From assembly GCF_964355755.1 (NCBI RefSeq), contig NC_092671.1, forward strand, positions 15,356,501-15,420,500: a stretch of DNA of 64,000 nucleotides, written 5' to 3'. This document shows, in pieces, positions 1-64,000 of this stretch. This DNA comes from Antedon mediterranea (Eukaryota > Echinodermata > Crinoidea > Comatulida > Antedonidae). How positions within the stretch are numbered: position 1 is the stretch's first letter; each line of letters begins with the position of its first letter. The position numbers and the translations under genes are program-made. The notes under the pieces are model-generated. The model ran no database searches. It saw nothing but the letters and a program-made list of their open reading frames with translations, and was not told where the DNA came from.

Positions 1-416
1 AAAGTAACACAAAGTCATCAGCTAAACTTGATCTGGTTGCACTAGGCAACTTTAGCTCATCATATAACACCCATCCATGCGGCGGTGAGAGAATCGCATC
101 TTCCTAATTGTGCCGTCTAATTTATCTTCTCTTCTCTATTATAAAAACATAGGCCTAAATCTTTTTATTTATTTATGAAATTGTATTCTGTTAATTTATT
201 TCAATAATATTATTATATTACATTTATTTATCAATTTAGGATATAAAGGTTTGCTGGGCGTACCTATCCACAGAGTTTAATTAATTTAATTGTTATATTA
301 GATAAATTTTGTAGCACAATCCTCTATTAGAAATAATGGTTTATTATTATTTTACAGGAAAAAGGTGATCATGGTCTTACTGTAATTACAGAGTACACTG
401 GTAAAGCATTAAAAAA
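1..416. other. Upstream region of FASTKD1
   Basis: No protein-coding exon is supported here. A polypyrimidine stretch ending in a plausible acceptor (TTTTACAG, about 350-358) precedes the FASTKD1 start codon by some 60 bases, so the coding exon probably begins near 359 after a 5'UTR intron. A short ATG at 371 opens only four codons before a stop and is not in frame with the gene. Confidence 0.4.
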
Positions 417-3400
417 ATGTTGTTTTGTAACAGGGCACGACCGTTTTGCCCTCCGTGGGGCTTTTTTTCACCAGAATCAACATTGTCACTTTTGAACAAG
501 AAGAAGAATCTACTGTCTCAGAAATTAGCAAGTCAACTGCAGACTCGAAAGTATTACCAACAAAGATTGAAATCAGCTTTGAATACGTCATCAAGGAGGT
601 CACTCAACTTTGCAAACAATCAATCAAGACATTTTATTCCTTGGAGAATCTTCTCTTTTTCAGATGCTGTGTCTGTAAAAGATGAAATTATTGCCGGGAA
701 CACATTTGAAGACATTTTAAATGTTGTAGAGAAAAGAAGATCTTTGATGAACCCAATGCTAATCTCCGAAGCATTTATAAAACTCAGCAAGATAGTAGAA
801 AACAATGACAACATTAAAGTTGATAATTTGTTTGAAGAAAATAAGAGTTTTGCAGATCTTTGCATTTTAGCAGAAAATCTTGTTTCAGAAACCAGCAATG
901 ATGAGCTAATAGTTATCTTACACAGTCTGTATATAATATGTAGAGATGAGTGTTTGAGTCTATCAAATGTTGTTCAATCCGAGTGTCATAACCGTTTACA
1001 TTTGTTCAACCATAGTCAGTTGTCTTATGTAGCTAATTGGTTTCATAAGAGAAAACAGATTAAGAATCACACTTTGGGGCAGATTGCTGCAATTTACCAG
1101 AAAGAATTGTACCAGATAAATGATTTGGAAACCTTTGCACGATTGATGGTAGCTGTTATGCCAATATGTAGCCAAGAATTTGGTGAAGAGTCTTTGAAAC
1201 AAGCATTATGCCTCATAGAAACGTCAGATCCTGAGTTGGTTTCTGCTCAAACTGTTAAGCTCATTCTGCAAACACTAGTAGGCATGAAGAATTGCCATAC
1301 AGCGATTTTAAAGCATTGTGTTAACATACTTTTGCCACGGTTGATGAATTTGTCATTAAGTGATCTTGGCTCTATTCACCAGAATTTGTATTTCCTTGGA
1401 TTCAGTCACAAACAAATTAATTCATCTATACGTGCACGGTTTTTGAAAGAGCTTCCAGAAATTAAAGAAATCAAGGATATTATATGCGCAATGCAAGTTT
1501 TAGGACCAAGCCTATCTTCATTTGTTAGACATCGATTGGAACAAAAGCTTCTTGCAAATTCCCAAGATATATCTATAGAGTTCATACAAGGGGTTTGTAA
1601 TGGACTGCGTTTAATGAAGTACAATTTGGAATCGCCCATTATGAGAAAAATTACCAATATGATTATAGAATTCTCATCTGACCTCACAATATATGACCTA
1701 GTACGTGTATGCGAGTGCCTTAAGAATGTTGACATCTCACCCAAAGACAAAATATTTGACATTTTAACAAAAAGACTTTTGGAAATCTTAGAAACTGCCA
1801 TTACACCTGGACGAGTAAAAAATGTAGCATATTGTTTATCCCTCTTGCCGAGTGAGTCTCTAGATATAATGGTTATAGAACGACTAGAAAATATGTGGTC
1901 TTCTTTTCATCCTGGAGATATCCATCAAATTAAAAAAATATTAAATATTTTTTTGGAAAGAACATTTTTAAGTGGTTATGTAAAGAGTAGGTTACAGGCA
2001 TTTGTTTCAAAGGTTCACAGTTACTCTGAAGTGAACATCTGTAATTTTAAAAGCATAGTTTATCTGAACCAGCACCTTGACTATTTAATGAGATCAGGAG
2101 CTGAAAAAGACATTCTAGTGTACGCCATGGATCAGTACAGTAACTGTTTATATGGCTTGAGTCCAAAGATGGCAGTTCAGAGTATCAACAGGGTTGGAAA
2201 ATCGGGATATCTGCAGAAGGATGTCTTGGACAGAGCTGCTGAGGTCATTTCAGATAATCTGGAATGTATTTCGTTGAATCATATTTTAAACCTGTTAATA
2301 CCTTACTGTGTGTTTGACTACTTTCCTGCTTCTGTGCCCAAATTCGTTGACACTTGTGCTGAAATGATTCTACCATTTTTGGAAGTGCTATCATTAAATC
2401 ATCTTCTTCATCTTGCATACTTGCTGAGTTTAAATGGCAGTTTTCCAGAGCCTCTCATTAGAACAATTTTCAGTGTGGAATTTCTACTGAAGTTTGATAG
2501 ACAACAAATCAATTGTAGTAAGTCTTTATATTTAGTGTTAAAAAAAATCATAATGTTCCTAATTATGCTGGTGACTGGTTAACTTTTCCACACAAGGCCT
2601 TCCAACAAAACAGCATCCAACTAAAACAAGCCTTATAGGAAAGAACTGTTTTATGTTTTCCCATCCACACCAGGTGTCATTCTGCTTCAAAAATTAGACA
2701 TCCTGTCTAGTATAACTTGATGAAATGTTTGCCTATGAATTAACAGTGTAATAAATACTGAAAGTGTTTACTGTTATTTTATTTATGTATACTTTAGTTT
2801 CACCTAAGACGAAAGAGATCAACCTACATAGACTGTTTTTGGTGAATAGGTCAGTAGTACTGCAGTGCCCACAATACAACATTCCTTGGTTTCATCATGA
2901 TTATTCTGAAACATTTAGTCATCAAGGTAAGTATAGAAATTTATAAACCACCCACAAACTTTTAAACCACCCACTCCCTTCAAGTCATGTTCACACCGAG
3001 CCAAGTTTGTAAACCACTAACACCCTTTAAACCATGTTCACACCTAGCCAAGTTTGTAAACCACCCACTTTTATTTCTTCATCAATAAAATGTTCGTTTA
3101 CAATGCATTGTACTTGATTAATGTAATATTACAATACAATACAACTGACATTAAATAACTTTCAATACATCTTATATCTCCCCCTTTAAGCCATGTTCAC
3201 ATCTAGCCAAGAGTGTAAACCACCCACACCTAGCCCACCAATCTGAATTCATACCAAGCCAAACTAACTTGATGAAATGTTTCTATTTAAGAACACTTTA
3301 TAACCATTTTACATGAATTTTATCACAAGATCCTGCTTTATAGGTGCTTTTTTTATCTTAATATTATTCTCTGTAATTTTTTTTCAGTTTAGTTAATTAA

Positions 3401-6047
3401 AAATCCCCATATTTTTTAAGTCTGGAATTGATAAAATTCTGTTATTAAAGAAGTTGCCAAAATCAAATGTTGTTTCAGGTAAAAAAGATCGAATGATGCA
3501 TCCAACGATACAGGAGATGAAATATTATCTGACAGAACTTTGCGGAGGCCCATCCTATCTACGGACAAATGTTCTAACACCTTACCATTATTGTATACGT
3601 AAGTAGACATCTTAATTGGGGGCCAAAATTGACTACTTATTGATGAAGAATCTGTATTGGTTTCCCCCATTGCTTGGACTGACGTACAAACGTGCAGGAC
3701 TAGCAATGGAATGACCCATCAACCATGTAAAAAAAAAAAAATCCAAATCAAGTGAAGACATTTAACTTTAAACATTATTCTTTCCAACACGATAAAAAGA
3801 AAAAGAGACGAGGAATAAAAGAAAAAAAGATAAGGAATGAAAGAAAAAAAGATAAGGAATGAAAGAAAAAGAGATGAGGAATGAAAGAAAAAAAGATGAG
3901 GAATGAAAGAAAAAAAGATAAGGAATGAAGGAAAAAAAGATGAGGAATGAAGGAAAAAAGGATGAGGAATGAAAGAAAAAGAGATGAGGAATGAAAGAAA
4001 AAGAGATGAGGAATGAAAGAAAAAAAGATAAGGAATGAAAGAAAAAAAGATAAGGAATGAAAGAAAAAAAGATGAGGAATGAAAGAAAAAAAGATAAGGA
4101 ATGAAGGAAAAAAAGATGAGGAATGAAAGAAAAAAAGATGAGGAATGAAAGAAAAAAAGATGAGGAATGAAAGAAAAAAAGATAAGGAATGAAGGAAAAA
4201 GAGATGAGGAATGAAAGAAAAAAAGATGAGGAATGAAAGAAAAAAAGATGAGGAATGAAAGAAAAAAAGATGAGGAATGAAGGAAAAAAAGATGAGGAAT
4301 GAAAGAAAAAAAGATAAGGAATGAAGGAAAAAAAGATGAGGAATGAAAGAAAAAAAGATGAGGAATGAAAGAAAAAAAGTAGTAAGTAAACTTGAGACAA
4401 GGAATGACATAGAAGAAAAGGGCTTGCCATCCTTGTGTTCAATAAATCATGACATACATCATAAGAAGATGCTACTTACACTTAAACTGTGCTTTAATAC
4501 CTTTGTCACCAGCAACCATCCAACCTTTAATTGGCGAGTTGCTCGCTGTTGGATGCATATAAAAAAAATAATAGTGAACTTTGTACTCTGACTCACAATG
4601 GAAGATGAAATTGATATATTTCACAGAAAGTTGCATTTTAGGCATTAGTTGATACCTTCTTTGTCTAGATTCTGATATCCCAGAACAATGAGCACTATCG
4701 GAACTCAAGAGACTAGTGGGACGGCCCAGAACCACCTGGATAAAAACTAGAGGATGATACAAAAAGAAAAATAAGTCTATGCATGCTGTGGCCAATAATC
4801 GCTCTGATTGGAGAAGACTTGTTAAGTGCGCTATGATGGAAGATGTTTGTGATGATGATGTACTCTAATTAAATTATTGGATGCAACCTGAAGTTATTCA
4901 CAGCTATACATACGTTGTTAAAGCCTGATCTAATTCTTTCTTTCTATTTGCTGAGGAAAATTATTATAAAAAAAAACAAAATCTGCTTTATGATTTATTT
5001 ATTTCTTATTGACATTTCTATATTTAAACTTGTATTGTACAATTACAATATTTCACATTCCAAAATATATTCTTTCAGATTTTGAATGTTTGCTAGATAC
5101 AGATGGTAGAATACTACACAGTGCTGACTATGGCAGTATACTGAATAAAAGCAACAATGTAACGATTGGAACATCCCATTCTCCAAAATGGGGGGTTAGT
5201 GTTAAACAATTGCCACAAGGTGCACAAAGGCAAGTGAAAATTTGTTTAAAAATAATCTCCAGTTGCATGCCTTACACTTTAAACACATAATTGATTTCTT
5301 GTTTTTCTGTTCAGGGTTGCTATTGACTTCTTGTTCCCCAGTCAGTTCTGTTTGAAGTCTCAACATCGTAAAGCTAACTCTACTGTCAAAAAACACAATC
5401 TAGAGTTACTTGGTTATAAAGTTATTCAGGTAAGATACTCCATACAGTCCTCCCTACACACAGAACAGATTGTAGTGTTTATGTATTATTGTTTCTGTAG
5501 TATGTGTGCACGCGACATTTCTGCTGAATGTATTCAAGTTTGGGGATAGGCTGTCCAGATTATAAACGGTTCTGAAATTCTCGTCTTTATTTGGAATATA
5601 TAATAATAAAAGCATGCGAGTTATAGCACACATACATTACACAGATTAAAGGTTGTACAGTAATTGTACAGTGTACTGTTTTATTAATAATAATAATACT
5701 GCTTTTTTGCATTATGAAGAAAAAACATCAAAGTAAAAGAAATGAAAAGTTTGAGTGAGTTTTTAAAGCTCCCTTTTCCCTAAATTGTTTTTTCTGTTAA
5801 TTAATAGATTCCCTTTTATGAGTGGAATTCAAAGGAATTGTTTGAAGTTGAAGATCGATTAAGCTATTTACAGCAACTTCTGTTCTCCGACTGTAAACCT
5901 GTGGTCAAAGATCGCATGGATGCTGAGATACAGCAAGGAGGAGGCGAGGAAGAGGATTTAAGTGTACCACACCAGTCACTATCTACAGATGCTTTAAATG
6001 ATGTTCGAGTGTTGAAAGTTCTTAATAATATTGATAAATGGTCATGA
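417..6047 (+). CDS. FASTKD1: FAST kinase domain-containing protein 1 (FASTKD1), mitochondrial RNA-binding factor
   Basis: Exons 417-2517, 2798-2926, 3479-3598, 5079-5229, 5315-5429, 5808-6047; 951 residues with every splice phase closing. The 700-residue first exon holds the helical repeat region; the FAST-type stretch follows (NRSVVLQCPQYNIPWFH, about residues 712-728), then LTPYHYC and FECLLD blocks, and a C-terminal RAP domain from about residue 834 to 903 (VAIDFLFP, KKHNLELLGYKVIQ, EWNSKELF). Human FASTKD1 shares this order and its LTPYYHKVDFECILD and HLEILGYRVIQ blocks, so I place it with FASTKD1 rather than FASTKD2/3/5. Known family role: mitochondrial mRNA stability in the matrix. The N-terminus is basic and Ser/Leu-rich, as for a targeting peptide. 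Intron 4 (5230-5314) uses a GC donor (GCAAGT). It is about 100 residues longer than the human protein, mostly N-terminal. The start is the first in-frame ATG after a candidate acceptor. Confidence 0.9.
3785..4379. repeat. 22-bp polypurine minisatellite in FASTKD1 intron 3
   Basis: About 27 tandem copies of a 22-base unit (AAAGAAAAAAAGATGAGGAA plus two bases), with variants GATAAG, GAAGG and GAAAAAGAG. The + strand is almost entirely purine. Because 22 is not a multiple of 3, all three minus-strand frames stay open for more than 200 codons with a 22-residue Phe/Ser-rich repeat; these are artefacts, not genes. Confidence 0.95.
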
Positions 6048-6089
6048 GAGATCACTCTGGATTGAACAATAGCCTATTTGACTTATACT

Positions 6090-6210
6090 CTTTCTACACT
6101 CAAATATGGTAGTGATATGCTTAAATATGACAGTGATATGACATCATCATGTTCATTATGGGCAAACCACATTTGTTGTCACATAGAGTTTGATAGTGTA
6201 GACAGAGCTT
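6090..6210. mobile_element. MITE family A, copy 1 (partial left end)
   Basis: Carries the family hallmarks: AAATATGGTAGTGATATG blocks, a GACATCATCATGT core, and a right end TTTGATAGTGTAGACAGAGC. The left inverted repeat is degraded (TTTCTACACT only). Confidence 0.75.
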
Positions 6211-6571
6211 GAGAGGCCAATAGAAGCATGGTTTTTAGAAATTGATGTAAAAATATATTATAAGTAGAATGTGTTGGTACAATAATATAATTTATAAAGG
6301 ATGTTCTTATTTCAACACAATTTAAAATTATAACATCATATTGTATGCAATTTAAATAACTTCTAAATGCAATATTGAAATTTATTTTTAAAAAGGTATG
6401 GATTGAAACAATCCATTTTCTATTGTAAAATAAACAATCAAATAATTGGTAAATGTTTGAATTTACTTTATTATGTGATAGATGGATATGAGCTACAGTG
6501 ATGAACTTGTTATGCTAACCATCTTTGTGAACATCAGACTACGACGAATTTCGGTCATTACCTTTGACGTA

Positions 6572-6737
6572 CAGTCAACTCTCCCAATTCCGGACACCTT
6601 ACTTTGAGCTGCCCAAACATGTCAGTTTTTCCAGAAAGTTTGGTGTTTTTAATGGTAAAAATGAATTTGGGATGGATTAGATTGTTTTGACTCAAAGAAT
6701 ATTTGTTGAGTTTTCGTTTTCATTGGGAGAGTGGACT
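6572..6737. mobile_element. Small MITE with AGTCAACTCTCCCAAT ends
   Basis: Left end AGTCAACTCTCCCAATTC and right end ATTGGGAGAGTGGACT are inverted repeats with one mismatch over 16 bases, about 165 bp apart. No coding content. Confidence 0.6.
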
Positions 6738-7519
6738 TTATTTTTCTTGGCATCATGCCTGGCAGCCGCCAATGCTGTGTTGTCGACTTCATCATGCGAT
6801 ATCCATGTTTTTAGAAATGTTACTTACTATATGATGGGGTAGTCTGACAGATCTGATCAATTAAAGCATGCTTCCATTTTTGCTGCAGATTTACCAAAAC
6901 CCCTTGAGTACATCCAAGTGTAGCAATATGTAAGTAATAATATCAAAGGTAGTCTTCACATTAACAAATATCCAACAAGCCTTCAATTTATTTTTCTCAA
7001 GTATTTATTTGTTATCAACACTCTTATTATAGAACGGTGTACATTGTGGAATAGCGTTAATTATTGTCCCAGGTGATACTATGGCTAACCACATATTACA
7101 AAGGTGAAAACAAACCAAACTTTATAACACACAGGACTGTTTGGTCTATCAAATTATAGTATTTGCAATACTTATGATGGAAGAGTTTACAAATTGTGAG
7201 TTGTTTGAATAGAGTTGTATGCAAATATCAAAGTGATTTTTTGCAAGCATGGTTCAGAGACATTTGATTCACCAGGAATTTCCGACAATTACAATTCATA
7301 ATAATTAGTTTCACAATCATTGTGAAAAATTTCAATTGTATAAAGAGATTTATTATTGTCTATAATAAGTATTTTATTTATAAGATACAACAGGATATTA
7401 ATTCAAATTCTTTCCATAAATCTATTATCTGCATTTTAAACTGGCATTCTCGTGGAGATTGCAGCTCTAATGAAAACAGCCTTAACACTCTGGTATATTT
7501 CAAACTATTTATACACAAT

Positions 7520-8925
<1,406 letters not shown>

Positions 8926-9744
8926 GGTGAATTTGAAGGTGAATTTGGCACACTTGACCTGAAAAATGCAAATCAAAATGGCGAAGCCGGTTATTCTTCA
9001 CGCATATAAAAATGCAATAAAACAACCTACAATTAAGCTTAAAAAAGAAATATTATCACTTGCAATCAATAAAACTACATATATATAAAAGCTTGCAAAT
9101 ACTATTGAAAGCTGATGGTTGAGAGTTCGCGAATAAATGAAAGGATTATCATACCTACACAGAATCAGACAATTAATGATCGCCGGTTACCGTACTAAGG
9201 AGTATTCGCACACTGCGCATGCCCGCAGCCAAACCGATTTGGAATACATTGAGTAGTGATATTAAAATGTTTGTAATAAACTATCTGCTTATAAATATTT
9301 ATTAAAAAAATAAAATTCTTTTGAAATAAATTATTAAAAATAATATAATACTAGTAAGTATATATAATTGTGTATTGTACTACACATTAGGAAAACATTA
9401 TTGTGCATAACATGGACATGGCTGGTCATCGAATCTAATAATTCTTTCTTTATAAAAATACTACTATTGATTCAATAGAATTATTTCAATTAATAAATGT
9501 AATTTATTAGCAGTGAAATTAGTTAATAGTATTTGAAAAATTTGAACAGAATAATGTGAGAATAATCAATTCTTTTTATCACGTGAAATTTATCGGATTT
9601 TTAGTGACCTGGAAATAATTCCTAGAGAGGCTATTAATATTCATTTTTGTTTTGCATATGTAAATATATGTTAATTAAAGGAAGAACAAAAGTCATTCTG
9701 GTGTTTTTGTCCACTGTGTGTGATGATCGAGATGTAAATTTAGT
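8926..9744. promoter_or_regulatory. Shared head-to-head promoter region of ATP synthase subunit c gene and JAZF1
   Basis: The two start codons are 819 bp apart on opposite strands. About 9190-9235 is a small CpG-bearing patch (GCGCATGCCCGCAGCC) within AT-rich sequence and is the likeliest start-site zone for the minus-strand gene. No TATA box was recognised with confidence. The limits are inferred from the coding exons only. Confidence 0.45.
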
Positions 9745-12700
9745 ATGGCTTTCTTTTTCGTAAATGTCTGCAGATTTTCAGGATGTAACTTAAACTTTTC
9801 ATCTGTTAATCGCTTAATTGAACACATTGAGGATGCACATATCGGTAAATATTAGAACTGTTTTTATCTCGAGGTAGTGTAGATAGTAGGCCCTACTGAC
9901 TGGCTAGGCCTAACTCTAGGGCTAGGCTAGGCCTAGGCTAAAAAATAAAGGCTCTAGAGGTACGGTCTGGGCGCCAGGCTAGACCTAAAACTACTCTAAA
10001 ACCTAAAACTAGGAGCTGGACTAGGCCTAGCCTAGGTACAGGCCACTGCATAGACCCACTGTTAGTACTTAGTAAGCCTAGGTTATCCTCTAGCTAGGCA
10101 GGTGTTAGTTAGGACTTTATTTAGGTGTGATCTCTAGACTCTAAATCGTAAAAGAAAGTATAAATAAACTTTCTAGGATATTATAACTTATTTACAGTAA
10201 GCTGATGAATGTTTTATTTTTATACTTTTTGTGTAGCACACAGACTCATACAATCAGATAGTGTAGCAGCATATAATTAATTTATAATTTCTCATTTTAG
10301 TTAAATACTGATATATAGTTTATATAGGCCTAGGCCTAGTATGATCAATTATGATACACAGTCACACATTAATATATGTAATATAATAATGTGTTATACC
10401 TATATTTTTTTTAGCCTAAAAACCATTTCCAATCTTTTTTATAATTTAAGAAATATAGGATAACCGATTATTATGACTGATAATGAGATACAAAAAGAGA
10501 AAAATATCAACCTGTACTGTACTATCATTATAGGGTGTGATGCTTATTTCAAGAGTTAATTCTGTGCCTAGGTTTTACAAATTACCCTTCCGGGCTATGT
10601 CATAATAAATTTGGTTTATCTGTACTAAAAACACACGTTATACACAAGTCCTTAAATAATTTAAATAAATTTAACAATAAATATCTTATTAGTTAAAGAT
10701 GTATTGTCCCTTGAAACACAAAAAAATGAAGGTCAAAATATACTAAATTTTAATTGGCCATATCAAAAGTAATATTAAAGTTATTCACTTTAAGTCAAAA
10801 ATTCGAGCCAAAAACAACAATTTTACGTAATTAACAGCTAAATTAATTTAATTACATTTCGTCTGTCTGTTATGCATGATGCTAATTAGGATTGTTTACA
10901 ACTCGTCACGGTTGAGAAGGTGTTTTCACACAGATCACGAGGAAGTTTTATGATTATGCATACAGAGTAGCCAAATTAGCGCATTGTATTATATATGTTT
11001 TGATCGAAAACTTTGACTGGAAGTCAAAGTTATTTTTTTAACCAAAAAACGTCTATTTCAGTTAAATGATTTTTTTTTTCGACAAATTTTTGGTGAAAGT
11101 TAATAACTATTATGATACTTCAAAATGACCCACTTTTTTTCCAAATCTTTTTATTTTTATTTTTTTGGAATTTGACAAAGGGACAATACATCTTTAATAT
11201 TAATGACATATTTGCCAACTGTTGATCTATTATATTATTTATAAGTAATTATTAGTATTTATAGTATTATTTTATATTAAAAATAGTGCTCTTCAAATTT
11301 GTATCTGATAATATTTAATTTTTACTTCATACCTTTTAAAATTAATAGTTGTATATTTAATCATTAAAATAATAAGTAAATTAATTATTATATAAAATGA
11401 GTAAAGTAACTAAAGATTAGGTTACTATAGTATAGATTTGAAATTATATTTTTGACATTTTTAAATAATATTTTTATTTATTGTAAAATATATCATACTG
11501 TAGTATTATATATTTGCATAATTGAATGTGTTTTACTGTTCCCTAGACAAAGACCCTGGATTCCTAGAAAAGCAAGAGCTGCAACAGCCTACTTCACTAG
11601 CACTCAGCTATGTAAAAAGGTTTGACATTTTCCGTATTAATCAATTATTATTACCTGTGAACAAAATTTAACATTTATTGTATGAAGAATGAACATAGAT
11701 ACTCGTTTGAGTATAGGTTAGTGTGATTTACAGTATGCACCTGAATTTCCTACTTTTATTCATAAAGCTTTGTTCCACACATTTCATTTATTTGTTTCTA
11801 TTTTTTTTAAATAATATTCAAATTCAAAAACTGTTATTGTCCAATATTCATAAACAGTAATACAATTGGAAATTTGTTGTTTGATACAATACTAAAGCCT
11901 TGTCTACAATTTCAAACTTTATGTGAAAAAAAAATGTGATGTGCCCATATATGGATATGATGATGTCATAGCACCATCATATTTGTGCATATCACTACCA
12001 TATTTGGGCACATCACATTTTTTGTAACATAAAGTTTGATAGTGTAGACAAGGCGTTAGATATCAAACAAATTTCCAATTTTATAAAAATCACCTCTTTA
12101 GTAAATATTTAGGATTAAAATAAATAATGATTTCAAAATTAGAATTGATAAATGTGAGTATGGGGGCTCAATGGGTTATTTTTTGTCGGTTAATTTTATT
12201 TTTTCAATTATCAATGAAGAAATTATCTTGTCATTTTCCTCAATTTTCAGTACTTTCCCTACAGTTTTTGTAGGCCTGTCCCTGACTATATATTTTCTTT
12301 TCAGATTTGTTACTGAAGCTGCCAAAAATGGCCAGCAGAATTCACCAATTCCATTAATTCAAAGTCGTAAGAAGTTGAAGAATCATTTAAATTCTATGAT
12401 TCATCATGTGTCCACACCAGTGCCAACACCTCGAAGCTCAACTCCAACAGGTACTTAATAGAGGCTGATTAACCAGTCCCATTCACACTTGATACAAATT
12501 AATTATTTGATATTTCAAAGATCTGTAAAACCCTAACTTGGTTCTTGATCTATGCAACAAAATTATAGTTACTAACGCTACGAAAACATGTGATGATTTA
12601 AATTATCCTTTAAATAAATACTATGATAAAATGAGATAAAAAATACTTGCTGAGATCGTGCAATAGTCGTTTTTTGCAATGCAATTTGTACGTATTCCAT

Positions 12701-15023
12701 CAGACTTTTAAATGACGTATTTGTGATTTTATCATTTTTATCTGTATACTATTATGATGTGTTTTATATATAAATATTTTTATACTTTTAACCTAATGTT
12801 TTGTATATTTTTATATTCTATGAAATACACTCAAAATATTTTCCTATTTCAAATTCAAATTCAAATATTCTTTATTCATCCTCTATCATGAAAATATACA
12901 ACAACAATATATGAGAACATAAAAAAGATGAAAAGGAAACACATAAAAACTCAAAAGAGCTTGATTAGTTGTGTCCCCCTAAGTCCCTAACTAGCCTAAA
13001 AAACTAAAACATAAATAATAAAAAAAGCTAAATCCTGCAACAAGTATAATTTTTAAAATTATTTGTAAAATGATAATAAATGTTCTTTAAACAATGATTT
13101 AAATATATATATTGATTTGGTACTTTGTAGTTCGTAATTCAAGTCATTCCACAATTTGGGTCCCACACATGACACAGTAAAACTAGTAGAAGTACGATTA
13201 CGTTTTCTGAGTCTCATTTTGTCTTTAGATCTTGTATTATAATTATGGTAAGAACCATTTTTAATAAAGAGCGATGAAAAACGCACGTCCTGATTAGTAG
13301 TAACATTATACATGAAAAGCCCAATTTGGTACTTATTGATATCAGCAATTTTAAGAAGTTTAAATTTATAGAAACATTCAGTCATTGAATCATTAAACTT
13401 TGACCATGTTATAGCTCGTAATGCCCTTTTCTGGAGTTTAAATAACTCATCTAAATAACTTGGAAATGTGCTACACCATATTATGTTGCAATAATTTAAT
13501 ACTGGTTCAATGAGTGATTTGTATATTGTCCAGAGAGCATAGGTTGGTAAAAAATGTCTTACTTTATATAGTATGCCTACATATCGAGATATTTTCCTAG
13601 CTGTAACATTGATGTGGTTCTTATATGTGAGGACGAAAATAAAGTAAATTTATATTTAATTTTCCACCATTGGATTTCATTTCAGGAAGTGAATTTGATG
13701 AAGAACTTGGGAGCGAATCGGACAGTGACAATTCATGGACCACACAAGATGAATTTAGCTCGGATCTAATTCTACGGATGGCAAGCTCTAGTGGTACAGA
13801 TGATAAACCGTTCGTCTGTCCAGTGCCTGGCTGTAAAAAACGTTACAAAAATGCAAATGGAATCAAGTACCATGCAAGGAATGGCCACAGGAAAGAAATA
13901 AAAGTAATTTGGTATTTTAATTTCACTCTGATCATTGCTTATGGCCGCCACATTTCTAAAGTTTAACAATACATTTGTTTTCCTGAGCTTAGAAACATAG
14001 ATACAATACAATTTAAAACACAATATAAAAACAAGCATATGGTAAAAAGAGTCTCTAAAACAGTTGGTTTTAACTTTGCATTGCCCAATTCTACCAGATC
14101 TATTAAAACTTACAATACTATTTAGTGGCTGGGTCACATCTTTAATTATCCATTCTAATTTATTCAGAGCCATTTTATCTGACACAAAGATTACCTATCC
14201 TTTTAATTTCTACGCCAATTATTTTACTTTTTAATTTATTTTACATATTTGATTGATGTTTTTCTTGTTTAAATTTGAATACCAGGCGATACAACAGAAC
14301 ATCATAACAGATTTAATTCACTTTGGGAAATTAGGAACAGCGTATCTTGTCCAACATTAAATTTCTTAAGCTTCCTAAAAAAAAATAGGCGTTGACTAGC
14401 TTTAGAATAGACACTTTGTTTATGCTTGTTCCAACTAATTATAATTAAAAACATCTTACAGTAACTAAGGGCTATCAATTTTTTTCTTCCCAAAGTGCTA
14501 CAATTTATTATTATGATTAATATAACAAGCATTCTAGCAATATACAATTTAATGATTAAACGGTTTTATTTTGATTTTACAGATAAAGAAAACGTATAAA
14601 TGTAGATGTAGCAAAAGTTACAAAACTGCTCAAGGCCTTCGTCACCACATGATTTCGCATCACCCACCAACAGTGCTTACGCCTTCCCCTTCACCGAAGG
14701 CAGTTCAGCCATTAGAGATACCTCAGCAGAATTCTACACCACTACTAGCAACCACCTTGCCAAACCTAAGCATTCCAACAACGCCGTTGACGCCAACATC
14801 GTCTAAAGGTATCATCCTGACGCAGCTAAATAACGTGTTAGCGACACCAACATCTGCAGGTGTAGTGAAATCGGTTGAGCCTGGCACGCCTGTAACTCCA
14901 GGAACTAGAATCAGTTTAGGCTCACCAACATCTGTTATGACTAAATCTTCCACACCTGGTTTCACCATCATTACCATGCCATCACAGATAACTGGTAACA
15001 CAATAACACCTGGTATCTCATAA
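9745..15023 (+). CDS. JAZF1: JAZF1, juxtaposed-with-another-zinc-finger protein 1 (C2H2 zinc finger cofactor)
   Basis: Exons 9745-9844, 11547-11619, 12305-12450, 13686-13903, 14583-15023; 325 residues, all GT-AG introns in phase. Finger 1 (residues 9-33) is CRFSGC...HIEDAH; finger 2 (about 151-174) is CPVPGCKKRYKN...HARNGH, almost identical to human; finger 3 (about 186-205) is CRCSKSYKTAQGLRHH. An acidic Ser-rich block with SDSDNSWTT lies before finger 2, as in human JAZF1 (SDESWTT). Known role: nuclear cofactor, NR2C2 (TR4) partner and NuA4/TIP60-associated subunit. It is longer than human JAZF1 (243 residues): after HHPP the last exon continues with about 110 residues rich in Thr, Pro and Ser (repeated TPTS, TPGT). 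The start ATG gives a short MAFFFVN leader directly before finger 1. Intron 3 holds a LINE fragment and intron 1 a MITE. Confidence 0.95.
9890..10100. repeat. CTAG/TAGGCCTA-rich patch
   Basis: Dense recurrences of CTAGG, GGCCTA and CCTAGGC words directly downstream of JAZF1 exon 1. Similar patches lie at about 8600-8740, 28980-29060, 55480-55890 and 57780-57870. No unit length is constant, so this is low-complexity word enrichment rather than a tandem repeat. Confidence 0.6.
10697..11193. mobile_element. TTAA-flanked MITE with AGATGTATTGTCCCTT ends
   Basis: TTAA at 10693-10696 and 11194-11197 brackets inverted ends AGATGTATTGTCCCTT and AAGGGACAATACATCT. The interior is AT-rich with no coding content. 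It lies in JAZF1 intron 1. The TTAA could be a piggyBac-type target duplication or part of a longer TA-flanked inverted repeat. Confidence 0.7.
11894..12057. mobile_element. MITE family A, copy 2
   Basis: Left AGCCTTGTCTACAATTTC and right TTTGATAGTGTAGACAAGGC inverted ends, with the family core CCATATATGG and ATGATGATGTCATA inside. JAZF1 intron 2. Confidence 0.8.
12846..13640 (-). mobile_element. 5'-truncated non-LTR retrotransposon (LINE), 3' part, in JAZF1 intron 3
   Basis: On the minus strand one continuous reading frame runs from about 13632 to 13059: the reverse-transcriptase C-terminal region (LIEPVLNYCNIIWC, LQKRALRAI) followed by the typical YNTRSK tail block, GPKLWNDL and a final Phe/Lys-rich helix. 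The 3' end is marked by AATAAA-like sequence and an (AAATTC)n-type tail at 12846-12870. These motifs are seen in CR1/Jockey-type elements; the clade is inferred. It lacks the endonuclease and most of the RT, so it is dead, but the remaining frame is intact. Confidence 0.8.
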
Positions 15024-16969
15024 AAAATTTAATTATATTTTGTCCTTTTATTTCAATTTCAAAATAGTTTGCTATTTAATACCACTATTATCATTTTGTT
15101 TATGGAATTTTCATCATGAGTGTTAATTGACATAGTTATTATTAACAGAAAGTATGTTGCACATTCATTTTGTGGAAGTAATGTCATATTTAAAATATTA
15201 ATATAGTATTTTATTTAACCTGTTTGAATGATAAATCAATCATCCTGCTTAAAAATTGTGCAATTTATCATATAAAGTATTAAATATTATAAAGAAACAT
15301 TGCCATGTAACCTGCCCTATTAAACAAGACTTATAGGCTTTTGCAAATGAATTATTCGCATGGACTGAATTCTAAAATTTGGGGTAGTGACAGAAGTTGT
15401 CATTACTTACAAGGCTTATTATTTTTTGTGCCGATAGCAGGCATGCTCAGTGTACTCAATTGCATTAAACTTATTAGTGCTATGTATAAAAAAACAAAGG
15501 GTTTATTAACAAGTGGAGTTATCAAAGCCAATAGCAATTGGCCTGATGAATGTTAGATACTTAAAATCTGCTGAAATCTCACTAAACAATTTACCATTTA
15601 TTGTATATAATTGTATATTAAATATGGTGCATGCGTTGATATTTTTATTCTTTTTTTATAATGAGCATATTATAGTAATTTCAATAGGAATGTTATTTTG
15701 CTTGAACCAAATCTCAGAAAGTTTATTTAGTTTTGTTGCAGTACAGATAACAGACAATGTTTTCACTAACATTATTATGTAAATATAAACTGTGTCCATT
15801 AAAAATAATGTGCAATTATTGGTAGGATAACTGTATGTATAGCAAAATTATATTTTGGATATTTGTATTGTATTGCCTTTTCACACTCAATAGAGGATGT
15901 AAACATGTAAAATCATTATTGTAAGATATATGGTGTTTGTGAAAGTGATTAAGGTATAAGGTATTGTAATGTATGTTTCTCTGTATATATACAGTTGTGA
16001 CCGTGAAAATACAGTTATATTCTACTATTAAATGTAAAGAAAAGTTTTAGGAATTAAAAATAATCTACTCAAAGTGTTTAGCCAACAAGTCGCACAGCAG
16101 CTTTTTTAGGACAAGAAAAAATATAGACATAATGTTTTTGAATCAAAGATCTTAATTCCTGGCTCAACCACATAACATAACTGTCTATATGCTCACCAAA
16201 GAGATATACATTGCAAAATAGTCTTTCTGATCACTCTAGAATATTATTATAGAAACTATTGTCTAGATACTATTGCAAGACAATGTTTATGAATATGTAT
16301 ACAGCATTACATACATTTTTAATGTACATATTTTGTATAGATTACAATTTTGACAAAACAACTTGAGTCATAATTATTTATGAGAAGGTTGTTTCATCAA
16401 GCAAAGCATTGTGGGATCGCCAAGCTTTTTAGTGCAAATAGTATACAATATTAAGTCCATCCATGTTTTTTCTTATGGTTACTTTTTCTATTCCTTTGTT
16501 TTGTGAATTATATTTATTGTACCAGTATCATAGCTTTCTTTGTACTCATGTTTTGTTAATAGAAATTTGAATATTTATTGTGTATAGAGTATTGTATAAT
16601 GAATTACTATAGTAACATTAACATGTACAGCATGTAAAACAAAATAATAATTAAATCTAAAAAATACATATTATATAAACATATTTTGTATTGTTGATGT
16701 AGACTATTGTAAAAATTGTGGAACTGTATGTTTGTGTTCTTCATTGTTATATTGTCCGCTTTCTGTGTCGTGTAACATTGGGTTGATCTCAGGTAAAATC
16801 TCAAGTAATGTATTGTGGTATTGCATGGCTTCAGAGTTTGTGCTATTTACTGTACTGTTTATATTCATTCACTGGTTATACATTTATGCAGGGATCCTAA
16901 ATGGTCTAGACAGCTGGTTAGAATATTTACCCATTATAAACTATCTCTGCTAAATAAATAAGAGACTTA

Positions 16970-17120
16970 CGCTCTGTCTACACTATCAAACTTTTTGTGA
17001 GAACAAAATGTGATGTGCCCATATATGGACATGATGATGTCATATCTCTACCATATTTAAGCATCACAACCATATTTGGGCACATCGTTTTTGTCAAACT
17101 AGTTTGATTAGTGTAGCTTT
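16970..17120. mobile_element. MITE family A, copy 3
   Basis: Left end GCTCTGTCTACACTATCAAA, core CCATATATGGACATGATGAT, right end AGTTTGATTAGTGTAGCTTT. Confidence 0.8.
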
Positions 17121-17409
17121 AAACCATGGAGGAATAATAGTTTTAAAATACTGTATATGGTAATTTCCCCATGTTTTAAAACCATTTCACAAATCAATGG
17201 TGCTATTCATACTGTTGTAGTGTATGTGAATGCTTAGTTTCAGAACTTCATCATGATAAAAAAGAATGTTGTATAAACACAATAATAGTTAAATATTAAT
17301 AAGATCTGTTTATTTCATTACCATTGGATAGACTGTAATTTAACAATTTGTGCAAATAAAATGCTACTTGCCAAAAATAAACAATATGAATTTTCATTTG
17401 TGTCAAAAT

Positions 17410-17770
17410 AAGTAATATAGGACATCTGCATATCGAGGTTCAAATCTCGTTTTGGGTGACTTTTTCTCATTCTCACTTATCTTCTTGGTTAATGAATTAA
17501 ACATTTCAGTACACCACTGGGTAGTTAAGAGTCTTGCTGTGAATGTGTATATGATGAGTGAATATCACTGCTGCACATGCGTACAAGTGAGAACTACTGT
17601 AATGCTGTTCCGCTGTACCATGGAGAGTGTTAAAGAGCTATCCAATTGATTTTGAACAATACAATGGAAGTTCCTGTGGTCTAATGGTTAGGACATCTGC
17701 ATATCAAGATAGTTCCAGCTCGAATCTTTTTCTCATTCTCATAAATTATTTATAGGCTTATGTTTGTACT
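17410..17770 (+). repeat. tRNA-like dimer repeat, degenerate copy
   Basis: Two tRNA-like 3' halves (GGTTCAAATCTCGTTTTGGG at about 17437 and a decayed one at about 17700), each followed by GACTTTTTCTC or CTTTTTCTC. The spacer with GCGTACAAGTGAG...CTGTTCCGCTGTACC and a second head (TGGTCTAATGGTTAGG, about 17678) matches the repeat at 33.6-34.2 kb. Confidence 0.6.
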
Positions 17771-17816
17771 AATTACATTTATGTCCTTTTTATGAATACA
17801 TATTTGCTTGCTTTGT

Positions 17817-20800
17817 TTAAAGTGCCGCGTTAATGGCTCCCATTAAGTTAACTGGTCTGTTCTTATACTTTTTAGAAATTTCTTGTTCAATCTGAGGACA
17901 AAATATGGAAATAATTATATAAAAGACGGAGGAACAGTATTGTAATACAAACCATTTAATTAATATTAAATTGAACACAAATATTGTTTGAAGGTTTGCA
18001 TGGCGAAATCAAATGTTGATATAAAGTTTGAGGTACACCAGGTACAGTATATATAATTCTGGGAGAAATTCAACAGTTCTTTTCAGAATCATGTATGTTG
18101 TGTACCGCAAACTTTATATCAACAAACACAATTATTAGAAAGCAAAGCATTTACTTTACACTAAAGGTAAAAGTGAGTCCTGTGTTCACTCTGAACATAG
18201 GTGAATGAGCTGAGCTCATTGTACTAGCCTCTGCATTATGTGGTAGGGTGGCCAGTTTCTTTCTGGGTCTTTCTGTATTAGTACAGTAAAGTGTCATCAC
18301 TCAGCTACCCAACTCCATTACTTTACACAAAAATAAATTTGAAAAACGTACTTGTTGTTTTAGTTCTCTTGTTTTGGCCATCAAGATATCTAGTTTAGGT
18401 TCAAGCTTTCTTTGTTCTTCCAGAGAAGCTTGTCTTTTCTCCACTACTGCAACTTTACTTGCAATCATTTTTTCTTCATAAACAAGTTTTTCTTTTAGCG
18501 AGTCTGCAAGTCTATCAACATACCTAAAAATGAAGGGATCTCTTTTTAATGTAAAAATAGCTTGAAAAAAAGTAAAATACAATTATCTATGAAAATGATC
18601 TGTATTAGATGAGAACTTCAGCCTTGTTGATAGATTCATTCATCAGTGGAAACTTACTTTTATTGTCATTTGCATATAAAATATACATAAAAATGATTAG
18701 ATATACAAAAAGAGAAAAGAGATTTTGTCAGTAAACTAACCTTCGAGAGCTTTTAATCATTAAAAAGTGTTGTACAGTGGAATCACGAAGATGACTTAAT
18801 ACATCTTGTACCAAATTTAACATGCACGTAACATCGTGAACTGTTTGCATCTGACATATAGAGGGTGCTCCTTGAAACTGATTGACAGATATAATGTCTA
18901 CGTCACCTCCCATTTCTTTTAATCTTTGTCGTAAGAAAAACTCAAGCTGAAATGAGTCAAGTAATTTAATATAAGCAATTGTAATGATTACACATACATT
19001 AGCCAAATCTATCAATTTTTTGTCTTTTTCTTTTGGAATTTAGTTGGTAATTTGTGACTCAACCAAATTGGTATTATAGAGTTGTCGCTGTAGTAGTTTT
19101 CCACTATTTTGTATACATCTAACTTCTTATACAAGAAGTAACTTAAATATGGTACAGGATGAGAATAATTACTGTAATTAGTGTTTCAGCGGCTTTTGTG
19201 CTTATTGTTTTCATGCTTGGACAGATTTTTGTAATTGTCAAAACGAAAATAATACTTAACTAGATTTAATTCGTCACAATAGAAATACGCATGTAATTGT
19301 ATTGCTATATGATGAAATATGACCTGAAAATTATGAGTACCAAATTTGGTTTAATTATGATACATGCTTGTGAAGATCTAATTTTTGATTGCGAACTATT
19401 TACACCCAAACTAGACACATACAATACAAGATCAAAGGATGTATTAAAATTGGATAAACCCAAAACAGAATATAAAAAAAAAGTTTTTCATATCATGGTG
19501 CTAGTTTATGGAATACTCTAGAAAAACCAATGCAAAATGCCACAAATTTAAATACTTTAAAAAAATTATTGGTGTAATTTATTATTTATTTTTTATTTCT
19601 CTTAGCATAAATGTAATTAAGGTTTCTGTTGATATATTTTTTTCTCTAATTTGTTATTTTTAAAATTTGTTATTTTTAAATGTGTAATGTATTACTGTTA
19701 GTTGATCACAGCCTTGTAGAAGAACACCTTTATGGTGACACAAGCTTTTCCATGTTAAAATAAAGTATTTATTATTATTATTATTATTGCGCACCGTGAA
19801 AAGCTAACCACATCGATTCCTGGTCATACAGAATAGAATCTGAAAAATTGACGTAGCTCTATGTAATTAATCTCAATTGACATACAAAATAATGGTAAAA
19901 AAAGAATAAATAAAGATTCTGAAAAAATCAGTAAGGTTATATGCATGATAATCAATATAACTAAATAAAAGAAATAAAAGTAAAGTATACATCTTTGACA
20001 GCAGGTAACTGAATTTAATACCTTATCTTCAGTCAGATATAATCTGCTACTGTAGTAGCAGACACTTTTACCACCTTCTGAAGGTATAAATTAACTTACT
20101 TCTAGCATGTCATTCACAAATGCATTTCTCGTTTCTAAGTTATCAAGGAGGGTCAGAGCATCAGTACCTCTAGCAACACCATCATCTGCAGTTTTTAAAT
20201 CACACCCTAAAGTAATACCACTAGTATCTTCTCCCCAGTCGATTTTAGCTTCTTCCTAAAAAAAATTTTTTTAAATAATCCAATCCAATGGAGAGGAGTT
20301 GTGGCTTAGTGGTTATGATGCTTGGCTACCAATTCAATGGAGAGGAGTTGTGGCTTAGTGGTTATGATGCTTGGCTACCAATCCAATGGAGAGGAGTTGT
20401 GGCTTAGTGGTTATGATGCTTGGCTACCAATTCAATGGAGAGGAGTTGTGGCTTAGTGGTTATGATGCTTGGCTACCAATCCAATGGAGAGGAGTTGTGG
20501 CTTAGTGGTTATGATGCTTGGCTACCAATTCAATGGAGAGGAGTTGTGGCTTAGTGGTTATGATGTTTGGCTACCAATCCAATGGAGAGGAGTTGTGGCT
20601 TAGTGGTTATGATGTTTGGCTACCAATTCAATGGAGAGGAGTTGTGGCTTAGTGGTTATGATGTTTGGCTACCAATTCAATGGTCCTGGGTTCAGGTACT
20701 ATCACTTCAGGATATTTTCTAATGACAATTTACAACTTCACTCCCAAAGATTGCCACCTTTAAAAAGGATAGTGAATGATTTCGCTTATGGCTATCTTTG

Positions 20801-23800
20801 GCAATTCGCCTAAATATATAAACAAAATAATCTAACATTGTGCCACCAGTGTAGACACAGTTCCAAACCCTGACTTTGCAAACAAGTTTCTCAAATATTA
20901 ATTTATTATCTATCAAATATAGAAAGTATTGAATAGAAAACGTAGATTAGTGTGTGACTTACATCAACACCGACCGGCTCATCAAGCGAGATACCAAAAT
21001 CTATTTCTCCATCACCCCAATCAATCTAAAAAAAAGAGAGATATAAAGGATGGAATGGAATTATTTCTCCATCTTTAAAAATTCATAGTAACTTGTATTT
21101 TTCTTAATTTTCTGGCATTTATTTTTATGTTACATTGTATAACGAATCATCCAAGTTAATTAATATACCTCGTCTTCCTGAATATCTTTTTCTTCATCAG
21201 GCGCTATCAATTTAACCTCTTCTATTGATTTTGGTTCCTCACCTGTCCTCCAGCGATATACTGTAGTGTTACCATGCTGTAGCATGTAACGTAATGTTGG
21301 GCAGATAGGAAACTTATCTACCGCACCACTCTCCTGACTAAAATGAAACAGAATTAAAACTTGAATGTATGTCTGGTCTGGTTATCTGGTGAATCCAGTT
21401 TTAGCAAGGCTAACAACAGGACACTAAGCCCGACTTGCCAAGATAGGCTATCGTAATAGACTTTGAATGGAAAGGGTTTTGAATCAAATCAAGGCTATCA
21501 ATAAGTGTACAGATTATGCATGGTACCATTTTGCTAAACATGGAGGAAGCCAATTGTACAATCAAAATTCAGTCAAGTGTTTAGAGGGTGGAAACTGACC
21601 AAGTCGCAACTAGGGGTAAAACCTTTGATCTGGAGCTTATCATCCTGTTGTGTGATTTCCTTGGTTTTAGGAATAATATAAAAATATTGAGAAAATTGAA
21701 TTTTATGAGAATTGTTAATACTAAATGATGAAATCAAATCAGAATTCAGAATTAAGTATTATTAAATAGAATAAAATGTAAAAATTACTTTTCAACTGTA
21801 AATTGAACAAATGCCTCATAAAATTCAGAGACCTTGTCCAGCTTTTTTGTCTTTGACAGGATTTTATCATAGATGAGTGGTAAATCTGATACAAGTTGTG
21901 TTAGCTCAGTTTTAATTTTTTCTCCCTGAAATAAGAAAAAAACAGAAAATAAATTAGATCTTTAAAAATTGACTTTTCTTTTATTCCACAGTGGCCGTAT
22001 TCACCATTCACACTTAGACTGAGGGATACACTTACCCTTAAAATAAAAAAAAACCTCCTATCTAAGTGAATACAATTTAAGAGAGATACTTAAATATATA
22101 TTGAGGTAAGTGAAATACTTGATATTTAAGGGAAATGATTGGTGAATATGGCCACTGATTGCTAAGTTAATTTGTTTCTAACCTTGATTCCAAGCTTGTT
22201 ACATGAGGACTTGAAGTCATCTTTAGCTGATGATGCTTGGCTTAGATAATCCTTCTCTTTTCTATCACATTCCTATAAAATAAAATACATAAATAAATAA
22301 ATAAATGTGTAGCTCTTATTTTATATATTTTAGTTCTCAATACTAATTTACATCTGAAATTACAACTTGATTATTTCTAGCTTAATTTAGTTTACTAAAT
22401 AAATAATTTTTCCCCAATTATAGTAGTTGTCACGAACTCCTCTCACGTATGTTTCCGAGCGGTTGAAAATACTTTAGGAACTCCCTTGTGACATAAAAAA
22501 GTATACACACAAAATCCACAAAGTTGTAAAATAACTCAAAAACAAAGCTTTAATTTCAATCAACTTCAACTTTTAACAATCCAGTAAGCACTTTAAACAA
22601 CAGCTTTACAATGACTTTACAATATAACATCCAACCTCTAATCCAACCTCTAATCCAACAACCTTCTTCAAAATAAATGCTTCAATCAAAATCCTTCTCT
22701 CCCTTACAATTGTCATACTTCCCCTTATATACAATATGTTCATAACCTTCTAGATCATTCCTTATACTTCTCATTATTACATGATTACAGTTTCTATTAA
22801 TAGCACTTCTGGAATGTTCTTGATTGTTCTTATTAATTATACATGGTTTCTTAAATCAAAACATCTTATTCTAGAATGTTCATGTAAATACTATGTTACT
22901 CTATATGTTAGGGAATGGTAATTTATTACACTCCCCCCTCTTTCTGAGCTCAAAACTCTTTCTTGGAGTTTTGAGGGGCAAGTATACACGGACGTGTCAA
23001 AACTTAACCCACTCCTAGTCTATAAAACCTAATTACGCCATAATAACATACAACATAATCATTAATAATTACTAATAATGAACAAACAATATTCGTGTAA
23101 ATTTGTCGGAATGGTTCACTAACAATTACTGACATAGGAATCATAAAATCCTTAAATTTAGTTTTATACTTTGAAGTTTTCTGACAAATCTCACAAGTGT
23201 TGCAATATTCAGTCACATCCTTTCTAATACCAGGCCAAAAGAATCTCTGCTTTATCCTATCTAATGTCTTTTCCTACCTAAATGACCTGCCAAAGGAATA
23301 TCATGTGAGACTTTCAATACACTATTACGGCAAGGGTATGGAACTACTAATTGGTCTATTGGTTCTGTCTGGTGTTTAGTGAAAACCTGCCTAAATAAAA
23401 TTCCATCCTTACAGACTATCTTTATAGTGTCATCATCCTTCTGTACTAACATCTGTTCTCGAAGTGAAATTAAAGTTCTATCCTTAACCTGATAATCCTT
23501 AATTTTATCTCTGCCAATATCTAAAATGTCTAATTCACTATCTTGGCTAGATTGAGCTTCCTTTGTTTTTGCAAACTCTTTCCTAACTTTTCGTTTCTCA
23601 CTTCTGGTTTTATGAACTTTTTCCTTGGGAGGGTTGTTACTGAGTAGTTGGCCATCTAAATGTCCAAATTCTTCTTGAAAATTAACCACATCATCTAACT
23701 GATGTGAAATAACCCCAGAAGCTTTTTCCGACTTTAATTCGTTTTCCTCTCTTAGTTTTTCTTTTCTAGCATGATCTCTAGTGGCAACAAAACTATGCCT

Positions 23801-26800
23801 ATCATGATTCTTATCCCCCTTCCCTAATAAGTCTCCAAATTTAGGAAAGTCCCTACCAAGAATTACATCTCTTGGTAAATCGCTGCAAACGCCAACCAAC
23901 AAATTATGGTCTTCGTTATTAACCTTAATATTGACGAATGCAGTAGGATAGGCTTGGACATGGTCATGGACGCACCTGCATGTAATTTTAGCTTGCTTCG
24001 CGCGATTAATTTTCTTAGCCGCTACTAAATCAGAATGAACAAGTGTCATATCACATCCAGAGTCTATCAAAATTTCACAATCACATCCTTCAACTAGGCC
24101 TCTACAAACGTAAGGTGTACATGGTTTTGAAACAGTATCTGTCTTTGTCGACAAAAAGCCATCCTTACTTCGACAAAATCGTTCTATGTGGCCTACTTTT
24201 TTGCACCGTCTACAAACGAGAGGTTGTCTAGCGTCAGATTGTGATTTATGAAAGTTATCAGGGGGATTATTATTACCCTTACTGTCAACTTCAGGAGTGC
24301 CTTTCACTGTTTTCTCCTGGTTGTTTCTATGTTCGTGTTTTCTATTTTGAAACTTTTTCTCAAAATCGATACCTTTTCTAGCTTGAAAATAATTATCTGC
24401 TAATTCTGCAGCATTTAATCCAGAATCTGGTTTATGTTCTCTAACCCAAATTTGTACCCCTGTGGGCATAATATCTATTAATTGCTCTAAAATAACAATT
24501 TCAGCTAAATCATCTTTGCTTTTATCAGCAGGCCTAGCCCACTTAGTAAATAAATCTTTTAACCTAACATACATTTCTCTATAACTTTCTTCACTTTTCT
24601 TTTTAATTGACCTAAACCTTTGTCTATATGTCTCTTCAGTTATGTCATACCTTTGTAATATTGCTTTCTTCACTATGTCATACTGGTTACTTTCTGTCAC
24701 TGGTAATGATGCATAGGCTGCTTTTGCTTTGCCTGTCAAATGTGGTATCAGTTTTACTACCCAGTGTTCTTTTCGCCACTCATAGGTGTTAGCAATTCGT
24801 TCAAACGTAGTGAGATAATTTTCAATATCATCACTATCAGAAAGCTTTGCAATCTGAACTTCCTTCAATCTCATTATGTCTTTTAATCGTTTCTCCTCAC
24901 TGTCCTTTTGCTTATCCATTAACGCCATTACTAATGCTTGCTGTTTCTCCATATCTTCCCTACGTAAACGTTCTTGTCTTTCCATATCTTCTTTGCGTAA
25001 ACGTTCTTGTTGTTCCATCATCTGCTGCATCATAAGATTCTGTTGTTGCATTTGCTGCTGCATTTGCTGCTGCATTTGCTGCTGCATCAACAACAAAACA
25101 TCTTTTGAAGATGAGTCAGCCCCTGTAGGGTTATGTCCACTGGTTGGTCCAGACTCTTCTGCCTGTTGTTCAGGTTGTATTGACTGAACCGATTCTACCT
25201 CAGAATCAGATTCATCGCCGCCGCTGTATTCTCTACCGGATCTTGTTGTTGATTGTTTATCAGCCATATTTTAAATCTGGATGAGGGTCTTGTTACTAGT
25301 TAATCGTAGTTACCGAGACGTTCACAAGTCTACTGTTCCAAATAAAATAATCTACTGTTCTTTAAACAATGTTTGTGTACTTACGATTAAACAAAACGTA
25401 GCACCACGGCTTCCGTAAAATATCACAGTATCGTAAGTACCGCTTCCTCAAAATATCAATAAAGTACAGTTGATCCTAAAACAGCCACCAATCTATGGCA
25501 AAATACAGTAGATCAAACTGCTACCACAAAATATCACAACAGTAGATAAATACACAGTTAAGTCGAACAGTAGATCGAAATAACCGCTGCCACCAAATTA
25601 TGTCACAAACTCCTCTCACGTATGTTTCCGAGCGGTTGAAAATACTTTAGGAACTCCCTTGTGACATAAAAAAGTATACACACAAAATCCACAAAGTTGT
25701 AAAATAACTCAAAAACAAAGCTTTAATTTCAATCAACTTCAACTTTTAACAATCCAGTAAGCACTTTAAACAACAGCTTTACAATGACTTTACAATATAA
25801 CATCCAACCTCTAATCCAACCTCTAATCCAACAACCTTCTTCAAAATAAATGCTTCAATCAAAATCCTTCTCTCCCTTACAATTGTCATACTTCCCCTTA
25901 TATACAATATGTTCATAACCTTCTAGATCATTCCTTATACTTCTCATTATTACATGATTACAGTTTCTATTAATAGCACTTCTGGAATGTTCTTGATTGT
26001 TCTTATTAATTATACATGGTTTCTTAAATCAAAACATCTTATTCTAGAATGTTCATGTAAATACTATGTTACTCTATATGTTAGGGAATGGTAATTTATT
26101 ACAGTAGTAAAGATATTTTTGTTTAATAAAAAACATTATGCTTGTTTCCTGTTCAATATCTGCACATTTCCACACTGTAAAGCTCTGTCTACACTATCAA
26201 ACTAGTTTGACAAAAAAAGTGTGATGTGCACAAATATGATAGTGATATACCCAAATATGGTAGTGATATGACATCATCATGTCCATATATGGGCACATCA
26301 CATTTGTCACATATATTTTGATAGTGTGGACAGAGCTTTTAAAATACATACCGTTTGTAGTTGTTTACATTTGAATATAGCTTTTTTAAGTGCAGGAATC
26401 TCATAATTGACATTCTGAGACAGAAGATGAGCCGATTCTGCAAGGCATAGATTATCCTGTTCATATATTGATACAATTTCCTGCCAATCCTATAAAAAAC
26501 ATAACATAACATTCATTATATAAAATCATGCATTCAATATTCATCAGATTTTAAAGCCTTTGGAAATAATTATGCGAGAATTTACAATTTTTTCCAAAAA
26601 TGGATATTATCACATAATTGATGATAGGTAGGAAGGACTAATACAACACAAATAACTATACATTGTGCATACTTTGATTAAAAAGTGTGATGTGCCCAAA
26701 TATGGTAGTGATATGCTCAAATATGGTAGTGATATGCTCAAATATGGTAGTGATATGACATCATCATGTCCATATATGGGCACATCACTTAAACATAAAA

Positions 26801-28037
26801 TTTGATAGTGTAGACAGGGCTTAAATCTTGTTTAAGGGTTATGTAGCGAAGTAGAAACAGTCATGAATTACAACCAGTAATGAACAGCTGTGGACTTTGC
26901 ATGCATGTTAACCACCAAGCTACTTTTTACCTTCATGCGTTGTGAGGAGTAACGTCCAAATATGTTCTTTGTGTTAGATTCTGATACTTTCAATAATTCA
27001 ACAATCTTTTTACAATGGAAATAATTAATATCTAGAAAAAATTAAAAGAAAAAAAATCAGTCTAAAAGATGTTCATTTTGTGTTTTTTTAAATTCCATAT
27101 GCATCCAACAGCGAGTAACTTGCCAATTACAGTATGGATAAACTATTTAAAAATTATAATTTTTTTATAATATAAACTAAGTCTCACTTTAGGTCCACAG
27201 GGAGTGGAGTTGGAAGAGCAGTGAGACACTAGGTCAGGAATGAACCCTGGAAACAACCACAGGACATGTAGATCTAGAAGGTTACCATTCTACTGGGCTT
27301 CGTATCAATTTTTATTTTATCACAATCTGGGCTTATTTATTGTATATTATTTGAAAATTAGGTTGTGACAATAATTCTGTATTAAAGCTCTGTCTACCCT
27401 ATCAAACTTTATGTGACAACAAAATGTGATGTGCCCATATTATGGACATGTCATATTACTACCATATTTGGGCACATCACACTTTTTTTTTCCAACTAGT
27501 TTGATAGTGTAGACAGAGCTTAAGAATACTTGCATGTTCCAACTACTAGCTGTTTGATCTCATCAACTTCTGGCATATCTTGAATCGCATGATTAATCTT
27601 CTGACGAACAGACAGCGCCACCGAAGTCCATTTAGGTTGAACATGTCTACGATCAATCAGCCAATCTAAATAAAATAAATAAAATGGAAATTTATAAACT
27701 CTTGCAGGAAAGTAAATAAATAAAAATGAAATAAGAATACATTAATATCATATTTATTATTTTTGAATTTCTGTCTCTTTCAATCCACATTTGTGATAGC
27801 TTTCGCATTTACTCCAGTTCCATACTTTGCCTAGGCTTTGATGCCATTCATGTTTGCTGTTATATTATTTCGGTTGTGTACATTTTTATCTTTTTCTAAA
27901 TTTATATTTTATAACGAGACAATCCAAAAGGATTAATTTAAGAAAATGTTAATAATATTAATATAAAATATACACTTACCAAGAAGCTTATTCGATGAAA
28001 TATCAATAGGAAGGTTATCTGCACTTGAGTCAGACAT
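17817..28037 (-). CDS. CDK5RAP3: CDK5 regulatory subunit-associated protein 3 (CDK5RAP3 / C53 / LZAP)
   Basis: Twelve exons (minus): 28037-27980, 27665-27534, 27031-26931, 26489-26352, 22272-22183, 21925-21789, 21337-21169, 21025-20963, 20255-20100, 18946-18741, 18523-18352, 17891-17817; 498 residues (human 506), all phases closing. Diagnostic blocks: PIDISSNKLLDWLIDRRH at the N-terminus, TKNIFGRYSSQRMKDWQEI, NVNYEIPALKK, the acidic linker with two IDWG motifs and one IDFG (exons 8-9), DALTLLDNLETRN, SVNQFQ, RYVDRL, LEPKLDILMAKTRELK and C-terminal KNRPVNLMG. IDWG motifs in the human protein bind UFM1 and ATG8-type modifiers; the protein is the substrate adaptor of the UFL1-DDRGK1 UFMylation ligase at the ER and acts in ER-phagy. 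Intron 2 has a GC donor (ACAT/GCAAGT). Intron 4 carries an LTR retrotransposon; intron 8 a 49-bp tandem array. Confidence 0.96.
18016..18122. mobile_element. Short palindromic MITE in CDK5RAP3 intron 11
   Basis: TTGATATAAAGTTTG(A/C)GGTACAC and its inverse lie at the two ends of a 106-bp stretch with the loop GAATTATATATACTG-like sequence. It would fold into a near-complete hairpin. It lies between the last two exons of CDK5RAP3. Confidence 0.65.
19270..19880 (+). mobile_element. Repeat copy split by a truncated LINE 3' end
   Basis: The flanks (TGTAATTGTATTGCTATATG... before 19385 and TTATTGCGCACCGTGAAAAG... after 19785) match 42.1-42.3 kb, where they are nearly contiguous. Between them sits a LINE 3' piece: an ORF with LDTYNTRSKD and a 3' end AATAAAG followed by (ATT)n at about 19765-19787. 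The LINE landed inside an older repeat. Confidence 0.65.
20276..20815 (+). repeat. tRNA-derived SINE with its A-box region amplified 8-fold (49-bp tandem array)
   Basis: Eight copies of a 49-bp unit (GGAGAGGAGTTGTGGCTTAG, then TGGTTATGATGCTTGGCTAC, then CAAT(T/C)CAAT) run from about 20276 to 20680. TGGCTTAGTGGTTATGATGC resembles a tRNA box A; only the last copy continues into GGTCCTGGGTTCAGGTAC, a box B-like segment, and a 120-bp body. Units alternate CCAATTC/CCAATCC, giving a 98-bp higher-order period. In CDK5RAP3 intron 8, starting about 20 bp from the exon 9 acceptor. Confidence 0.8.
21989..22156. mobile_element. MITE with GTGGCCGTATTCACCATTCA ends
   Basis: Inverted ends GTGGCCGTATTCACCATTCA and ATTGGTGAATATGGCCAC about 165 bp apart, with a second internal inverted block (CTTACCCTTAAAAT). 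A half copy lies at 63304-63377. CDK5RAP3 intron 5. Confidence 0.7.
22428..22930 (-). repeat. 3' LTR of Gmr1-like element
   Basis: 503 bp, TG...CA in both orientations, matching 25601-26103 except at position 22434 (G versus A). Confidence 0.93.
22931..22943 (-). other. Polypurine tract of the LTR element
   Basis: Reads AAAGAGGGGGGAG on the minus strand directly before the 3' LTR, the expected site for plus-strand DNA priming. Confidence 0.85.
22990..23262 (-). pseudogene. Integrase N-terminal fragment of the Gmr1-like element, frame-broken
   Basis: In a frame shifted by one base relative to the upstream ORF, the minus strand encodes the H2C2 zinc-binding motif region of a Ty3/Gypsy integrase (His in the preceding frame near 23270; CNTCEIC near 23195) and the start of the linker to the catalytic core (SEPF). 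The catalytic DDE core, RT and RNase H are absent: coding potential stops near 23000, 60 bp before the polypurine tract. The shift lies in an AAAA run near 23266 and looks like a lost base rather than a designed frameshift. Confidence 0.8.
23261..25267 (-). CDS. Gag-protease polyprotein of Gmr1-like retrotransposon
   Basis: A 668-residue intact ORF. Residues 50-130 are a Gln/Met/Arg-rich coiled coil (MQQQMQQQ repeats). Residues about 140-310 are the capsid region related to the SCAN fold (YLTTFERIA, LIPHLTGKAKAAYASL, YRQRFRSIKK, IWVREHKP). A CCHC zinc knuckle (CRRCKKVGHIERFC) lies near residue 355, and a retropepsin-like domain with the catalytic triad DSG (ILIDSGCDMTLVHSDL) near 405, plus the VILGRDF block. 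The C-terminal part is the linker that precedes integrase (DIPLAGHLG). The start ATG lies about 330 bases inside the 5' LTR boundary. Its intact length fits the very low LTR divergence. Confidence 0.9.
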   Translation of the reverse strand: MADKQSTTRSGREYSGGDESDSEVESVQSIQPEQQAEESGPTSGHNPTGADSSSKDVLLLMQQQMQQQMQQQMQQQNLMMQQMMEQQERLRKEDMERQERLRREDMEKQQALVMALMDKQKDSEEKRLKDIMRLKEVQIAKLSDSDDIENYLTTFERIANTYEWRKEHWVVKLIPHLTGKAKAAYASLPVTESNQYDIVKKAILQRYDITEETYRQRFRSIKKKSEESYREMYVRLKDLFTKWARPADKSKDDLAEIVILEQLIDIMPTGVQIWVREHKPDSGLNAAELADNYFQARKGIDFEKKFQNRKHEHRNNQEKTVKGTPEVDSKGNNNPPDNFHKSQSDARQPLVCRRCKKVGHIERFCRSKDGFLSTKTDTVSKPCTPYVCRGLVEGCDCEILIDSGCDMTLVHSDLVAAKKINRAKQAKITCRCVHDHVQAYPTAFVNIKVNNEDHNLLVGVCSDLPRDVILGRDFPKFGDLLGKGDKNHDRHSFVATRDHARKEKLREENELKSEKASGVISHQLDDVVNFQEEFGHLDGQLLSNNPPKEKVHKTRSEKRKVRKEFAKTKEAQSSQDSELDILDIGRDKIKDYQVKDRTLISLREQMLVQKDDDTIKIVCKDGILFRQVFTKHQTEPIDQLVVPYPCRNSVLKVSHDIPLAGHLGRKRH
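25583..25595 (-). other. Primer-binding site matching tRNA-Leu 3' end
   Basis: The + strand reads ACCGCTGCCACCA, the 3' end (with CCA) of animal tRNA-Leu species whose acceptor stem ends CGCTGCCA. On the element's minus strand this is the complementary PBS, 5 bp inside the 5' LTR. Confidence 0.8.
25601..26103 (-). repeat. 5' LTR of Gmr1-like element
   Basis: 503 bp copy of the 22428-22930 LTR; near identity indicates recent insertion. Confidence 0.93.
26180..26340. mobile_element. MITE family A, copy 4
   Basis: AGCTCTGTCTACACTATCAA at the left and TTTGATAGTGTGGACAGAGC at the right; core GACATCATCATGTCCATATA. CDK5RAP3 intron 4, 70 bp beyond the LTR element and about 12 bp from the exon 4 donor. 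Confidence 0.85.
26675..26822. mobile_element. MITE family A, copy 5 with internal triplication
   Basis: The 18-bp block AAATATGGTAGTGATATG is present three times in a row (about 26698-26753). The right end is TTTGATAGTGTAGACAGGGC; the left inverted repeat is missing. CDK5RAP3 intron 3. Confidence 0.8.
27383..27522. mobile_element. MITE family A, copy 6, abutting a GC splice donor
   Basis: TTAAAGCTCTGTCTACCC at left, AGTGTAGACAGAGCTTAA at right. The right edge is 11 bp from the GCAAGT donor of CDK5RAP3 exon 2 (27533). Confidence 0.85.
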
Positions 28038-28652
28038 TGTTGTGTGTCAACTTGCTACATAGGCTGGTATGGAATAATATACATCAATCAATCAATTATT
28101 GTATTTTAGTATTTACTAGGCCTACTACTGGAATAAACTTTAAACTTAATAAATAGTAATATAATAATACTACTTGTTCCTGCAAAAAGCACAATTGTTG
28201 GTAGTAGTGTACAAAAGGGAAGTGTAAAGTAAAGTGGTTTAAAATAAAAACATTGAAAAAAGTGACTACCCTGGTAATAAAAATTTAAATGTCAAAAAAT
28301 GTAGGGCGAAACGACCTCAACCAAAGCCAACATGCTTCTGCTCAGATATGTGATCCTTCCATTTTGGTTAACCAGGCTACAAACAGAGAGAGGCCTCCTA
28401 CTATAAGTACTACTAGCCTAGCATGTTATAGTAAATGTAATACTGTCAGTGCAATAAACACTACTTTGGGTTACTACTAAAAGGTGCTACATGTACATTG
28501 AATAAATACTGAATATATGTTGAAAATACTAAATGAAGTACAACTAACCCGTTTAAAAATCTGAGGAAATCTGTGCCATATGTTGTTCACCAATATGGTG
28601 TACGTGACGACGAACGAGAGATGTCTTCTTATCGTACATAATACGATTATGA
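28038..28652. other. CDK5RAP3 5' flank
   Basis: Region upstream of the CDK5RAP3 start. No coding exon recognised; a short ORF at 28289-28480 has no family features. The start site of the mRNA is not determinable by eye. Confidence 0.4.
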
Positions 28653-29534
28653 ATGTTATGCGCGATTTGAACGATTTGCGCAATTTGAAATTGCGCAAAA
28701 AAAATCCTTGCGCAATTTGAATTGAAACATGTGTTTCAAATTGCGCAAGCAACGTATTAAATTGCGCAAGTAATCTGCAAATTGCGCAAGGTTTTTCGAC
28801 AGATTGTGAAATCATGCACACCCATATTTTTATAGTAATTTCTAAGAATGATTCAAAATTAAAGATAAATATCGCATTTCCTTATTTTAGTAGTGCAAAT
28901 ATTGTTATAAGTTAGCATACCGTCGAAGAACCGACGAAGGAAAACGAAGCGGTGGTGTTCCACCAGGCGGGCGCGGCGCGGGCGGCCGGCTATACTACTC
29001 TAGCCTAGCTAGGGTCTGGACTACTGATACTGACTAGGTTACATGGCCTAGCTTAAACTAATATTAAAAACTTAATTTTTACATTTATTTTGATTTATTT
29101 CAAGTTACAGTGATAATATTATTTAATTGTAATAATAAATGTTATGTATTTATTATACACATGTTATCTTCGCATTTATTATGTTTTATTTTGAGTTATT
29201 TAGTTTCCAATAAATTATTATAATACCGATTGTCTGGTAGAATTTTGTTGCGCAATTTGAAAATTTACAGTTCGTTTTCAAATTGCGCAAAGGTGTCATA
29301 TTGCGCAAGAACTATCTTGCGCAATTTACAAATTGTGCAGCGCAATTTAAAATTGCGCAAAGATTTTCTTGCGCAATTTGAAATTGCGCAAGTTGATTGC
29401 GCAATTTGAAATTGCGCAAAAAAATCCTTGCGCAATTTTAAATTGCGCAAGAATTCTTTGCGCAATTTCAAATTGCGCAAGGATTTTTTTGCGCAATTTC
29501 AAATTGCGCAAATCGTTCAAATCGCGCATAACAT
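28653..29534. mobile_element. Foldback element with arrays of TTGCGCAA palindromes
   Basis: The ends are inverted copies for about 70 bp: ATGTTATGCGCGATTTGAAC at 28653 and its inverse ending at 29534. Both ends, and the DNA just inside them, consist of TTGCGCAA palindromes separated by ATTTCAAA/ATTTGAAA and AAAATCC spacers: 6 in the left arm (to about 28795) and 15 in the right arm (29250-29520). The ORFs that cross it (RNFKLRK, FAQFQIAQ repeats) are translations of the palindrome and are not genes. The middle (28800-29250) is unique, with a short GC-rich patch at 28960-28995. Confidence 0.75.
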
Positions 29535-30378
29535 GAATATTCATTTGATAAAGAACTGGAAAGAGAATTTCAGCAGCAGTGTACGTTGGTCGCGAGTCAT
29601 GTCATGGACCTAATTTTATGCCTCCATGTTCACAGTATTTTTATACCTCCATGTTCACAGTAGGCTTAAATCAATTAAGCTACTGCAATAACTAGATAAT
29701 AGCCAATTATTTACATTTAATGAAAATCATTGATCATTTATAAAATAATGAAAAGCTATTTCATACCAGTAACGTTTTAATTAATTAATTTATTTACTAA
29801 AAGTAAAAACGAGGAAAAACACATTATACCATGGAGTAAAGACTTTACTCCATGATTATACTGAAATATAAATATTATGGATTTGTTGTTCGGCCTTATA
29901 TTCATTATTTCAATTTTAAATGGATAATTAATTTAATGACAAAATTATATATAATGAAAATTAATAGACTCCTAGGCTAGTTAGGCCTAGTGAGTAGAAG
30001 GGCTTCCGACCCAATACATCGTGGCGTGAACATGAACATGCATGACTTTGATGTTTTTTGTGAAAAAGTTTTATCAATGGTCTAAAACGTCTCCAACTCA
30101 GCTCCTCCTACGTAGTTTCAGATTTATAGATATGATGTTTAACATACTTACAAATATTTAGGCCTAACTTAAACTTGCATTAAAAAATTGGGTATTTTAA
30201 TTATATTGAACAATAATTAATTAGTACCTACCAGGCTACCGATGCTCTGCTATTGTTTGTTTCATAAACTTAACCGCCGGACGTAAATAAGTAAATAAGC
30301 TTCCAATTGTAAGAAGCTTGTACACAGAGCGAATTTGTCATTCTACCAAGGTAAAATTACAAAATAGGTTCTCCCTGT
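29535..30378. other. AT-rich intergenic stretch
   Basis: Nothing recognisable beyond a short duplicated phrase (TACCTCCATGTTCACAGTA-like, about 29620-29665) and a few CTAG-rich words near 29970. Confidence 0.4.
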
Positions 30379-30850
30379 ACTATCGATGACGAATTCATCG
30401 AAGATCAACTTAAAGGTTTGAATGCAACCAAAAGCGCAGGTCTCGATAATATTCTTGCTTGATTTTTAAAAGATGGAGCTTCGGTACTTAAACATGTATA
30501 TTGTAAACCTGTCAATTATTAACGGTATTGTCCCAGATGATTTCAAAGTGGCTAAAGTAAAATCACTATTCAAAAAGAACAGTCGGACTGACGTATATAA
30601 TTATCGGCCTGTAAGTGTTCTGCCTGTAGTTTCGAAAATCCTCGAAAGGGCAATACATTAACAGCTTGTTAAATATTCAGAAACAAACCAATTATGAATT
30701 TCAGTCCGGATTTCGTAGTGGCCATTCCACTGAAACGTGTCTGATTCATTTATTGGACTTCATTCAAACCCAAATGTCACTTGGCAAACTTACTGGGATG
30801 GTGCTTTTGGATTTACAAAAAGAATTTGATACCGTTAATTATTATTAGTA
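30379..30850 (+). mobile_element. LINE reverse-transcriptase fragment
   Basis: Broken frames encode the start of a non-LTR RT domain: KSAGLDNI, IPDDFKVAKV-type block (VPDDFKVAKVKSLFKK), YNYRPVSVLPVVSKILE, FRSGHSTETCL and LLDLQKEFDTVN (the FDTVN catalytic block). Stops and shifts lie at about 30460, 30660 and 30846. It ends abruptly; neither endonuclease nor 3' end is present. Confidence 0.8.
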
Positions 30851-31269
30851 TTATTATCAATGTTATTAGTATGTTATTTTTTAAAGAAAATATTATTAGA
30901 CCTATTATTAAAGATGTCATTTAATTTAAATATTATATTGTTTATTATTATTTATGTTCTCGTTAATACTGTATATTATGAGTTATGATCTTTATTTGTT
31001 ATTTAGTTAAAGTGGTATTATTTTTATTATTATTTTGATTTTCTAATTTTAATATTTAATCTTATTTTTAGTGTTTTGTTAACCATATTTATTTATATAC
31101 CTAAATAAAGACTATCATAATTGCTTAATGTCAGCGCCATCTATAAAAACGTCAAAACGTCGTCCATCTGTGATGAGGATTCAGATTATGCATGAAACAA
31201 CAAGCCAATCAAGCTCAATTATTTTAATTTGCGCGTATTAAGTTAATAACATCAGACGAACTTAGTTTT

Positions 31270-31580
31270 ACCAAAGTAACCGTCTTGGTTTGGTTTGTTT
31301 TATTTGCATCTCAATAAATATGACGTGGGGAAATACAAGAATACACAAAATCAAGTTAAAAAGTTATTCTACAAAAAATACATCATACATTATTACAATC
31401 ATTTTAAAAATTTTCCTTCATTGTTTTTAAGCATTTTTTTTTTTACTGAATCTCTTTTATTTGTACTTAACTACAATTCAATAATACAATTAAAATCAGG
31501 AAAAAAAACGGACTATGAGATTCAAGGATAGCCCATGAAAGTCCTAGTTATAGGACTTATTTCCAATGGGGTCCTTTAAA
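31270..31580. repeat. Dispersed repeat, copy 1 (partner at 62130-62400)
   Basis: Shares TTTTATTTGCATCTCAATAA and, at the far end, TTCCAATGGGGTCC with 62.1-62.4 kb in the same order. Probably a 3' piece of a minus-strand LINE; no coding part is left. Confidence 0.5.
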
Positions 31581-31669
31581 AATAATAAAATTTAAACAGA
31601 AGACATAACAAAATAGCAAAAAGAACAAATAATAAAAACAGCAAACAGAACAATAGATATTTTATATTG

Positions 31670-31689
<20 letters not shown>

Positions 31690-31701
<12 letters not shown>

Positions 31702-32700
31702 TTTATCGTAATTATTATTATGTATGTAGTGCTTTGTCTTTTAGATGTTTCTTAACGTTTAATTTAAAAGAGTAGATTGTCGGGTTACTTTTAATTGGTA
31801 GGGGCAAAGAGTTGTAGAAGAATGTATTTGATGATTTAGTGGGAATTCTAAAATTAAATGAACTATTTCTAGTGTTATAGTTGTGGGAATGAACAATTCT
31901 ATGGAAGTTGTAATGCATGTTGTACAGTATTGTGGGCTGCTATTGTGAAAAACTTTATAGACATGACATAATCTTAAAAACTTTGCTCGATCATCAACAT
32001 TCAGAAATCCTAACAAATTCAACTCGTTTTGACCGACGTGAGTCCGGGGGCCTTTCTTATTAATGAATCTAACTACATTGTTTTGAACAATTTGAAGTTT
32101 ATTTTGATATTTCTTGGATATACCGACATAGGCTACCACGATGAAGATGAATAATCGAAAAGACATAGGATAAGGGCCGTTGATAGACGTTTTCTACAAT
32201 TAAAATTAAGATAATCAGATTATCTGTAGAGAAACTTTAACCTAGTATTAACAGTTGAAGCAATAGAGTAATCCAAAGTTTCTATTTTAAATTGATCAAT
32301 TTGCTTTAGTAATATACACTCAGCTTTACCCATATGCAATGATAGCTTCAATAAGCCAGTTATTACAACTATTTAAGTTAGTTGTTAATTTATTTTTAAT
32401 TATCAAAGGGTCTTTATCATCATAAATTAAGGTGCTGTCATCGGCATAGTATAAGTTTACAATCAGAATCCACCCCGATAGATATATCATTAATGTATAT
32501 TAAAAACAACAATGGACCCAGTATACTCCCCTGGGGAACACCACAATCAATTGAAAGTTTATTGGAACAAATTCAATTGACATGAACAACTTGGCTTCTA
32601 TCACTTAGATATGACTTAAACCATTGCAGTGAATCAACTTTAATTGCGTCAAGCTTGTTAAATAGAATGTGTAGGCCTAATAACACTCAATCAAAGTTAA
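31690..32700 (-). mobile_element. Degenerate LINE, RT through C-terminus
   Basis: On the minus strand: [20 protein letters not shown] (about 32560-32500) and the YADD block (about 32440) of the RT, then the tail domain with VVAYVGISKKYQNKLQIVQN, RTHVGQNELNLLGFL, HNYNTRNSSF and FFYNSLPLPIK. At least four frame breaks. A microsatellite (ATT)n at 31670-31700 marks the 3' end. Confidence 0.85.
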
Positions 32701-33150
32701 GTATTGTACTTTTCCGCTCTTTATAGTTTCTTTTTTTGTACAATCCGTTTCCTTTCTTATAAATGTTTTTTCTTTTTATTTTCTCTTTATACTTTTATTT
32801 AACCTTCAGGCTAACATAATGTATGTAATGTATGTAAGAACGCACCCCCCAGAAGAACGTGTGCCGCCAATTTAAATGCGTATGTTCAATAAAGTTTAAT
32901 TTATAAAACATACCAAATTGACTAGTGAGAATTCTCGACTATTACCGCAGAACTACTGTACGACGAAGTCTACTGGTATAATCGGATAGGCTGATTTCCT
33001 TGTACTGGTGGTAGTAGGACCATGTCCATCCTATTACAGTTAAAATAAAGTTGAGCTAACTGCGACCATGTCCTACCATGCTAATGTAGGAGTGGGGAAA
33101 TGTTATACTTACTACTGTTTCTTTTAATAATTTAGTACAATTAATAGAAA
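32690..33150. other. Intergenic stretch with possible LINE 3' tail
   Basis: Contains a GAACGTGTGCCGCCAATTTA segment followed by AATAAAG (about 32855-32895) that looks like a retrotransposon 3' end, and nothing else recognisable. Confidence 0.35.
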
Positions 33151-33485
33151 TATAAAGAATAGGATAAACTTAACAATATACAATTACACAACATTAATAT
33201 ACGATAACTATAGTCATTTTGGTATACTTGAGCACAGTGATAAAGAATAGAATACACGTAACAAAATACAACAAATAACATTAATGTATGATGTAGTTTA
33301 ACACTGTTCAAAGTTCAACTATAGTCATTTTGGTATACTTGAGCACAGTGATCAAGAATAGGATACACGTAACAATATACAACAAATAATATAACATTAA
33401 TGTATGATGTAGTTTAACACTGTTCTCAACTATAGTCGTTTTGGTAAACTTGAGAAAAGTGATAAAGAATAGGATACATGTAACT
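33150..33485. repeat. Tandem repeat, about 110-bp unit, three copies
   Basis: CAACTATAGTCATTTTGGTA, ACTTGAGCACAGTGATAAAG and CACGTAACAATATACAACAA recur in the same order three times, the last copy incomplete. Confidence 0.8.
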
Positions 33486-33654
33486 CTACACGGATCTCAA
33501 CTGTCAAAATGCGCCTCTACACTTTTCAATGTGGTACTCTCTCTGACGTCAGGTGGTGTAATACTGTCAATCATTACCTCATCGGCTGCAGACCCGACGA
33601 TTTATTATATTTGTCGTCATATTTTTCCTTCTAATTTCATCTTGTTGTAAATAT

Positions 33655-34195
33655 ACAAGCAGGCGGTCCGAGTTCGAGTCTCGATTGGGGCGACTTTTTC
33701 TCATTTTCACAGATTTCCTCATCTTTATCGTTTCAAATTAAATAAATAATAAAATTAAATTTCAGTATATCACCGGGCGGTTTCGAATTAATGTTCATTG
33801 CCTAATGTGTTTATATATATAAAAGTATCTCGGAGATCCCGCCTCGTGAATAAAAATACTGAAAGATGAGGGCGTATCAATTTGATCTCTGGTGCGCGTG
33901 CGTACAACTGAGGACTAGTGCTGTTCCGCCGTACACCACGCCGAGAATGTTAGAGAGTCGCTAGCGCTATCCAATCGAGTTTGAACAATAGCATGAAAGC
34001 CTCAGTGGTCTAATGGTTAGTACATCTGCATATCAAGCAGGCGGTCTGAGTTCGAGTCTCGGTTGGGGCGACTTTTTCTCATTCTCACAGATTTCCTCAT
34101 CTTTATTGTTTCAAATTAATTAATTAAATTTCAGTATATCACCGGGCGGTTTCGAATTAATGTTCATTGCCTAATAGTATATATATATATACTAT
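33655..34195 (+). repeat. Dimeric tRNA-like repeat (SINE-type) with Pol III boxes and terminators
   Basis: The second unit (33988-34060) folds as a tRNA: acceptor GCCTCAG with TTGGGGC, A box TGGTCTAATGGTTAGTAC, anticodon stem TCTGC/GCAGG around loop ATATCAA, T arm CTGAG-TTCGAGT-CTCGG, then ACTTTTTCTC as a Pol III terminator. The A box and T arm resemble tRNA-Glu, but the anticodon position reads ATC, so it is not a working tRNA-Glu. The first unit (33657-33700) keeps only the 3' half. Each is followed by the same 3' tail with TTTCAGTATATCACCGGGCG and ends in (TA)n. A second locus of the same build lies at 17.4-17.8 kb. Confidence 0.7.
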
Positions 34196-34802
34196 AAACT
34201 TTCACAATAGAATAACACAATTGATCTTTCATCTAGTTTTATTTTCTCATCATCGATTTTGAAAATCATGACTTTTTTTGCTAGCTTGTTACTACAGTAA
34301 TATGCAATTAAAAACAACCACCGACAGTTATATGCTATATGCTATAATAAATTTAAAAGCAAAATCATTATTATTCGTTTTTATTATATAGCAGGATAAT
34401 TATTTGTTTATTTCGTCTTTTTAGGAAAAACTCCATTCTACTTATCACGTATAGAACAGTTATTGTTTTACTTTCTCCTCATTTAGATGTTTTATGTTCC
34501 TATTAAATACACCGGCAGTTATGAATAGGCAATAAACACGTTTGAATTCTCCTCATAAATCATGTATTAAAAAATGTAAAAGCAAAATCATTATCAGAAA
34601 AATATTATATATATTATATAGCAGGATAATTCTTTGTTTATTTCGTCTTTTTAGAAAAAATCAATTTTACTTATCACGTACAGAACAGTTATTGTTTTAC
34701 TTTCGTGTTCCTTACACTGAATCCATGTAATATATCTCTCATAATACTAACAGTTTTAGTGAACAAACTACAAAACAAATGTATACTCCCCCTGCGCACT
34801 CC

Positions 34803-34990
34803 TAAAGCTTGGTTCCCGCTAATAGTAATACTTTGTTCCGACTATGGGCGTAAGTGATTTATCCAATCACAAGCGATGGATTATTCGAACTGTCGCTTGT
34901 CATTGGTCAACTCGCTTGCGCTGCGTTTCTAGTGATAAAGCGTGGTTCCCACTAGAACGCAGCTTAACTAAGCTTTAGACGCAACGCAAT
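34803..34990. mobile_element. MITE family B, composite copy interrupted by the 3.4-kb element
   Basis: Starts TAAAGCTTGGTTCCCGCTA; interior ATTGGTCAACTCGCTTGCG; then a second left-end-like block GCGTGGTTCCCACTAGAACG at 34941. The sequence then breaks at the TA where the 3.4-kb element begins; GGACGTACGAGGCGCAACG after 38424 may be its continuation. Confidence 0.6.
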
Positions 34991-34991
34991 A

Positions 34992-37900
34992 GTCCATGGG
35001 ATTTAGACTTTTAACTCACACAAATTGCAAGAAAAGGTTTTTTTGATGAAATGTGTTCTTTAGACCCTACTGAACACATTTATCAACGTTAGGACATTTT
35101 TCGACAACAGGAAGTAGCCTAATTTGCATAATTAAAAATGGCCGCCATTTTTAATAACGTACTCTGTATCTTGGAAACCGCTAGTCACAGATACTTAATT
35201 ATGGTGCCAAAATCGTTAGAATATATGTTTTTATATTCACTTTAATGAAAAAGTTTGTCCAAAAATGAATGGAAGTGCTATTTCTAACATTATTGACCTT
35301 TGACCTTGATTTATCATATCTCGGCAACCACTAATCGGAGATATACAAATTAGGGCTTAAATTGTTCAGAAACTACACTTTTATATCCAGTCTAATGGCA
35401 TGTTTTTGCAAAAAATGGCGGATTCTAGCATTATTGACCTTTGACCTTGATTTATCATATCTTAGCAACCACTAATCTGAGAGACACACAATATGGCTCA
35501 AACTGTTCAGAAACTACATATTTATATTAAGTCTAATGGCATGTTTTTGCAAAAAATGGCCGATTCTAACATTATTGACCTTTGAACTTTGCACTACATA
35601 AAATCGCATAACTTTGAAAATATTGTACATATGAAATTATTTTTAGTGTCAAATTATTCAGAACATACATGTTTCTATAGAGTCCAATGACACATTATGT
35701 CCAATAATGACGTATTGTATGGTTATTAACATTTGAACTATATTTGAAAAAGATTTTTAAACCCGGAATCTTCTTCATGTAGGCATTCATTAGAACATGT
35801 GATTTGGCACTACTTGTTTAGAATATGGTGGTAATTTAAAGTGCATGTAACCAGTTGATTTAAATTAAATTTAAAAACTGAAAATATTCACTTTAAAAAA
35901 AAAATATTAGACTATATATACATACATAATAGGTTTGGATTATTAATACATTTTTAATTAGGTCTTACATCTTACTCAGAAGAAAGTTGGTGTTGACACT
36001 ATTAACCCTTTCACTGCGTATACCCGGTACTACCGGGTATAAACAAACGTCGTTTAAGTGCGTATACCCGGTAATACCGGGTATGGGCAAAACAATGATT
36101 TAATCGTATTTGCCTATAATATATAGCACCCTCTATATTTGTTCGATGAACTTGAATATTTTTGCAAGTCATTAAAAAAATTTTCCAGCAAAAAAAACGA
36201 CCCTCTATAGCTGTATTATTGTCTTGAAAATCATGCGCCCTCTATAGTTATATTATATATAGTATAGTGTAGCGTAATGGCGGCCATTTTGAAAGTAACC
36301 AAAATTTACCAGCCCCAATAGGGCAACATTGTGTTTATCACAACACGCAAAAAAAAAAAATTCTGAAACAATAGTTAGTTTTGTACTATAGTGAATTTTT
36401 GGGAAATGTCATTATTTTCACGATTTTGCCCCAAAACTTTGATTTGTGCATAATTTTTATAAAATAATAAAAATAATTCAATTTTTTTTTATATTTTTAT
36501 TTGTTATACGTATCTTTATCAATATCCAGTTGGAAAAACGTATTCCATAAGAATTTCTTATAGAAAATATAGTTTTTATCATTGATTCGATAAAAAACAC
36601 GAAATCCAAAATACCTGTAATGACGTCACATGACGTCATCAATATGCAAATTACATTTTTTTTATACCTAACTGTAGACTAACCCTTTGCCCATCACACA
36701 CCACAAAAATAATTACACAATTATCTCAATTAGTATTTTTTTGCAATTTATTAAAATACCATATGTTTTTCTTAAATATACATTACGCACAGAGGTGGGA
36801 ATAATGCTCCGCAGTGAAAGGGTTAACAGAGCCAACAAAAATGTAGTTTTTTTTAATGATATATTGTACATACTTTAAATAGGCCATGCCATTTTGCAGG
36901 TTTATGAACGTTTTTTTCAAGTTAGTAATTTATTTTTTGATCAAATTAAATTGCCATTAAATGGCATATTCAAAAAAACAAATTTCTAAAGATTATTTAG
37001 TTTATATTTTGGATAGGATAGCATCACTCTTGAGGGCATTATTTTAGGTTGAAACATAGTCTTATTAAGAAGGCATTTTCTACTATAGACGCATTGTTGA
37101 CAACTGGAATTTTAAAAGATCGATATTAATGCAACATATTTAGTTTAGTTTAATTAATTGGCTATCGAGACTCATAATTAGGCTGACCACCACTTGCAAT
37201 ATTTTCGCCGTATACAGTAAAAACCTCAGTTTCTTGTGGAATTTATTTATTTATTTCAATAACCATATACAGTACGACTACTAGTGGTGTATAGTTTTTA
37301 ACCTTTTATAACTTGTTTTTGTACTTTTTTTACGTGAATGTATTGTATTGTATGTACCATGTTTCTATGTGGTTTAATTTTTACCATTTTTTAACCATCA
37401 ATTTTAATGCTTTTAATAGAAATATCTTGTAATTCAGCTTCAGCTGCGAAAACGATAAGAAATAAAATAAACAAATGTGTAAACTTGTAGGCAGTTTATG
37501 GATGAATGCAATAGTTTATGCTTATACATTTAATGTACCATGGCCTACTTTAAACTAAACATAATAAGTCAACGTGGCAACTCTTACATTTTAGAGTGCC
37601 AAATCACATGTTCTAATGGATGTCCACATGAAGAAGATTCCGGATTGAAAGACTTTTCAAATATAGTTCAAATGTTAATAACCATACAATAGGCCATTAT
37701 TGGACATAATGTGTCATTGGACTCTATAGAAACATGTATGTTCTGAACAATTTGACACTAAAAATAATTTCATATGTACAATATTTTCAAAGTTATGCGA
37801 TTTTATGTAGTGCAAAGTTCAAAGGTCAATAATGTTAGAATCGGCCATTTTTTGCAAAAACATGCCATTAGACTAAATATAAATATGTAGTTTTTGAACA

Positions 37901-38422
37901 GTTTGAGCCATATTGTGTGTCTCTCAGATTAGTGGTTGCTAAGATATGATAAATCAAGGTCAAAGGTCAATAATGTTAGAATCCGCCATTTTTTGCAAAA
38001 ACATGCCATTAGACTGGATATAAATGTTTAGTTTCTGAACAATTTAAGCCCTAATTTGTATATCTCCGATTAGTGGTTGCTGAGATATGAGAATTCAAGG
38101 TCAAAGGTCAATAATGCTAGAAATAGCACTTCCATTCATTTTTGGACAAACTTTTTCAATAAAGTGAATATAAAAACATATATTATAATGATTTTGACAC
38201 CATAATTAAGTATCTGTGACTAGCGGTTTCCAAGATACAGAGTACGTTATTAAAAATGGCGGCCATTTTTAATTATGCAAATTGGGCTACTTTCCGTTGT
38301 CGAAAAATGTCCTAACGTTGATAAATGTGTTCAGTAGGGTCTAAAGAACACATTTCATCAAAAAAATCTTTTCTTGCAATTTGTGTGAGAAAAGGGTCAT
38401 TTTTTAGCTAAATCCCATGGAC
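34992..38422. mobile_element. 3.4-kb DNA element with ~820-bp terminal inverted repeats, TA-flanked, no transposase
   Basis: Ends GTCCATGGGATTTAG / CTAAATCCCATGGAC are flanked by TA on both sides (34990-34991, 38423-38424). Left arm 34992 to about 35815 is matched inversely by about 37600-38422 with scattered mismatches. Each arm holds an AAAATGGCCGCCATTTTT palindrome and a three-fold repeat of about 120-140 bp built on TTGACCTTTGACCTTGA. The centre (35.8-37.6 kb) has no ORF of note and contains a second, TTAA-flanked element. The mobilising enzyme is unknown; the TA flank would fit a Tc1/mariner-type transposase. Confidence 0.8.
36006..36822. mobile_element. TTAA-flanked (piggyBac-type) MITE nested in the 3.4-kb element
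   Basis: TTAA at 36002-36005 and 36823-36826; ends CCCTTTCACTGCG and CGCAGTGAAAGGG. Near the left end a palindrome TACCCGGTACTACCGGGTA occurs twice, 44 bp apart (at about 36021 and 36065). CCCTCTATA recurs three times inside. No transposase. Confidence 0.8.
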
Positions 38423-38424
38423 TA

Positions 38425-39261
38425 CAAGGACGTACGAGGCGCAACGTGAATGATCGCAAGCAACAGTCAATTCCGGTGCGTTGATGTCGTTCCTGCGTTG
38501 CAAGTTACAACCAAACTTTTATCGGGCCCCGGCAGTGTCCCCTTAATACAGGTTCTACTCCTGTATACGTTTATTGTATTAAAACTATCACGCGTTTAAT
38601 GAAATGACGTCAAGAATTAATATTTATGTTAGGAACATGTATTTTAAGTATGCTATTATAATACACTAATTTATAGGCGGGTTGAGATCGATACTTTTTA
38701 GATATAAAAGTCTAGGTGACGAAAGAAGAGCGTTTCCCTATTGTTGACACACGTTTTCAATACACGCCTTATACCATTTGGCTATTTTTCAGATGCGTTG
38801 TTTTTATGTACTAAGCATCAATCAATTGTATCGTCATCTTTTTATTGCGTTGTTTATGAACATCTTGAAGTTGATGATTCAAATATATATTATTTTTTTC
38901 TTGGATGAGTTCATCTCACTTTTACTTCAATTCTATGTTATAAATAATGTATTGTACATAATTATACAAATATATAAATCCAAAGGCAAATTACTAAAAC
39001 TAATGACAATGCTGTGAGTATCAGTAGCTGGATCTCACAATAAAATAGCAAAACGCTAAATAAAAACGATAAAGTAAAACAGCCAGAAAATTTAGCAGAG
39101 TTTTCTTGAAATATATATATATGTCTGATTTTGCTGTAATCCTGGAGGGTACTTTGGATAACTTTACCAAATTACGTCGCCTGTCCGAGAAATGTGTCAG
39201 GTATCGTCACCATTTATACTATGACGTCCACTTAGTTCTGGTATTCTTCCAACACTGAATC
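38425..39261. other. Downstream flank of the ASIC-type gene with LINE 3' fragment
   Basis: TTCTTGGATGAGTTCATCTC at about 38898 matches TTGTGTGAGTTCATCTCACG at 51014 (start of the truncated LINE), so a piece of the same LINE 3' end lies here. A short ORF (38778-39017) has no recognisable product. Confidence 0.45.
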
Positions 39262-42200
39262 TTAATTCATTTCCAATTCGTTGTTATCTATTCCAATTCT
39301 TGGTTTGCTGATTTTTTGGAACAAAGATTGTACTTTCAGCACAAAAAACTGACCAAGCTCAGCAAATGTTATGACACTAGCACCAATGAAAAGGCCTAAC
39401 TGGCCACCGATATCACCTACAGAATAGAACAATCTTGTTATGCCTCCAAGAATTGAAACATTTCTCAAGCTCTGTCTACACTATCAAACCTTATGTGACA
39501 AAAAAACTGTGATGTGCCCATACATGGACATGATGATGTCATAGCACTACCATATTTGGGCACATCACATTATTTGTGTACTGTCAAACTACAGTTTGAC
39601 AGTGTAGACAGAGCTTTAAGTGTTCTAGTGAGTTCCCGCCCTTTCCAGTACACAACGTATAGTTTACTCAATTCATTTAAATTTTTGTAGACATTTACTC
39701 TATCTATAGGCCTAACTTTGCGCTTTAAAACGATTAAAATCAGCGACACTTACTTAGAAGGGCTGAGAAAGTCATGGCTGCATTCTGTTTATACTCCTGG
39801 AAGTTAAGTTCTGCGTAGTACACGTCCAGTAAGATAAAGTTTTCTCTGTTAAGATGGAAACATTTAAATTTAACCAGTAAACAAAAAAATAAATCTACTA
39901 AAATATTTAAATTGAACACTGTTAACTATTTTAAATAGATGCACATCAAAAACTACTTCTTATTGTTTGTACTTTAACGTTTTTTAAGCTTGGACGCAAC
40001 GCAATGCAAGCGTGTTGACCAATGTCAAGCGACCGTTCGAATAATCCCAGGCTTGCTTGTGATTGGTCAGCTTACTTACATTGCGTTACGTCCTTCTCTA
40101 GTGGGAACCAAGCATAAGCTAATGAATAACAAATTTTGTATTTGTTAGAAATTATTTCTTGAACGCTCTGATGTAGACTTAATCGCGTTAACGTCGAACA
40201 TTTGACGCTTTATATGTCATTGCATTTTTCCACTCACGTGATATATGCCGGTGTGGCGTCAAAGTCAGCTTCGGCGTTTTTATTCGGTATTGATGCGTAA
40301 TTTACCGATGTATCAAACGTTGTGTATTTGCAGGGTACTGGACAGTCGCATTCTCGTATTTTGCCACTCTTTAACTTCTCTAGAAATCAAAATGATAATA
40401 ATGATGATGATGATATCAAGCACGAATGTGCGATACTCAGGGTACAGCAAAAGAAGCTGTAATGACGTCATAAGACGGGATGTAACGTCATATACACATC
40501 AATAACCTCGCTACCAAATACGGCTATATTCCGGAAAGTTACGTCACATAACCGGAAATGGCATAATTAAGGTAAATTATGAAATCTCAAAGTGATTTTT
40601 TGCTATTTCCGGGAGCAGAAGTGATGTCATAGATAGGTTTTTTTTACTTATTCTCCAAGTCAAGACCTTTGAAATGACACCAAACACGGCTATATTACGG
40701 CGAAAATCGTTTGGCACCAAGGTACCATCTTCGAGACGTCATATGACTGCATCCGGTTTGAAATTAAAAAATCCGGCTTTATAGCTTTGAGGAAATGTCC
40801 CTGTAGTATACCCATGCCAAAATCCCAGCTCAATACTACAACGAATAAAGGAGGAGTAATACTCGATTGGTACCATCTTTATGACATCATAATTCTGCAT
40901 CCGGTTGCAGTACGAACATTTTCTCTCTATAGCTTTGTTCACCTATTACCCTAGGTATATGCATGCCATATTTCAGAGCAGTCAGAACTAGTAGGACTTG
41001 AAAGGTGGCTCAATAGAGCCTAGTCCTAGATTCGGGTACCCCGAGTAAAAGTGTAGTTATTATGAGCATTACAGATTCTATGTGGTACAAGCTACCGCTC
41101 TTCTGTGTAAATTGTTCTTTTGACAGAACATGGCCCATTGGCGCTTACCAAGTACATCTTTTGCACATGAGTTCGTTTGTTTTGGTGTACACTCTGTTGC
41201 TTTACCAGGGTATCTAAAAACCAATAATAACAATATTTCGTCTTATAATGTTTAATATTCTACTGAATTATATAAGAAATGCATACAGTGTATATGTATT
41301 CTTATTTATACAGTATTTAATAAGGATATTTTAGATAATATTCTAGGATGCCCTCTATAATTTCACACAAAAATGTTTCAATGCTGGCTCTGGTTTTGTT
41401 AAGGCTAACGGCTTTGTGAATGAATGTATGAATGGAGGGTTTACCAAAGATTGTATAGCGCCGCCAATCTTTGGGTTTACCACGAACAAGCGTGACGTGC
41501 ATTTTAATATTCTTTTTTATGCGTCAGCTTATACGCATGCGTAAAGAAGGATTTAGAAGAAGGAAACATGAATACATGAATATGTTTCACCAGAGTGTTA
41601 TTCTTAGTGTTGTAACTTTCAACTGTGTTGTTTGGTACAATAGTCTGAGTGCTATAAATGATAACAAGGCCAACAGCCATTAAGTCGCGTGCTACAATGC
41701 ATAGTGATACCGGACCGACAGACAAACAGACCGACAGACAGACAGACCGACAGAAAGACGGACCGACCGACATACTGAACTATACTGACCGAAATTACTG
41801 AACATGTTTAAAAATGTTGAAATGTTTAAAAACATTTATATTTTTTTAATTTACACGTGCGTAGCCTGTCACTTTTGACGTGCTCGTATAACGTAATTTC
41901 GAGTTGAAAAGTAAGTAAAGAAAACAGAAATCGGGCAAAAAGAGTGCGCAATAACATTTAACGCGCAGTGCGCGCGCAAAAATCTGCGCACTCATGGCAA
42001 TTTTATAAACGCTTAAAATTGCCTGAAACGTACTCTTATTTCATCGAAAATAAATTTTGAAAATTTTAAGCGCGCGTACGCATGCGTTACATGCGCTACG
42101 CACGTAATTGTATTGCCATATGATGATTTATGCCCTGAAATTTATGAGTACCAAATTTTATTTAATTGTGATTCATGGTTGTTAAGATATGATTACAAAC

Positions 42201-44629
42201 GTGATTTCGTTAAATCGTGCGTAGACCGCGTAATTTTTTATTGCGCACCGTGAAAACATAACCACATCGATTCCTGGCCATAAGGAATATTCTGTGAAAA
42301 ATTGACTTAGCTAGATTAAACTGATATCAAGATAAGGTCATAAAGCGATAAAACGCATAGTGATACCGGACCGACAGACAGACAGACAGACCGACAGACC
42401 GACAGACAGACAGACAGACCGACCGACCGACATAGTGAACTATAGAGTCGCTTCCACGCGACTAAAAAGAAACTTGACCGTACTATGAAAACTGCTAGTA
42501 AAATAATAGGAAGGAATGTCAATGTTACCGACGCAGTTTACAGGCGCGATGTTATTAGCCAAGAATAATGGAAGATAACTCACACCCATTGAATGATAAA
42601 TGTGTTGTTAATAAATCAGGTAGAATTCGTACTTTAATGTGCAATACCACTCGATGTAGGAAATCATTTGTCCACAACTCTATTCATGTTTCCAACACAA
42701 CATTCCAAAGATAGTTTGTTTACTTGTTTACCACTGTATATAGTTTTAATGTATTGTATTGATATTTTTAATGTTTTATATATTGTATGTGTTTTTAAGC
42801 ATCAAGGAAAACCAATTTCATGTTCGCCTTGTTGTGTTCATGACAATAAAGATTTATCTTATCTTATCTTATCTTATCTTAATACGCATGCGTATAAACT
42901 TGACGCTTTCAATTCGCGCGAACAAATTCGCCTAGGCGAAATCGGCATACAGTTGTTTTTCCATCCGTCGAATTAAAATTAGTGTTAATGTGTATTCACG
43001 TACCTTATTTAATTGGTCGGCATTGACATTCGGTTAGTATCCTGTCCAAACTCACTTACCTGATTGGTCGGCATTGACATTCAGTTAGTATCCTGTCCAA
43101 ACGACATTCAATGTAACAACCAGACAGCGTATACTGGTCATAATATGTTAGTTTGCGAGAAGATTGGCATTTCCCATGAGGAGGATCTAAGTTTGCAACC
43201 TTCAAATCGAAACAAAAGAAACAAGTTGCATAGGACGAATGAACCGTACGATAAATAAGCGAAAACCATGTTATTTATGAGATGAAAATCGCAGACGTCA
43301 ATACATGAATAACGAAGGCGCATGGAAGCAAATTAACAAACAATATAAAAACAAAAGTTGTTTTCAATCTCAGGTGGTTGGTTAGTCAATGCTATGCTGT
43401 GATTTGGTGAATGATAAACCAAGGCAATTAACAACTAGATGCTGAGCTCCGACTGCGACACTATTAGTTCCACGACCCTTAACAGACACCGCGCCGTGGA
43501 AAATAATGGTACAGTAATACTGTCGGTGTTTGTCGCAGCCAAACATAAGATCAAAGGATTGTTACGAGTTCCTATGTTGGCGTGGCGAGCTCAGTGTCCT
43601 GTAGTTATATAGCCTTGGATAAGAGCGATGTTTATGCGCATGTGTAAGAAGATGTAGCGTACAGATGCGTAGGCTGGTTACTGTTTGTGGGTTGGGGGTT
43701 GGTGGGGATCGGGAGGCGGATGGGAATATGGGGGGATGGAGGCATTGTTTGTTGGGGGTGGGCGTTAGGGTGTATATTTCTTCACTTACCTTGATACGTT
43801 TCGTAGACGTAAACGCATGGTAGCCTGGAGGAATTGAGACGCCTTTTGATTCTATGAGAGGCGGCTCGTTCTGATCGTGTACCAGTACCCTCAATCCTGC
43901 CTCGATGTTACCGTCCTTAGTCTCTGTATATTCATCCCTAATAAAACAACAATAATATTAAATATACGGAAAATACTTTTTGTCGGACCTCACATATGAA
44001 ATTAATATTAATAATTATTATTATATTTTATTTGTTTTATTTTTTTATTTTATTCAATCAAAACCAACAGCGATAATTACCGCCACAGGTTTGAAACATA
44101 AAACAATAAAACATCTAAAACAGTTAACACACAAATACAAATATATATATATAGATAAGCATGCCATTAATAATTTAAAATGATTACAATAAGTGAGGCG
44201 GTATCATACATCTGTGTTTTGATTTTTTTCATGTATGCCAAAATGTTTTTCTTTTAGGAATACCAAGCCAATTCACGGTATAGTCTAGAACCTATACTAT
44301 TCATTAGGTTGATGATTGGATTGATTGATTTAATGATTGATTGATTGATTTATTGATTGATTGACATAGTTAATATACAAGATGGTCTATTTTCAAATTC
44401 TCTACGTTCAATTGCACTATTAAAATAATACGTAGCTACTAACTATGCGCATATATAACCATATATGAATCGTATAGTAGATCTGCACGTCCTGAAACGA
44501 AAACTCCCCAAACCCACCTTTTTAACTTGCACTTTCAACATAAATGTTTTACTCTTCTTTTTATTGTTCCGCGCTTAGTAGGGGCGCCTTACATGTTGCG
44601 CTATATAAATTGAACATTATATAATTATA

Positions 44630-44661
<32 letters not shown>

Positions 44662-47600
44662 ATATTCAATACGTCATAATCAAAATTATAACTGTGTTCT
44701 TACCTGGAGTATGTTTATCATTATTTGTAGGCCATTTCCAGCTCCTGGTTGTTTTACTTTTAATATTTCGTTATCGCTCTCACCAGAATTGAATGTGTAA
44801 CAATTCCCATACGATGTGAAAATGTGAGTGAAATTCTGAAAGAATAATATAAAATGAGATACAATACACTGACACCTTTGCTGCTTATGGCGCCCCATAG
44901 CCACTTGACCATGTTAACTGTCTACTTCCAACCAAACTTTCTTGCAGCTTTATAAAAAATAATAGTATTCATACCCATAAAACTAGATCCTCCTGTAATC
45001 TCCACCCTCCCCTTACCAAATTAACATTAATGCAACATAATATCCGTTATAGTGGCACCAAATTATTTAATGATCTCCCCGACGAAATTAAATTTGCACC
45101 TTCAAAAAATACATTTCCTTTTAAACTTAAACAAATTCTACTCCATAAATAACTAATAATAATAATAAAACAACATGTTTATTCTGGTTTTTCTGTGCTT
45201 CCATAGTATTTTATTATTATTAATTTGTTGTTGTCTTGCTTTACATGTTTGTTTGTTTGTCTTGTTTTGTTTCTATTTGTTTAAACTCCAATATGATTAC
45301 AATTTCTTAACTGGCTACCCGTCACAAGTTTTTTGAAGGGAAACCTCCAAATGTTATTACTTTCTGGGTTTTGCCTCTTAATTATTTATATTTAAATCAG
45401 GGAGTTGTTATCAACTCCCTGTTTAAATTGTTATTTTGTTTACTTTGAAATTATAAGAAATAAATGTTATTATGAATGAATGAATGAACTTGCTTTAACG
45501 TCCGCATATCTGTTTCCTGGTTACACAATTCCGAAATTAACTCTAGTAAATAAATGTATACATTGACCGACGTCGTCGTGGAATTATTCTTTAATCTAGT
45601 AAAAATCTCTGTTTTTGCTCAAATGTAAGTGGGAGAGAGGAGGACACTTGCATTTTACAACATCTCGAAATTGCCTCGTCGATCACCGAGTCATCTTATT
45701 AGCAAACCTCTCAAGATTTGAGATGGGAGAATACTTGACTGACATTTCAATGCCAATCGAACGGCCGCCATCATGTAAAGTGTCTTATATTAAAAATCCA
45801 AGTAAAGGACTTTCACAATCAAATACAATAACAATAGAATGGTTGTCATTACAGTCTGTATCATTAAACTTTATACAAACATCTTCTGCACGTTTTTACA
45901 TACATTGTGTGTGCTGGTATGTTAGGGTAGGCTTTTTGTCATACCCGTCGAGTTTTGTTCCCGACATTTCAGTTCTCGTTATGTCAATCCTCTATGCCTA
46001 GTTTATATGCCTAGTTCAATGATACGCGGTTTTTCTGACAATAATATACCGAATGTCCGAAATCGAAATCTATCTGGTATGCGATCGGGCCTCGATTCAT
46101 GTTCCCACAACAACCAGGAGAACCTCTGCTGACAGGTTTTTTTGGCGTCTCAGGTCCACTGGTTATGGAACGATCTTCCAGTTTCAATTCGGTCTGAAAG
46201 TAACTTTGATAGTTTTAAGCGTAAACTATAAAATCTTTTATGGAACATAATTTCGATGTACAGCGCTTTTGATAATGGTTTCATTCTAAGAGCGCTATAT
46301 ATATTGAGTAATGTAATGTAAAGGTATTCCATATTCTAATTTAACTTATCAAAGCTTATCATCTAAATGAAATATACATACAAACAGGTATACTAGTGCT
46401 TATTATTGTTGGCTAGGAAATATGAAATTCGTCTCTTGATAAATAAACGAATTGTGTGAGGTAGGCTATATAGAAATGCAAATGATGGAGTTGATTACAT
46501 CCGTAGCAAGTACACCCACATTTCTTTCTTCTTGTTTATTAAGACCAGTTTTAGTAATTAAAGTACAATTTATTTTGTTTTCTGGTTGGATTTACCCGTT
46601 AGCTAAAATTTGAGAGCAAGTCGTTATTGGCACTGTACTTATATTAATTAGAGTCATGTTTTTTATTTATTATTTATTTATTACAGTATATAAAATGTAC
46701 AAAAGTAATAGCACACAGCTAATAATGTTTGTATTACAAAAACAAATATTGAAAGAAAATCTATAAAAATACAACAATAAATTCGGAAAATACAATTACT
46801 AAATTGCACAATTATTCACTGTAATTTACAATATTAAGAATCTTAAAGTATATACAAAATTTTGGAAAATACAATTTCGTTTTAACTAAAAAAAAAAAAG
46901 AAAAAAAATTGTTATTATTATTATCTTTTAGTATAGCTGGAAATATTGCACAATTATTCACTATAATATTCAAAACATTAAAAATCTACAAAAATATATA
47001 TATATAAATTTCGGAAAATACAAATACAATGCTAATTAAAAAATAATAGTAAACATATTTACAATATTATATTAAACGTTGCCTGCAGTGCTTTATTTGA
47101 TTATTTTAGGCGGTAATATTTTGCACAATCATTCATTATTTTTTAATTTAATTTTTCATAGGAGGAATTTAATTTGTTTATAGTATAGGGAATCTTTGAA
47201 TTTTTATATCAGTTAGTTCTTATTTTAGGTAATGTAAATCTATTGGGGTTACGTAATCTAGATATATTTGGTCTTTCAGCAGGCAGCATATTACGATGCC
47301 TCTCTGACTTAAGGATACCTTCTCCAAATGTTAATGTTAATTTTCCTCTACGTTCAGCAAGTCTGGTAATTTTAAGTTGAGTAAGGGCCGTATCATAGCT
47401 CTCATAGTCCTGGCCAAGTATAATTTTGCATGCTCGCCTCTGTAACCTCTAAATTTCATTGGTCTGATGTTTTGTAATGCTAGAGTGCCAAACAACACAT
47501 GCATACTCAGTCAGCGGTCGAATATAGAGTTGATAAATACTTAACATATCACCAATAGGTGCACTATAGCCTCTTAATATGCATAAAGAAGAAACATTCT

Positions 47601-49291
47601 TCTATTTGCTCTAGATATAATACTTTTGATTTGGATATCCCAACATAAGTTGTCTTGTAGACCTAATAATTTTATGTTATGTACAGTATCAATATTTTCA
47701 CCACTTATAGTAAGTTAGGAGTAGTTTATTTGAGATTTCATAAAATTTATATTAATAACATAGCATTTAGATCTTGGGTAGCATGTCATCTTGTTTACAT
47801 CAACCACCCATGGAATCTAAATGGAATTGGAGTTCTGATGATTTACTATTATTTGTTATATTAATTATTTCTCTCAGTGTTAGATCATCCACAAATTTCC
47901 AACGATTATCAGTGGTGTTACTCGCATCATTCACCATCACGGTAAATATGCTGGGTTCCAGTTAGGTACCCGGGGGACCCCACACGTTATAGTTCTTAGT
48001 TCAGAACAATGTCCCTTAAATTTCACACACTGGGTGCGATTCATCAGAAAACCGCTAATCGTTGGAATTATCGACGGTCTAACACCAGATTCTATCATCT
48101 TTGAAATAGCAACATTATGGTTTATCCTATCAAACGCAGTTGTGAAATCAACTGTACATAATGTGGCATAGGTCCCTGGCACAATAATATTGAATATAAC
48201 CGTATTTAACATATCTACTAAGTAATTTGTTGTACTTGTTCCTCTCACGTTATTATACTGTTTACAATCCAATACTGGTTCGAAATTCGTTTTTAATCAT
48301 CCCGCTAGGAAATGATTCAAATACTCTACCCAATATTGTAGTTAGTTAATTTAGTGAAAAAGGTCGTAATTGGCCAACCATTGTCGGTTTCTTAACTTTA
48401 CATACTGGTACACAATTGATGCGGTCTTCCACACAGTTGGGAACACCCCTTCGTTTAGACAGATTAAAGATTAACTATAGGGGTTGTGCTATTTCAAAAG
48501 AAAACAGCTTAATGAGTTTCACCGGAATATCATCTGGGTGGCCATATTTATTGTAGTTTAATTGTTTAACCTCTTCCACATTTCTCCATGGTATATCTTG
48601 GGGGTGGGGGGGGGGGGGGGGGTGGTTTTGTAGGCAAGTACGAGGGAAGTGTTTCCAATCTGAGTGGTGGAAGTTGGCAACATACTCTTGAAAAATGCTC
48701 ATTCATTTTTTCAGCCTGTTCTTCAACAGATTCACAATAATTATTTAATTTAATATTGTCCGACTTATTGTTATATCTTGTAATTTTTTTAATTTTTTTT
48801 TATTCCATTTACTGGGTTGTGAATTGTTTAGTCCTATATTATCCTTATAATGTTTCTCTTTAGCTTTGTTAATTTCATACTTTACTTTGTTTTTTAGGCT
48901 TCGCCATGAAATTATATTATTAGATCTATATGCCTTTTGTCGCTCATCAATCAATTTATGTATGCGATAGTTCATCCACGGCTTTTCATTATTTCGTCGT
49001 CGATTTACTGTACGTGAAAGTAAGTAACAGTGTTGGCAGATCGAGAATATAAGACTCTCTGGCAAATATATTACTTAAGAAAATAACAGCTTGTTCATTT
49101 ATTATTTTTCACACTACCATCCGTGTGTAATTGATCATGGATTTCTAAATAATAACGCAAACATGTCACAGGTAGTGTTTTATATTTGTAAATGTCAGGC
49201 AATCTTTATCTTTTATTATGAACATGATATAGTAAGTATTTTAGATATACAAGCCCATAGACAGGATGGTTACAAGGGGTTACCCCCACCC

Positions 49292-49330
<39 letters not shown>

Positions 49331-50698
49331 CAACTGAAGAAAAGATGTAGAACTATAGCCTAGTATAGATGAGAATAGAATGCCCGGCTATAGCAGGGTA
49401 GGGTTGCCCAAAACATTTTCATGAGTTGACCTATTTACTAGCTCTTAAGTTGAGTGTTGAGTTTTGAAAAGGGCACTTCAGGAAAAAGGGGTTCTTTAGA
49501 ACTTTACGACCCCCCTCCTCTGACAACAGTTTATGAGTAATGCAATGGAACTCTACATACCTCTATTTTTCTGCTAGTTTGGTGAACATTTGGAATGAAA
49601 AAACAATGACGTAAACAAAAACATAGTCGAGCGTAGCTACTTACTGCAGCAGAACATGTCTGGTCCAGCCATTTACAGGACTTTACTGTTTCATTGTCCA
49701 GTTGAAAGCCCACCCTCCTCGTGAATTCCGATGTGTTAAACGGTTCGCTTCCGAAGATATCCGAATAGTTCACAAGGTCCGATTCCGAGTAATAATCGTA
49801 ATCTTCGGCTTCCCATAAGTATTCGATGATCTTTCGTTCGTCTTCTGTCAGATATGAATTGCGGTACCTGTAATGAAAACAGTTTTTTTACTTTTTTTAT
49901 TTTTTACATTTTGATTCTACAGTTACTGCAGTAATTGTACGTTAACAACTTTAGCATAGGCATAGCTGACGGTCTACATCATCTCCTTCTATCTCAAACC
50001 CTGCAACTATAGAGTAGACTATAGCATAATCACATCTCAAAATTACCTCTAATGATTACCTCAAATGATTCTAAAGCTTGGTTCCCACTTGGACGCAGCG
50101 CAAGGACGTAAACGCAACATAAGCATGTTGAACAATGACAAGCGACAGAATAATCCATCGCATATGATTGGTCAACTCACTTACGTTGCGTCTACGTCCT
50201 GTGTTGCGTCCTAATGGGAACCAAGCTTTAGGCTCTGTCTACCCCATCAAATGTTATGTGACAAAAAAATGTACCTATATATGGACATGATGATGTCATA
50301 TCACTACCTTTGGAAATATCACTACCATATTTGGGCACATATTTTTGTAAAACTAGTTAGAATAGATAGTGTAGACAGAGCTTAAGATATAATTAAAGTA
50401 GGTTATGTTAAATAATATACCTGTTAAAATTACATATCGTAACTGCTGGAAAGTCCATTTCAGATAGGAAGGATAACTTAATCTCTGTGTTTACATTGAA
50501 TTGAATATATTCATCAATGCGTAGTACAATCTGCCAGGTGCATACGCCAAGTCCGCCTAGGAACACCAGCAACCAGAGCACCTTAATGATAAATGCTTTA
50601 CTTGTTGCAATGTATTGTACCCCATGTAGGGTGGTTGTGGTAGCAAAATCTTCGTCAACTGTAGTCTGCTCTTTTTCCGCCATTTCAATACCACTCAT
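39262..50698 (-). CDS. Acid-sensing-type sodium channel (ASIC, DEG/ENaC family)
   Basis: Nine minus-strand exons: 50698-50421, 49867-49645, 44835-44704, 43936-43790, 43199-43060, 41213-41149, 40379-40238, 39845-39754, 39416-39262; about 457 residues. Seen in order: the LHGVQYIA gating His-Gly, first membrane helix (VLWLLVFLGGLGVCTWQI), FPAVTICNFN, SYGNCYTFNSG, GAGNGLQIM, the DEY...AGLRVLVHDQNEPP palm block, Cys-rich thumb (GKCQSS, SGCYIECR, ECQC, CDCPVPCKYTTF), ENFILLDVYY, then SDIGGQLGLFIGAS with the GAS selectivity filter in the second helix. These are hallmarks of proton-gated or related trimeric Na+ channels. All phases close except between exons 3 and 4, where the AG acceptor leaves one extra G before GAT GAA TAT. 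Proton gating itself cannot be told from sequence. The start ATG is 8 bases after a possible acceptor, so an upstream exon may exist. Confidence 0.9.
39466..39618. mobile_element. MITE family A, copy 7
   Basis: AAGCTCTGTCTACACTATCA and TTTGACAGTGTAGACAGAGC ends; core CATGGACATGATGATGTCAT. ASIC-type gene, last intron. Confidence 0.85.
39987..40116. mobile_element. MITE family B, copy 2
   Basis: AAGCTTGGACGCAACGCAAT, GTGATTGGTCAGCTTACTTA and right end TAGTGGGAACCAAGCATAA. ASIC-type gene intron 7. Confidence 0.7.
40440..41040. repeat. Dispersed repeat with paired TACCATCTT/GACGTCAT blocks
   Basis: GGTACCATCTTCGAGACGTC (40719) and GGTACCATCTTTATGACATC (40869) both run on to CTGCATCCGGTT, a 150-bp direct repeat; ACGGCTATATT(C/A)CGG occurs twice as well. 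No coding content. Lies in ASIC-type intron 6. Confidence 0.5.
41695..42460. repeat. Repeat pair ending in (GACA/GACC)n microsatellites
   Basis: CATAGTGATACCGGACCGAC starts both microsatellite tracts (41699-41772 and 42356-42432), each followed by GACATA(C/G)TGAACTATA. The DNA between (41.8-42.3 kb) is CpG-rich (GCGCGCGTACGCATGCG) against an AT-rich background and shares its right part with 19.27-19.88 kb. Confidence 0.6.
42462..42885 (+). mobile_element. LINE 3' end with (ATCTT)n tail
   Basis: A short frame encodes the C-terminal block of non-LTR elements (HPLNDKCV, SGRIRTLMCNTTRCRKSFVH), followed by an AT-rich 3'UTR, AATAAAG at 42846 and (ATCTT)5. Confidence 0.7.
43011..43107 (-). repeat. 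51-bp tandem duplication of an ASIC exon end and its donor
   Basis: GGTCGGCATTGACATTC(A/G)G...ATCCTGTCCAAAC occurs at about 43066-43102 (inside exon 5) and again 51 bp lower, including a second donor-like GGTACGTG. Reading through the first donor meets TAA at once. Confidence 0.8.
44315..44365. repeat. (TGAT)n microsatellite
   Basis: Run of TGATTGATTGAT with single-base interruptions. Confidence 0.85.
44920..45485 (+). mobile_element. LINE 3' fragment with (GAAT)n tail
   Basis: A short frame with RYSGTKLFNDLPDEIKFA and a Lys-rich end, the usual final block of non-LTR ORF2, then AATAAATG and (GAAT)4 at about 45461-45485. ASIC-type intron 2. Confidence 0.7.
46060..46330 (+). mobile_element. 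LINE 3' fragment
   Basis: WNDLPVSIRSESNFDSFKRKL is the typical last block of a non-LTR ORF2 (frame broken upstream at the TGA near 46120), then GAGCGCTATATATATTGAGT, a common LINE 3' terminus. Confidence 0.7.
46655..49080 (-). mobile_element. Degenerate LINE (EN-RT linker to 3'UTR) in ASIC-type intron 2
   Basis: From 49065 downward on the minus strand: KPWMNYRIHKLIDERQKAYR (linker before RT), HPDDIPVKLIK, VDFTTAFDRINH (catalytic Asp block), ITCGVP, then the thumb region (RPLTEYACVVWHSS, LQRRACKIILG) and a long AT-rich 3' region starting at a (TTTA)n run at 46660. Many stops and shifts; a poly-G run interrupts it at 48601-48622. Confidence 0.85.
48601..48622. repeat. Poly-G run
   Basis: A stretch of nearly pure G (two T interruptions) inside the degenerate LINE. 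Confidence 0.9.
49283..49322. repeat. C-rich/(CA)n microsatellite
   Basis: Runs of ACCCCC followed by about 11 CA units. Confidence 0.9.
50084..50230. mobile_element. MITE family B, complete copy
   Basis: TAAAGCTTGGTTCCCACTTG at left and ATGGGAACCAAGCTTTA at right; interior CGCAACATAAGC and ATTGGTCAACTCACTTACG. Directly abuts a family A MITE. Confidence 0.85.
50231..50384. mobile_element. MITE family A, copy 8
   Basis: GGCTCTGTCTACCCCATCAA and AGTGTAGACAGAGCTTAAG ends. Back to back with the family B copy; both lie in ASIC-type intron 1. Confidence 0.85.
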
Positions 50699-50984
50699 GA
50701 GCTGCACGAAGAAACAATTAACTCACTAGTCTCAAACTTTTCTGCAAGTTTGGGATGTTTCGCATTAAAATGTGTACACCTTAGTTTTCTACACCTTCTT
50801 TATTGAAATCTACTAATGTGGTTCTTCAATATTTTATTTCAAACTCCACTAAATAATCCGTCGATAAAGATGATTACTGCACTTCTTGCGTGACGTGTCG
50901 ATACCACCACCACCTCACTTAATAATATTTAACTGAGACACAGTCAACAAAACTGAATCGCAAGATCGATGAACTCATGACGTC
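50699..50984. other. 5' flank of ASIC-type gene
   Basis: No coding exon identified. A CAG acceptor-like site touches the start codon, so this could hold the end of a 5' intron. Confidence 0.4.
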
Positions 50985-51000
50985 TCATTGATGCAGTTTC

Positions 51001-53729
51001 TTTTTTTTTTGTCTTGTGTGAGTTCATCTCACGTTTATTTAAATTCTCATTGGTGAATATATTATATACATATAAGTACATTTGTGACAATTAAAAGTAA
51101 GTGTATAAAGTAGTTAAAATACAGGTATATTTACATAATAAGATGCTTGAATTCAGTATTAACCATATTTGTTTTCATTAAAATTTTAGATACGATGTTA
51201 ATTAAAATGTCAAAATGAAAAATGGCGGTAAAATACATGATTAAAATTTTCTTGTTAAACTATCTTATTTGTGATCTTATTTGTGTTCGAGTAGAGAGGC
51301 TATAAACTCAGGGGAGGAAAATGTAGTATCCTCCCTTTTCACCAAGATAAAAAGGATGAAATGAAAAAGAGGGATGCAAAAGTTTGAAAGTTAGATATTT
51401 AGAATGATAACGTGCAATGATATATTTAATGAAAACCGTAAATTCTAGTTCTTTATATATTATGGAGGATTTATATATACAAAAAGTAAAAACTGAAATT
51501 AATTCGTTTACAAGTTTGTTTGTTGTTCCCAAAATTACATTAACCCACTTTGGGAAGTCTTGCTATACTGTAACCTCATTTGGAAGACACTGAACCAGCA
51601 TATCTTTAAACTTTTTCCAGACAGGTTGAATAGTTTTACACGCAATTAATAAGTGTTTTTCATTTTCTATATGATTCTTACACTTATTACATTTGTCTGT
51701 TGTGGATAATTTCCATCTTTTTAGTCTTTTTTTACATATAAGGATTCGATGTAACAACTTAAAATTAAATTGAGCTACTTTTACCATATGTTTCATTCTA
51801 CATACTTTTCTATTCCATATTTCATTCCAGTCAATAATTTCATCTCTAAATTCTATTTCCCATTTCATTTGAGGATTTCGAATAATACATATATCATTTA
51901 ATAAACTGCTTATAATAGTAAGACGATCTTATCCTATTATGAAATATATTATGTTCTCTTAATTGTATATCTATGCGTGCATTTTCCAACCTTATTTGTT
52001 CTTTCCATATATCAGGTATTGCATTTATTGTTGCAACGTATTCAATTAATCCATTCTGTTTATTCGACAGAGTTGGAATAAATTCTGCTGCAGTCAATAA
52101 CCTGTTATTAACGACTATATCATTTACTCTTTTGTATCCAGAGTTTAACCAGGTGTTGAAATATAGAGATTTTCCCTCAATTGATGTTATAAATTTGTTT
52201 TCCCATAAGTGTTGTGACCTAATTTCTTGTATATTTTGCGGCTCTAAACAATATACAAAATTGTTTAACTTTACAGCTGCTTTCAACATATTCATATAAA
52301 ATACTGGCATATTTTTTAATTTAGTATGCGCTTCAGTATTTAATTTACTACAATTCGCAGTATAATCAACTGGATGCATATAGTAGTTTGGAATACATTT
52401 CCAAATACATAGGTTAGGATTTAACAGTCTCTTAACCCAACTCAACTTCAGAGAGTCCATTAAGATATTAAAATTCACCATATTTATACCACCTTTATCT
52501 ACTGTGTTTATACGAGTTTTTCTTTTAATTTTTTCCATTTTTTCCTCCCCACAAAAATCTAAATAACAATGTATCAACTTTTGGAAAGATATAAGATGGT
52601 ACATCTATTATACAAGTATTGTATATTAATTTCGAAATGGCAAGAGATTTTATTACTGTTACCTTGCCAAAAAACGTAAGGTTTGGTTTTTCCCATAGTT
52701 TTAGTGTATTCTCTAATTTTAAAACTGTATCATCCCAATTTCGTTTAACACAAGTATGTTTATCATACCCTACGTAGATTCCAAGGAATTTCACTGGTTC
52801 TTTGGTCCATTTGATATTAAATGGCGATGTTTGTTTGTTTTTATTTGCTCCAATCCAAATTCCTTTCGATTTACTTTTATTTAACCTTAAACCTGATATT
52901 GAACAGAACATTTCAATTTCATACAGAAAATGGTTTAAACTAATTTCATCCTTTGTAAATATTACAGTATCGTCAGCTAGTTGAGCTATTTTAACAATAT
53001 GATCTTCATTTTCTACTTTAGGTAATTCTATTCCTTTACATAGTGGGTTTTTTCTTATATTAGTTGCCATTATCTCAGCAATTAATAAAAAAAAGTAAAG
53101 CAGACAAAGGACAACCCTGTCTTACACCACATCTCATATTGAATCTTTCAGATATCCAACCACTGTGGGTTACAAGGCATTGTGTATCTGTATATATAGT
53201 TTTTATCCAGTTAATAAATGACTGTCCAAAACCATATTTTTTCAGACATATAAACATTAAATTTTCTATCTATAGAATCAAACGCCTTGGCAAAGTCTAG
53301 AAAAACTATTGCACCTGGCTGATTGTTATTTTCTGTATATGACAATACATCTTCTACTAACCTAATATTCTCTCCTCCAAATCTCCCTTTAACATAACCT
53401 TTCTGATCATATCCAATTTACAATTTGCATTCTATTGGAGAGAACATGAGCCATTACTTTATAATCTACATTCAGTAGTGTTATAGGCCTCCAGTTTTCT
53501 AGTTTTTCTCTTTGTCCGCCTTTAAACAATAGATTTATAATACCTAGTCTTTGTGAGCCGCCTAATCTTTTGCTAATATAGCAGTAATTCAAAGCGTCAC
53601 ATAACATATCTTTAATATTAACCCAAAAATGTCTATAAAATTCAACACTCAAACCATCCGAACCTGGACTTTTGTTGAGTTTCATTTTTTCTATAGCATT
53701 TGTAAGTTCTTCTACTGATATTAATCCTT
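51001..53729 (-). mobile_element. 5'-truncated L1/Tx1-type LINE with 15-16 bp target-site duplication
   Basis: CATTGATGCAGTTTC occurs at 50986-51000 and 53730-53744. The element reads on the minus strand from its truncated 5' end (53729) to a poly-A (T run 51001-51010). Coding blocks in order: NKSPGSDGLSVEFY, ENWRPITLLNVDYK, CGVRQGCPLSALLF, AQLADDTVIF (catalytic ADD), FLGIYVGY, LTFFGKVTVIKSLAISKLIY, then the C-terminal domain with a CCHC-like KCNKCKNHIENEKHLLIAC. These are the RT and C-terminus of the L1/Tx1 group. At least four frame breaks, so it is inactive. Confidence 0.9.
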
Positions 53730-53879
53730 CATTGATGCAGTTTCTAATAATGTCTGAAAGGGTAACGAGCTTGTATTTCTGCAGGAAGAATAGGTCTTTA
53801 AAAGTGAAATAACACTAATCATCATATATATATATATAATAATAATAAAATAATAAATAATAAAATAATACACAGGCTA

Positions 53880-54540
53880 ATAAAGCACTTTTCTCACTCA
53901 AAAATATAGTATATCAGAAATATGGACATCTACCAGTGAATATTTGGAACTACTTATTTGATGTTAAAATAAATCCAATTATACTGTATGGTAGTGAAAT
54001 ATGGGGAAAACTAAACAACAACAAAATTGATGATATTCAAAATAATTTCTGTAGATATGTTTTAGGGGTCTGGAAATCAGCCACAAATGTTTCAATTAGA
54101 GGAGAATGTGGACGATTCTCTTTATCAATCGAAAGTTCACTCAATGTTATTCGTTATTGGGTAAGACTAGTAAATATGAACGAGGACAAATATGCGAAGA
54201 AATGTTATAAATCTCAACTTCGTAAAGCGCAAAATAATAGTAATTGTTGGGTAAGCAATGTAAAACATATGTTATGCTCTATTGGTCATGGAAACATATG
54301 GTTTTCACAAAATAATGTCCTTGATAAATTTTATATAATTAATAAAATAAAAGAAAGGCTAACCGATATGGAACGCCAATCCTTTCATGAAAGCATAAAT
54401 ATTTCTTCAAAATTAAGATATTATAAAATGTTCAAAAACAATTTCGGAGTAGATGGATACTTTTTATCGTATTGTTTTTTATATATATATATCAGTAAGA
54501 TTGTCTTAAACTGTAAATAACTACAGTAAAAAGTGTTCAT
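53880..54540 (+). mobile_element. LINE ORF2 C-terminal fragment
   Basis: One open frame from about 53887 to 54520 (LFDVKINPIILYGSEIWG, FCRYVLGVWKSATNVSIRGE, RYWVRLVN, KHMLCSIGHGNIW) corresponding to the RT thumb and downstream region of a non-LTR element unlike the adjacent one. The catalytic core is missing. Confidence 0.75.
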
Positions 54541-54869
54541 AATGTCACTACTTTTTAGTATTAATACAATTTGGATTAGCACATTTACTAGAAAAAAAAC
54601 ATAAAACCTTTGAGAATTCTCAACAGCCAGAATGGTGGGAATCAAAAAACACAAACAAAAAGGGCTTCAGGTTTTCGGCCAAATTATGCTAAATTGTGTA
54701 AAAATTAAGTCAGAATTTTTTTTTAATATGACAGATGCTAAATCGTGGTGATGCTGTAGAATTGCGTTTCAAATTATGCCAGATTTTCTAATGCCTAGCA
54801 TAAATGCTAGATGACAAATGGGTCAAAATTATGCCAGATAGCATAGTTATGCCAGATTTGGCCACTATG
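54541..54869. other. Intergenic, unassigned
   Basis: AT-rich, with short repeated phrases (AAATTATGC, TATGCCAGAT) between 54680 and 54860 but no gene or known element. Confidence 0.35.
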
Positions 54870-55125
54870 GGGCTGAACTGCCTTTGGTGAAGGGGAACTT
54901 GCGTAATAAGGACCGTTGGTGGGTGATGCGAAATCATGTGGTGACGAAGACCTTGATTGAGCAGTTTTGTAACTTTTGCCATATCTACATTTATACGTTT
55001 TCTTTATCTGTAATAATCAAAATAAATTGTATATTAAAATAAATTGTATATTGCTAGAATGCTTGTTATATTGCTCATAATTTTAGTCGTTTTATAATAA
55101 ATTGTAGCACTTGGGGAAGACAGAT
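54870..55125 (-). pseudogene. Partial duplicate of JAZF1 exon 5 and its upstream intron
   Basis: The minus strand repeats the JAZF1 segment around 14500-14720: intron sequence (CAAGCATTCTAGCAATATAC inverse), the acceptor, and the start of exon 5 including the third finger (RHHMISHHPPTVL survives). A 4-base insertion after ACTGCTCAA shifts the frame inside the finger and the second Cys codon is changed (TGTAGATATGGC versus TGTAGATGTAGC). Since intron DNA is included, it is a genomic duplication and not a processed copy. Confidence 0.85.
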
Positions 55126-56160
55126 CTTTACGAAAACAAGTCTATCCCCCTCAATTTGGAAAAGTTTAAAGCTTTTTATAGAGGGCGCTGAAATCAATTT
55201 AATTAAGCAATTATGATAGTCTTTGTTGTACAGTCACTACTTACACCTCAAGCAGACCGTGACTGGATGGTAAAAGTCTAGACGTTGCCTAGCGAAAACA
55301 AAATGGTGGCATATACACGGTCGTAACTCCAGGAAAATGAAATTCAAACAAATCATTCCTAGCCATTTACCTTTTATCGAAATTGTTTGATTTCAAGTTT
55401 TTAAACTAGATTAACACATTAGATCTGACTGTACAAGGGTAAGAAAAACTTAATAATACTAAAACTACTAAAAAGTTAAATGTAATTTTATAGGCCTAGG
55501 CTAGCCTAGCTAGTACTAAGTAGGCCTAGGCCTATTATTAGTAGGCTAGGCTAGTACTAGTAGGCCAGGCATCATCATGATCATGATGGGTGTAACGGAC
55601 AATATGGCGTTTGACTGATTAAGAAGATGAATAGGCCTGCTATCGCAAGCAAGTAGGGTAGGCCTAGCTCCTACTAAAATTTGGCCTAGCCCTAGCCGAC
55701 AATTAGTCCTAGGACTAATTGTCGACTGTGTCGTGCCTGTGTCTAGTAGGCCTAGGCCTAAATGTAATTAATAATAATATTGGAAACCTAGGCTAGGCCT
55801 CTAGCTAACTAGCCTAGGTCCCTATTAAGTATTATTAATATAGCCTAGGCTAGTTAGGCTATAGCCTAGGGCTAGGCCTAGCCTAATAATAAAATATCAG
55901 AAACAAGAAGAAAGGAAGGTTGACCGTTATCATGATTCATGTTTATTTTGGCAAACATAAATAGACTGCTCAATCACCATTCCATGGCAAATAAAAATAC
56001 TACATTTGTTTTGACAATCACAGTCAACGATGTCGAAAAAAATAAATTATTATTATCTAATTAATATAATTATTATCTCCTAGCTAGCAATTATTTATAG
56101 AAATTTATATAATAATTCATGTATTGTGGTTGATGTGTTTCCTAATTTCAGAAATTGGCA
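55126..56160. promoter_or_regulatory. DNAH6 5' flank with CTAG/TAGGCCTA-rich patch
   Basis: The first coding ATG found is at 56161, 9 bases after an acceptor (CCTAATTTCAG, ends 56151), so an upstream exon is expected in or before this stretch; none could be identified. From 55480 to 55890 the words TAGGCC, CTAGG and GGCTAG recur very densely. Confidence 0.4.
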
Positions 56161-59100
56161 ATGTCAAAAAGTGTGAATGGAACCAACAATGGACCAATTA
56201 CCAGTCCCAGGAACAGCAATCACAACTTTGGTCTTTCAGGATTAGACCCAGAAAAACTAAAGAACCGACTTTACTCGTATGCACCTCAGCAGGCGCCTGT
56301 CAATAAAAATGCTCTTACATTTAAACGTGTCACACCAGCACAACGTGTGTCAAAGTCGTTACCAACAGCTCCAAGACTTGAACCATTGGTATTGATCAAA
56401 ATAATTCAATCATTTAATTTCGATTTCTGCCTATATTTGCAAATTTGTTTTAATAAAATAATATGTAGTAATAGAAATGTATGATTGCATGTAGTACATA
56501 ATTAATTAAGTGGAAAGATTTTTTTATGTTTAAAGTAATAATTGTAAACTGTTTAAATTCTCAAGCCTGTGTTAGGAAGGTTCCAAGAATCAAATAAACC
56601 TGAGAACATCAGACAGAAGGCAGCAGAGGCAAATGCACTTATTCAAGCACAAAAGTCTTTAGAAGAACCTAAACAGAAAAGAAGTCGCAAGACTGTAGAT
56701 CCGCTTGAGCGATCACCAAGTGGGTCATCACTACCCGAATTACCAAATGATCTTCGACAAAAACAGGTAAATTTTAATTTGTTTTATTCTTCACATTCTT
56801 CTTGGCAAAAAATACATCTCCTCAAATGGCTAAATTAAAGTTAAACATAGTTCATAATTTAACATTGTTGAGCACAATTAACCTTATCCAGCAACACGCT
56901 TTCCTAAGTAAGACTTTAAAGAAATTTTTTTATGTCTATTCTACATTCACAAGTACCCTTTTTTATTTACAGGAAGCACTTGATCAGCGTTCTCCAACAC
57001 CACCTCTCATCCCTCGTTCCAAAGATCATGGCCAGGTTCACAGGGGTCACTCCGCCAGTATCCCAATCTCACAGGAAGTTGAAGAGTTAGAAGGTTTGGC
57101 AGATGTCTTACAGATTTTACAGCTCGTTCGTAATAAGCCACGCTTAGGATTTTTGTATCTGACACCAGCTGTACCAAAGTCCTCAATTCAGTATCATCCA
57201 TACAACCTTAAGTAAGTTTTGAGAATTGTATAATATCATGCACTAATAAGAATGCTTTTCTAAGTTGGCACTTAACACTTTGACTGCCAAACACGAAGAT
57301 CTTCGTTTTTGGAAACACAACGCTTGACTGCCAAACACGAAGATCTTCGTTTTTCGCGTTTTTTTTTTCGAAATCCGGTAGATAGGTTAATTATTGGTAT
57401 ATACTATAGATATGGACACTAAATTCGGTCTGGACCGTGAAAATTTTACCTTTCGAAAGTAACTAATCTGGTTACGAACGATTGTCAAAATGGTACCTGT
57501 CGAAATAACATACACCGCGCATCACAGTAGCGCGTACAGCGATGGTTTGGCGCATTGTGTATCGGTCGCGCGCTAGCTATGCCACCGAAGCATTTACAAA
57601 GGTTTATGTGGATTGGCATGTTTGTTTGTTATCTGAATAAAAAATAATGGATGAATTTTCAATAAGAAGTCTTTAATTTTATTATTGTATGTATACCCTA
57701 ATTGTTTTGGTGTTTCACTGTAAGTGGCCGAGTTTCACGCAATAAACTTGTTTAGAAATGGTATGAATATTATCATCAGTTTACTAGCTAGGCTATAGTA
57801 GAACTAGGCTATAGCCTAGGCCTAGTCGTAAAACGGTTCCGGACCAACTTTAGGCCTAGTTAACCAGGCCTGGTGTCTTTACTATGTGGATTTTGGCGAA
57901 ACATTGATGTAAGATTTATGATTTATAAAATGTAATACATTTTTCGATAGTGATAACTTGTTTTTATAGGCCTACCGGTGCCGTGTAAGTAACTTTTTCG
58001 TTGTTTGTTGATCTCACCGGGCAATATTTTCATATTGTGATGTCTTGCACAAAATCGCGAATATCTCGACTTTCTTGCGCGAAAATACGAAAAACTCAAA
58101 AAGTGCGTTACTTTCATTTTACTATTACGATTTACATATTGCGATTTGAAAATCGTTCTTGGTACCATTGTAAAGCTAAAATCTTTATGATTATTTTAGT
58201 CTAAATTACATGTAAATCAGATCACATACATAGTTTCAATCAGCTTTAATAAAAACATCGAATTGGGCTATAAACGCTGGCGGTGGCAGTTTCTAACTGG
58301 AAAAACCTCTGGCAGTCAAATTGTGTTAAAAAATAACATTTGAAAAAAACCTTGGTTTTTAAACTGTGGTACTACTGTATTGGCATATTTATATGTTGAT
58401 CAAATTTTATTTTATTTTCAGAATTGTAACACACAAAAACACAAATCCATCAGATCACTACACAATTAGCAGGAAAGGGGTAACGCATATGCGTAACAGT
58501 GAAGCGGAGTTCACTGAACTTGATCGTTGGGAGCAAGAATATCGTTATTTTATACAGTTGGTGAAAATACCTACTTTTGCTCTGTTCCGCAAATGGAAAG
58601 CCTTTGTCACATGGAAGAAAAATGTCAGATCTCGTAAGATTGCAAATTGTAAGAAACGCCTGCAAGAAAACCTCTTTATCGTAAACCCAGTAAGTATTAG
58701 CCTAATGCAACTTACATTAAAAGAAACACTATGCCAATAGTAACAGACATACTATATTATTAATGGGATGTATTATTGGTCAAAATAAAGTACTTTCTTT
58801 TAGATTTTTTCTTATGCATTTATGCTACTGTACCTTTTATAACTTTTATTTGACATTATTTTAATGAATAGTAAGTTTAAATCATTGTGCTATTCATAAT
58901 TGTTTTAGTATTTTTTCAAGACTATATAATTTAATTCAAATGTATGATTACAAACTTCACCAAGAAAGTTGTTTATTTATTTAAATTGCAATGCCCTATC
59001 AAGCTGACTACCTAGTTCGCTTTCATAGCCTTTGTTAGTTATCTAAATCATTTCCTGTCACATTGTGATTTTAACAATGCAGCAAACATGATTTATTTTA

Positions 59101-62100
59101 GGTTAACAAATATTGTCAAATCAATGAGTTTTATACTTCAATGGTCAAATTATGTAAATAAGACTAAGAGATGCTAAAAGTTGTTATTGTTCCATACAGT
59201 CGTTAAGACCAGCAGTTTTGAATGTGCGTGAGATGTGTTACCGCATTAGTGATATGGGTCTGTGTAAGGTAGAAAAGGGCAGAACATATACATTGCAACA
59301 CTTTACAGCAGCCCAGTTTATACAACTTAATGAGGTATGTATTGCTTGTTCTGTTTTATTAAAACAAACTGAAAACTATTATATAAAACATATTATTTAA
59401 AAATGATGATTTTTTTCTCAAATAGCTATAGTAGTAATACAATTCATTATTTGTAGGTTTCAGGTAGACTGGCTGAGTTCCGTGAACTTGTAAAAGAAGT
59501 TGTCCGAAGTGCATGTCGTACAGCTCTCTTAGAAGCTGGGTTCACACCAGATGATTATTTCTTTGATTGCGAGAGCCCAACAGGAGGTATGGCATGAAGT
59601 AGTAAACACTGTAGTTTTAGTCTGCTTTGATTTAAACTCTCTGATAATTGATAAATTCTATTTTCTGTTTGTTTTAATTGCAGAAGAAGGCTTTCCACCT
59701 GGAACAGCAGCTTCCAGCTACTTGCAAGGAAATTTTGACATGGATCTCTACGGAGATGCCCCAGATAAAATGACCTACACAGAACAGGCAAACAAGAGAA
59801 GCCACTGTCGCAGATTAACATGGTGAATACTGGTTGTGATTATAATTATACACATAAAATTAGCATTCTTCTGACTGCAGGATGGATAAACTGTATCATG
59901 TTTATAATATATTATGGTCCAATTTTAGGATAAGGTAGTGGATAGTCATGAGTTACACTCACTAGAAGGTCCGGATTGCACCCTGGACCTTTGGGATGGG
60001 AAGGCAAGCATGTTAACCACCAGTTCCACTACTTATTATAAACCATTTTTCTTTACTTTAGTTTCATTCGCCTGGCAGATTACCTGATTGTGAACACCAT
60101 GCATGTGCTTGCTGTCAATTCTGTCACCACACTTTTGAACTATCTCAAAGAACAGCTACAGAACACACCAACCTTAGCACAAATCCAAGGCAAAGAAGAT
60201 GTCACTGACAATACAGAAAAAGATGAAGAAAAAGACAATGTAATACAATAGTTTCACTAAAGTAAAATTATCAAATTTAATATGGCAGTATAAAGGCTAT
60301 TTTTGGTTCATAAATCTAAATTCAATCATTTGGTAAATGATAACCAGGGAAGAGTTAAAAACTCTTCCCTGATGATAACATCCTAACCATTCTAACTCTC
60401 AGCCTATTGCTTGTGTTGTTGCATCAGACGTTTATCAAAAACAAAACGTTTTGTCAATCACCAGTATGAAGTTTGTTTCTTTTGTTACAGACAACAGTTC
60501 CACCATCCATGACTGGCACTGGTGCCTTCCAGGAGGAAACCGAACACAACACACAGCAACCTCCTTTGTTTATGACAGAGTTTGTTCTTGAACCTATGCA
60601 GTTAATGTTTGCACCTAACCAGGATGACTACCAAGTTGGAGTTGCTGAGGTCATCAAGCGCTTCCAAGATTGTGTACTTAGTGTTGCCAACCTGGTGCCT
60701 GATGGTTACTTTGATGCTTTCACAAGGTCAGTAAACCCTTAATTAATACGAATATCTCAAGTTGTCTTCTCTTGGCCACTGAAATATGGCTATCTCAACT
60801 CAAATTAAGGTGCGCAAAATTTGTTGAGCAGAAATAAATAATAATGGATCATGCATCAGACCAAAACAAAAATACTTTATTATACAAATATTTAGTTTTA
60901 GGTAGCAATTAGTTTCAAATGTGTCATTCTTGACTTTTTGTAGGCCTATAATTAATGGCAAGTTAGAGGAAAAAACTGCTGGTGAAGGTCCAAGTCTTAT
61001 GGCTATGTTTGAGGATGACAAGCATCTACAAGGAGTCATTCAGAGTATTAGGGTAAGTGTTTTTAGCTATTGTTTTATAAAACATTTTCTCTTGCTGTAG
61101 TATAAACATTGATTATTGCTAATTGTTTATCTGTTTAATATATCTGTCTCTTCAATTCAAAAGGATTGTGTCATGAGAGCCTTTGAAGCTGTCAAATTAT
61201 ATGCAGACACGTTTGAGCCTTTCAGAGAATTTTACCGAGAGAATGAAGGATTAGATATGACTGAAATACAGGAACAAGACCATGGTAAATATAATTGTAC
61301 AATACAGCAGAATCCATTTCTTTGAGACACCCCTATTAAGGGAACATCCTCATGTGAAACAAAATAAATTGCAATACTGTATATGCTTTAACACTACTGC
61401 CAACCCCTATTTAAGTGACACCCATGTTAAGAGGACACCAAGTGTTAGTGAGTATTCCCTTCCTTTATAGATTTTCTACAGTATATGACAATCCGATTAG
61501 TTAGTATATTTAAGGCAGCACCATATTATTCAAAATTCCATATTTGATTTATTCTTTTACAAAGATGTGGAGTTTTTTGGAGAAGCGTTAGAGCGCTACC
61601 ACATGCAGCATTCCAAGGCCGCAGCCATTGAAGTACGGCGTAACATTGGTATGCTACTAGTAGATTCTGAAGACATGAAGAGCAAATTGATTCCATCACC
61701 ACTTCGTTGCTTAGAGGTGTGTACCATTAAGACATTTTACTGACTTGCTTGCTTATCTCCATGCAAGGGTTCGAGGCCAACTCGCTCCTAGTTCTGGTGG
61801 TGGAACAAGTCTTCTCGGATAAGGACTATAAACCGTAGGTCCAGTGTACACAGTTATAACCTGTGTGTACTTTAAAGAACCCAGTTCATTATTCGAAAAA
61901 GAGTAGGGGGTTACCCCGGTGAACTGGTTCACACAATAGCCCCTGTATCAGGGGGATTACCACCTATCTGATAGGACAGTGATTAATTCACTATTGGTAA
62001 TCCTTGGCCACATTGCCTAAAGACATAAAATAAAATAAAATAAAATAAAATAAAAATGCATAAAGGTTGTGATGATGTTTGGTTCACCTGCCAAATAGTC

Positions 62101-63275
62101 TTATGTTAGTTCTCTTTAGTTGGATTTTCTTTCTTTCTTTCATTTATTTGGCATCTCAATAAATAACATTAAAAATACATCAATAATATATAAAATCACC
62201 TTAAATATTAATATACATGTACATCAAAAAAGCAAATAAAAATGGCGGGATTAATGAAGTCTGACGATGCACGGGAAAACACATAAAGTCGTTTAAAGTA
62301 AAACAACTTAATTCCAATGTGGTCCCTAAAAAGATAGCATAAGATCTTTTCAGTTTTTTTTTCCTTTATCAAAGTGCATTTATATTTTAGTATACATACT
62401 GTACATGCATACACCATTTATATTGTGCCATATCAAAAAATGTCAAGGCACATTACAGATATTTAAAACTAAAAGCTAATGTTAAGCAATGTTATGAAAA
62501 AAGTATAATGTGCTATTTAAAATGTAACCACATTGTGATATTTTTTTTTTTTTTTATGACAGGTCATAAATGACATGCTACCAGAATTGGCCAAGAAGTT
62601 AGTGGACAACTCGATTGCCGAGTCCCAAGATGCTCAGTATAAGCTGGAAGTAGTTCCGACAACAACTACTGAATTTGTTGAGAGCTTGATCTTTCTGGAT
62701 GAGATACAGCTTAGAGTAAGCTTCATTTGTATTTACATTATTCTGCAAATATTTCACCTATTAATTCTTTTTTGTTGCTTTAAAACTTGTTATTCACCTG
62801 AGTCATATATTGATAAAAGCACTATAAATGTTTCATAATATTAATTATATAGAAAAACCTCATCATAAGGAAGGGGACACCTTCGGGACTCAACACAATG
62901 TTCCTTAACTAGAGGTTGTCCATAGTGTAAAAAACGTACATTGTTTGTTTCATGGGTAATTGTCCTCTTAATAGTGTATGGAGAGGTTCTACTACAGTAT
63001 ACCATTATTTTTATTACTTATAGATTGATGGTCTTGAATCAGAAGCTCACATCATCAAAGAGATGTATGAACTCATTGACAAGTACGAGGTTCCAACTCC
63101 ACCTGAAGATTTCGCAGTATACCAGACTCTGTCGCCCTCTGTGACAGGAGTTCGTAATGCAATTGACAGAGCAGTCGGAGAACGAGACTCTAACATTGAT
63201 AAATTCTGTACTCATTTGGATAAGGACATTGCAGATTTAAATAGAGACGTAAAGAGTGTTAAACAGGAATCTCAG
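56161..63275 (+). CDS. DNAH6: Dynein axonemal heavy chain 6 (DNAH6), N-terminal tail, incomplete at the right edge
   Basis: Fourteen exons, all GT-AG and in phase: 56161-56388, 56566-56766, 56973-57211, 58422-58689, 59200-59334, 59457-59586, 59684-59822, 60062-60239, 60491-60726, 60944-61052, 61164-61284, 61565-61716, 62563-62715, 63024-63275; 847 codons so far. Strong human DNAH6 blocks: LGFLYLTPAVPKSSI, FRKWKAFVTWKKNVRS, LQENLFIVNP, MTYTEQANKR, FIRLADYLI, SVANLVPDGYFDAFT, LIPSPLRCLE, VPTTTTEFV, YEVPTPPEDFAVY, VRNAIDRAVG. This is only the tail that docks the inner-arm dynein on the axoneme; the linker, six AAA modules and microtubule-binding stalk must lie beyond 64000. The first 70 residues are low-complexity and poorly conserved; the ATG could be preceded by an upstream coding exon. 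Confidence 0.95.
57276..58325. mobile_element. TTAA-flanked (piggyBac-type) MITE in DNAH6 intron 3
   Basis: TTAA at 57272-57275 and 58326-58329; ends CACTTTGACTGCCA and TGGCAGTCAAATTGTG. Near the left end TTGACTGCCAAACACGAAGA with the palindrome CGAAGATCTTCG occurs twice, 44 bp apart. No transposase; one CTAG-rich patch inside (57780-57870). Confidence 0.8.
59940..60050 (-). repeat. Possible tRNA-derived SINE head
   Basis: On the minus strand AACTGGTGGTTAACATGC resembles a box A and GGTCCAGGGTGCAATCC a weak box B. A related TGGTGGTTAACATGCATGC phrase occurs inverted near 26905. Body undefined. Lies in a DNAH6 intron. Confidence 0.4.
61742..62056 (+). mobile_element. Probable SINE with (AAAAT)n tail
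   Basis: GCAAGGGTTCGAGGCCAACT is a good Pol III box B near the 5' end, then a central GGATAAGGACTATAAACCGT block reminiscent of conserved SINE core domains, and a 3' tail of six TAAAA units (about 62024-62054). DNAH6 intron 12. Confidence 0.65.
62130..62400. repeat. Dispersed repeat, copy 2 (partner at 31270-31580)
   Basis: TTTGGCATCTCAATAAATAA at the left and AATTCCAATGTGGTCCCTAA at the right match the other copy in order. DNAH6 intron 12. Confidence 0.5.
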
Positions 63276-64000
63276 GTAATTGTGGTAGAGTGTTTGTACT
63301 TCTGTGGCGGTATTCATCATTCACACTTTAGGCTAAAGGAAACACTTACCCTTAAAATTAAACAAATCTCCTATCTAAAGCCCCTTTCTCACAGATGTGC
63401 CTGCAATATACCGGTATTATGCTGGCGTCGTGCCGGTATCGTTACCGGCATATACCCATTCTCATCGGACTATCGTGCCGGAAATATAACCGGTATATAC
63501 CGGCTTTCAGTGAGAAAGGAGTCGGGCATATTCGGCCAATAAAAAGTCCCTGACAAAATAATTATTGAGGGCGTCCTTTATTGTTTTTATTTTTGTCTAG
63601 CGATATATGGCGGCGAATTTTAAGTTACAGATTATTATCTTCCTTTATAGCATATTTATGCAATACATGCTATGTACAGTATATTGTGCATATATTATAC
63701 AGGTACAGCAATTAATTAGCCGTCATCTGCAATCTGTAAAACACCTTAGAAGGCTGTACAATTTACAAGGCGACGCAAGGTCAGGCACCAACAAAGAGCT
63801 ATGGCCTAGGCCTATAGATTATGCTACAAATTTCTTCTTGTCCCCTTATTTTAAGCAGCTCTCTTATCTCATTATCACTCCAGTTCGACATTATTATTGT
63901 TAATTGAATCGGCGCCAAAGTGATACACTTGACTGCGCAAAGTGTCAAAGCCTCGACGGGGAATTAAATATAACCCCGGAATATAACGGCGTTACGTTCT
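63276..64000. other. DNAH6 intron, cut by window edge, with nested MITEs
   Basis: 63304-63377 is the left half of the GTGGCCGTATTCACC MITE (see 21989-22156). It breaks into 63379-63521, an element with ends CCCCTTTCTCACAG / GTGAGAAAGGAG and repeated ATACCGGTAT-type palindromes. No exon continuing DNAH6 was found after 63275. Confidence 0.55.

Follow-up and report, generated by a model that had tools for sequence, protein, structure and literature searches.

A young, foldback-shaped family of non-autonomous transposons, probably of Ginger2 type, in the crinoid Antedon mediterranea

An element with palindromic arms upstream of CDK5RAP3

The window, which is the whole stretch of 64,000 nucleotides analyzed in this study, contains an element of 880 bp, assigned to subfamily A, located 616 bp upstream of the start codon of CDK5RAP3. 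The gene was confirmed by matches to Pfam PF05600 on two minus-strand exons (E 1.8e-13 and 7e-19), as an earlier note on this DNA had proposed for a neighbor about 600 bp away. The same note had placed the element at 28653-29534, which proved right to one base on each side, and its count of about 21 palindromes, six on the left and fifteen on the right, agrees with the exact counts. The features of the locus, in window coordinates, are as follows.

27980-28037, minus strand: first coding exon of CDK5RAP3 (MSDSSADNLPIDISSNKLL...), a neighbor outside the element, with the ATG at 28037
28650-28653: left target-site duplication (TSD) TGAA, in the site T-A-TGAA-T-A
28654-29533: complete element with outer ends TGTTATGCGCG...CGCGCATAACA; full-length, 98-100% identical copies elsewhere stop at these bases
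28654-28724, plus strand: left terminal inverted repeat (TIR), about 71 bp, 97% complementary to the right end
28676-28789: left arm with 6 TTGCGCAA
28790-29247: core, non-coding, strongly different between subfamilies
29248-29511: right arm with 15 TTGCGCAA, mostly in 23-bp dyads TTGCGCAATTTSAAATTGCGCAA with a spacing of 15-16 bp
29463-29533, minus strand: right TIR, pairing with the left end
29534-29537: right TSD TGAA, matching the left one

Both outer termini of the element are perfect, and the extent of the TIRs was taken from a blastn comparison of the element with itself, in which the pieces 1-71 and 810-880 are paired. All 21 occurrences of TTGCGCAA in the window are inside the element and its core is free of them, while 0.82 occurrences (sd 0.83) are expected in the window and none of 100 shuffles gets to 21. 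Neighboring octamers are mostly 15-16 bp apart, and the paired unit TTGCGCAATTTGAAATTGCGCAA, suspected before, is a real one. Folded as a single strand, the element reaches -242 kcal/mol against a mean of -114 for shuffled sequences (z -25). Its inverted arms with internal short repeats place it in the foldback structural class. No transposase-like open reading frame was present in the core (28790-29247) according to the ORF list, and the element as a whole is without coding capacity.

Two other features were observed elsewhere in the window. A retroelement remnant on the minus strand (23004-25270) carries a SCAN-domain gag (PF02023), an aspartyl protease and Integrase_H2C2 in adjacent ORFs. 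A tRNA-like gene at 33999-34070 was called Asp with the anticodon ATC, which is unusual for Asp, and is possibly a tRNA-derived repeat or a pseudogene.

Copies, subfamilies and target sites

The genome searched comprises 354 Mb in 18 contigs. Nearly all of the best 40 of 442 candidates for the element were full length, and the best copies are 99-100% identical to the window element and inserted in unrelated flanks. The 25-bp terminus occurs 622 times genome-wide in perfect form (159 + 118 + 113 + 232), corresponding to about 311 copies, and allowing up to two mismatches raises this number to 715 (355 + 360), corresponding to about 357 copies. The family thus has roughly 300-360 members, many of them near-identical, and the other copies have inverted ends as well, which is incompatible with a single-copy sequence. 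Copy number, defined termini and target-site duplications bear out the earlier description of a transposon-like foldback element.

Subfamilies were read from a set of 30 distinct elements. Several members of the 880-bp subfamily are 99.8-100% identical to the window copy with unrelated flanks; besides them there are a subfamily of about 799 bp and older, more diverged copies. The copies range from 15 to 21 octamers and most of them from 740 to 881 bp, with the dominant 880-bp and approximately 799-bp forms stable in length. The family is young and its spread very recent.

Target-site duplications were scored in 98 two-ended copies paired on contigs C1-C3, where all perfect termini were listed. 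Identical 4-bp duplications flank 79 of the 98, and about nine of the other 19 have flanks that agree over a longer stretch, mostly 5 bp and in one case 7 bp, as read directly from the flanking letters. Identity in an 8-bp register was found in a single copy of the 98. The target consensus from 222 flanks is T-R-[YATR]-Y-A, with T at position -6 in 185, R at -5 in 199, Y at -4 in 168 and R at -1 in 175 of them. A copy at C2:24533 kb is inserted in the terminus-like sequence of another repeat family and flanked by GCGCA at either end, and rejoining of its flanks restores the uninterrupted site TTGCGCATAACA.

Several loci with unusual arrangements were also observed. The copies at G000:C9:17957506 and 17960409, and likewise those at C6:5733863 and 5734713, share the same flanking letters within each pair and are local duplications including the flank, not new insertions. 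At G000:C1:14174254-14194190 (L050, L051, L041), about 16 tandem units of approximately 1.15-1.2 kb each form an array whose end coincides exactly with a solitary right end of the element. Two facing TGTTATGCGCGATTT termini are about 340 bp apart at G000:C1:7466200-7466900 (L053), and their outer flanks are likewise inverted repeats of each other. At G000:C9:11568730-11570030 (L082), approximately 39-bp repeats form a long array, open in several frames, at a distance of about 110 bp from a TGTTATGCGCGATTT terminus.

Superfamily and role of the octamer arrays

Ginger2 elements were defined by Bao et al. by TGTNR termini, TIRs of 50-180 bp, 4-bp TSDs and the target RTATAY, with 5-bp TSDs in TDD-4 and TDD-5 (PMC2836005); a TSD of 4 or 5 bp is stated again for Ginger2/TDD in PMC10045372. 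All Ginger2 features legible from a non-autonomous copy were found in the present family. The element ends in TGTTA...TAACA, its TIRs of about 71 bp at 97% lie within the range of about 50-180 bp, its duplications are of 4 bp with the longer ones mostly of 5 bp, and its consensus T-R-YATR-Y-A agrees with the AT-rich RTATAY. Since these ends, duplications and targets make up the published Ginger2/TDD signature, a Ginger2-type reading is suggested. As no autonomous copy was found among the termini listed, this membership is a putative one read from termini and targets only. We regard it as moderately probable that the family consists of young non-autonomous, foldback-shaped (MITE-like) transposons mobilized in trans by an integrase-like DDE transposase, of the Ginger2/TDD kind, with the octamer dyads as its binding sites. 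The dyads of both arms would then act as repeated transposase-binding (synapsis) sites, and could have been multiplied by unit duplication since they give an element an advantage in the competition for transposase in trans. C/EBP-type binding, if any, would be incidental, and the copy near CDK5RAP3 one of about 300 insertions.

A comparison of the old subfamily C with subfamily A shows differences at 15 of 545 octamer positions (2.8%), 93 of 773 positions in the arm spacers (12%), 521 of 1489 in the core (35%) and 1 of 153 in the outermost 22 bp, although the octamers may look more conserved than they are if they anchored the alignment or if their units evolved in concert. The corresponding numbers for subfamily B are 3 of 1624 for octamers and 62 of 2261 for spacers. 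An alignment-free count gave 15-18 perfect octamers among 15-20 recognizable ones in the old copies. The octamers change far less than the spacers and do so along with the termini, which fits cis-acting transposase-binding sites. Comparable arrangements have been described: internal repeats of Galileo carry additional transposase-binding sites according to work cited in PMC4079207, and subterminal palindromes at the ends of piggyBac and piggyBat are bound by transposase dimers, though such palindromic sites can inhibit instead of help (PMC11707139). It is possible, if rather doubtful, that the arrays instead arose passively, through hairpin or replication slippage and gene conversion within the foldback arms, and have no binding function. 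The variable octamer number and length among copies conform to such an origin, whereas, within the same arms, divergence of the spacers exceeds that of the octamers about fourfold in old copies and about fifteenfold in subfamily B, and the two dominant forms keep their length.

The source of the putative transposase was searched for among paired and unpaired termini. No autonomous copy or linked Ginger2 transposase, a DDE enzyme with an H2C2 zinc finger, was found among the termini listed, which cover C1-C3 and most of C4 and about two thirds of those genome-wide. The longest pairs of facing termini delimit, in the long copies examined, nested insertions or repeat fragments, and among variant termini without the first octamer no pair had the spacing of an autonomous element. 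Candidates for an autonomous partner were rejected for several reasons: a Gypsy retrotransposon interrupts the element at L052, L057 contains a nested 2.5-kb element that has inverted ends of its own, the inserts of L058-L061 lack a transposase ORF, and the right end at L077 abuts a non-LTR reverse-transcriptase ORF. Unpaired ends on C1-C4 are mostly ordinary copies with the second end mutated or missing, and the terminus at L055 sits in a different foldback family. The top rve (PF00665) matches examined, at two loci, are both Gypsy. The rva_4 domain (PF24764) has 77 matches in the genome, and neither of the two loci examined carries the termini of the element; L064 and L065 encode integrase-like transposases with Pfam rva_4, one with an ORF of 481 aa.

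Mobilization by another integrase, either that of an LTR retrotransposon or of a superfamily with 4-bp TSDs such as Chapaev, Sola or Academ, is unlikely in our judgment. Gypsy-type LTR integrases also produce TG...CA ends and 4-5 bp duplications, and the loci examined yielded Gypsy for the rve domain and no Ginger2 transposase. A solo LTR, however, has no terminal inverted repeat beyond short TG...CA ends, whereas the element has one of 71 bp, and a target resembling RTATAY is what has been published for Ginger2 (PMC2836005). Ends, duplication, target and TIR length are common to the family, to Ginger2/TDD and to non-autonomous derivatives such as Ginger2-1N1_NV. Unlike those, the window element has arms with 21 dyad-symmetric octamers, a trait unmentioned in the cited Ginger2 descriptions, and no transposase was seen for the present family among the loci examined.

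In FB, Galileo, Tetris and the sea-urchin TU elements, inverted arms also consist largely of short internal repeats in variable number and non-autonomous copies dominate, as in the present family; elements of this kind, non-autonomous and with internal repeats in their inverted ends, are already known. Galileo and Mutator-like foldbacks have TSDs longer than 4 bp, and those of TU elements are 8 bp. The present element differs from all three by its 4-bp duplication. Mutator-type foldbacks, hAT, P/Galileo and TU, with TSDs of 7-10 bp, were ruled out by the dominant 4-bp register, and piggyBac and Kolobok, with TTAA duplications, by the varied YATR-like 4-mers. To our knowledge the family has no earlier description, and a limited literature search found no paper on a Ginger2-type foldback. 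Galileo belongs to the P superfamily and most foldbacks are Mutator-like (PMC4079207, PMC3573991). The piggyBac and piggyBat ends share the subterminal palindromes (PMC11707139) and differ in having a TTAA target, few palindromes and another palindrome sequence. A second foldback family was encountered at G000:C4:12270563 and C2:35390932 (L084, L085), with inverted arms of approximately 16-bp tandem repeats (GGCCGAGTTGACTTGA), an interior with a degenerate TGTTATGCGC-like terminus and 534 first-look candidates.

Ginger2-type elements are little studied, and a family that is young, high in copy number and precise in its ends, with a clear target consensus and regular dyads, offers a good system for studying how an integrase-like transposase finds and pairs transposon ends.

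The C/EBP consensus and the position near CDK5RAP3

The octamer TTGCGCAA had been recognized in the earlier note as a C/EBP palindrome, and it is indeed the reported C/EBP alpha/beta consensus, with a Kd of about 0.07 uM for C/EBP beta and 0.48 uM for C/EBP alpha (PMC10941009). The element's octamers share this core with C/EBP sites, and the likeness is one of motif only. In the genome, TTGCGCAA occurs 11,438 times, and the same octamer reversed as a control 3,269 times. Copies of the element bear 18.9 octamers on average, and 311-357 copies are accordingly estimated to supply 5,878-6,747 of the TTGCGCAA sites, or 51-59% of the genome total, and the potential for C/EBP-type binding would accordingly be large.

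That binding of host C/EBP-type bZIP factors keeps the arrays in place, with the family providing enhancers or acting as a sponge for the factor, for example at CDK5RAP3, is nevertheless quite improbable. The identity of the octamer with the consensus (PMC10941009) and the family's share of 5,900-6,700 of the 11,438 sites, against 3,269 for the control, speak for it. Against this, locus-specific retention could not show itself in a family so young and uniform, the octamers are conserved jointly with the termini as cis-acting transposition sites would be, and the copy near CDK5RAP3 matches its unrelated sister copies in octamer number and almost entirely in sequence. Its 616-bp distance is unsurprising because about 311 near-identical copies with varied flanks exist. 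By our estimate, with some 25,000 genes assumed, about 20 of approximately 300 copies would fall within 1 kb upstream of a gene in 354 Mb. The position is at chance level for some 300 scattered copies and no sign of function. Among the three roles suggested earlier (enhancer, factor sponge, or an unusual terminal structure for the element's own mobility), the last appears the best supported.

A bolder variant, to which we give equally little credence, is that the host's C/EBP-type bZIP protein is drawn to the element by its TTGCGCAA arrays, where it would serve synapsis or else expression and the opening of chromatin, and that the spread of the element may have rewired or titrated a stress-response network by placing about half of the genome's perfect sites. 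The family illustrates how the presumed cis-sites of a transposon can equal the consensus of a host factor and, within a very short time, make up half of the perfect sites of a genome, and it is a concrete start for testing transposon-driven regulatory change.

A plain satellite or a chance cluster of palindromes has practically no probability, since it is refuted by copies that are scattered over the genome, end precisely and have duplicated target sites, in spite of units recurring at 15-16 bp and the existence of other TTGCGCAA-bearing tandem arrays (C1:920068-938511). In that region of contig C1 (G000), TTGCGCAA occurs about every 1.5 kb, probably in another tandem array of long units.
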